42,371 bases of DNA, from contig JAFUYP010000004.1 of the NCBI GenBank assembly GCA_017470535.1, forward strand, positions 1 through 42,371, read 5' to 3'. The position numbers were made by a program, and so were the translations under genes. Shown here in pieces: positions 1-42,371 of the stretch. Source of the DNA: Ruminococcus sp. GTDB lineage: Bacteria; Bacillota; Clostridia; Oscillospirales; Ruminococcaceae. Position 1 is the first letter of the stretch, and the number at the start of each line of letters is the position of its first letter. The notes beneath the pieces were generated by a model. The model saw only the letters and a list, made by a program, of their open reading frames with translations, had not been told where the DNA came from and made no database searches.

Positions 1-87
1 CCGCTTTGCGGACATATTTCAAAATATATCGCCGCAGGCGATGCCTTGATTATTATTTCTTATTTATTCTTTCTTCTTTTTTCTTTT

Positions 88-174
88 AGCAGGCGCTGCA
101 CTAAGTAACGCAAAGACACTTCTGCCGTGATACAGCAGAAGTGTCGGAATAAAAACTTCTTTATTGCGCCTGCG
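88..174. other. Nested inverted repeats downstream of trmB
   Basis: The inner hairpin has an 11-bp perfect stem (115-125 pairing with 135-145, GACACTTCTGC) and a 9-nt loop. It sits inside an outer 8-bp repeat (89-96, GCAGGCGC, pairing with 166-173). The position is just after the minus-strand trmB stop, so it may end that operon. However, the minus-strand T-run after the stem is short (TTTGCG), so it is not a classic intrinsic terminator. The remaining sequence, 1-88, has no gene that I can see. It holds a pyrimidine-rich tract at about 55-86. Confidence 0.5.
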
Positions 175-196
175 CTAATACGGACTCTTTTGTGCT

Positions 197-865
197 TTAT
201 AAAATATGTGCTTCAAGCCTGTATATCGGCTGACCAAGCTCTGTGAAGCGTGTTTCGTATTCTGTCATTATGTTTCCTTCAAAGCCTGAATCATGCAGAT
301 CGAGCGATACATTCTTTATTCCGAAGCCGGAATGTGAGAACTCTTCAATGGAAAACTCAAAAAGCTGCATATTGTCGGTCTTCTGATGTATCTCGGCGTC
401 AGCAGTCATTATGCGCTTGTAGATGTCAAGGAACTTCCTGTGCGTGAGTCTGTGTGAAGCATAGGACTTTTTGGGAAACGGGCAGCTGAAATTAAGATAT
501 ATCCGCCCGATAGATGAAAGTGGTATGTAGCTTTCAAGATATTCCGCACCGCCACGCAGGAAGTATACATTTGTGATACCCTGTTCTATCGCTTTTTCGG
601 CAGCGTCAACTATGACATTGCTTGCCTTTTCGACTGCAAGATAATTAATATCCGGGTTAAGAGCTGCAAGCTCGCAGATGAATTTTCCTTTTCCGCAGCC
701 TATCTCCATATGTATCGGGTTATCATTTTTAAACAGCTCTCTGAGGTCAAGTATGCTCTCCTCGGTCTTTACCGAGAAATCCCTGTCCTCCCTGTCCATA
801 AAGATTATCCTGTCGCCGCACGCTGAAAGTCTGTCCTCAAGGTGCTTTTTTCTTCTCATTCTCAT
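197..865 (-). CDS. trmB: tRNA (guanine-N7-)-methyltransferase (TrmB), divergent motif
   Basis: 222 residues, a normal length for TrmB, which uses SAM to methylate G46 in the tRNA variable loop. Visible features are the SAM-binding loop IGCGKGKF (about residue 55), NFSCPFPKKSYASHRLTH (about 125-142), the KTDN..LFEFS segment and the C-terminal TEYETRF...GQPIYR motif. The start at 865 follows AAAGGAAT. The gene begins 5 nt after the CmpB-like gene and is the last of a five-gene minus-strand operon. Oddity: the family motif normally reads FSDPWPKKRHxKRRLT. Here the Asp, His and first Arg positions are Cys, Tyr and His, although the downstream Asp, Thr and Glu motifs are kept. The family assignment is firm; full activity is not. 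Confidence 0.88.
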   Translation of the reverse strand: MRMRRKKHLEDRLSACGDRIIFMDREDRDFSVKTEESILDLRELFKNDNPIHMEIGCGKGKFICELAALNPDINYLAVEKASNVIVDAAEKAIEQGITNVYFLRGGAEYLESYIPLSSIGRIYLNFSCPFPKKSYASHRLTHRKFLDIYKRIMTADAEIHQKTDNMQLFEFSIEEFSHSGFGIKNVSLDLHDSGFEGNIMTEYETRFTELGQPIYRLEAHIL

Positions 866-870
866 ATCTT

Positions 871-1671
871 TTATTCCTTTGTTTTGTCATTTCTTTTTAT
901 CGTATTATGGTAAAAATCGTTTAGCCGTCCGAGTTTTGCCTGCTCGAGCTGTTTTTGCATATATTCTTTAAGTCGCTCTCTGAAAGACTGTTCAGTTCCT
1001 AATGCACGCATGAACCTGTATTTTTCCTTTGTCTGTTCAGCCCGTGAGCGAATGTATCTTTTGAGTTCCTCGTAGCGGATTATCATTTCGTTTTCTTCTG
1101 CAAATGCTTTTATTTTTGCAGTGAGCTTGAATGTGTAGGACAGGTCTACAAAGAAAACTCCATAAAAGATCCCTATCAAAAATGAAAACAGCAGATTATG
1201 TGAGAACCACACAAGAAAAGCGAGTATCCTCGGGTGTAAAAAATAGTAGTACACAGCACCTATCAGAGTCCAGCCAAGAGAATACTTTACGCAGATTATA
1301 CCCTTGTAATTAAATCGTATCTGTGAATAGTCCCACAGCTTTATATGTCGGCGTATTATGAATATCTCACCTGCTATCAGCTCTATCAGGGTCATAGCAG
1401 CTGCTATTGATAAGAGAATAACGGCTGTTTTCAGAGTATCGCTTTCTATATCAATATACTTTTCACACAGTGAGATATGATACAAAAGTAAAAGACCGAA
1501 CCCGTAGATCGGAAGATAAGGTCCACATAAAAAGCCTGGATTTATCCACAGGCGTTGTTTATTATCAGGCTCAAATCTGCGGAATATGACTTCAATACAC
1601 CAGCCTGTTATGCTGCCTGCCGAAAAGATCAGGGCGATCTTTATCAGATAAAAAAGTATGTTTGTTTCCAT
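871..1671 (-). CDS. CmpB-like putative ABC-transporter permease family membrane protein
   Basis: 266 residues. The N-terminal half has several hydrophobic segments and the signature GWCIEVIFRRF...NPGFLCGPYLPIYGFG of the ABC_trans_CmpB (formerly DUF1113) family, which is common in Firmicutes. A Lys/Arg/Glu-rich, probably helical cytoplasmic tail follows from about residue 185. The biochemical role of this family is not well established and no ATPase partner is encoded beside it, so the transporter name is nominal. It lies 14 nt after the preceding gene and 5 nt before trmB, indicating co-transcription. The ribosome binding site is weak. Confidence 0.75.
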   Translation of the reverse strand: METNILFYLIKIALIFSAGSITGWCIEVIFRRFEPDNKQRLWINPGFLCGPYLPIYGFGLLLLYHISLCEKYIDIESDTLKTAVILLSIAAAMTLIELIAGEIFIIRRHIKLWDYSQIRFNYKGIICVKYSLGWTLIGAVYYYFLHPRILAFLVWFSHNLLFSFLIGIFYGVFFVDLSYTFKLTAKIKAFAEENEMIIRYEELKRYIRSRAEQTKEKYRFMRALGTEQSFRERLKEYMQKQLEQAKLGRLNDFYHNTIKRNDKTKE

Positions 1672-1685
1672 GACATTGATCTTCG

Positions 1686-2270
1686 TTATTTCTTTAAGCT
1701 GTCAGCATAGTAGTTTAGATTGCTCGTGACCTTTTTGTACATGGTGTCCGCACCTGTGAGTATATTCTCATAGGGGTAGAAGGTTATCAGTACCTCACAT
1801 TCCTCTTCACCCTCGTAGCCGGGCGTTACCTTGAAAATAAACCTTTCGTCCTTTCCGGACAGCAGCTGTTCGAGCCTTTCTTTTTTGCCCATTCTGTTTT
1901 CTTCGGGGATAGCGATGTCTTTGAACTTTGCCTGATAGATGTATTTGCCGTCGCTTTTCTTTATACGCTCCAGACGCTTGACCACCTTGCGGTTTTTGCT
2001 GTCATCGCCGGCAATAAGCGTGATAGTCGAAAACGTGAGCCTGCCCTTATCTATCTCATCGCACGCAAAGCTCACTGCAAAGCCCTTGTCTGATGCCTTT
2101 CCCGAGCTTTCGCCCATAAAGGTGAATTCAAGCCCGTTTATCATGATGCCGCTGTTTTGCAATAGCCGCAGCTTTACATCATTGCCCATGAATTTACGGG
2201 TAAGATCATTTATCATCTTAGCCTGTGCCGCACCGATCGACGCGGGCTTTTTTCTCTTCTTGCCCTTCAT
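1686..2270 (-). CDS. Hypothetical protein, 194 aa, in the galK operon
   Basis: I do not recognise this protein. It is basic at the N-terminus (MKGKKRKKPAS), has no signal peptide or membrane segment, and looks like a soluble alpha/beta protein. Its alternating hydrophobic stretches, for example GRLTFSTITLIAG and CEVLITFYPYE, suggest beta strands. Its ATG at 2270 overlaps the galactokinase stop codon by one base (TAATG), so translation is probably coupled. That coupling and the tight operon make it a real gene, but they do not reveal its role. Confidence 0.7.
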   Translation of the reverse strand: MKGKKRKKPASIGAAQAKMINDLTRKFMGNDVKLRLLQNSGIMINGLEFTFMGESSGKASDKGFAVSFACDEIDKGRLTFSTITLIAGDDSKNRKVVKRLERIKKSDGKYIYQAKFKDIAIPEENRMGKKERLEQLLSGKDERFIFKVTPGYEGEEECEVLITFYPYENILTGADTMYKKVTSNLNYYADSLKK

Positions 2271-3508
2271 TATGTAAGATCGACCTCGGTCCCGCCGACT
2301 GGTCTTATGGAGAGTACATGGCAGGCACCCTCGCCGAAAAGATTCTCCTGCGCACTTATAAACTCACCCAGCTTTTCCTCGGGAACAAATGCCTGTATAG
2401 TACCTGCAAAACCACCGCCGTGAACTCTGCACGCACCACTGTCGCCAAGCACGCTCTTAGCGGTATACAGCCCAAGACTTACGCCCTGATTTTTAGGGTC
2501 TTTGTTGGCGTAGATGTTCTGGAGATAGCAGTAGCTTGAATACCCCGACTCGTTTACGAGCTTTAAGAAAGTATCAAAATCACCGCTTTCAAGCGCCTGA
2601 GCCTGTTTTACTACACGCTCATTGTCATCAAAGAAGTGCAGCGCTCTGAGTACCGCCCTGTCACCGCAGCGTCGTCTTAATGCTTCGTAGTTTTTAAGGA
2701 TAACACTCTTGTCGAGCTGTCTTAAACAGTCCTTTGCAAAGAATTCTGCCACCGACTTCATCTCGGAAGGGATAGCCGCATACTCGGGTGTCAGGTCGTG
2801 GTGTGAACCCTTTGTGTCAACTATGCAAAGACGGTATCCGCTCTTTTCAAAGTCAAAGCTGATAGCCTTTATCTCAGGTGCTTTAAGATCCTTGAAATCT
2901 ATCGTTATAAATCCGCCGACGCTTGATGCCATCTGATCCATAAGACCGGAGGGCTTGCCAAAAAACTCGTTTTCAGCCGTCTGCGATGCCATTGCTATTT
3001 TAACAGCGTCTATCTCGCCGTCGTTGTACAGCGAATTGAGGATATTGCCCACCAGCACTTCAAATGCCGCCGAAGAGGAGATGCCGGAGCCTTTCATGAC
3101 ATTTGATGTGGTGTAGGCATTAAAGCCCCCTGCCTTGTAGCCCATTCTTGTGAATGCTGCTGCAACACCCCTTATAAGTGCAGCGGATGAATTGACCTCT
3201 GACTCGTCAGGCTCTAAAACAGAAATGTCTATCTCGTCCTCCGGGAAGCCCTCGGACTTTATCCTGATGATATTATCATCTCTCTTTGTGACACAGGCGA
3301 TAACGTCAAGTGAAACAGCGCACGCAAGCACCCTGCCGCAGTTATGGTCGGTGTGATTGCCGCCGACTTCACTTCTGCCGGAGGCTGAAAAATACCTCTG
3401 TGACGGCTCACCGAATATCCTTTCAAACTTCTGTTTTGCTTTTTCAAATCTTGCTCTTTGTTCATCGGCAGCCCTGCCGTAGATCTTTTCGAGCTTATTA
3501 ATAGCCAT
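2270..3508 (-). CDS. galK: Galactokinase (GHMP kinase family)
   Basis: 412 residues. Phosphorylates galactose at C1 with ATP (Leloir pathway). Visible are the sugar-binding signature GRSEVGGNHTDHNCGRV (about residues 46-62), the GHMP ATP-binding loop MKGSGISSSAAFEVLVG, and a C-terminal GACRVHGGGFAGTIQ motif. The start is set at 3508 because GGAGGAAGAG lies just upstream. The open frame continues to 3775, but that part overlaps the SEDS gene and reads as non-homologous sequence. The GNHTDHN form rather than GEHTDYN is seen in clostridial galactokinases. It lies 29 nt after the SEDS gene. The beta-galactosidase at 17534 could supply its substrate, but the two are not in one operon. Confidence 0.9.
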   Translation of the reverse strand: MAINKLEKIYGRAADEQRARFEKAKQKFERIFGEPSQRYFSASGRSEVGGNHTDHNCGRVLACAVSLDVIACVTKRDDNIIRIKSEGFPEDEIDISVLEPDESEVNSSAALIRGVAAAFTRMGYKAGGFNAYTTSNVMKGSGISSSAAFEVLVGNILNSLYNDGEIDAVKIAMASQTAENEFFGKPSGLMDQMASSVGGFITIDFKDLKAPEIKAISFDFEKSGYRLCIVDTKGSHHDLTPEYAAIPSEMKSVAEFFAKDCLRQLDKSVILKNYEALRRRCGDRAVLRALHFFDDNERVVKQAQALESGDFDTFLKLVNESGYSSYCYLQNIYANKDPKNQGVSLGLYTAKSVLGDSGACRVHGGGFAGTIQAFVPEEKLGEFISAQENLFGEGACHVLSIRPVGGTEVDLT

Positions 3509-3537
3509 ATCTCTTCCTCCAAATCTATAATGATCTG

Positions 3538-4626
3538 TTATTGTGTCGTAACTGTAAGTGCAGCCATGGCATATGCCGATATGACTGCCGTGCCTCCTGC
3601 CGAAACGAACGGCAGAACTACCCCCACTACCGGGAAAAGCGAAAGGTTCATAGCGGTATTTATCACCGCCTGAGATGCAAGCGCTGCCATGACACCTGCA
3701 CTCATAAGAGTAACAAAGCGGCTCTTTTTGTCGGTGCGTGCAAAGCGTCTGATAAGGATAGCGAGCAGCAGACATACTGCCATAACGCCTGCAAATCCGA
3801 AAAGCTGTGCTATGAACGATAATATAAAATCATTGTGCGACGACGAAACGTATACAAAGTCCCTGCTGCCTGAAAAAAGCTGACCTGTAAGACCGCCGTC
3901 GGTCATGGCGCTTCTGGCGCTTAGCTGCTGATAGCCTGTCCCGTATGGGTCGAGCGACGGGTCAAGGGAAGAAAGAATGCGAGCCTTCTGGTCACTGTTG
4001 AGGATAAACCTCCACGCTACTGAAAACACGAGAGGTATCACAACGACTGAAAGCGCCGCCAGCCCCTTGTTCACCCCGGAGCAGAAAAGCATCACTGCTG
4101 TTATTATCAGAAATATCAAAAGTGTGCCCATATCCCTTTGCAGGAAAACAACTGCACAGCATCCGCCGGATACAAGAAAAAACAACAGATAGCGTGCAAG
4201 CCCCCTGAGAGATGATGAAAGTATCTGTGCAAGCACTGCGATCATTGCGGCTTTTAGAAGCTCTGACGGCTGTACTGATACGCCCATGACCGACAGCCAC
4301 GCCTTATCATCATCAACAGTCACGCCAAGGGGCGTGAGGGTAAGGACTGTAAGCGCAAAGCATATTATGAACACAAACGGTGTGAGCCGCCTGATAAGCC
4401 CCTCGCCCGATAGTATTATCAGCAAAAACAGCACTATCCCTATAAGCACGCTCAGCGCCTGTATCATTACTGCACGGGACGAGAACCCACGGGTGATAAG
4501 ATAGCCGTGATTATGCTCTGAAAGCTCAAACAGCGCATATACCGATATGACGCTGAGTGCCGCCATACATACGACCATCACCGCATCTGTATTAAAAATG
4601 CGTCTATATAATTTATTATACAACAT
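3538..4626 (-). CDS. SEDS family peptidoglycan glycosyltransferase (FtsW/RodA/SpoVE-like)
   Basis: 362 residues with about ten membrane segments. SEDS proteins polymerise lipid II glycan strands at the membrane with a class B PBP. Family motifs are present: VSVQPSELLKAAMI, QRDMGTLLIF, the long loop GTGYQQLSARSAMTDGGLTG, SSHNDFILSFIAQLFGFAG (its Asp is the position regarded as catalytic) and PFVSAGGTAVISAYA. The start at 4626 is chosen because TAACGGAGGTAAAT precedes it; the upstream extension to 4689 has no ribosome binding site support. The sequence does not separate FtsW, RodA and SpoVE, and no PBP or mreB gene is adjacent. It is the first gene of the minus-strand operon. Confidence 0.87.
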   Translation of the reverse strand: MLYNKLYRRIFNTDAVMVVCMAALSVISVYALFELSEHNHGYLITRGFSSRAVMIQALSVLIGIVLFLLIILSGEGLIRRLTPFVFIICFALTVLTLTPLGVTVDDDKAWLSVMGVSVQPSELLKAAMIAVLAQILSSSLRGLARYLLFFLVSGGCCAVVFLQRDMGTLLIFLIITAVMLFCSGVNKGLAALSVVVIPLVFSVAWRFILNSDQKARILSSLDPSLDPYGTGYQQLSARSAMTDGGLTGQLFSGSRDFVYVSSSHNDFILSFIAQLFGFAGVMAVCLLLAILIRRFARTDKKSRFVTLMSAGVMAALASQAVINTAMNLSLFPVVGVVLPFVSAGGTAVISAYAMAALTVTTQ

Positions 4627-4736
4627 ATTTACCTCCGTTACAAGAGCTGTGAGAGAAATTTTACAATTATTTTTCCCTGAAAACTGCATTTGATACTGAC
4701 ATAAAGCACCACGGCGGCAAAATCTTAAAAAAGATA

Positions 4737-4765
4737 TTGCATTTTTACTTGAAATATGCTATAAT
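4737..4765 (+). promoter_or_regulatory. Sigma-A-type promoter for iorA, extended -10
   Basis: A perfect TATAAT at 4760-4765 is preceded by an extended TGC, with a weak TTGCAT -35 at 4737-4742 and 17-bp spacing. The leader then holds a small hairpin, GCAGGG-CTT-CCCTGC (4804-4818), directly before the GTGAGG ribosome binding site of iorA. Confidence 0.6.
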
Positions 4766-4838
4766 AAATTAGTATGCAAGAAAATTGTAGAAGAATATTA
4801 TTCGCAGGGCTTCCCTGCATGAAAGTGAGGTCAAAAAT

Positions 4839-6566
4839 ATGAACAAGCTCATGCTTGGAAATGCAGCTTTTGCAAGAGGTCTTTATGAGGCAGGCTGTAC
4901 GTTTGTATCCTCCTACCCGGGCACACCTTCTACCGAGGTGACGGAAGAGGCTGCAAAATATGATGAAATGTACGCAGAATGGGCACCTAATGAAAAGGTG
5001 GCTATGGAGGCAGCACTCGGTGCGTCGATAGCAGGTGCAAGGAGCTTCTGCGGTATGAAGCACGTCGGTCTTAACGTTGCTGCCGATCCTTTGTATACAG
5101 CGGGATATACGGGCGTTAATGCCGGTATGGTCATCTGTGTGGCTGATGACCCGGGTATGCACTCGTCACAGAACGAGCAGGATTCACGTCACCATGCTAT
5201 TGCATCTAAGGTATGTATGGTAGAGCCGTCTGATTCGCAGGAGTGCAAGGAATTCACAAAGGCAGCTTTCGAGCTGTCGGAGCAGTACGATACTCCTGTT
5301 ATAGTCAGAATGACTACAAGAGTTGCTCACTCACAGTCGATAGTCGAGCTTAATGACAGAGTGGACAACGGACTTAAAGAATACAAGAAAGATATTTCCA
5401 AATTCGTTATGATGCCGGGCAATGCTATCAGACGTCACCCGATAGTTGAGGACAAGCTCAGAAGGCTTGCGGAGTTTTCTGAAACTTCACCGCTCAACAA
5501 GGTGGAATACAACGACACAAGGATAGGCGTTATCACAAGCGGTATCTGCTACCAGTACGCTAAGGAAGCGCTCGGCGACAAGGCAAGCTACTTAAAGCTC
5601 GGTATCGTCGTACCGATGCCCGAAAAGCTGATAAAGGACTTTGCCGCAAAGGTTGACAAGCTGTATGTCATAGAGGAGCTTGACCCGGTGATCGAGAACC
5701 ATTGCAAGGCGCTGGGTATCGAGGTCATAGGCAAGGAGCTTTTCGGTATGTGCGGCGAGATATTTCAGTCCGGCGTTGCCGAGAAGATACTCGGTGAGAA
5801 AAAGGAGGTCGTTTCGTTCGACGAGCCTGTTCCGCCCCGTCCGCCGGCAATGTGTGCAGGCTGCCCCCACAGAGGACTTTTCTATTGCCTGTCAAAGCTC
5901 GGCGTTTATGTATCGGGCGATATAGGCTGCTATACGCTTGGTGCTGCTGCACCGCTGTGCGCTATGGATACTACTATCTGCATGGGCGCATCAATATCGG
6001 CACTCCACGGCTATAACAAGGTAAGGGGCAAGGATTCCGAGAAAAAGAGCGTTGCGGTCATCGGCGACTCTACATTCATGCACAGCGGTATGACAGGTCT
6101 TGTAAATGTCGCATACAACGCATCAAATACAGTTACTATAATACTTGATAACTCTATCACAGGTATGACAGGTCATCAGCAGAACCCGACAACAGGCAAG
6201 AACTTGAAGGGTGATCCTGCTGCGGCTGTGAACCTTGAAGAGCTTTGCCGCTCGATAGGTATAAAGAGCGTAAGAGTTGCAGACCCGTACAATATGGCAC
6301 AAACAGAGAAAATAATCAAGGAAGAGCTTGAAAAGGACGGCCCGTCGGTAATTATTTCAAGAAGACCGTGTGCGCTGCTCAAATACGTTAAGCACAACCC
6401 TCCGCTCAAATGCGATAAGGATAAGTGCGTAGGCTGCAAGCAGTGCCTGAAGATAGGCTGTCCTGCTATAAGCATACATAACGGTAAAATGGAGATAGAC
6501 CATACCCTTTGTGTAGGCTGCGGTATCTGCAAGGAGATGTGCAAGCTCGGCGCTATCGGTGAGTAA
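4839..6566 (+). CDS. iorA: Indolepyruvate:ferredoxin oxidoreductase, alpha subunit
   Basis: 575 residues, typical for IorA. With IorB it interconverts aryl 2-oxoacids (indolepyruvate, phenylpyruvate, hydroxyphenylpyruvate) and arylacetyl-CoA, using thiamine diphosphate and ferredoxin. Visible are the N-terminal SYPGTPSTEV pyrimidine-domain motif, the MCAGCPHRGLFYCL segment (about residue 338), the ThDP-binding GDSTFMHSGMTGLVN region, and two C-terminal 4Fe-4S clusters, CVGCKQCLKIGCP and CVGCGICKEMCK (about 528-570). The start at 4839 follows GTGAGG. It heads a plus-strand operon with iorB, a CoA ligase and an ACT protein, which points to aryl-acid metabolism. Confidence 0.95.
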   Translation: MNKLMLGNAAFARGLYEAGCTFVSSYPGTPSTEVTEEAAKYDEMYAEWAPNEKVAMEAALGASIAGARSFCGMKHVGLNVAADPLYTAGYTGVNAGMVICVADDPGMHSSQNEQDSRHHAIASKVCMVEPSDSQECKEFTKAAFELSEQYDTPVIVRMTTRVAHSQSIVELNDRVDNGLKEYKKDISKFVMMPGNAIRRHPIVEDKLRRLAEFSETSPLNKVEYNDTRIGVITSGICYQYAKEALGDKASYLKLGIVVPMPEKLIKDFAAKVDKLYVIEELDPVIENHCKALGIEVIGKELFGMCGEIFQSGVAEKILGEKKEVVSFDEPVPPRPPAMCAGCPHRGLFYCLSKLGVYVSGDIGCYTLGAAAPLCAMDTTICMGASISALHGYNKVRGKDSEKKSVAVIGDSTFMHSGMTGLVNVAYNASNTVTIILDNSITGMTGHQQNPTTGKNLKGDPAAAVNLEELCRSIGIKSVRVADPYNMAQTEKIIKEELEKDGPSVIISRRPCALLKYVKHNPPLKCDKDKCVGCKQCLKIGCPAISIHNGKMEIDHTLCVGCGICKEMCKLGAIGE

Positions 6567-6568
6567 TA

Positions 6569-6826
6569 ATGAAAAAGAATTTTTATCTGTGCTTATTTGT
6601 TTTGCTTTTGATATTGCAGATGATACTTATCATGGCTTGTTTTATAGGTTCTGCAAGAGCGACAGAGGAGCCAAGCATTGACTATGCACAGGTGTTTACG
6701 TCACTTCTTATCACATCGCCGATAAGTTTGATGATGATCATATCGGCTGTTATCGTGTTTGCGAGATATAGGGATGAAAAGGAAAATGACGAAATAAAAG
6801 AATTCAGACAAAATGATAACTCTTAA
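6569..6826 (+). CDS. Small two-helix membrane protein between iorA and iorB
   Basis: 85 residues and not recognised. There is a hydrophobic N-terminal helix (about 5-27), a short polar loop, a second helix (about 43-65), and a charged C-terminal tail ending around EFRQNDNS. The gene starts 2 nt after the iorA stop, and iorB starts 12 nt after its own stop, so it is very probably translated in the same operon. The predicted topology has both ends inside. It might tether the oxidoreductase to the membrane or be an unrelated insertion; nothing in the sequence decides this. Confidence 0.75.
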   Translation: MKKNFYLCLFVLLLILQMILIMACFIGSARATEEPSIDYAQVFTSLLITSPISLMMIISAVIVFARYRDEKENDEIKEFRQNDNS

Positions 6827-6838
6827 GGAGAATAACTT

Positions 6839-7417
6839 ATGGAAACTAAATCAATAATGATAGTCGGCGTAGGCGGGCAGGGTTCGCTGCTTGCAAGCCG
6901 TATAATAGGAAACGTCCTGCAAAGCCAGGGCTTTGATGTAAAGCTCTCGGAGGTGCATGGAATGAGCCAGCGCGGCGGCTCGGTGGTCACTTATGTAAAG
7001 TACGGCGACAAGGTGTATTCACCTGTCGTTCAGAAGGGCGAGGCTGATATAATCATCAGCTTTGAGCAGCTTGAAGCTGCAAGATATGTGGAGTTCCTCA
7101 AAAAGGGCGGACATATAGTCACCTCCACACAGTCTATCGACCCTATGCCTGTAATAACAGGCGCTGCTGTATATCCCGAGGACGTGATAGGCAAGCTCAA
7201 AGCAAAGGGGATCGACGTTATCGCGGCAGATGCGCTCACACTTGCTGAGCAGGCAGGTACAGCAAAGGCTTCAAATGTCGTGCTTATGGGCGTAGTGTCC
7301 AAGAAAATGGACTTTGACAGAGAAGTATGGATAAAGGCACTCGAGGAGTGCGTGCCTGCTAAGTTCTTAGAGCTTAACAAGAAGGCATTCGAGCTGGGCG
7401 AGCAGGCAGCAGTTTGA
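6839..7417 (+). CDS. iorB: Indolepyruvate:ferredoxin oxidoreductase, beta subunit
   Basis: 192 residues, the usual size of IorB, corresponding to the gamma domain of 2-oxoacid:ferredoxin oxidoreductases. Visible motifs are IVGVGGQGSLLASRIIG (about residues 8-24) and VHGMSQRGGSVVTYVKYG, the family hallmark, followed by ADIIISFEQLEAARY. It is a soluble partner of IorA and binds the CoA/2-oxoacid side of the active site. A GGAGAATAACTT leader precedes its ATG. It is separated from iorA only by the small membrane-protein gene. Confidence 0.94.
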   Translation: METKSIMIVGVGGQGSLLASRIIGNVLQSQGFDVKLSEVHGMSQRGGSVVTYVKYGDKVYSPVVQKGEADIIISFEQLEAARYVEFLKKGGHIVTSTQSIDPMPVITGAAVYPEDVIGKLKAKGIDVIAADALTLAEQAGTAKASNVVLMGVVSKKMDFDREVWIKALEECVPAKFLELNKKAFELGEQAAV

Positions 7418-7487
7418 TTATTTGGTCTTACTACATATACAGCAATAAGACTCGGTATATATTTTAATAAAACAGGAGGACAGAAAA

Positions 7488-8795
7488 TTGGCAAAGTATT
7501 GGAACGAGGAAATCGAAACAATGGACTATGAGTCCATGAAAAAGCTGCAAAGCGAACGGCTCGTCAGGCAGGTAAGGCACGTTTATGACAATGTGCCGTA
7601 TTATAAAAACCTAATGGACGAAAGAGGGGTCACGCCCGATGATATAAAGGGCATTGAGGATCTTCATAAGCTCCCCTTTATCTCAAAGGCAGATCTGAGG
7701 GATAATTACCCCGACGGGCTGCTTGCAGTGCCTAAGTCGGAATGCGTAAGGATCCACGCTACAAGCGGCACAACAGGCAAAAGGGCGATAGCTTTCTATA
7801 CAGCTAAGGATATTGACATCTGGGATGACTGCGTTGCCCGTGCTATCACAGCAGCAGGCGGCACAAAGGAGGACGTTGTGCATATAGCTTATGGGTATGG
7901 TCTGTTTACGGGCGGTCTCGGGCTTCACGGCGGCTCACATAAGGTAGGCTGCCTGACACTTCCTGTATCCTCCGGCAATACCGAAAGACAGATACAGTTT
8001 ATGCAGGATCTTGGATCGACTATACTTTGCTGTACACCGTCCTATGCGGCATATATCGGCGAAACGGTCGCTGAAATGGGTCTTTCTCCCGATGACCTGA
8101 CCCTTAAAGCAGGTATCTTCGGCGCAGAGCCGTGGACAGAGGAGATGCGTCGGTCGATAGAAAAGAGCCTGGGTATCAAGGCGTATGATATTTACGGTCT
8201 TACCGAAACATCGGGTCCCGGAGTTGCGTTTGAGTGCGAATGCCAGACAGGTATGCACATCAATGAAGATAACTTTATTGCAGAGATAATAGACCCCGAT
8301 ACAGGCGAGGTGCTGCCCGAGGGCTCAAAGGGTGAGCTTGTGTTTACGAGCATCACAAAGGAGGCGTTCCCGCTGCTGAGATACCGCACAAGGGATATAT
8401 GTATCCTCACAAGAGAAAAGTGCAAGTGCGGCAGAACGCTTGTCAAGATGACAAAGCCTATGGGCAGAAGCGATGATATGCTCATCATCAAGGGTGTCAA
8501 TGTATTCCCGTCGCAGATAGAAACTGTCCTGCTGCGTGACTTCGGCGCTACACCTAACTATCAGATAGTAGTTGACAGAGTAGGCACGACAGATACCTTT
8601 GAGATAAAGATAGAGCTTTCTGATAATATGTTCGATGATACTATCAGATCTATCGAGGCGCTTGAAAAGAAGCTCTCGGCAGATATAGTACAGATACTCG
8701 GCATCAGGGCGAAGATAAGCCTTGTAGAGCCTAAGAGCATACCACGCTCCGAGGGCAAGGCTGTCAGAGTCATAGATAAGAGAAAGTTAGTATAA
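7488..8795 (+). CDS. paaK: Phenylacetate-CoA ligase family enzyme (TTG start)
   Basis: 435 residues, the normal PaaK length. It activates arylacetates with ATP and CoA, or could act in reverse on arylacetyl-CoA from IorAB. Visible motifs are the P-loop HATSGTTGKRAIAFYT (about residues 88-103), YGLTETSGPGVAFEC, YRTRDICIL, and the C-terminal RSDDMLIIKGVNVFPSQIE hinge segment. A start at TTG 7488 is supported by AGGAGGA seven bases upstream and no better ATG nearby. Neighbouring IorAB suggests aryl-acid substrates; the substrate itself is inference. In clostridia this trio commonly occurs with an ACT protein, as here. Confidence 0.92.
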   Translation: MAKYWNEEIETMDYESMKKLQSERLVRQVRHVYDNVPYYKNLMDERGVTPDDIKGIEDLHKLPFISKADLRDNYPDGLLAVPKSECVRIHATSGTTGKRAIAFYTAKDIDIWDDCVARAITAAGGTKEDVVHIAYGYGLFTGGLGLHGGSHKVGCLTLPVSSGNTERQIQFMQDLGSTILCCTPSYAAYIGETVAEMGLSPDDLTLKAGIFGAEPWTEEMRRSIEKSLGIKAYDIYGLTETSGPGVAFECECQTGMHINEDNFIAEIIDPDTGEVLPEGSKGELVFTSITKEAFPLLRYRTRDICILTREKCKCGRTLVKMTKPMGRSDDMLIIKGVNVFPSQIETVLLRDFGATPNYQIVVDRVGTTDTFEIKIELSDNMFDDTIRSIEALEKKLSADIVQILGIRAKISLVEPKSIPRSEGKAVRVIDKRKLV

Positions 8796-8807
8796 GGGGG
8801 TATTGAT

Positions 8808-9239
8808 ATGACAGTAAAACAGTTATCCGTATTCGCACAGAACAAGCCCGGCAGGATCTCAGCACTCACAAAGCTGCTTGCTGAAAACGGCGTCAACATC
8901 AGGGCTATCTCGGTGGCAGATACTAAGGATTTCGGCATATTAAGACTTATCGTCAGCGATATTGACAAGGCTAAGGCTGCGCTTAAAGACAATGCGGTGG
9001 TTCAGTCGTCAAAGGTGCTTGCCGTCATAGCAGAGGACACCCCCGGCGGTCTTGCAAGCATAATGGAGGCGCTTTATGCTGCAAATGTCAGCGTTGAGTA
9101 TATGTACTCGGCATTTCTGAACCCCTCTGAGAATAATGCCTGCCTGATACTGAGAGTTGACAACAACGACAACGCAGTATCGGCGCTCAAAGAAGCAGGC
9201 TTCAGGCTGCTCTCTCAGGAAGATATGGCTAAAATATAA
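8808..9239 (+). CDS. Tandem ACT-domain protein
   Basis: 143 residues made of two ACT domains: about 1-67 (KQLSVFAQNKPGRISALTKL) and about 70-140 (KVLAVIAEDTPGGLASIMEA). ACT domains bind amino acids and usually act as allosteric sensors. There is no fused catalytic domain. It lies 12 nt after the CoA ligase, so it is a likely sensor or regulator of the aryl-acid pathway, with an aromatic amino acid as the obvious but unproven ligand. It is the last gene of the operon and a terminator follows. Confidence 0.9.
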   Translation: MTVKQLSVFAQNKPGRISALTKLLAENGVNIRAISVADTKDFGILRLIVSDIDKAKAALKDNAVVQSSKVLAVIAEDTPGGLASIMEALYAANVSVEYMYSAFLNPSENNACLILRVDNNDNAVSALKEAGFRLLSQEDMAKI

Positions 9240-9258
9240 CTATAAGTATATAAGTATT

Positions 9259-9290
9259 ATCCCCTGTCCTTTCCCGGAATAGGGGATTTT
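9259..9290 (+). terminator. Intrinsic terminator after the ACT gene
   Basis: ATCCCCT (9259-9265) pairs with AGGGGAT (9281-9287) and is followed by a T-rich stretch. Two copies of GCTGATTTT follow directly. Confidence 0.65.
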
Positions 9291-9331
9291 GCTGATTTTG
9301 CTGATTTTAAGAAAATAATAAGATTTTATTA

Positions 9332-9360
9332 TTGACTTTATGCTCGTTTTATGTTAAAAT
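9332..9360 (+). promoter_or_regulatory. Promoter of the Dlt-like cluster
   Basis: TTGACT (9332-9337), exactly 17 bp, then TAAAAT (9355-9360), about 40 bp before the adenylation gene. A perfect 8+8 bp AT-rich inverted repeat (9314-9321 and 9326-9333) overlaps the -35 box and could be an operator. Confidence 0.7.
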
Positions 9361-9400
9361 ATCAATGTATAAGTATATGACCAGATAATGGAAGAGAAAT

Positions 9401-10906
9401 ATGAAAACAGATATTTTAGACAGGCTGGAAAGTACAGCCGCAAAATACAATAAAAAGACGGTCTTTACCGACGAAACGGGGAGCATCAGCTTTTGCGAGC
9501 TGCTTGATAAGGCTAAAAGGCTCGGCTCGGCTTTATGCAAGAAAGTGAGTGCCGGCAGCGCTGTCGCTGTGATGAGCGGCAGGAATGTCCTTACGCCGGT
9601 AACGTTTATAGGTATAGTGTATGCAGGGTGCTATTATGCGCCTATGGACGCATCGCAGCCGGAGGACAGACTGAAAAATATATTGAAGGTATTAAAGCCC
9701 CCGGTGCTTGTAGCCGATAAGGATAATGCAGACAAGGCGAAGGCACTCGGCTTTGAGGGCGAGATACTTTTGTCAGATGATTTTTTTGAAAGTGATATAG
9801 ACGATGATGCGCTTGCGCTCAGGCGTGAAAGAATGTGCATTGATGATCCTTTGTATGTGATATTTACATCAGGCTCTACGGGCAATCCCAAGGGCGTTAT
9901 CACATCAAAGCTCTCGCTGTGCTGCTATATAGATGCGTACAGAGAGGTCATGGGAATAGACGACAGCGACATTCTTGGCAACCAGTCGCCGCTTGACTAT
10001 ATCGCAGCGATAAGGGATATTTACCTGCCGATATTTACCGGTGCGTCAATGTATATTATCCCCAAGCAGTGCTTTGTGATGCCGGCAGAGCTTTTCAAAA
10101 CGCTTAATGACAAGAGGATAACCTCGGTCGGCTGGAGCGTGTCGGTGTTCACTATCGCAGTAAAGGTCGGGGCGTTTGACGGCGCAAAGCCCGAGTTCCT
10201 TAAAAAGATATGCTTCTCGGGGTCAGTGATGCCGTGTAATGTATTAAGGGTATGGCAGGAAAATCTTCCCGGTGCAAAATTTGTAAATCAGTATGGGCCT
10301 ACCGAGTGTACAGCATCGTGTACCTACTATGAGGTAGATCATGTGGTGGCTGATGACGAGGTGCTGCCAATAGGCAAGCCGTACAGCAATTACAGGGTGT
10401 TTTTGCTCAGCGAGGACAATAGGGCTGTGCCTGACGGTGAAATGGGCGAGATATGCGTAAGCGGTCCTATCGTGGCGCTGGGGTACTATAATGCGCCTGA
10501 GCTGACGGCTAAGACGTTTATACAGGATCCGCTCAATACTCTCTACCGTGAGATAATTTATAAGACGGGCGATTATGGTACTTTCCGTGAGGACGGCGTG
10601 CTGCTCTTCAACGGCAGAAAGGACAGGCAGATAAAGCATTTAGGTCACAGAGTCGAGCTGGGCGAGATAGAAGGTACGGCACTAAGACTTGAAAACGTAA
10701 AAGAATGCTGCGCTCTATATCAGAAGGAAAAGGAGCTTATATATCTTTTCTATACAGGAGATGCTTCTGTCAAGGAGATAGCAGGCTTCCTGCGTGGCGT
10801 GCTGCCGGGGTTCATGGTCCCGAGAAAGCTCATAGCGCTTGACGAGATGCCAAGGCTTGCAAACGGCAAGACGGATATGCAGACGCTCAAAGAGTATTTT
10901 AAGTGA
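9401..10906 (+). CDS. DltA-like amino-acid adenylating enzyme
   Basis: 501 residues, the length of DltA (D-alanine:carrier ligase) and a stand-alone NRPS A domain. Motifs are P-loop YVIFTSGSTGNPKGV (about 147-161), NQYGPTECTASCTYYEVD, YKTGDYG, GRKDRQIKHLGHRVELGEIE and the catalytic Lys in NGKTD near the C-terminus. It should activate an amino acid as its AMP ester and load the carrier encoded next. The pocket keeps the Asp (SPLDYIAAI), equivalent to the amino-group-binding Asp of DltA, but reads FSGSVMP where DltA has FCGEVLP. The Cys involved in D-alanine choice is therefore Ser. With the decarboxylase two genes on, I infer a substrate other than D-alanine. Confidence 0.88.
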   Translation: MKTDILDRLESTAAKYNKKTVFTDETGSISFCELLDKAKRLGSALCKKVSAGSAVAVMSGRNVLTPVTFIGIVYAGCYYAPMDASQPEDRLKNILKVLKPPVLVADKDNADKAKALGFEGEILLSDDFFESDIDDDALALRRERMCIDDPLYVIFTSGSTGNPKGVITSKLSLCCYIDAYREVMGIDDSDILGNQSPLDYIAAIRDIYLPIFTGASMYIIPKQCFVMPAELFKTLNDKRITSVGWSVSVFTIAVKVGAFDGAKPEFLKKICFSGSVMPCNVLRVWQENLPGAKFVNQYGPTECTASCTYYEVDHVVADDEVLPIGKPYSNYRVFLLSEDNRAVPDGEMGEICVSGPIVALGYYNAPELTAKTFIQDPLNTLYREIIYKTGDYGTFREDGVLLFNGRKDRQIKHLGHRVELGEIEGTALRLENVKECCALYQKEKELIYLFYTGDASVKEIAGFLRGVLPGFMVPRKLIALDEMPRLANGKTDMQTLKEYFK

Positions 10907-10963
10907 TATAAGCATAAAATAAACGTGGAAATAGGTTAAAGTGAAAGAAAGGACTGAAACAAA

Positions 10964-11197
10964 ATGAAAGAGCAGTTAATGGAGATACTTGAAGAATTAA
11001 GACCCGATGTAGACTTTGAAGCAGAAAAGCAGCTTATCACAGACGGCGTGCTTGACAGCTTTGATATAGTTTCGCTCGTAGGCTCGCTCAATGATGAATT
11101 TGATATTGAGATACAGGTCGGCAACCTCGTGCCTGATAACTTCAACAGCATTGAGGGCATGATGGCGCTTATAGAGAAATTACAGGACGAAGACTAA
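10964..11197 (+). CDS. Acyl/peptidyl carrier protein (DltC-like)
   Basis: 77 residues, acidic and helical, as expected of a carrier protein. The 4'-phosphopantetheine attachment Ser is in DGVLDSFDIVSL (about residue 30-35). It sits directly downstream of the adenylating enzyme and is its likely partner, carrying the activated amino acid as a thioester for later transfer by the MBOAT protein. The start at 10964 follows GAAAGAAAGGA. It resembles DltC in size and position, but a fatty-acid or NRPS type carrier cannot be told apart by sequence alone. Confidence 0.9.
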   Translation: MKEQLMEILEELRPDVDFEAEKQLITDGVLDSFDIVSLVGSLNDEFDIEIQVGNLVPDNFNSIEGMMALIEKLQDED

Positions 11198-11215
11198 AAA
11201 AGGAAACAGATATAA

Positions 11216-12394
11216 ATGAACAAAGATGTACTGTTTAGTGCAAAGGGACACTACAAAACGCCGTGCTATGTTTTCGACACAGATATATTTGAAAGCAGGG
11301 CAAAAAGAGTAAAGCAGGCTTTCGGCAGCAATGTCGGGCTGTGCTATTCTATAAAGGCTGACCCGTTTATGACAGAGTTTGTGCCTGACGTTTTTGACAG
11401 GATAGAGGTCTGTTCTCCCGGGGAACTGAGCATCTGTGAAAAGGTCGGGGCTGACCTTTCAAAGGTTATCTTCTCGGGCGTCAACAAGACATATGAGGAC
11501 GTTGAGAGAGCGTTTAATGACAGGGTGGGCGTTTTCACCGCCGAGTCAAGGCTTCACCTTGAATATATTAACAAAGTGTCACTTGAAAACGGCAGCGTTT
11601 CCAGTGTGATACTCAGACTGTCGCACGGCAGCCAGTTCGGTATAGACGAGAATGAACTCAAAGAGCTTGTAAAAGACCGTGAGCAGTTTAAAGGTGTACA
11701 AATTATCGGTCTGCACTATTTTACGGGGACAAACAAGACCAAAGCAAAGGTAATAGAAAAAGAGCTTGCAAGGCTTGATGAACTGCTTATTTCACTTAAA
11801 AGTGAGTATGGGTTCGAGGCTTCTCATGTAGAGTACGGCACAGGGCTTGCGGTCGAATACTACAAAGACCTTACAGATGAGAGCGACTATGCACTGCTTG
11901 ACGAAGTCGCCCCGGTGATAAGGGCATTTGCGGACAAATATCCGCTGACAGTCGAAATGGGGAGATTTTTCGCAGCGACCTGTGGATATTACCTGACGAC
12001 CGTTATGGATATAAAGCAAAATGACGGCATAAATTATGTTATCTGCGACGGCGGTATCAACCAGCTCAATTATTATGGGCAGAATATGGCAATGAAAGTT
12101 CCGCCGATAGAGCTGCTCGATAATAAAGAGGGGGAAAATACGGACTATTGCCTGTGCGGCAGCCTTTGTACGACTGCTGATATACTGGTAAGAAAGGTAA
12201 CGCTCCCGAAGCTCAGTATCGGTGATACGCTTGTTTTCTCAAAATGCGGTGCATACTCGGTCTGCGAGGGGATAGCGGTGTTCCTGTCACGCTCATTGCC
12301 TGCGGTGTCCGTTTACAGCGAAAAAGAAGGGCTTAGATCGCTCAGAGGGCATTTTGAGAGCTATACCCTCAACTACGGGGGTGGCATAGAGTGA
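11216..12394 (+). CDS. PLP-dependent decarboxylase of the LysA/ornithine decarboxylase (fold III) family
   Basis: 392 residues. The PLP-binding Lys is in LCYSIKADP (about residue 43-51). Downstream are HYFTGTN, VEYGTGLAVEY, EMGRFFAATCGYY (in place of EPGR), CDGGINQLNYY, and a catalytic-type Cys in LCGSLCTTADIL with the CGAYSVCEG segment. The family decarboxylates diaminopimelate, ornithine, arginine and related amino acids. BtrK of butirosin synthesis is a relative that acts on a carrier-bound glutamyl group. Canonical dlt operons lack such a gene. It lies 18 nt after the carrier gene and overlaps the MBOAT gene by 4 bp, so it is integral to this system. The substrate is unknown. Confidence 0.9.
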   Translation: MNKDVLFSAKGHYKTPCYVFDTDIFESRAKRVKQAFGSNVGLCYSIKADPFMTEFVPDVFDRIEVCSPGELSICEKVGADLSKVIFSGVNKTYEDVERAFNDRVGVFTAESRLHLEYINKVSLENGSVSSVILRLSHGSQFGIDENELKELVKDREQFKGVQIIGLHYFTGTNKTKAKVIEKELARLDELLISLKSEYGFEASHVEYGTGLAVEYYKDLTDESDYALLDEVAPVIRAFADKYPLTVEMGRFFAATCGYYLTTVMDIKQNDGINYVICDGGINQLNYYGQNMAMKVPPIELLDNKEGENTDYCLCGSLCTTADILVRKVTLPKLSIGDTLVFSKCGAYSVCEGIAVFLSRSLPAVSVYSEKEGLRSLRGHFESYTLNYGGGIE

Positions 12395-13965
12395 GTTATA
12401 CATCAGTCAGCTTTTTGGCGTTCACGGCGGTATGTATGGTATTATACTACCTCCTGCCAAAAAAGCACCGCTGGTGCGTGCTGCTTGCAGCGAGCATCGG
12501 CTTTTATGCGATAGTGTGCTTAAAGTATATCGCATTTATAATACTTACCGCCATGACTACATACGGCGGCGGCAGGTGGCTGTCAGGCTACATAGAAAAA
12601 ACAGACGCCACCCTTAAAGAAAATAAAAAGACCTGGACAAAAGAACAGAAAGACAGCTTTAAACAAAACGTAACAAAACACAAAAAACTGATATGCGCCG
12701 GTATTCTGATACTCAATTTCGGTGTGCTTTGCTTTTTGAAGTATTATAATATGTTTGCTCTGACGTTTGGAGCGCCTGCTTTAAAGTTGTTTTTGCCGCT
12801 CGGTATATCATTTTATACCTTCCAGTCTATGGGGTATATAATAGATATTTACCGCAAGAAGTTCACGGCTGAGAAAAACCCTTTAAAGCTGTTGTTATTT
12901 GTGAGCTTTTTCCCGCAGATAGTGCAGGGACCTATCAGCTTTTACAGCAGCCTTGCTTCTCAGCTTTATGACGGCAATGATTACGACTTTAAAAATATCA
13001 AAGAAGGCGTGCTTCTCATATGCTGGGGCTTTTTCAAGAAGATGATAATAGCAGACAGGCTGGTCGCCGGTATCACGACGATAACAGAGGGGTATAAGGA
13101 ATACTCCGGTACGCTTGTGCTTGGTGCGGCGGTCATCTACGCTTTGCAGCTTTATGCTGATTTCTCGGGCGGTGTTGATATTTCAAGGGGCGTGTCACAG
13201 CTGTTTGGGATAGATCTTGCTGAGAATTTCAGACGTCCGTATTTCTCACGCAGTATTTCCGAATACTGGCGCAGGTGGCATATCACCCTGGGCGCATGGC
13301 TCAAGGAGTATCTGTTCTATCCGATAGCTATGAGCAAGCTGTTCATGAACTTCTCAAAGAAGCTCAAGGCACGCTTTGGCATGAAGATAGCAAAGGTACT
13401 GCCGGTAAGTATAGCATCGCTTATCACGTTCGTTATAATCGGCGTGTGGCACGGTGCTAACTGGAAATATGCTGCTTTCGGCGTGTGGAACGGCGGTATC
13501 ATAATGATCTCCACGCTGCTTGAAGAACGCTTCGGGATAATAAAAGAAAAACTTAAAATAAAGAATGAAAATAAACTGTTTATAGCGTTCCAGATGATAA
13601 GAACGTTCCTTGTGGTGCTGGTCGGGTACTTCTTCGATATAGCAGCTGATTTTACATCTGCTATGGAGATGATGGCAAAGAGCATCTATGATCTTCATAT
13701 CACGGAGATATTCACAAGGAGATTCTACGAGGTCATCGGCTTACCGATAAGAGAGGTGCTGCTGGTGCTTTTGATGACAGGTGTGCTGCTTTGGGTATCT
13801 ATCTGGCAGGAACGCCATAAGGACACGACTCTTCGTGCAGAGATATGCAAAAAGGGCTATGCAGTCGAGTGCCTGGTATTCCTGTTGCTGTTTTTCTCGG
13901 TAGTGGTGTTCGCATCATACGGACCGGGCACTGATCCGGCAGACTTTTACTATATGCAGTTTTAG
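12391..13965 (+). CDS. MBOAT family membrane acyltransferase (DltB-like, GTG start)
   Basis: 524 residues with about ten to twelve membrane segments. Family motifs are YTFQSMGYIIDIYR, FFPQIVQGPI, EYWRRWHITLGAWLKEYLFYP and GVWHGANWKYAAFGVWNGG, which carries the conserved His. DltB-type MBOAT proteins take an acyl group from a cytoplasmic carrier protein and pass it across the membrane for attachment to a surface polymer. The GTG at 12391 overlaps the decarboxylase stop (GTGA) and follows a G-rich ribosome binding site. A polar, Lys-rich insert at about 70-95 lies between early helices. AlgI-like O-acetylation is the alternative, but the carrier gene favours a Dlt-type donor. Confidence 0.9.
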   Translation: MSYTSVSFLAFTAVCMVLYYLLPKKHRWCVLLAASIGFYAIVCLKYIAFIILTAMTTYGGGRWLSGYIEKTDATLKENKKTWTKEQKDSFKQNVTKHKKLICAGILILNFGVLCFLKYYNMFALTFGAPALKLFLPLGISFYTFQSMGYIIDIYRKKFTAEKNPLKLLLFVSFFPQIVQGPISFYSSLASQLYDGNDYDFKNIKEGVLLICWGFFKKMIIADRLVAGITTITEGYKEYSGTLVLGAAVIYALQLYADFSGGVDISRGVSQLFGIDLAENFRRPYFSRSISEYWRRWHITLGAWLKEYLFYPIAMSKLFMNFSKKLKARFGMKIAKVLPVSIASLITFVIIGVWHGANWKYAAFGVWNGGIIMISTLLEERFGIIKEKLKIKNENKLFIAFQMIRTFLVVLVGYFFDIAADFTSAMEMMAKSIYDLHITEIFTRRFYEVIGLPIREVLLVLLMTGVLLWVSIWQERHKDTTLRAEICKKGYAVECLVFLLLFFSVVVFASYGPGTDPADFYYMQF

Positions 13966-13994
13966 CAGGCGATTGTTTAGGAGGCAAACGAAAA

Positions 13995-15092
13995 ATGACA
14001 AAAAAACGTGCAGTCAAGCTCATCGCACTTTTTGTGATGACGGCTGCGATATATCTGTTTTTGCAGTGGTTTCTGATAAGAACAAGCCCCACGACAGAAT
14101 ATCATATAAAGAACTTTTTCAAAGAGCCGGATAATTCTATGGACGTGGGTTTTGTAGGCGCAAGCGAGATGTATGCGGACTATTCGCCGCCGCTTGCCTA
14201 TAAAAAATACGGTTTTACCGGATATAACTTCTGCTTTGAGGGCGCACCCGGACAGCTTTATAATGCTATGATAGACGTGTATCTCGATCACCAGTCGCCG
14301 CAGCTTATGGTGATCGAGATAAATGGCTTTCTGTATAAGGAGTGGTATGCCGAGAGAGATGCAAATTATCAGAGGTTCATAGATAATCTGCCGTTCTCGC
14401 TGAGAAAGTTACAGATAATACATGACTACGTTGACGAGGATGACAGGATCAACTATTATGTGCCTATGGTATCATATCACTCAAACTGGAAGGGTCCTGT
14501 ATTTCAGAGCGGCAGGGCGCTGGCACTTTTTAAAAACAGTTTCAGTGACTACTCAATGACAAAGAGCCTTGGTACAAGGTCTACCACTGAGTCGCAGAGG
14601 GCAGTGCTCAGAAGATATAAGAAAAAAGACCAGATCACCGACTGGGGGCTTGAAGAACTTCGCAAAACAGTCGCTCACTGCAAGGAAAAGGGAATAGAGA
14701 AGATACTCTTTATAAGAGCGCCGCATAAAGCGCCGATGCCTAAAAAGACTGTTAAACAGATCCGTGAGATCATCGAGGGCGCAGGGTATGATTTTTTAAA
14801 CTGTGAGCGAAAGATCTCGGAAGAGATAGGCATTGATGAAAGCACCGACTACTATAATGACGACCACCTGAATGTATTGGGGTGTGAAAAATTCACCGAC
14901 TACCTCGGAAACTACATAATGACCAACTATGATATTACCACCGACCATAGCGAAAAGATAGACAAAGAGTGGGAAGAGTGCGCTGATTATACACAAAAGG
15001 TGTTTGATGAGATAAAACCTCTTACCTTTGAAAACGAGGACGAGCTTTACTATGAGATGAATGTTGACAGGCTCGTCAAAAAAGAAGACTGA
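13995..15092 (+). CDS. DltD-like / SGNH-type membrane-anchored protein
   Basis: 365 residues. One N-terminal membrane segment (about 8-27) is followed by an extracellular domain. The region DVGFVGASEMYADYSP (about 51-66) looks like the nucleophile-Ser block of SGNH/DltD enzymes, and DYYNDDHLNVLG (about 287-298) supplies the Asp and His. DltD or AlgJ-type proteins work with MBOAT partners to attach groups to teichoic acids or other glycans outside the cell. A clear AGGAGG lies 10 nt before the ATG at 13995. It is the last gene of the cluster, followed by a strong terminator. The polymer acceptor is unknown. Confidence 0.83.
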   Translation: MTKKRAVKLIALFVMTAAIYLFLQWFLIRTSPTTEYHIKNFFKEPDNSMDVGFVGASEMYADYSPPLAYKKYGFTGYNFCFEGAPGQLYNAMIDVYLDHQSPQLMVIEINGFLYKEWYAERDANYQRFIDNLPFSLRKLQIIHDYVDEDDRINYYVPMVSYHSNWKGPVFQSGRALALFKNSFSDYSMTKSLGTRSTTESQRAVLRRYKKKDQITDWGLEELRKTVAHCKEKGIEKILFIRAPHKAPMPKKTVKQIREIIEGAGYDFLNCERKISEEIGIDESTDYYNDDHLNVLGCEKFTDYLGNYIMTNYDITTDHSEKIDKEWEECADYTQKVFDEIKPLTFENEDELYYEMNVDRLVKKED

Positions 15093-15097
15093 TATTT

Positions 15098-15126
15098 CCC
15101 CCTGCAAGCCGCAGGGGTGTTTTTTT
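15098..15126 (+). terminator. Terminator of the Dlt-like cluster
   Basis: CCCCTGC (15099-15105), a 5-nt loop, GCAGGGG (15111-15117), then TGT and a run of six Ts. It closes the 9401-15092 operon. Confidence 0.9.
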
Positions 15127-15180
15127 AGTGTGACATAAGCTCTGCGACAGCGTTCTTATGCGGCATTATCTAATTGGTTA

Positions 15181-15209
15181 TTGACAATTTGTAAAAAATA
15201 AAGTATAAT
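15181..15209 (+). promoter_or_regulatory. Perfect consensus sigma-A promoter
   Basis: TTGACA (15181-15186), 17 bp, TATAAT (15204-15209). It drives the GGDEF-EAL gene, whose start lies about 48 bp downstream. Confidence 0.88.
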
Positions 15210-15256
15210 AAATTAAATAGATGATACTTTAATAGGGTAATGAGGTGAGGGAATAT

Positions 15257-17437
15257 ATGGGAAAGCGGCTGCTAAGCTGGTTCGGTATCAAAGAAGAGAA
15301 CGAAACCATGATGAAAAAATATCTCTATGAAGCTAATATGAGATCGAGCATATATATGTCGGTGCTTGTTATCGTACTTGAAATGTGGATGATAATAAGA
15401 ATGACCCGTACTATCATACAGGACGATCTGTATGATCTTTTCTGGACGCTTACAGAAAAGTATTATGCAAACTATTTCCTGCTTCTGAGTGCAGGCTTGC
15501 TCATGCTTTTGTATGCGATGAGGGCTTTGTACGATCACCGCAAATGCAGATACTTAGCTGTCGTGGTGATAGCGTTCTGTGCGGCGGTGTGCGTGTTTGA
15601 GGTGTGGATGATCTCTAAGTATTCATCAGCTTCAAGGACTATCTCCGATCTTCAGAACTATATCCTGCTTTTGTGCGCCGGTATCGGTATAATAGGCTTT
15701 GCTGTGATACTTCTAAAAAACGGCGAGGATAAAAAGTGGGAGAGCTTGTCGGTACTGTATATATTCTCGCTCGTATGTATAAATTTCGGTATCGTTATTT
15801 CCGCAAACAGCTTTAAAGAGGGCGGTCAGATACTTACGTTCCTGACAATGGAGCTGTTTGTTATATGCCTTTTGACGTGGCGTCCTTATGTGGGCTTTAT
15901 CGTACTGACTGTATCTTATCTTCTGTTCTATTTTAAGATAGACCAGATGATAGACCTTAATACTGTAAAGAAATTCGAGGGCGTTATTGATTTCTCCACT
16001 ATCCCGACAGGGCTTGGTGACGGCATCAAGATAAACGGCTTTACTATGTGGCTGTCAACGCTTTTGCTCTGTATCAGCAACTATAACAAGATAAAACTTC
16101 AGGCGCAGAAGGACGAGAGCCTGCTCAAAGTAAACTCCTACCTTTCAAAGATCTCGGTAGAGGACGAGCTTACCGGCATACATAACATGGTGTATTTCCG
16201 CAGTGAAGCAGATAAGCTGATGAACTATGTTACTACCGATAAGGAAAATTCGGTATTTCTGTTTTTTGATATAGTGGGCTTTAAATTCTATAACGAGAAG
16301 TACGGCTTCCACGCAGGCAATGAGCTGCTCAAAAACGTAGCCACGATGATAGAGCAGCGCTTTACCAAATCATTGGTGTCGAGATTTTCAGACGACCATT
16401 TTGTGGTGCTTACTAAATATGATGGCTGTGAGGGCATAGTCAAAGACCTGTGCGAAAAGATACACGGGCTTGAACGTGAGCTGCACCTGTCTTTAAAATG
16501 CGGTGCTTACCGCCCGGGTGATGATGAGCATGACCCGTCACTGTGCTGCGACAGGGCAAGATTTGCCTGCAACAGTATCAAGAAGGATTATGCCACTGAT
16601 TTCAGGCTTTACGATAAGGCACTTGAAGAAGAGTTCCGCCTTAAACAGTATATCGTCAACAATATCGACACAGCTATCGAAAAGGGTTACATCAAGGTGT
16701 TCTACCAGCCGGTAGTTTCAGTTGAGGACGGCACTATCGTAGGGCTTGAAGCTCTTGCAAGGTGGAAAGACCCTGAATACGGTCTGCTGCCTCCGGGGGC
16801 ATTCATAGAAGTGCTTGAAGAGTACAGACAGATACATAAGCTCGATTCCTGCATAATCAGGCAGGTATGCCGGGAGTACAGGAGGGCATATGATAACAAG
16901 CTGCCGTTCGCACCGGTGTCTATCAACTTCTCACGGCTTGATTTTGAGCTTTGTGACATAGTGAATGTGCTAAAAGATCATGCGGCAGAGTTTTCAGTAC
17001 CGCAGAATTATATCGACGTTGAGGTGACAGAAAGTGCGCTGACTGATAAGCAGGATCTGTTGAAGGCTGCACTTGTCAGACTCAAAGAGCTGGGTTATAA
17101 GGTTTGGCTCGATGATTTCGGCAGCGGTTATTCGTCACTTAATGTTTTGAAGGACTATCAGTTTGACGTACTGAAAATTGATATGAAGTTCCTCTCCGAC
17201 TTTGACAGGAACGATAAATCAAGACCTATACTTGATAATATAGTCGAGCTTTCAAAGAAACTTGGTATGGTATCCCTCACCGAGGGCGTTGAGGACGAGC
17301 GGCAGTATGAATTTCTTGATTCTATCGGCTGTAAAATGGCGCAGGGCTATCTGTTCTCAAAGCCTGTACCGATAGATGATCTGAGAGAGCGTATCTATAA
17401 GGGCGAGCTTAAGATCAACGACAAATATATGAAATGA
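15257..17437 (+). CDS. Membrane GGDEF-EAL protein, probable c-di-GMP phosphodiesterase
   Basis: 726 residues. Hydrophobic segments span about 25-290, consistent with six or seven membrane helices (MASE-like sensor). A GGDEF domain (about 310-450) and an EAL domain (about 470-720) follow. The GGDEF signature is degenerate (RFSDDHFVVL), so cyclase activity is unlikely. The EAL domain is intact: LEALARW, VEVTES, LDDFGSGYSS, LKIDMKFL, TEGVE. I infer hydrolysis of c-di-GMP under membrane-sensed control. The ATG at 15257 is preferred because GAGGTGAGG lies just before it; a GTG at 15245 is an in-frame alternative. It stands alone between two terminators. Confidence 0.9.
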   Translation: MGKRLLSWFGIKEENETMMKKYLYEANMRSSIYMSVLVIVLEMWMIIRMTRTIIQDDLYDLFWTLTEKYYANYFLLLSAGLLMLLYAMRALYDHRKCRYLAVVVIAFCAAVCVFEVWMISKYSSASRTISDLQNYILLLCAGIGIIGFAVILLKNGEDKKWESLSVLYIFSLVCINFGIVISANSFKEGGQILTFLTMELFVICLLTWRPYVGFIVLTVSYLLFYFKIDQMIDLNTVKKFEGVIDFSTIPTGLGDGIKINGFTMWLSTLLLCISNYNKIKLQAQKDESLLKVNSYLSKISVEDELTGIHNMVYFRSEADKLMNYVTTDKENSVFLFFDIVGFKFYNEKYGFHAGNELLKNVATMIEQRFTKSLVSRFSDDHFVVLTKYDGCEGIVKDLCEKIHGLERELHLSLKCGAYRPGDDEHDPSLCCDRARFACNSIKKDYATDFRLYDKALEEEFRLKQYIVNNIDTAIEKGYIKVFYQPVVSVEDGTIVGLEALARWKDPEYGLLPPGAFIEVLEEYRQIHKLDSCIIRQVCREYRRAYDNKLPFAPVSINFSRLDFELCDIVNVLKDHAAEFSVPQNYIDVEVTESALTDKQDLLKAALVRLKELGYKVWLDDFGSGYSSLNVLKDYQFDVLKIDMKFLSDFDRNDKSRPILDNIVELSKKLGMVSLTEGVEDERQYEFLDSIGCKMAQGYLFSKPVPIDDLRERIYKGELKINDKYMK

Positions 17438-17443
17438 TAATTG

Positions 17444-17471
17444 CAGAGGTCAGCGATGACCTCTGTTTTTT
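17444..17471 (+). terminator. Terminator of the GGDEF-EAL gene
   Basis: CAGAGGTCA (17444-17452), loop GCGA, TGACCTCTG (17457-17465), then six Ts. Confidence 0.9.
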
Positions 17472-17474
17472 ATA

Positions 17475-17503
17475 TTGACAACAAAGGAAAATACTGTTAT
17501 AAT
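17475..17503 (+). promoter_or_regulatory. Perfect consensus promoter of lacZ
   Basis: TTGACA (17475-17480), 17 bp, TATAAT (17498-17503), about 30 bp before the lacZ ATG. No obvious operator palindrome or CRE box was seen in the short leader. Confidence 0.88.
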
Positions 17504-17515
17504 ACAAGTATGTGA

Positions 17516-20538
<3,023 letters not shown>

Positions 20539-20539
<1 letters not shown>

Positions 20540-21267
20540 TGACTACATATAAAATAGCAGACAAAATGATCGCCATAGAACCGATGTACGCAAGCGTAAG
20601 CGAGCTGTGGAAGGGATACGAACACCCCGGCGAGCCTGAGCTTGTCATAAAGACTGTCAAAGATGATATAACCTATGAGCAGGAGCGCTCCGACAGCAAC
20701 AACATCGCAGAGGGCAAGCCCCCTCATGAGTATGAAGCGCCTTATCTTGAAGAGCTTTCTGTCTACCGCAAGCTGTGTGACTGGCTGCCGTTTTATAACA
20801 CGGTGCTTTTCCATTGCTCGTGTGTTGTTGTAGGCGGTCAGGCGTATGCCTTTACAGCCAAGAGCGGTACAGGCAAATCCACCCACACAAGGCTTTGGCG
20901 TGAATACCTCGGTGAGCGTGCGGTCATGCTCAATGACGACAAGCCGCTTATCAGGTGCAAGGACGCAGCGGCGACTATCTTCGGCACACCTTATATGGGC
21001 AAGCACTCGCTCGGCCGTAATATGTCAGCCCCTCTCAGGGCAATATGTATTCTGGAGCGTGGCGAGCAAAACGAGATAGAAAAGCTGACCCGTGAACAGG
21101 CATACCCGATGCTCGTTCAGCAGACCTACCGTCCTTTTGATGTTCACGCACTTTCCATGACGATGCAGACGATAGATTCTTTCAGCCGGGGAGTAAGCCT
21201 TTACCGCCTGAAAGCCAACATGGATATTTCCGCCGCAAAGCTCGCATTTGAGACTATGAGCAGATAA
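20539..21267 (+). CDS. HPr-kinase-like P-loop protein
   Basis: 242 residues. The centre holds a Walker A motif, TAKSGTGKSTHTRLW (about residues 109-123), and a following MLNDDKPLIR, as in the HPr kinase/PEP carboxykinase-type P-loop fold. It lacks the N-terminal domain and length (about 310) of true HprK, so it is a related small kinase, not HprK itself. Such proteins are usually annotated as hypothetical in clostridia. The ATG at 20539 shares a base with the lacZ stop, so it is translationally coupled to beta-galactosidase. The phosphorylation target is unknown. Confidence 0.75.
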
Positions 21268-21268
21268 T

Positions 21269-21298
21269 AAAAAAGTCCACCTGTGCGGTGGACTTTTT
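21269..21298. terminator. Bidirectional terminator between the lacZ operon and fprA
   Basis: GTCCACC (21275-21281), 5-nt loop, GGTGGAC (21287-21293), flanked by A-run and T-run on the two sides, so it can act in both directions for the converging genes. Confidence 0.92.
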
Positions 21299-21309
21299 GC
21301 GTTTGCAAT

Positions 21310-22473
21310 TTATACGAGCTTGCCTGCGAGTTCTTCAAGCTGCGCTCTGCTGTCAGCATTCAGAGCTGATTTTATCGTAACAACAGGCTCTATAAGTGTG
21401 ATGTCCTTGAACTCATCAACATAGGACTTTATCACTCTGCCTGCCGACGGCGCCCATGAGCCGTTTTCAACGATAGCGACAGTTCTGTTTCTGTAAGTCT
21501 TGCTTCTGAGCTTTATCAGGAAATGCTCCATAGGCGGGAACACCCCTGCATCATAAGATGATGCCATAAGCACGAGCCTGTCATACCTGAAAGCGTCCTC
21601 TGCTGCTTCTGCGATATCATCTCTTGCAAGGTCAAACAGCGATACCTTTTCAGCGCCCTTTTCCTCAAGCATCTTTGCAAGCTCCTTCGCAGCTTTTGCG
21701 GTGTTGCCGTGTATAGATGCGTAAGCGATAGTAACGCCCTTGTCCTCGGGTGTGTAGCTTGACCATACCTGATACTTGCCGATGTAGTATTCAAGGTTCT
21801 CAGTCAGCATCGGACCGTGTAAGGGGAGTATCTTCTTTATATCGAGCGCTGCTGCCTTTTTGAGCAGAGCCTGTACCTGCATACCATATTTGCCGACTAT
21901 GTTGAAGTAGTATCTCCTTGCCTCACAAGCCCAGTCCTCGTCTGTGTCGAGCGTGCCGAACTTACCGAAAGCATCAGCTGCAAAAAGAATGCCCTCGCTC
22001 TTTTCAAAAGTTACCATTACCTCAGGCCAGTGTACCATAGCTGCCATTATGAAAGTGAGCGTGTGGCTGCCAAGTGAAAGCTCGTCATTTTCCTTGACAA
22101 CTATCTTTTGGTCATCAAAACTCACACCGTCAAAAAACTGTTCAAGCATCTGGAAGGTCTTTGCATTACCGACTATCTTCATATCAGGATATTTTCCCAT
22201 TATAGCGACTATGCTGCCCGAGTGGTCAGGCTCAACATGATCGACTATAAGATAATCAGGGGCTTTGCCGTCGAGCGCTTTGCCGACATTTTCAAGCCAT
22301 TCGTCGGTCTTTGCTGCATCTACCGTGTCCATTACAGCTATCTTCTCGTCAAAGATGATGTATGAGTTGTAAGCCATGCCGTTAGGCACGTCATACTGAC
22401 TTTCAAAGAGATCCAAGTCCTTATCGTCAACGCCTACATAAGTAACAGCGTCTGAGATCTTAAAATTTGCCAT
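21310..22473 (-). CDS. fprA: Flavo-diiron protein (FprA family A-type flavoprotein)
   Basis: 387 residues. An N-terminal metallo-beta-lactamase-like diiron domain carries HVEPDHSG (His79, Glu81, Asp83, His84, the classic ligand pattern), followed by the ligand region MVHWPEVM, ADAFG, and LHGP (about 221). The C-terminal flavodoxin domain has the FMN-binding loop YASIHGNTAKAA (about 258) and MASSYDAG. These enzymes reduce O2 or NO to harmless products in anaerobes. It is preceded by a ribosome binding site, GGAGG, and by a perfect promoter, and it is monocistronic between two terminators. Confidence 0.94.
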   Translation of the reverse strand: MANFKISDAVTYVGVDDKDLDLFESQYDVPNGMAYNSYIIFDEKIAVMDTVDAAKTDEWLENVGKALDGKAPDYLIVDHVEPDHSGSIVAIMGKYPDMKIVGNAKTFQMLEQFFDGVSFDDQKIVVKENDELSLGSHTLTFIMAAMVHWPEVMVTFEKSEGILFAADAFGKFGTLDTDEDWACEARRYYFNIVGKYGMQVQALLKKAAALDIKKILPLHGPMLTENLEYYIGKYQVWSSYTPEDKGVTIAYASIHGNTAKAAKELAKMLEEKGAEKVSLFDLARDDIAEAAEDAFRYDRLVLMASSYDAGVFPPMEHFLIKLRSKTYRNRTVAIVENGSWAPSAGRVIKSYVDEFKDITLIEPVVTIKSALNADSRAQLEELAGKLV

Positions 22474-22503
22474 TTATTATACCTCCGTGATGAATATACA
22501 CTT

Positions 22504-22532
22504 ATTATACCAAAAATGCACAGCCTTGTCAA
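22504..22532 (-). promoter_or_regulatory. Perfect consensus promoter of fprA
   Basis: On the minus strand, TTGACA (22532-22527), 17 bp, TATAAT (22509-22504). It is located 31 bp upstream of the fprA start codon. Confidence 0.9.
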
Positions 22533-22548
22533 TACAGACCGGCAGCAA

Positions 22549-22585
22549 AACGCTCTCCCCAAAAAAGAGGAGAGCGTTATTTTTT
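22549..22585 (-). terminator. Terminator hairpin after the DivIVA-like gene
   Basis: Ten-base arms AACGCTCTCC (22549-22558) and GGAGAGCGTT (22569-22578) with a 10-nt loop. It has a short T-run on the minus strand and a longer one on the plus strand. It insulates the 26443-22585 transcript from fprA. Confidence 0.85.
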
Positions 22586-22860
22586 TAAAACTCTGAAAGC
22601 TGCTTTTGCATTATCTCTATCTTGCGTTTGAGCGGTGAAACATAATGATCCACCTGACTTTTGTTGTACCCGGGCTTTGATTCCTTGATAGGTGCAAAGA
22701 ACGCCGGCTTTAACAGCAGCATATCGAACGGCTCGCCCTGCTGTTTCTGACTTAGCGCCGTTTCGAGCCTTTCTTCAAGCTCTTCGAGCTGATCTATCTG
22801 TATCAGCGTGTCAGCGGTGTCGTAGCCGCCGTCAAACGAGATCGCAAAATTCTTATCCAT
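22585..22860 (-). CDS. Small DivIVA-like coiled-coil protein
   Basis: 91 residues. A predicted coiled coil lies in the middle (QIDQLEELEERLETALSQKQ). The C-terminal part, GYNKSQVDHYVSPLKRKIE, resembles the start of DivIVA/GpsB domains (GY...EVD.F...). The normal order is reversed, since the motif is usually N-terminal. The ATG at 22860 lies within the last codons of the 1196-residue signalling protein (8-bp overlap), after AAGGTGAT, so translation is coupled. It may be a localisation or interaction partner of that signalling protein. The family call is tentative; the reading frame is credible because of the coupling and the terminator that follows. Confidence 0.6.
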   Translation of the reverse strand: MDKNFAISFDGGYDTADTLIQIDQLEELEERLETALSQKQQGEPFDMLLLKPAFFAPIKESKPGYNKSQVDHYVSPLKRKIEIMQKQLSEF

Positions 22861-25800
22861 ATATCACCTTTCCACTTTCCTGCTCGTCGAGCATTTTGGC
22901 AAATCTCTGCGGCGTTACCGCACTGGAGTAGTAGAAGCCCTGTGCCATGTCGCAGCCGCAGGAGCGTAAAAAGTCTGCCTGCTCCCGTGTTTCAACACCC
23001 TCTGCGATAACATCGAGCCCTATGTCGAGCGCCATAGAAATGATATGCTCGATTATCTTTTTACCTCTTTCGCTGCTCATTGAGCTTGAAAGGAATTTCG
23101 TGTCTATCTTGATGACATCAAATGGTGTGGATTTGAGCGACCCGAGCGATGAATACCCCGACCCGAAGTCGTCCATAAGCAGCTTGTACCCATCGTCACG
23201 GGCAGCGACTATCGCTTCATTTGTGTTTACATTTTCGATAGTTTCGGTTATTTCAAGTTCGATGTATTTTTTGTCTATGCCAAAGTCGTTTATCAGCGAA
23301 TCAAGCAGCATAAGATAATCATTGTCAGATAAATGTATCCTTGAAACGTTCACCGATATAGGCACAGCCTGCTTGCCGTCTTTAAGCCGTTTGCTTATGT
23401 ATTCGCAGGCTTTGAGCCACATATACTCATCTATCTTGACGATAAAACCGTTTTGCTCAAATATCGGTATAAAGTCATTTGGCTGCATGAGCGAGCTGTC
23501 TGTCTGCTCCCACCTTACCAGCGCTTCCGCACCGATTATCTTCCCGGTGGATATGCTTATCTTAGGCTGTAAGTACATCTTGAACTCATCGCCTGCAAGC
23601 GCCTGACGCATATTGTCCTCTATCATCTTCTTGTGGGTGATAGATGCACGCAGCTCCTCATTGTAAAAACCAATGTTTAGCAGCGCATTGCCCTTGACGG
23701 AGTTTCTCGCAATATTTGCACAGTCTGACATATACCTTGCAGGCAGCGCCTTGTCGCTTACTAAGTATACGCCAAAGGTGAACGAATACTTGATGTTCTT
23801 GTACCCTATCATGCCGTTTTCGAGCTTTCTTATAAAGCTGATTATATCCTCCATGTCCGTGTATGACATCACCAGCACGAATATGTCAGACCCCAGCCTT
23901 ACATAAGGCTTTGAATCATCGCAAAGCCCGGCAAGAACGTCATTTATATGCTCTATTATCTCGTCGCCGGCTTCAACGCCGTAGACCTCGTTTACCGTCT
24001 TGAACTTTGCAATATCGAACTGAATGAACGCAAATTGCCCGTCGCTCTTGTCAAACCTTGACCTTACAGCCTCGGAGAATATGTGATACCCTATGTCGCC
24101 CTTGTAGGAGGAGAGTATCTTCTTTTCCATTATCTCACGCTCTGTCAGCCTGTGAACGTGACCTACCGCCTCTGTGACCCTGCGTTCGTTCTTGCGAAAC
24201 AGCAGACTCATCCTGTACCATTCATACCCCAGCTCACCCTTGAGCCTGAAATTGATAGACAGCTTTTCATCATTCATGCCTGACTCTATTCCCTCACGCA
24301 CCCTGCCTATCATGATGCGGTAGTTGGAAATATCCTCCGGGTGCATAGCACCGCTTTCAAGCAATGCGGTTATCGGATCGTAGACCTCTGAGTTAAGCTC
24401 CGGCAGAAGATAGCTGTTAGACGCCGTCGTCCAGTTGCCGGAAATATAGTTTATATAGAAGTATACCTCGCTGCCGTCATTGAGCAGCAGCTGTGTCAGC
24501 CGGCTGCGGTAGTTGTCCTGTGTGGTCGAGCGGTCGTCACTTATGCGCGGTGTGGTCTTTTTAAGGCGCTTTGCCTTGTACATCTTGATGTCTGCACGCC
24601 TGAGCGCTTCGTCGATGCTTATGCCCTCTTCGTTGAGCGGCTCATAGCCCGAGCTTAAAGCTATCTTGTAGGGAAATCTTCCGCCTGAGTTGATCCTTTC
24701 AAGCTCCTGGTGGAACTGCTCTGTCATATCGTTGGCAGTAACACCCTCGCTCAGCTCCATGATAACAGCAAACTCATCGCCGCCGAACCTTGCACATACA
24801 GCCCCCTCGCCGGAGATCTTGACCAAGGTATCAGAAATAGCCTGTATCGCCTTGTCGCCCTCGATGTGCCCGAAGGTATCATTTATGAATTTCAGCCCGT
24901 CCATATCAATAGAGAATATGACAGCGCTCTTTTTGTCCTTCCTGCACTTTTTCAGAAGCTGCAGGGCATACTTGTAAAAACCACGCCTGTTGTATATGCC
25001 TGTCAGTGCATCTCTTATGTGCATCTCTTCCAGCACAGCATTTGCGTGCTCTAAGTTTATGCGGCTCTTGTAGTTTTCAAGTATCTGGTTTGTGTTTGAT
25101 ATAAACCTGTGTATGTTTTTGAGATTTAACTTGTCGTCATCAAAATCAAACGCTATATATCCTATTACCTCGCCGATAAAATGCAGCGGCGTAAAGAATA
25201 TCGAATTGTATTTTTCAAGCGCCGATGAAAGATCGGGCAGCAAAGTCTTTATCGGGAAATTAACAGGCTTGTCACCGATCCTCATGCCCTTCATCTCGCA
25301 AAGCAGCGTCATCTCACCCGTAAAATGCTCAAAGCTCCTTACAGGGTCTTTGGCGGCAGACAGGAAATCCGAATTTATGCAGCACCATGTGTGATGATAG
25401 TCTGAATGTGACAGCATAAGCTCGATAATATCTTCAATATCTTTGCACTCCACGGATTTTGATATGTAGCCGAACATATGCTTCTCGTGCGAATCATACA
25501 CGGTCGTCATATCATAAAGCTCTATTATCTTGTCGCCTGCGACCTTGCCCGATCTGTCGCCGCAGCCGCAGCTGTCAGTCAGGTCGAGCCTGTAAGGGAT
25601 AACTTTTTTGACAGGCTCCGTGTAGCCGCCCAGTGCAAAGCTGATCATGCCCAGTACAGTTTCACCGAGCAGCTCGATGTCAGGTGCTGCTGTGGTGATG
25701 TTTGGCACATAGTAGTGCTGTAACTGTATACCGTCAAAGCCTGTCACAAGCATATCGTCAGGGACATTTATCCCGTGCTTTCTGAGGACCTGACAGCAGG

Positions 25801-26443
25801 TTATCGCCATTGTGTCATTGCAGCATATTATAGCCTCCGGCAGAGGCTTGCCTGACGCTAAGAACTCCTCTACGACCCTTTCAGTCGGCTGGTTCCAGAA
25901 ATCGCCGTAGCCTAACCTGTCCTCCTCAAACGGTATATTGTTTTCTTTGAGTACCTTCTTGTAAACATCTATCCTTGCTTCGGAAAACTCATTTCCCTTG
26001 AAGCCTGCGATAAAATTCGTTCTTCTGCACCCGTGATACTCTATTATGTGGCGGACTATCTGCTCAAAGGTGTTGACATAATCAAAGGTGATGCTCGAAC
26101 AGCCCTCGCAGTCCCTGTCAACGCTTATCACCGGGATATTCATGCGCTTTGCATCAGCTATGATAGAATCAGACACAGTATCGGACTTTATAGCTTCAGG
26201 CAGAATGACAAGAGCATCTATAAGCCCTGTGTTTATCAGCTTGAAGATACTCGCCGCCGCTCTTGTAAAAAGAGAATCAATGTACATATCATCAAATGTC
26301 GAAAAAAGCATGACTTTCATGCCGCACTGCTCAGCGTGACGGCAGATGCTTTTTATGATATCATGTACAAGCTCCTCCTGTACACCGCATACGCACATAC
26401 CTATTATTTTGTATTCCTTGCCTGTTGCCTTATCAATATACAT
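22853..26443 (-). CDS. Soluble sugar-binding-domain / GGDEF / GGDEF / EAL signalling protein
   Basis: 1196 residues with no membrane segment. Residues 8-290 form a LacI-C-terminal-like (periplasmic-binding-protein fold) sensor: GLIDALVILPE, IPVISVDRDCEG, PEAIICCNDTMAI and MLVTGFDGIQ. There is no DNA-binding helix-turn-helix before it. A GAF-like region (about 310-460) follows. GGDEF-1 is canonical (ARFGGDEFAVIM, about 553). A PAS-like stretch (about 640-760) precedes GGDEF-2, which is degenerate (RLGSDIFVLVM, about 850). EAL (about 955-1185) is intact, with EALVRW, LEITET, MDDFGSGYSS, IKIDTKFL and AEGVE. It could both make and hydrolyse c-di-GMP in response to a cytoplasmic sugar. The ribosome binding site is GGAGGAG. 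Confidence 0.9.
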   Translation of the reverse strand: MYIDKATGKEYKIIGMCVCGVQEELVHDIIKSICRHAEQCGMKVMLFSTFDDMYIDSLFTRAAASIFKLINTGLIDALVILPEAIKSDTVSDSIIADAKRMNIPVISVDRDCEGCSSITFDYVNTFEQIVRHIIEYHGCRRTNFIAGFKGNEFSEARIDVYKKVLKENNIPFEEDRLGYGDFWNQPTERVVEEFLASGKPLPEAIICCNDTMAITCCQVLRKHGINVPDDMLVTGFDGIQLQHYYVPNITTAAPDIELLGETVLGMISFALGGYTEPVKKVIPYRLDLTDSCGCGDRSGKVAGDKIIELYDMTTVYDSHEKHMFGYISKSVECKDIEDIIELMLSHSDYHHTWCCINSDFLSAAKDPVRSFEHFTGEMTLLCEMKGMRIGDKPVNFPIKTLLPDLSSALEKYNSIFFTPLHFIGEVIGYIAFDFDDDKLNLKNIHRFISNTNQILENYKSRINLEHANAVLEEMHIRDALTGIYNRRGFYKYALQLLKKCRKDKKSAVIFSIDMDGLKFINDTFGHIEGDKAIQAISDTLVKISGEGAVCARFGGDEFAVIMELSEGVTANDMTEQFHQELERINSGGRFPYKIALSSGYEPLNEEGISIDEALRRADIKMYKAKRLKKTTPRISDDRSTTQDNYRSRLTQLLLNDGSEVYFYINYISGNWTTASNSYLLPELNSEVYDPITALLESGAMHPEDISNYRIMIGRVREGIESGMNDEKLSINFRLKGELGYEWYRMSLLFRKNERRVTEAVGHVHRLTEREIMEKKILSSYKGDIGYHIFSEAVRSRFDKSDGQFAFIQFDIAKFKTVNEVYGVEAGDEIIEHINDVLAGLCDDSKPYVRLGSDIFVLVMSYTDMEDIISFIRKLENGMIGYKNIKYSFTFGVYLVSDKALPARYMSDCANIARNSVKGNALLNIGFYNEELRASITHKKMIEDNMRQALAGDEFKMYLQPKISISTGKIIGAEALVRWEQTDSSLMQPNDFIPIFEQNGFIVKIDEYMWLKACEYISKRLKDGKQAVPISVNVSRIHLSDNDYLMLLDSLINDFGIDKKYIELEITETIENVNTNEAIVAARDDGYKLLMDDFGSGYSSLGSLKSTPFDVIKIDTKFLSSSMSSERGKKIIEHIISMALDIGLDVIAEGVETREQADFLRSCGCDMAQGFYYSSAVTPQRFAKMLDEQESGKVIYG

Positions 26444-26489
26444 ACGGCTCCTCCGAAATCATAACAAAAAATAAAGGTGCATTTATATT

Positions 26490-26518
26490 ATTTTAGCACA
26501 TTATCACAAAATTGTCAA
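26490..26518 (-). promoter_or_regulatory. Promoter of the sensor GGDEF-EAL gene
   Basis: On the minus strand, TTGACA (26518-26513), 17 bp, TAAAAT (26495-26490), about 47 bp before the start codon. Confidence 0.75.
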
Positions 26519-26585
26519 TATTTGCTGCGACAAAATATGTAAATTTTATCTAAGCTGACCGCTTTCAAAAAAACGCGCCCTGCGA

Positions 26586-26614
26586 TTGACAAAGTGATAA
26601 ATATTTGCTATAAT
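26586..26614 (+). promoter_or_regulatory. Perfect promoter with extended -10 for the SpoIIE phosphatase
   Basis: TTGACA (26586-26591), 17 bp, TATAAT (26609-26614) preceded by TGC. It is back-to-back with the minus-strand promoter at 26490-26518, with about 67 bp between the two -35 boxes. Confidence 0.9.
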
Positions 26615-26658
26615 AAAATAAATATGTATAATACCATTTATAATGTAAAACAGGTGAT

Positions 26659-28821
26659 ATGATGATAAAAAGATTTGGTTTGACATTTGGCGGCTTGCAG
26701 CAGAAGATCCTCAATCTTGTGCTGATATTCATTCTTGCCATAATCGGCGTGTTCGGCGGCGTTTCGTACTATCAGAGCAAGCAGCTCGAAAAGATAGTGA
26801 ACAGCGCCAGCGATAAGCAGCAGCAAAGCATAACAGATGTTTCCACAAATACCATGAATGCTGTGATCAATTCTTCGCTTACAAAGACGACTGCTATGGA
26901 AGCGTATATCGCAAATGACATCTTCTCTGAGGTCAGCAGCAATGTTAGTACCCTCCAGTCATTTGCAACAGGGCTTTTCAATAATGCTGACCAGTTCAAA
27001 GCACACGATTTTTCATATCCCGACCCGTCAAAAGACGGTGTGGCTACTGTTTCGATTCAGCATGAGGAGGGCGTTGACCCTTATAAGTCAGAGAGCCTGG
27101 GTCTTGTTGCCAATATGTCTGATATAATGCTTGCTATGTATCAAAACTGCGATAAATTGTCCTCCTGCTTTATCGCAACGGCAGACGGGTGTATACTTTT
27201 CTGTGATGACAGATCCGGCGAGTATGTTGACGAAAACGGCGAGGTCGAAAAATACTTTGAGACCCGTCAGCGTCCGTGGTATAAGGGCGCTGTCGAAGCA
27301 GGCGAGCTTTATTTTACCGGTATAGAGCTTGATGCCTTTACCGATATTCCCGGGCTTGTGTGCGCAGCACCTGTCTATAAGGACGGCGAACTTGTTGCGG
27401 TCGTAGGTGCTGATATTTTTCTTGAAAGTATCTCCGATTATGTCAAGCAGTCATCTCAGGATGCAGGCTTTATCTGTGTGATAAATGAAAGTGGCGAGGT
27501 CATATTCTCACCTCAGACAGAGGGTACCTTCAAGGCTGTGACCTCCGACAGCGCAGAGGATCTCAGAAAGAGCGCCAATAAGGAGCTTGCAGAATTCATC
27601 GAGCTTTCCCTCTCACAAAGCACGGGCGTCAAGACTGTCAAGGTCGATAATACCGAGTATTATGCTGCCGGCTCTCCGATGCAGATGCTTGGCTGGGCTG
27701 TTATCAATGTAGTCGATAAAGCGACAGTGATGACGCCTACCAATATGATGCTCGATGAGTATAAAAGTATAAATGACGACGCACAGAAGGAATTTGAGGA
27801 CGGCGCTTCAAAATCTGAGATCACTACGCTTGTCATGATAGCATTTGTGCTTGTTGTCGGAAGCGGTACGGCACTGCTGCTTGCCGGAAAGATAGTCAAG
27901 CCTATCGAGCATATGACAAACCGTATCCACGATCTCAGCGGTACTGACCTTGTTTTTAAAATGGAAGATATTTACAAGACCAACGACGAGATCGAGGTGC
28001 TTGCAGAGGCGTTTGAGAAGCTCTCCGAGCGTACACGGCGCTATATCATAGAGATAACCGAGATCACTAAGGAAAAGGAGCGTATCGGCACGGAGCTTAT
28101 GCTCGCCAAAAAGATACAGGCAAATATGCTCCCCAGCCTCTTCCCTCCGTTCCCTGAGAGAAAGGATATAGACATCTACGCTACGATGACCCCTGCAAAG
28201 GAGGTCGGCGGTGACTTCTATGACTTCTTCCTTATAGATGATGACCACTTAGGACTTGTCATAGCTGACGTTTCCGGCAAGGGCGTTCCTGCGGCGCTGT
28301 TTATGATGATGTCAAAGATACTTGTAAATAATTTTGCGAATATGGATTCATCATCACCTGCAAAGATACTTGAGCAGACAAATAACACTATCTGCCGCAA
28401 TAACGACGAGGAGATGTTCGTGACCGTATGGCTGGGCATAGTTGAAATATCCACAGGTAAGGTCAAGGCGGCGAACGCAGGGCATGAGTTCCCGATAATC
28501 CAGAAGCCGGGCGGTAAGTTCGAGCTGCTCGAAGACGAGCATGACTTTGTTATCGGCGGCTTTGAGGGGTACGAGTACAGCGAGTATGAGTTCACCCTTG
28601 AAAAGGGCGGCGGCTTGTTCATCTATACTGACGGTATAGCTGAGGCTATCAATCTTCAGGAGGAGCTGTTCGGTCCTGACAGGATGCTTGAAGCTCTCAA
28701 TAAAGACCCGGACGCTGCGCCGAAGGTGCTGCTTGAAAATATGAAAAACGCAGTTGATGACTTTGTGGGCGAGGCTGCACAGTTTGACGACCTGACGATG
28801 CTCGGTCTCAGACTGCTTTGA
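26659..28821 (+). CDS. Cache-HAMP-SpoIIE serine phosphatase (RsbU-like)
   Basis: 720 residues. There is a first membrane helix (about 17-38), an extracellular double-Cache-like sensor (about 40-385, with RQRPWYKGAVEAGELYFTG and VVGADIFLESIS), a second helix (about 392-412), HAMP (about 413-465), a short helix, and a PP2C/SpoIIE phosphatase domain (about 490-720) with LAKKIQANMLPSLFPP, KEVGGDFYDFFLIDDDHLG and IADVSGKGVPAALFM. Metal-binding Asp residues are in place. Such proteins dephosphorylate anti-anti-sigma factors. No STAS or anti-sigma gene is adjacent, so the partner is elsewhere. It is transcribed divergently from the sugar-sensing c-di-GMP protein. Confidence 0.93.
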   Translation: MMIKRFGLTFGGLQQKILNLVLIFILAIIGVFGGVSYYQSKQLEKIVNSASDKQQQSITDVSTNTMNAVINSSLTKTTAMEAYIANDIFSEVSSNVSTLQSFATGLFNNADQFKAHDFSYPDPSKDGVATVSIQHEEGVDPYKSESLGLVANMSDIMLAMYQNCDKLSSCFIATADGCILFCDDRSGEYVDENGEVEKYFETRQRPWYKGAVEAGELYFTGIELDAFTDIPGLVCAAPVYKDGELVAVVGADIFLESISDYVKQSSQDAGFICVINESGEVIFSPQTEGTFKAVTSDSAEDLRKSANKELAEFIELSLSQSTGVKTVKVDNTEYYAAGSPMQMLGWAVINVVDKATVMTPTNMMLDEYKSINDDAQKEFEDGASKSEITTLVMIAFVLVVGSGTALLLAGKIVKPIEHMTNRIHDLSGTDLVFKMEDIYKTNDEIEVLAEAFEKLSERTRRYIIEITEITKEKERIGTELMLAKKIQANMLPSLFPPFPERKDIDIYATMTPAKEVGGDFYDFFLIDDDHLGLVIADVSGKGVPAALFMMMSKILVNNFANMDSSSPAKILEQTNNTICRNNDEEMFVTVWLGIVEISTGKVKAANAGHEFPIIQKPGGKFELLEDEHDFVIGGFEGYEYSEYEFTLEKGGGLFIYTDGIAEAINLQEELFGPDRMLEALNKDPDAAPKVLLENMKNAVDDFVGEAAQFDDLTMLGLRLL

Positions 28822-28838
28822 TGGCTTTGATAATTCAT

Positions 28839-28864
28839 AAGGGCTGTCCGTAGCGGCAGCCCTT
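28839..28864 (+). terminator. Possible weak terminator or intercistronic hairpin
   Basis: AAGGGCTG (28839-28846) pairs with CAGCCCTT (28857-28864), but the following T-run is short. It may attenuate rather than end transcription into the next gene. Confidence 0.45.
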
Positions 28865-28882
28865 TATCATGGAGGGATAAAT

Positions 28883-30058
28883 GTGTCGATAGACCTTGCA
28901 CGGCTCGGCTCGCTTATGAGCCTTACCTATGACAGCGGGAACCGTCAGCTTTACGGACAGATCATGGGGCTCAACTGCTATGTGCAGTATTTTAAAAATG
29001 ACGGTATGCTCGCACTGAGGTTTTTTGCAGTTACGGATTATGAGGGCGTCAGAAAGCGCCTTATGGACTTTGGCGCTGCAAATGCAGAGTTTACGTTTTT
29101 AAGAGTCGGCAATAACCGCCTGACGGGTAATCTTTTCCTGCCGGATGGCTGCAATGAGGAATTTGCGGCAAATAAGATAATGGCACTTGCGGCATTTGCA
29201 AAGGAGAACGGCTTTGTGACCTGCTGCAGCTGCTGCGGAGCAGTAGGTGTGCCGCAGATGTACTATCGCCTTGTAAATGAGACCGTCTGCCTGTGTGAGC
29301 CCTGCTCTCACCTTGTTGCGAGCGATGTCGAGCGTACAAACCAGATGCTCGGTTCAAAAAAGCCGCATATCCCGGGTACGGTAATTGGTGCTGTACTTGG
29401 AGCTTTGCTGCTTTTTAGTATGAATCTCTGGCTCGGTTCGGGGCTTCAGCCTCTGCTCAGCTTTATTCTTGACGGCATCACGGGTACAGCACTATGTATC
29501 TTCTTGGTCAAGAAGTTAGGCAAGCGTGCATCGCTTTTAGGGGCAGTGCTGAGCATTGCACTTTGTATGCTTGCTCTTGCTGCCGGCTCTGTCGGCGCAG
29601 AGGCGAGATATTTTGCAGATTTCAATAAAAAACACGCCCCCGAAGAGCAGTATATAATCAGCTATTATGAAAGTATACAGCAGGGGCACGATGTCGTGGC
29701 AGAGGCTATGTATTCGGGTGACAGTGAGCTTATGCAGGAGTATTACTCACTCTCTGACATGAGCGGCGAAAAGCTCAGAGACCGCTATAAAGCTGCTAAG
29801 CGTATAGATGATAACCAGACCACATGGGACTGTATCAAAAATTTCCCCGATCTGCTCTTTTCGAGCTACGGCGATAAGGTAAGGACTCCCTTTATAGAGA
29901 GCGTTATCTCTGGTCTTGTCAGTACGCTGATAATAGGTTTTATTCTATGGCGTTGGTTTATTAAAATGGATCGTGTCAAATTCCGCTATACACCGCTCAG
30001 CACAGCGATACAGAATCCGTATGATCTGTTCATGGGCAAGCAGGGCGGTACACCATAA
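28883..30058 (+). CDS. Zinc-ribbon-like membrane protein (GTG start)
   Basis: 391 residues; no family recognised. There is an N-terminal soluble domain (1-110), a Cys cluster CCSCCG...CLCEPCSH at about 113-141 that looks like a zinc ribbon, then three hydrophobic segments (about 165-240), a charged extracytoplasmic or cytoplasmic stretch (about 250-335) and a last helix (about 341-362) ending in IKMDRVKFRY. GTG at 28883 follows GGAGGGATAAAT with good spacing. An overlapping ATG two bases upstream runs into a stop. It lies 10 nt before the cellulase gene and is probably co-transcribed with it. Confidence 0.75.
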   Translation: MSIDLARLGSLMSLTYDSGNRQLYGQIMGLNCYVQYFKNDGMLALRFFAVTDYEGVRKRLMDFGAANAEFTFLRVGNNRLTGNLFLPDGCNEEFAANKIMALAAFAKENGFVTCCSCCGAVGVPQMYYRLVNETVCLCEPCSHLVASDVERTNQMLGSKKPHIPGTVIGAVLGALLLFSMNLWLGSGLQPLLSFILDGITGTALCIFLVKKLGKRASLLGAVLSIALCMLALAAGSVGAEARYFADFNKKHAPEEQYIISYYESIQQGHDVVAEAMYSGDSELMQEYYSLSDMSGEKLRDRYKAAKRIDDNQTTWDCIKNFPDLLFSSYGDKVRTPFIESVISGLVSTLIIGFILWRWFIKMDRVKFRYTPLSTAIQNPYDLFMGKQGGTP

Positions 30059-30068
30059 AGGAGGTAAT

Positions 30069-32783
30069 ATGAGGATCACAAACAGGATAGCTTCATTTGC
30101 ATTGAGCGTTGTTCTTTTGGCTTCATCGGCAGCTGTAATGCCTGTTATGACTGCGAGCGCCGGGCAGATGCTCGGTCAGACGGACTTTGAATCGGGCGTA
30201 GGTCTGCCGTGGCACGTCTGCGAGAGTATGACAGGCGAAATGGAGTTTGAGATAGATAACGGCGTATATAAGATAAAGATAGTCAACCCCGGCGGCGCAT
30301 CGAACGGCGGCGAGGACAGGTGGGACTGCCAGTTCCGTTACAGGGGACTCAAAATAGTTCAGGGCTGCTCCTACACACTTGAATTTGACATCACAGCTTC
30401 AAACAGCTGCTCTTATTATACCAAGATAGGCGACATGGCAGAGCCTTATGCCGAGGACTGGCACGGCGAGCCAGATCCATCACAGTATGACAGCTACTGG
30501 GACGTAAAATGGCTGGAAGCTAATAAAAAGACCCACGTTACTGGTAAGTTCACCGCTAACCGTACTGCCGACGTCGAGTGGGCTTTCCATATCGGCGGCG
30601 ACAGCGTGCCGAAGGGTACCGAGTTTACCTTTGATAATATGTCGCTTGTGTGCGATAATTCTAATGAATACGACTATAAGGCACCCGAGCAGTATCAGCG
30701 TGCCGAGATAGCTGCAAACCAGCTCGGCTACTTTGCAAAGAGGGATAAGAAAGCTACCCTTATCACTGACTCCGACAAGGAAGAGGAGTTCTACCTTAAA
30801 AACGAGAGCGGTGATACCGTATATACCGGCAATACTAAGAAATTCGGCTACGACGAGGATTCGGGCGATAATGTCCAGACGCTTGATTTTTCGGAATTTA
30901 CCGAAAAAGGCAAGTATTACATAGAAACAGCCTCCGGTAAAAAGAGCCGTACGTTTGAGATATACGATACTACCGATAATTACAGCGCTATGCTGTATGA
31001 CGGTCTTAATTATTACTACCAGAACCGCTCTGCCATAGAGATAAAGGAGGACTATATCACCTCCGGCGATAAGTCATCGCTTGCAAGAGCGGCAGGTCAT
31101 ACTACCGATAACGCTACTATCGAGCAGACGTGGGGTTACAGCGCATCTTCCGGAACGCAGGAGGTGTCGGGCGGCTGGTATGACGCAGGCGACCACGGCA
31201 AGTATGTCGTAAACGGCGGCTTGTCGGTGTGGCTTTTGCAGAATATGTACGAGCGTGCCAAAGCACAGGGTGATACAAAGGCATTCGATGACGGCTCGAT
31301 GTCTATACCGGAGAATAATAATTCCTACCCCGACCTGCTTGACGAAGCACGCTATGAAATGGAATGGATGCTCAAAATGATAGTTGCAGACGGCGACTGT
31401 AAGGGCATGGTCTACCATAAAGTCCACGATGTCAAATGGACAGCTCTCGGTATGCGCCCCGATGAGGATACGCTTGAGCGTATAATCAAGCCACCCACGA
31501 CCTGTGCGACACTAAACCTTGCAGCCTGCGGCGCACAGGCTTACAGACTGTGGAAAGACCTTGATAAAGACTTTGCAGATAAATGCCTTGATGCTTCAAA
31601 GACCGCCTATGATGCCGCAAAAAAACACCCCGAGATGTACGCACCTCTTGATGAGAGCGTCGGCGGCGGAGCTTACGGCGATGATGATGCAACAGATGAA
31701 TTTTACTGGGCAGCCTGCGAGCTTTACGCAGCAACAGGCGACAGCAAGTACCTTGACGATATGAAGTCCTCGGACTACTATCTGAAAGTAAGCTCAAAGC
31801 TGTCAAGCGGCGAGAGCGTTGATACAGTCGGTACTTTTGACTGGGGGCATACATCAGCACTTGGCAATATGACGCTTGCTCTGTCTGATAAGCTGTCTGA
31901 TGATGATAAAAAGACCCTTGCAAAGAGCTTTTCCGATACATCGGATACATATATAGACCTTGAAAGCAAGCAGGGCTACGGCGTGCCGTATGCACAAAGC
32001 ACTATCTCTTATGCAGACGGCGATAAGGGCTATGTGTGGGGGTCAAACTCCTTCGTGCTTGATAATTCGATAGTTATGGCTTATGCCTATGACATGACGG
32101 GGGAGGATAAATATTTAAACGGCGTTGTCGGCGGTATGGACTATATTCTCGGGCGCAACGGCAGCGACTATTCGTATGTCACAGGCTACGGCAGCCATGC
32201 TACGACATATCCTCACCATAGATTCTGGTCGGGTCAGGAGTTCGAGGGGTTTCCTTTAGCACCGTCAGGCGTGCTTTCAGGCGGTCCCAACTCCGGAATG
32301 GAGGACCCGTGGGTCAAGGGCAGCGGCTGGAAAAAAGGCAAGATTGCTCCGCAGAAATGCTACCTTGACCATATAGAGGCGTGGAGCGTCAATGAGTGTA
32401 CTATAAACTGGAACGCAGCACTTGTGTGGGCTGATTCCTTCCTGTGTGAGCAAAACGGCGGTATCGTCACAGGTGCTGTCTACGTCAGCGATGATAAGGC
32501 AGAGGACACAAAGACCGTTACCGAACAGACCGTCTCATCAAGCGAGTACGATAACTCAAAGACTAATGAGGAAGTCGTAAAGAATACCGGCAGTTCCGAT
32601 GAAAAGAACAGCGACAGCTCAGACAGCTCTGAGGCAGAGGATAATGACGGCGGCAGCAGCAATACTTTGATCTATATCATTATAGGCGCTGTTGTGCTGC
32701 TCGCACTGGTTTCGATAGAGGTATTTGTCTATAACGTACTTAAACTCAAAAACGGAGATAACACTAAGGAGGATAAAAAATGA
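30069..32783 (+). CDS. Membrane-anchored GH9 endoglucanase with CBM4/9-like and CelD_N-like modules
   Basis: 904 residues. Signal peptide (about 1-31, ending TASA), a CBM4/9-like carbohydrate-binding module (about 33-200), an Ig-like CelD_N domain (about 215-300; IAANQLGY), then the GH9 (alpha/alpha)6 domain (about 305-800). Catalytic features are GWYDAGDHGKYV (about 368, Asp base), HHRFW (about 715) and NECTINWNAALVW with the acid Glu (about 775). A Ser/Asp/Glu-rich linker leads to a C-terminal helix (about 865-888) and a Lys-rich tail, so the enzyme should stay on the membrane rather than join a cellulosome. No dockerin is seen. The start is set by AAAGGAGGTAAT; upstream frame extension is non-homologous. 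Confidence 0.93.
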   Translation: MRITNRIASFALSVVLLASSAAVMPVMTASAGQMLGQTDFESGVGLPWHVCESMTGEMEFEIDNGVYKIKIVNPGGASNGGEDRWDCQFRYRGLKIVQGCSYTLEFDITASNSCSYYTKIGDMAEPYAEDWHGEPDPSQYDSYWDVKWLEANKKTHVTGKFTANRTADVEWAFHIGGDSVPKGTEFTFDNMSLVCDNSNEYDYKAPEQYQRAEIAANQLGYFAKRDKKATLITDSDKEEEFYLKNESGDTVYTGNTKKFGYDEDSGDNVQTLDFSEFTEKGKYYIETASGKKSRTFEIYDTTDNYSAMLYDGLNYYYQNRSAIEIKEDYITSGDKSSLARAAGHTTDNATIEQTWGYSASSGTQEVSGGWYDAGDHGKYVVNGGLSVWLLQNMYERAKAQGDTKAFDDGSMSIPENNNSYPDLLDEARYEMEWMLKMIVADGDCKGMVYHKVHDVKWTALGMRPDEDTLERIIKPPTTCATLNLAACGAQAYRLWKDLDKDFADKCLDASKTAYDAAKKHPEMYAPLDESVGGGAYGDDDATDEFYWAACELYAATGDSKYLDDMKSSDYYLKVSSKLSSGESVDTVGTFDWGHTSALGNMTLALSDKLSDDDKKTLAKSFSDTSDTYIDLESKQGYGVPYAQSTISYADGDKGYVWGSNSFVLDNSIVMAYAYDMTGEDKYLNGVVGGMDYILGRNGSDYSYVTGYGSHATTYPHHRFWSGQEFEGFPLAPSGVLSGGPNSGMEDPWVKGSGWKKGKIAPQKCYLDHIEAWSVNECTINWNAALVWADSFLCEQNGGIVTGAVYVSDDKAEDTKTVTEQTVSSSEYDNSKTNEEVVKNTGSSDEKNSDSSDSSEAEDNDGGSSNTLIYIIIGAVVLLALVSIEVFVYNVLKLKNGDNTKEDKK

Positions 32784-34033
32784 AAAAGAAGATATTGACA
32801 ACCTGCGCATCACTGACGCTTGCACTTAGTATGGTAACAGGTATCATAGGTATAGGCGGTGTGTCTGAACTTGGGGATGTGATGAATGATAACAGCAGTA
32901 TTTTCGGATCTGCTGTTATCAGTGTGAGCGCAAAGGAATACACCACACCGCAGATGAGCTTTAAAAACGTCTACGCCGATGTTATAAAGGTGTCGGTCGA
33001 TAATTATAAGTCGATGAAGGGCAGCCCTGATATTTATGTGTATGTGGACGGTAAGTACGTCAAGAAAATGAAATATAAAACGCTCAAAAGCGCAAAGGGC
33101 AAGATCAACATTTACTCAAACGGCAGCAAAAAGCTCAAAGCATCGACAAAGTATAAGGTGAAGCTCACCGCAGTATACAGCGACGGTACAAAACAGAGCA
33201 AGACAAAGTCAGCGACCACCCCGACTGACAGCTACTGGACAGTGCATAAGGGCGTATCAGTTTTTTCACGCAGCGGCGGTAAATTCGTAAAAGCATTCAC
33301 TCTTGATAAGGACTCTGTATATAAGGGAACAGCAGTCGATAAAAACTGCAAGAAGATAGCAGGAAAGGCAAAGAGCAAGACTGCGAGATACCTTAAAATA
33401 ACCGTCCCGGTAGAAAACGGCAAAAACTCTCTGGGTGAGATGCAGTATAAGAACAAGACCTACTACGTTGACTATAAAATGGATAAAAAGATAAACCGCA
33501 AGTCGCTTGACAGTGTAAGAAACAAGGTCGTAAACTACGCTGTATCCATGACAAAAAAGCCAAATCAGACCTACCAGCTCAGCGGCGAGTATGTTTCAGG
33601 CGATACAACAGTTTCCGACTGCTCCGGACTTGCAGAGCTTTCATATTTACAGGTAGGGTATTATCTTGAGCATTATTCCGACGCTCAGGCTAATAACTAC
33701 GGCAAGAAGGTATATAACAATACCGTTCCTGCCGGCGATGAGGGCGGCACACCTATCTATACTAAAAAGAACGCAAATTCAAGAGTTGATTATTCAAAGC
33801 TCAAAAAGGGCGACCTTGTGTTCTTCCTCTGCCAGAACAACAGCCAGACAGATAACAGCCAGTATACCACATCTCTCGGTCTTGGTCATGTAGGAATGTA
33901 CATAGGTGACGGCAAAATGGCACACTTCACCGCAGGCTATGGCATCTATAACCACCCCTGCCGTATAGAAGACCTTGCGGCATATGAAAACACACAGCTC
34001 CCTGTTGCTGTTGCAGTAAGATACATCTACTGA
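32780..34033 (+). CDS. Secreted NlpC/P60 family protein with Fn3-like domain
   Basis: 417 residues. Signal peptide (about 1-35), an Fn3-like domain (about 55-150), a Lys-rich SH3-like region (about 155-235), and a C-terminal NlpC/P60 peptidase domain with catalytic Cys in DCSGLAELSY (about 279) and His in LGLGHVGMYIGDG (about 368). Family members cut peptidoglycan stem peptides. The ATG overlaps the cellulase stop by 4 bp (ATGA) and follows AAGGAGG, so it is translationally coupled to GH9. A very high Lys content fits cell-wall binding. The exact cleavage specificity is not visible. Confidence 0.88.
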   Translation: MKKKILTTCASLTLALSMVTGIIGIGGVSELGDVMNDNSSIFGSAVISVSAKEYTTPQMSFKNVYADVIKVSVDNYKSMKGSPDIYVYVDGKYVKKMKYKTLKSAKGKINIYSNGSKKLKASTKYKVKLTAVYSDGTKQSKTKSATTPTDSYWTVHKGVSVFSRSGGKFVKAFTLDKDSVYKGTAVDKNCKKIAGKAKSKTARYLKITVPVENGKNSLGEMQYKNKTYYVDYKMDKKINRKSLDSVRNKVVNYAVSMTKKPNQTYQLSGEYVSGDTTVSDCSGLAELSYLQVGYYLEHYSDAQANNYGKKVYNNTVPAGDEGGTPIYTKKNANSRVDYSKLKKGDLVFFLCQNNSQTDNSQYTTSLGLGHVGMYIGDGKMAHFTAGYGIYNHPCRIEDLAAYENTQLPVAVAVRYIY

Positions 34034-34048
34034 TAGATAAATAACAAA

Positions 34049-34078
34049 AAGACTACCTGCCCGGGTAGTCTTTTTTTG
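34049..34078. terminator. Terminator after the NlpC/P60 gene
   Basis: AGACTACC, loop, GGTAGTCT, then seven Ts. An upstream A-run makes it usable by the converging FAD-dehydrogenase gene too. Confidence 0.92.
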
Positions 34079-34080
34079 CT

Positions 34081-35664
34081 CTATTGCGGTGCCTGTTCTT
34101 TCATAACTGCAAGTGCTGTCTTTATGCCGTCAACTGCGGCTGACATTATACCGCCGGCATATCCTGCTCCTTCTCCACATGGGTAAAGCCCGGGCATCGA
34201 GAGCGACTGCCGCTTGTCGTTCCTTGTTATCCTGACAGGGGAGGATGTCCTTGTTTCCGGAGCTGTCAGTAAAGCCTCACCGTCTGAGAAGCACTTCATC
34301 TTCCTTGCAAAGCTCATAAGCCCGGTTTTGAGCATATCACTTACATACCCCGGGAACAGCCTTTGCAGATCAGCCGCCATAACGCCCCTTGAATATGTAG
34401 GCTCTATGACCCTGCTCAGTGCAGGCTTGCCGCTTAAAAATCCCCCGACCGTGCAGGCAGGAGCTTTGTCGCCTGTCAGCCTGTAAGCCCGGCGCTCTAT
34501 TTCCCTTGCAAAGCTCATTCCGTCAAGTACGCCGCCCCCGAAGTCCCCGGGAGTTACTGACACGACTATCGCTGCATTGGCGTTTTTCCCGTCACGGGCA
34601 AATTCACTCATGCCGTTTGTGACGGTAGTTTCCTCCTCCGAGGCTGCCGGCACGACCATTCCGCCCGGACACATACAGAAGCTGTATACTCCACGCCCGT
34701 TTTTATCTCTGTATGACAGCTGATATTCGCCCTTTGGCAGCAGCGGATCATTGGCATTCCTGCCGTAAAGAGAATCATTGACCGCCGTTTGTAAATGCTC
34801 TATCCTTGCCCCGACAGAAAACGGCTTTGGCTCTAAGAAAACATCTTTTCCTGCAAGCATCTCAAACGTGTCCCTTGCCGAATGCCCTATCGCTAATATC
34901 ACCGCCGAGCATTCTATCTTTGTGCCGTCACTGAGCGTAGCGTAAATGCTGCTGCCCTTGTGTTCAATGTCACAAAGAGCCGTTTCAAATCTTACCTCAC
35001 CGCCGAGCGAGATAAGCTCTTCTCTTATCCCCTTGACGACATTTCTCAGCTTGTCAGTGCCTATGTGCGGCTTTGCCTTGTTGAGTATCTCCTCAGGTGC
35101 GCCGAACGAAACAAACTCCTTCAATACCACACGGCATAGCTCGTCCTTGTGACGGCAGGTGAGTTTGCCGTCTGAAAACGTCCCTGCACCGCCCTCACCA
35201 AACTGTATGTTAGTCTGCCGGTCAAGCGTACCTCCCGACATATATCTGTCAACTCTTTCTATTCTTTTCTCTATCCCTGCGCCACGCTCTGCGACTATCG
35301 GCTTGTAGCCGTATCTTGCGAGCGTAAGGGCAGCAAACATTCCCGCAGGACCAAAGCCCACAACAAGTACACGTCCACTTTTATGTACAGTTCCTATCTC
35401 TGGCTTTATCCTGCCCTCGGCTGCGACAGCTGCGTCTTTGTATTTTGCTGCAATGCTTTTTTCACGCTCTTTATCCCCCAGGGATAAGTATACCGAATGA
35501 ACGAACCTTATATTGCTGTTGTCCCTTGCATCTACCGAAGTCTTGTGAATGTCAGCTTTTTGTACCTCGCCGGGTCTTACGCCGACAGACTTTAACGCCT
35601 TTGCTGTCACCTGTTCCTCTGATGAATCGGGCGGCATTTTGATATTGTTGATTATAAGCGGCAT
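34081..35664 (-). CDS. FAD-dependent dehydrogenase (COG2509-like)
   Basis: 527 residues. The FAD-binding Rossmann motif VLVVGFGPAGMFAALTLA is at about residue 98-115, followed by QTNIQFGEGGAGTFSDGKLT (about 148-167), AVILAIGHSARDTF, and a C-terminal GLYPCGEGAGYAGGIMSAAVDG FAD-contact motif. The N-terminal 70-80 residues form a small extra domain. These are uncharacterised oxidoreductases that are widespread in Firmicutes, and the substrate is unknown. The start at 35664 is set by GGAGGATAT immediately upstream. It follows cdaR on the same strand, but a terminator-like hairpin lies between them with its end only a few bases before the ribosome binding site. Confidence 0.88.
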   Translation of the reverse strand: MPLIINNIKMPPDSSEEQVTAKALKSVGVRPGEVQKADIHKTSVDARDNSNIRFVHSVYLSLGDKEREKSIAAKYKDAAVAAEGRIKPEIGTVHKSGRVLVVGFGPAGMFAALTLARYGYKPIVAERGAGIEKRIERVDRYMSGGTLDRQTNIQFGEGGAGTFSDGKLTCRHKDELCRVVLKEFVSFGAPEEILNKAKPHIGTDKLRNVVKGIREELISLGGEVRFETALCDIEHKGSSIYATLSDGTKIECSAVILAIGHSARDTFEMLAGKDVFLEPKPFSVGARIEHLQTAVNDSLYGRNANDPLLPKGEYQLSYRDKNGRGVYSFCMCPGGMVVPAASEEETTVTNGMSEFARDGKNANAAIVVSVTPGDFGGGVLDGMSFAREIERRAYRLTGDKAPACTVGGFLSGKPALSRVIEPTYSRGVMAADLQRLFPGYVSDMLKTGLMSFARKMKCFSDGEALLTAPETRTSSPVRITRNDKRQSLSMPGLYPCGEGAGYAGGIMSAAVDGIKTALAVMKEQAPQ

Positions 35665-35675
35665 ATATCCTCCAT

Positions 35676-35703
35676 AAAAACAGCCCTGCAAGCACAGGGC
35701 TGT
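35676..35703 (-). terminator. Hairpin between cdaR and the FAD-dehydrogenase
   Basis: Minus-strand arms ACAGCCCTG and CAGGGCTGT (35695-35703 and 35680-35688) are followed by five Ts and then directly by the GGAGG of the next gene. It could terminate the cda transcript or act as an attenuator. Confidence 0.8.
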
Positions 35704-35708
35704 AAAAA

Positions 35709-36980
35709 CTATTTGCTTATCGTTATCTGTATCTCGTTATTGCCATAGCACCATACGTTGTTGTATTTTTTAGCGTATATTGTGGCATTCTTTATCATAG
35801 AGCCGGTCGAATTCCCTACATCAGACAGATCTATCTGTGCTTTGAGGTCTTTCGCTTTAAGCTCAGATATTATCTTTTCAGGACCTATGATCGTCACATC
35901 GGTGAGCTGTGCTGTGTCAAAGTCTACCTTCTTGCCGCTCGGCAGATTGATGACCTCAAACTGTGAGTTAGGTATCTTGAACGTCTTGCTCGTGTACCCC
36001 TTGTTGTCGAAGCTCACTTTTACCGACTGTATGCTGTCCGCAGAGATCTCGCTGTTTGCAAGCTGTAACTCAAACTTGAAGTCCTTGCTCAGATCGACCT
36101 CGTTGAGCGCTATCGTGCCTATCGTGATGTCCTCATTGTCATCGTCATCAAGATCGGTCGTCAGTATCGAGATAGGATCATTGGAGATCTTGTAGCTGAG
36201 CGATCGAAGATCAAACCCGGGCGGCGTGTTTACAAAATCGACAGTCAGATTTCCGGTCTTCTTTTTGAACAGAGGGAAGTTTATCGTGTACTCTTCCTCC
36301 GGAAGCTCGTAGCTGCTGTTGTCAAGCAGATTGTCGAACTTATCATAAAGCATTATCTTGCTCGTTGTTATCTGTGTGTCCTGAGATATGCTCACAGTCT
36401 TGTCAACTACTGCATATACCTTTGCGATGTTTGAAAGATCATTTTCAGCACCTGTTATCTTTATCTTCGACGGTGTGCAGGAGATGTTCCCGAGAGAGTA
36501 CCCGTCCTCTGCCGAAACATTCGGAGCAGACGGCGAGAGATCAAATTCCTTTGATGATATAGAGTCAAACTGCACCTCTACCGTTTCCGGAGTTATCGAC
36601 AGTATTGACAGCTTGTCAGACGAGTGTGCGCTCGTTACATCAATGTCGAGCTTGTATGTGCCTTTTTTTGTCACACTCGAAACATCTACCGACGCTGTAA
36701 GATCATTTGCCGAGTAGCTGCCTATCTCGTAGTTCATGCCCTCTATCATGACATCTACCGTGATGTCCTTGTATCCGAGAGCTGATAAGCCCTTTTCCTC
36801 AGCGATAGTGCCTGTAAGTGACAGCTCCACCGGTACAGATGAGATAGTCTTGCTTATCGTCGGGTACTGCGTGATAGAAAGTATCATCCAGATTATAACA
36901 GCAAGAATTATCGCCAGTATCCTCTGCCCGAGGTCGGTGCCGAGCTTTGCGTGCAGTTTTCCGTGTCTTATTTTTTCCAT
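35709..36980 (-). CDS. cdaR: CdaA regulatory protein CdaR (YbbR-domain protein)
   Basis: 423 residues. One N-terminal membrane helix (about 20-40, RILAIILAVIIWMILSI) precedes an extracellular part made of repeated YbbR-type beta domains (roughly four, between 50 and 420; for example KGLSALGYKDITVDVMIEG and VTIIGPEKIISELKA). CdaR binds and modulates the membrane diadenylate cyclase. Its start lies inside the cdaA 3' end (13-bp overlap) after GGGAGGG, the conserved cdaA-cdaR arrangement of Firmicutes. glmM, often the third gene, is not next; a hairpin and an FAD-dehydrogenase gene follow instead. Confidence 0.92.
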   Translation of the reverse strand: MEKIRHGKLHAKLGTDLGQRILAIILAVIIWMILSITQYPTISKTISSVPVELSLTGTIAEEKGLSALGYKDITVDVMIEGMNYEIGSYSANDLTASVDVSSVTKKGTYKLDIDVTSAHSSDKLSILSITPETVEVQFDSISSKEFDLSPSAPNVSAEDGYSLGNISCTPSKIKITGAENDLSNIAKVYAVVDKTVSISQDTQITTSKIMLYDKFDNLLDNSSYELPEEEYTINFPLFKKKTGNLTVDFVNTPPGFDLRSLSYKISNDPISILTTDLDDDDNEDITIGTIALNEVDLSKDFKFELQLANSEISADSIQSVKVSFDNKGYTSKTFKIPNSQFEVINLPSGKKVDFDTAQLTDVTIIGPEKIISELKAKDLKAQIDLSDVGNSTGSMIKNATIYAKKYNNVWCYGNNEIQITISK

Positions 36981-37855
36981 TTTGACAACACCCTCCCTGC
37001 AAATGAATTCTTATCCTTGCCTGAAGTCGTCTTGTCCTGCTCGTGGATAAGACGGGTGATAAGCAGCTTTTTAAGGCTCTCCTTCGAGTAGCCCCTTGTA
37101 AGCTCACCGTTCTCTGCGACAGAGATCTTGCCTGTTTCCTCAGATACGACTATTACTATCGCATCGGAATTCTCGCTCATGCCGATAGCCGCTCTGTGAC
37201 GTGAGCCTAACTGCTTTGCGATAAGCTCCTCCTTCTGCGGCTTTGGCAGAAAGCACCCTGCTGCGAGTATCATGCCGTCACGCATTATAACAGCTCCGTC
37301 GTGCAGGGGAGTGTTCGGGAAGAAAATATTTCCGAATACCGCTGCTGACGGCGTACAGTTAAGTATCGTGCCGGTGGCTATCTGCTCACCGAGCCTTGTT
37401 TTCTGCTCGCAGATGATAAGCGCACCTGTGCAGGTGGACGACAGATCCTGTGCAGCGTCACATATAGCATCAATGGCATTTAGCCAGTGTTCATTTATCT
37501 CATCAGGCTCATTCTGTGTGAATATCGAGCCTATCTCTGTAAATCTCGTTCTGCCGATACGTTCTATTATTCTTCTCAGCTCCGGCTGGAACAGTATGAT
37601 TATCGCCAGAAAGCCCCACTGGAAGCAGTTTTTAAGAATGAAGCGCATCGTCTGTAAATTGGCAATAAAGGCAATAAGGTATGCCGCCACCAGCACGATG
37701 ATACCCTTTACCAGCTGTTGTGCTCTTGTTTCACGCACAAGCCTTATCCCGTGGTATATCAGGTATGAGAGCAGCGCCATATCTATTATGTCAGTTATTC
37801 TTATAGAAACGAGAATATTCCAGATCGACTGGAAGACCTCACTAATACTCATCAT
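36968..37855 (-). CDS. cdaA: Membrane diadenylate cyclase CdaA
   Basis: 295 residues. Two or three N-terminal membrane helices (about 10-85) are followed by a DAC (DisA_N) domain (about 95-250) that makes c-di-AMP from two ATP. The signature DGAVIMRDGMILAAGCFLP (Asp-Gly-Ala at about 186) and SRHRAAIGMSENSDA (Arg-His-Arg at about 218-220) are both intact. c-di-AMP controls potassium, osmolytes and cell-wall homeostasis. It overlaps cdaR by 13 bp. An ATG pair at 37855/37852 gives two possible starts; the first is used. Confidence 0.95.
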   Translation of the reverse strand: MMSISEVFQSIWNILVSIRITDIIDMALLSYLIYHGIRLVRETRAQQLVKGIIVLVAAYLIAFIANLQTMRFILKNCFQWGFLAIIILFQPELRRIIERIGRTRFTEIGSIFTQNEPDEINEHWLNAIDAICDAAQDLSSTCTGALIICEQKTRLGEQIATGTILNCTPSAAVFGNIFFPNTPLHDGAVIMRDGMILAAGCFLPKPQKEELIAKQLGSRHRAAIGMSENSDAIVIVVSEETGKISVAENGELTRGYSKESLKKLLITRLIHEQDKTTSGKDKNSFAGRVLSKWKK

Positions 37856-37897
37856 AATATATACAGTCCTTTTTAGTCACATACTTATACATATTAT

Positions 37898-37926
37898 ATT
37901 ATATCATATTTTAGGTATCAGTACAA
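37898..37926 (-). promoter_or_regulatory. Probable promoter of cdaAR
   Basis: On the minus strand, TATAAT at 37903-37898 preceded at 17 bp by a weak TTGTAC. A second TATAAT overlaps it (37898-37893). The stretch is AT-rich, so the exact -10 is uncertain. Confidence 0.5.
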
Positions 37927-37945
37927 GGGCAAACAGAAAAAATTC

Positions 37946-37980
37946 CAAAAAAATATGCAGGATATTTAAAAAATCCTGCA
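37946..37980 (-). terminator. Terminator of the cysteine desulfurase operon
   Basis: Minus-strand arms TGCAGGAT and ATCCTGCA (37980-37973 and 37963-37956), then TA and seven Ts. It lies 9 nt after the desulfurase stop. Confidence 0.88.
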
Positions 37981-37988
37981 ACGATATA

Positions 37989-39131
37989 TCATATATTTAC
38001 TTTTTTGTCAGCTATCTTCTCTATTTCCCTGCAAAGCATCATCGTCTGCCGTGAGTCGTTGAAAACCGACGGCGAGAACCTCACCGCCCCGGTGAGCAGC
38101 GTACCCAGTGAGTGGTGTGCAAGTGCTGCACATTGTAATCCGCCCCTTAGCGCAAATCCCTTGCTGCTGAGATAAGCCGTCACCTGTTCTGATGTGTACC
38201 CCTCGATATTGAAGGATACTATCGGGGCATAGCTTGCCTTATGGCTTCTGTAAATGGTGATGTTTTCGTGCTTTTCAAGCGTTCTTATAAGCTGCTGACA
38301 AAGTGCGCTCTCGTGTGAAAAGATATTCTTCCTGCCCTTTTGACTGACAAAGTCTATCCCCTTGCCAAGCCCCATTATGCCGACAGTGTTTATAGTGCCG
38401 CTCTCCATTCTCTCAGGCCATAATCCTGTCTGTTCAAGCTCTGCACTTGTCGCACCTGTGCCGCCCTCTATTATCGTTGAAAGGGGATATTTTCCGTTTG
38501 TGATGAGCAGACCCGTCCCGGTCGGACCGTATAGCCCCTTGTGACCCGACGTGCATAAAAAGTCTATCCCGTCGTCGATCGTCACATCTAAAACACCGCT
38601 TGCCTGCGCACAGTCGCATATAAACGGTATATCATGCTTTCCTGCAAGCTCTGCTATTCTTTTTACCGGCAGTATCTGCCCCGTGACATTTGACGCAGCC
38701 GTGCATATTATGCACTTGGTCTTTGGGGTGATAAGCTCTTCAAAATCCCTTACAGTTTCATCATCATCGTTTGAGACCCTTGCGATGCTGTACTTTACCC
38801 CTCTGTGCCTGAAAAGATCATATACAGGCCTTGCGACAGAATTGTGTTCAAGTGAGGATATTATCGCCTCCCCTCCGTATTGCAGTATCCCTTTTATAGC
38901 CATGTTGAGGGCATATGTGCAGTTTGGTGTAAATGCGACGTTCTCCACCTCGCTTTTAAATAGATCAGCTGCCTTCTGCCTTACATCAAATACCTGCTGA
39001 GCTGCCTCACGGGAGATCCTGTGACCGCTCCTGCCGGGATTGCCGCCGTAACGCTGCACCGCAAGCTGTACTGCCCGGCTGACCGGCTGCGGCTTAGGGT
39101 AGGTGGTAGCTGAGTTGTCAAAGTTTATCAT
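37989..39131 (-). CDS. Cysteine desulfurase family aminotransferase (class V)
   Basis: 380 residues. PLP enzyme of the NifS/SufS-like group that removes sulfur (or selenium) from cysteine. Visible features are NFDNSATTYPKP at the N-terminus, the PLP-binding His-Lys in CTSGHKGLYGPTGTGLL (about 194-210) and the catalytic Cys in LRGGLQCAALAHHSLGT (about 325-341). The start follows GGAGGG. The pairing with an upstream DUF3343 gene (3 nt apart) matches the selenium-linked subgroup of these enzymes more than the Suf or Isc systems, since no scaffold protein gene is nearby. Confidence 0.9.
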   Translation of the reverse strand: MINFDNSATTYPKPQPVSRAVQLAVQRYGGNPGRSGHRISREAAQQVFDVRQKAADLFKSEVENVAFTPNCTYALNMAIKGILQYGGEAIISSLEHNSVARPVYDLFRHRGVKYSIARVSNDDDETVRDFEELITPKTKCIICTAASNVTGQILPVKRIAELAGKHDIPFICDCAQASGVLDVTIDDGIDFLCTSGHKGLYGPTGTGLLITNGKYPLSTIIEGGTGATSAELEQTGLWPERMESGTINTVGIMGLGKGIDFVSQKGRKNIFSHESALCQQLIRTLEKHENITIYRSHKASYAPIVSFNIEGYTSEQVTAYLSSKGFALRGGLQCAALAHHSLGTLLTGAVRFSPSVFNDSRQTMMLCREIEKIADKKVNI

Positions 39132-39134
39132 TTC

Positions 39135-39359
39135 TCACCCTCCTGCATTTATCAGAATGTTCCCGTGCGGCAGACCGTGCTTTTCAAGCATCAGTATTAT
39201 CTCCTTAGGCGGCTTTGTCACCTGAATGGAATATCCGCACCCTGTTCCTAAATTCTTGGGCGTTCTTGTTATCTCACAGTAAAAGCCCTGGTCATTGAGC
39301 AGACGCTTGGCTTTCATGGCATAGGTTATAGAAGTCATAGCAATAAGTGATTTTGGCAT
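39135..39359 (-). CDS. DUF3343 putative Se/S carrier-like protein
   Basis: 74 residues, a single small alpha/beta domain. TSITYAMKAKRLLNDQGF and LGTGCGYSIQV carry the conserved Gly-Cys-Gly that defines the family, and the Cys may hold persulfide or selenide. It sits 3 nt upstream of a cysteine desulfurase in one operon, the usual genomic partner. The ribosome binding site is AAAGGAG before 39359. The carrier role is a family inference and not experimentally firm. Confidence 0.85.
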   Translation of the reverse strand: MPKSLIAMTSITYAMKAKRLLNDQGFYCEITRTPKNLGTGCGYSIQVTKPPKEIILMLEKHGLPHGNILINAGG

Positions 39360-39439
39360 TTTTCACCGCTCCTTTCAAAGTGTACTTACTCTAAAATATG
39401 CAGCAGCCCCATACTTTGCTAAAAGTTAAAAAATAAGTA

Positions 39440-39468
39440 ATGACAATTGACTTGTGATGTGTTATAAT
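39440..39468 (+). promoter_or_regulatory. Promoter of the hydrolase-pyrK-pyrD operon
   Basis: ATGACA (39440-39445), 17 bp, TATAAT (39463-39468). It puts the transcript start near 39475, which argues against using the ATG at 39480 and for the one at 39501. Confidence 0.75.
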
Positions 39469-39500
39469 AAAAAGGATAAATGGATAAAAGGGGATATACC

Positions 39501-40259
39501 ATGAGTGTTAAAAAAATAAAAATAATGTACGGCTCGTGTTCCGCAAGGGTCTACGGCTATATCTATGAGCAGGAGGACGCATCACAAATGGGGGATAAGT
39601 CTGTGATACTCTGCCACGGCTATAACAGCTCTTTCAGATATATTGAGGATCTTGCCTTCAAGCTCGCAGAAAACGGTATCACAGTGTTAGGCTTTGATTT
39701 TCGCGGCGGCAGTAATGACAGCATCTCTATGGGCTCGCCGCTTGACATGAGCGTACAGTCTGAAGTCGAGGACGCTCTTGGGGCGATAGAGTTTATAAGG
39801 CGCACCCGTGCTGAGCGCTGTAAGGAGCTTTACCTCTACGGCGAGAGCCAGGGAGGGCTGGTCGCATCGCTTGCAGGCGTGTCGGCGGCAGATAAGATAA
39901 ACGGCTTGTACCTGCTCTACCCGGCATACTGTATACCCGAGGATATGGGCAGTGTAACACCTGATGAGAACGGCGAGTTCTGGATCATGAATATGAAGCT
40001 CTCAACTAAATTTCTGGACGGTCTGCCGAAATTCGATGTTTATGAGATGATGAAGTATTTTCCGAAAAAGATCCGTATAGCTCACGGCGATGCCGACCCG
40101 ATAGTAAGGCTCAGATATTCGCAAAGGCTTTATGACGAGCTTAAAGCGCTTGATAAGGATATAACGCTTGACATCTACCCGAATGAAACTCACGGCTTTA
40201 AGGCAGATGCAAGAGAAAAATGGACAAACACCATACTTGATGATATGAAAGGAGAGTAA
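39501..40259 (+). CDS. Alpha/beta hydrolase (serine aminopeptidase/esterase-like)
   Basis: 252 residues, cytoplasmic, no signal peptide. Alpha/beta-hydrolase features are LCHGYNSS (oxyanion region, about residue 37), the nucleophile elbow YGESQGGLVAS (about 114-124), the Asp in IAHGDADPIVRL (about 194-205), and the His in NETHGF (about 233-238), so the triad is complete. The ATG at 39501 follows AAAGGGG, and an earlier in-frame ATG (39480) lies almost at the predicted transcript start. Four bases separate it from pyrK, so it is cotranscribed with pyrimidine synthesis genes; no functional link is apparent. Confidence 0.87.
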   Translation: MSVKKIKIMYGSCSARVYGYIYEQEDASQMGDKSVILCHGYNSSFRYIEDLAFKLAENGITVLGFDFRGGSNDSISMGSPLDMSVQSEVEDALGAIEFIRRTRAERCKELYLYGESQGGLVASLAGVSAADKINGLYLLYPAYCIPEDMGSVTPDENGEFWIMNMKLSTKFLDGLPKFDVYEMMKYFPKKIRIAHGDADPIVRLRYSQRLYDELKALDKDITLDIYPNETHGFKADAREKWTNTILDDMKGE

Positions 40260-40262
40260 AAT

Positions 40263-41033
40263 ATGTACACACAGGGCAAGTACCCCATAGTATCAAAAAA
40301 AGCGATAGCAAAGGGGATGTTCGATATAACTATCCATTGTCCCGAGGTCGCAGCGGCAGCTGAGCCGGGGCAGTTTACGCAGGTGGCGGCAGAGGGGTTC
40401 TTTTTAAGACGTCCTATATCTATCTGCGGTATTGATAAGCAAAAAGGCACGCTCAGGATAGTTTTTGAAGTAAGGGGCAGGGGAACAGATAAGATCTCCA
40501 CTCTGAACGAAGGCAGCCTTATTGATATAATAGCTCCTCTCGGCAAGGGTTTTACAGTGCTTGAAGGCAAAAAAGCTATCTGTATCGGCGGCGGTATCGG
40601 AACTCCACCTATGCTTGCGATAGCTAAGGAATACGGAGAAAATGCCACAGTCATAAGCGGCTTTCGCAATTCATCTGTCGCAATATTGCAGGACGATATA
40701 AAGGCACTGGGTGCTAAGGCTGTGCTGTGTACAGATGACGGTTCAGCAGGCATAAAGGGCTTTGTCACAGACGCTCTTAAAGCTGAGCTTGAAAAAGAAA
40801 AGCCCGACATCATCTACGCCTGCGGTCCTATGCCGATGCTTAAAGGTGTGGCAGCCGTTGCACAGCAAAACGGCATAAAATGCGAGGTGTCCTTGGAGCA
40901 GCGTATGGCGTGCGGCGTCGGTGCCTGCCTTGTCTGCGTGTGCAGGACAGTTAAGGACGGCAATGAGATATTCTCTCACGTCTGCAAGGACGGTCCGGTG
41001 TTTGATTCAAAGGAGGTTGTTTTCGATGGCTGA
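40263..41033 (+). CDS. pyrK: Dihydroorotate dehydrogenase electron-transfer subunit
   Basis: 256 residues. PyrK carries FAD and a 2Fe-2S cluster and passes electrons from PyrD to NAD+. The N-terminal ferredoxin-reductase-like FAD domain has LRRPISICG (about 48-56) and the NAD-binding region has AICIGGGIGTPPML (about 102-115). The cluster ligands are in MACGVGACLVCVCRT (about 218-232), with a last Cys in SHVCKDGPVF. GAAAGGAGAG precedes the start and overlaps the end of the hydrolase gene. It overlaps pyrD by 8 bp. Confidence 0.94.
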   Translation: MYTQGKYPIVSKKAIAKGMFDITIHCPEVAAAAEPGQFTQVAAEGFFLRRPISICGIDKQKGTLRIVFEVRGRGTDKISTLNEGSLIDIIAPLGKGFTVLEGKKAICIGGGIGTPPMLAIAKEYGENATVISGFRNSSVAILQDDIKALGAKAVLCTDDGSAGIKGFVTDALKAELEKEKPDIIYACGPMPMLKGVAAVAQQNGIKCEVSLEQRMACGVGACLVCVCRTVKDGNEIFSHVCKDGPVFDSKEVVFDG

Positions 41034-41940
41034 TCTCAGAGTACAGGTCGCTGGTGTAGAGTTTAAAAACCCTGTTATCCCGGCAAGCGGCTGCTTTGGC
41101 TACGGCAGGGAATATGAGCAGTTTTATCCGCTCTCAAAGCTCGGCGGCATTTCCGTCAAGGGCACAACAAGATTTGAGCGCCTTGGCAACCCGGGACCGA
41201 GGGCTGCGGAAACCCCTTCGGGTATGCTCAATTCGGTGGGTCTGCAAAACGGCGGTATTGAGAAATTCCTCTCCTATGAGCTGCCGAATCTCAAAACAAA
41301 AGGCACAACGATAATCGCCAATATCGCCGGCTCAACAGTCGAGGAGTCGGGGGAGATAGCTGCAATGTTAAATGGCAGCGGTGTCGATATGATAGAGCTT
41401 AATATCTCCTGCCCGAATGTCAAACAGGGCGGTGCTGCGTTCGGTACAGACTGTAATGTAGCCGGTCAGGTCACAAAGGCAGTAAGAGATGCAACGGATA
41501 TTCCACTTATGGTCAAGCTCTCCCCGAATGTCACAAGTATAACCGATATAGCCAAAAGCGTCGAAGCAAACGGCGCAGATGCGGTGTCACTTATAAACAC
41601 TCTCCTCGGTATGAGGATAGATATAAACACACGCCGCCCCATTCTGAAAAACAACGTCGGCGGTCTGTCAGGACCTGCGGTGTTCCCGGTCGCAGTAAGA
41701 ATGGTCTGGCAGGTCGCAAATGCTGTTGGTATCCCGGTGGTCGGAATGGGTGGTATAGCCTCGGCTGAGGATGCAATTGAAATGATGATGGCAGGTGCGT
41801 CTGCTGTTCAGGTCGGTGCTGCGATATTCTCAGACCCTTTTGCACCGATAAAGATAATTGACGGCATGAACGACTGGTGCGATAAAAACGGCATCTCAAA
41901 GATAGCAGACATCACCGGCACTGTATCCCCGTGGGGCTGA
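41026..41940 (+). CDS. pyrD: Dihydroorotate dehydrogenase, class 1B catalytic subunit
   Basis: 304 residues, the normal length of the NAD-dependent 1B type that pairs with PyrK. FMN barrel motifs visible include NPVIPASGCFGYGREYEQFY, NSVGLQNGG, LNISCPNVKQGG, the catalytic-site Cys in ISCPN, LINTLLGMRIDINTRRP (about 193-209) and GMGGIASAEDAIEMMMAGA. The start at 41026 is set by AAAGGAGGTT in the pyrK 3' end; the frame upstream of it is a shadow of pyrK. It converts dihydroorotate to orotate with NAD+. No other pyr genes are visible. Confidence 0.95.
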   Translation: MADLRVQVAGVEFKNPVIPASGCFGYGREYEQFYPLSKLGGISVKGTTRFERLGNPGPRAAETPSGMLNSVGLQNGGIEKFLSYELPNLKTKGTTIIANIAGSTVEESGEIAAMLNGSGVDMIELNISCPNVKQGGAAFGTDCNVAGQVTKAVRDATDIPLMVKLSPNVTSITDIAKSVEANGADAVSLINTLLGMRIDINTRRPILKNNVGGLSGPAVFPVAVRMVWQVANAVGIPVVGMGGIASAEDAIEMMMAGASAVQVGAAIFSDPFAPIKIIDGMNDWCDKNGISKIADITGTVSPWG

Positions 41941-41953
41941 TACTCAGGCAGCT

Positions 41954-42153
41954 TTAAGGCAACACCGCACGACCATTGTGTGTCAGTATGCAGTTGTTCA
42001 GCTTTGCTGAACACACCGGATTTTCGTCAGAATGCCCATTTTTGCCAAAGTTTACCTGACGTAAGACAAGGTAAAATTGGGTATTATGACGGAAATCCGG
42101 CAAGCAGATGGCACACAAAGGTATCCGCCGGTGGTCGTGCGGTGTTGCCTTAA
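41954..42153. mobile_element. MITE-like 200-bp element with 22-bp terminal inverted repeats
   Basis: Perfect 22-bp terminal inverted repeats: left end 41954-41975 and right end 42132-42153, each bounded by TTAA, which may be part of the repeat or the target duplication. The two halves are also imperfectly complementary further in (for example the CCGGATTT and CGTCA blocks near 42016-42030 match the mirror side near 42090-42100). Two internal hairpins are seen: GTTCAGC-TTT-GCTGAAC (41996-42012) and TTTACCT/AGGTAAA (42051-42075). No gene is encoded. It starts 14 bp after the pyrD stop, and its long hairpin may also act on that transcript. Confidence 0.8.
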
Positions 42154-42208
42154 CAGGTAACAGTTGTGGAATGCGCCTGCGGCGCATGATATGCTCATAA
42201 AACAAAAA

Positions 42209-42240
42209 ATATCCCGGAAGGATCTTTTCTTCCGGGATAT
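42209..42240 (-). terminator. Strong hairpin, terminator on the minus strand
   Basis: 12-bp arms ATATCCCGGAAG (42209-42220) and its complement (42229-42240) with an 8-nt loop, followed on the minus strand by TTTTTGTTTT. It implies a minus-strand gene beyond the right edge, or the end of a mobile element. Confidence 0.7.
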
Positions 42241-42264
42241 GCTTTGGCGCTTTAGCATAAAACA

Positions 42265-42336
42265 ACCCCCAGTTCTACTGGGGGTATTAAAAAGCTTTAG
42301 CAAACGCTTTAAAATAACCTCCAAGTATGGTACAAT
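42265..42336 (+). mobile_element. Possible IS200/IS605-type end with promoter, truncated by the window
   Basis: A tight hairpin ACCCCCAGT-TCT-ACTGGGGGT (42265-42285) resembles the subterminal imperfect palindromes that IS200/IS605 transposases recognise. It is followed by an extended -10 promoter-like TGGTACAAT (TACAAT 42331-42336) with TTTAAA 17 bp upstream. No transposase codons are inside the window, so this is a guess from the hairpin and context. Confidence 0.35.
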
Positions 42337-42371
42337 AGTAAAAGGTTTGGCGACCGCATTACTAAAGTAAA

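Follow-up and report, generated by a model that had tools for sequence, protein, structure and literature searches.

Dlt systems (DltA, DltC, DltX, DltB and DltD) combine a stand-alone adenylating enzyme, a carrier protein that holds the donor, an MBOAT acyltransferase and an SGNH-fold protein in one operon, and the resulting D-alanylation of teichoic acid influences the charge of the cell surface and how sensitive cells are to cationic peptides. In butirosin synthesis (BtrK/BtrI), BtrK decarboxylates a glutamyl thioester on a carrier, with the ATP-grasp enzyme BtrJ responsible for loading. VinN/VinL/VinO, and likewise FlvN and BolO/BolC/BolN, unite an adenylating enzyme and a free-standing carrier with a PLP decarboxylase that acts on a carrier-bound acidic amino acid, and they supply beta-amino-acid starter units for polyketides or peptides made by Actinomycetes or Burkholderia. 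The same two enzyme types are found in the exosortase-A-associated proteins ligase_PEP_1 (TIGR03098) and dCO2ase_PEP1 (TIGR03099). PatA/PatB-type O-acetylation systems employ an MBOAT with two extra helices and a C-terminal FxYxxF motif together with an anchored SGNH partner; they are described as using an acetyl-CoA donor, without a carrier protein (PMC12148441).

We analyzed a locus that combines features of these systems, located within a window of 42,371 nucleotides (the whole stretch of DNA examined). Five co-oriented, tightly packed genes, A-C-K-B-D, occupy positions 9401–15092 of the forward strand, at intergenic distances of 57 (A/C), 18 (C/K), −4 (K/B) and 29 (B/D) bases. A first-pass annotation had described them as an operon with a 4-bp overlap between the decarboxylase (K) and MBOAT (B) genes, one promoter and one terminator. 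The genes are real, the overlap lies at 12391–12394, and related loci in other species, genera and families carry this set as well; A, K and B also exceed their Pfam gathering scores. Candidate signals are present at both ends, namely a TG-extended promoter-like site (TTGACT-17-TAAAAT; 9332–9360, forward strand) and an intrinsic-terminator-like hairpin with a T run (15099–15117, forward strand), both identified as consensus matches only. Because scans found 34 promoter-like sites against 19.6 expected from shuffles, and 16 terminator-like sites against 8.5, we regard a single promoter and a single terminator for the five genes only as plausible.

Together, these genes probably encode a surface-aminoacylation system, in which an acidic residue would be loaded onto C, decarboxylated by K and transferred outside the cell by B and D. 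In the first step, A would adenylate a side-chain carboxyl, most likely that of L-Glu (gamma) and otherwise that of L-Asp (beta), and load the residue onto the phosphopantetheine of Ser32 in C. Judging from its relatives and active site, K would then remove the free alpha-carboxyl to give GABA-S-C or beta-alanyl-S-C. By analogy with PatA and DltX, B would carry the group across the membrane onto its own Tyr521, from which D could take it to esterify an exported polymer, thereby adding positive charge. The nature of that polymer is a guess, and we prefer an exported polysaccharide to a teichoic acid, as polysaccharide clusters are another setting in which A-C-K is found. A decarboxylated group (GABA or beta-alanine) on a surface polymer had already been suggested in the first-pass annotation, and it appears likely given the BtrK-like K and the MBOAT/SGNH machinery.

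The adenylating enzyme A (501 aa; 9401–10906, forward strand) is a stand-alone enzyme for amino acids, with Pfam support. Fold comparison places it with the NRPS-type adenylation fold, DltA included, and is uninformative on substrate. In the phylogenetic tree, 56 K-linked A enzymes clustered (98/99) away from seven DltA, and the pocket positions of A are unlike those of seven true DltA. Using a pocket-position numbering that we take to hold for this enzyme, residues 199–205 (DYIAAIR; 9995–10015, forward strand) place Ile201 where the amine-binding Asp usually stands and a conserved Arg205 four residues further on; a basic pocket residue is present in all 56 A enzymes. The usual Asp is retained in another class (33 of the 56), so that the amino acid used may differ between the two classes. 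VinN-type enzymes, which adenylate a side-chain carboxyl, are marked by Asp230, Ser299 and Arg331 (VinN numbering); the pocket positions of A include a conserved basic residue and a Ser. An earlier idea, in which the shifted Asp of A mimicked VinN Asp230, was dropped, as we take the latter to be the ordinary Asp. The carrier C (77 aa; 10964–11197, forward strand) scores 20.2 bits with the Pfam carrier model, slightly under the cut-off of 20.8, and retains the phosphopantetheine Ser32 within DSF.

Pfam, profile ranking, phylogeny and active-site residues identify K (392 aa; 11216–12394, forward strand) as a BtrK-like PLP decarboxylase with an alanine-racemase fold. It had initially been termed LysA/BtrK-type, and only the second half of that name stands: profile ranking and the tree (support 100/98, with a single BtrK row) place the K family with BtrK and not LysA. 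BtrK is also the closest solved relative of K by profile, and K forms a separate group with its own specificity-helix motif, YYGQNM. In the alignment, K has Thr beside the catalytic Cys (Cys318-Thr319; 12167–12172, forward strand) in place of the Glu of LysA, and it lacks the specificity-helix Arg, whereas Cys-Glu and Arg are present in all five LysA-like proteins of relatives. By analogy with BtrK, K would decarboxylate a carrier-bound amino acid.

The same genes could lead to the same end product if free Glu or Asp were the substrate of K, yielding unbound GABA or beta-alanine as a ready omega-amino acid for activation by A, and the second A class does keep the usual amine-binding Asp. We consider this route unlikely, as the nearest characterized relative of K acts on a carrier-bound residue and the basic residue in all 56 A pockets would find no carboxylate to pair with in GABA or beta-alanine. 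Moreover, VinN rejects the decarboxylated acid (PMC11284099), and beta-alanine fails to rescue a bolN deletion (PMC7756342).

For the export steps of the proposed on-carrier pathway, B (524 aa, GTG start; 12391–13965, forward strand) is, by its sequence, a PatA-type MBOAT with a fused acyl shuttle. Pfam, alignment and a simple hydropathy scan indicate two C-terminal membrane helices that are extra relative to DltB (447–474 and 487–514), and the protein exceeds the seven DltB used for comparison by 129–143 residues. It ends in FYYMQF (13945–13962, forward strand), a match to the FxYxxF acyl-shuttle motif that includes Tyr521; all 35 rows of the B alignment that reach the C-terminus carry YxxF, and 26 of them FxYxxF. 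This tail is not special to the five-gene system, since three of the four other MBOATs in the same genome have it. The final protein, D (365 aa; 13995–15092, forward strand), is membrane-anchored; it had no Pfam match, and a profile search against PDB sequences returned nothing usable. A structure model displays an SGNH fold, in keeping with the membrane-anchored SGNH partner of PatA/PatB-type systems, and Ser57 and His291 are invariant in 20 aligned rows.

Conservation of the five-gene order, proposed in the first-pass annotation as a point to examine, is extensive. All five genes occur in the same order in 16 of the 17 nearest loci, the 17th being cut by a contig end, and five of six further genomes from other genera have the order A-K-C-B-D, these genomes spanning three families (f2, f5 and f53). 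K was found in 7 of 196 class genomes and, at E ≤ 1e-70, in its own genome only (1 of 61) in a one-per-genus family sample. Many of the holder records in Clostridia are from rumen and gut, and the cultured Ruminococcus albus 8 is among the holders. Nearly all loci have K together with A and C. In 25 of 54, some of them close to a contig end, A, K and C are present without B or D, often in polysaccharide clusters, so that an MBOAT is not in every case the user of the K product. Such loci adjoin genes for a hexapeptide transferase, a DegT aminotransferase and a UDP-GlcNAc 2-epimerase, as might be expected if the acyl group went onto a small molecule, lipid or protein, or as an amide onto an intracellular sugar nucleotide, with B and D using another donor. 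This alternative is also rather doubtful, given that B and D directly follow K in the window and in 16 of the 17 nearest loci, and that the only shared flanks identified, in R. albus-like loci alone, are FeoB-like and isocitrate/isopropylmalate-dehydrogenase-like genes.

Less probable still is a lysine-attaching operon in which K acts as a decarboxylase of diaminopimelate (or of Lys/Orn), as the first-pass annotation had entertained. The NCBIfam lysA model (TIGR01048) is the best family match of K alone, and in single-protein searches LysA ranks level with or above BtrK; however, the score of 177.1 bits is far under the cut-off of 297.9, and K lacks the residues with which LysA grips the distal end of DAP. 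Separate LysA-like genes are present in eight of nine holder genomes that are at least 90% complete, in five of seven genus genomes (six-frame search; 272–294 bits, slightly below the lysA cut-off) and in five of six further genomes (two over the cut-off), and three loci (L029, L030 and L032) have a LysA-clade gene 1.7–2.6 kb downstream of K. A second LysA was not found in the draft genome containing the window (76% complete), in G004 or in G210; for the own draft genome and G210, gene content would thus permit a lysine role. Because K lacks both LysA residues and eight of the nine holders have a separate LysA-like gene, the lysine alternative is unsupported, and with the tree placement we rejected K as a lysine-pathway enzyme.

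Scores against Dlt family models were compared with those of true clostridial Dlt proteins. A reached 246.8 bits with TIGR01734 (cut-off 559.85), B 157 with TIGR04091 (375) and C 22.6 with TIGR01688 (52.35), versus 565.4, 500.4 and 58.3 bits for one control DltA, DltB and DltC each; the control DltC scored 66.6 against a cut-off of 68 in NF003464. D did not match the DltD model PF04914, with which three true clostridial DltDs score 263–342 bits (the DltD comparison alignment held six rows, three checked against Pfam), and D was rejected as a DltD on sequence. True-looking DltA, present in 8 of the 196 class genomes, all scored 501–566 bits, though only one of the eight passes the cut-off. None of these genomes also has K, which is without meaning because only 0.3 joint cases were expected by chance. 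With regard to a separate true dlt operon, which the first-pass annotation had suggested looking for, no DltA above cut-off occurs elsewhere in the seven genus genomes. An ordinary dlt D-alanylation operon with a chance decarboxylase gene, consistent with that absence and with the general gene roles, is highly improbable and was rejected in view of these scores, the separate A cluster and the steady association of K with A and C. The label Dlt-like accordingly fits the general roles, but none of the four proteins A, B, C and D qualifies under the Dlt family models, and B is PatA-type.

On balance, we favor, with some reserve, a wider interpretation of the carrier-based pathway: an omega-amino acid, GABA in the class of the window and possibly beta-alanine in the other, would be made by decarboxylation on the carrier, and an MBOAT with its own tyrosine-tail shuttle would attach it through an ester bond to an exported polymer, with the A-C-K trio re-used in polysaccharide clusters for amino-acylated sugars. 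This would constitute an undescribed class of envelope modification. The individual parts are already known, and no paper matching their combination was found among the open-licence PMC literature. Automatic annotation would presumably call such genes dltA, dltB and lysA, and so mislead. If the interpretation is correct, the acyl-tyrosine shuttle model extends to carrier-borne amino acids, BtrK-type decarboxylases gain a cell-envelope role, and ester-linked GABA or beta-alanine becomes a chemical marker in the cell walls of such bacteria.

Compared with the Dlt system, the locus has the same four general components, and its donor would likewise be held on a carrier. It differs in its PLP decarboxylase, its shuttle-bearing B, the A pocket and the placement of A, B, C and D outside the Dlt models, and the proposed on-carrier decarboxylation to a positively charged group is not seen in Dlt systems. 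Lineages of Clostridia appear to reach a Dlt-like end independently, with a different, non-chiral group. Relative to BtrK/BtrI, K belongs to the separate YYGQNM group and an A-domain enzyme replaces BtrJ; relative to ligase_PEP_1 and dCO2ase_PEP1, A (162 versus 592 bits) and K (163 versus 478 bits) lie far below the cut-offs. In contrast to the Vin, Flv and Bol cassettes, A-C-K occurs here with a surface acyltransferase, in Clostridia. The operon likewise departs from PatA/PatB-type systems, with their acyl-CoA donor and lack of a carrier, in encoding A, C and K. An MBOAT that has a fused shuttle and is fed from a carrier would, if borne out, argue against the published generalization that shuttle-fused MBOAT systems have no carrier (PMC12148441).

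We find the five forward-strand reading frames where the first-pass annotation had placed them, separated by small gaps: an adenylating enzyme (A, 9401-10906), a carrier protein (C, 10964-11197), a PLP decarboxylase (K, 11216-12394), an MBOAT acyltransferase (B, 12391-13965, with the 4-base overlap of K that had been described) and a membrane-anchored SGNH-fold protein (D, 13995-15092). The single promoter and terminator assigned to them have matching sites, a TG-extended promoter-like site (9332-9360) and a hairpin with a T run (15099-15117), which are plausible rather than proven, because the scan yields about twice as many sites as in shuffled sequence.

Searches with K over species genomes returned 54 loci, and family profiles detected A and C in 51 each, B in 29 and D in 26. 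In the loci without A (L030, L059, L063) or C (L059, L061, L065), the contig stops on one side no more than 2.6 kb from K. The five-gene order, whose conservation the first-pass annotation had proposed to check, is kept in 16 of the 17 nearest loci (K identity 61-75%; mostly Ruminococcus, including R. albus); the remaining one, L022, reads A-C-K-B up to its contig end. More distant loci are arranged as D-B-A-C-K (4), A-C-B-D-K (2), B-A-C-B-D-K (1), B-K-A-C-B-D (2), or in cut or other forms, and A-K-C (16) and A-C-K (6) also occur without B and D. In a class sample of 196 genomes chosen independently of gene order, K occurs in seven, including the Ruminococcus genome studied here; five of the other six, from three families, carry A-K-C-B-D, and L087 has A-K-C only. 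K is present in 6/7 genomes of the genus (3/3 of those at least 90% complete) and, with one genome per genus, in 1/61 of the family, our genome only. The gene set is therefore patchy in distribution, yet held together where present.

In the window, the operon is preceded by genes for a phenylacetate-CoA-ligase-like protein and an ACT-domain protein, neither of which as query labelled an open reading frame in the 54 loci, where flanks are short, and is followed by a GGDEF-EAL gene. The window encodes two GGDEF-EAL proteins (15245-17437, forward; 22853-26443, reverse), the second with a periplasmic-binding-protein-like part. Around the 17 nearest loci, flanking genes recur in R. albus-like loci only, one being FeoB-like (5 loci) and another resembling isocitrate/isopropylmalate dehydrogenases (6 loci).

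Single-protein searches place K about equally close to diaminopimelate decarboxylase LysA (2.8e-26), SbnH (2.8e-26) and the butirosin enzyme BtrK (7e-26); the K family profile sets them apart (BtrK 1.5e-60, SbnH 4.4e-54, LysA 5.7e-46). In the decarboxylase tree the single BtrK row joins 27 K rows against LysA (100/98), a split rather than a rooted clade. According to PMC7857480, enzymes acting on diaminopimelate or polyamine precursors bind the far amine through an acidic residue next to the catalytic Cys, diaminopimelate decarboxylase binds the far carboxylate through a specificity-helix Arg, and the substrate of BtrK is glutamyl-BtrI. In K, Cys318 is followed by Thr319, and its YYGQNM motif contains no Arg; LCT and YYGQNM occur in 55/55 K rows, with variants (YFGQVM, one LCS) in more distant ones. 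The five LysA-like proteins compared from relatives all carry Cys-Glu and Arg at the corresponding alignment positions. Separate LysA-like genes were found in 5/7 genomes of the genus (3/3 of the most complete) and 5/6 others, and none was seen in our draft genome, G004 or G210. The earlier suggestion of lysine as the attached product is thus disfavored, since K lacks the LysA residues and most genomes compared have a separate LysA-like gene. Three loci carry a LysA-clade gene 1.7-2.6 kb downstream of K, after A-C-K (L029, 8933-10243; L032, 8868-10163; L030, 4109-5563), with a phosphoglucomutase-type gene between. Elsewhere K continues into some 700 additional residues (L057, 5992-9264; L062, 5992-9336; L061 is of similar length); in L057 and L062 this extension has a hydrophobic segment, matches to Rib/Ig-like domains and a transglutaminase-like domain, joining a cytosolic decarboxylase to an apparently extracellular module.

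Lachnospiraceae A-K-C trios lie in polysaccharide clusters, adjoining genes for a hexapeptide transferase, DegT aminotransferase, UDP-GlcNAc 2-epimerase, glycosyltransferase-like protein and EpsG, as identified from one representative per protein cluster. The setting of hexapeptide transferase, DegT aminotransferase, UDP-GlcNAc 2-epimerase and EpsG, seen for A-K-C in L039, L041, L043, L044, L047, L048, L053 and similar loci, suggests an amino-acylated amino sugar. Thus the carrier-bound group appears to be a glycan decoration both beside the MBOAT and in the polysaccharide clusters. Directly before A-C-K in L045 (1875-2705), L054 and L055 is an aminoglycoside-3-N-acetyltransferase-like protein, itself preceded by a DUF4910 protein, that might serve as an acyltransferase for the carrier-bound group.

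The operon had been called Dlt-like, which holds for the general gene roles and not for family membership. A, B and C score 247, 157 and 22.6 bits against DltA, DltB and DltC models with cut-offs of 560, 375 and 52, whereas one clostridial control of each from dlt loci scores 565, 500 and 58. None of 20 D members matches PF04914, which three control DltDs match at 263-342 bits. The DltA cut-off is strict, passed by one of eight true-looking DltA proteins of the class sample, yet A falls far short of all eight (501-566 bits). When 66 A enzymes were placed in a tree, the 56 linked to K came out together (98/99) and separate from 7 DltA, at a depth that is uncertain given a long-branch warning from the tool. 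Judged by these comparisons, the operon is not a dlt operon. A search for a separate dlt system found no DltA over the cut-off in the 7 genus genomes or in 9 genomes holding K, which says little because such DltA are also rare in the class (8/196). Our genome encodes three further MBOATs (L002, L003, L004) with an FxYxxF end (FIYFRF, FLYFRF) and may thus house several acylation systems side by side. Its contig C50 (L008, L009) has an NRPS-like 1986-aa open frame with two adenylation-domain matches.

Decarboxylation of a carrier-bound acidic amino acid, as proposed for the trio, is already known from BtrK, from VinN/VinL/VinO and FlvN (PMC11284099) and, partly as a proposal, from BolO/BolC/BolN (PMC7756342). 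Tyrosine-shuttle MBOAT-SGNH acylation is likewise known (PMC12148441). Among open-licence PMC papers, we found none joining the two in one conserved operon. Both parts are therefore known, and what may be new, as far as the literature was searched, is their union.
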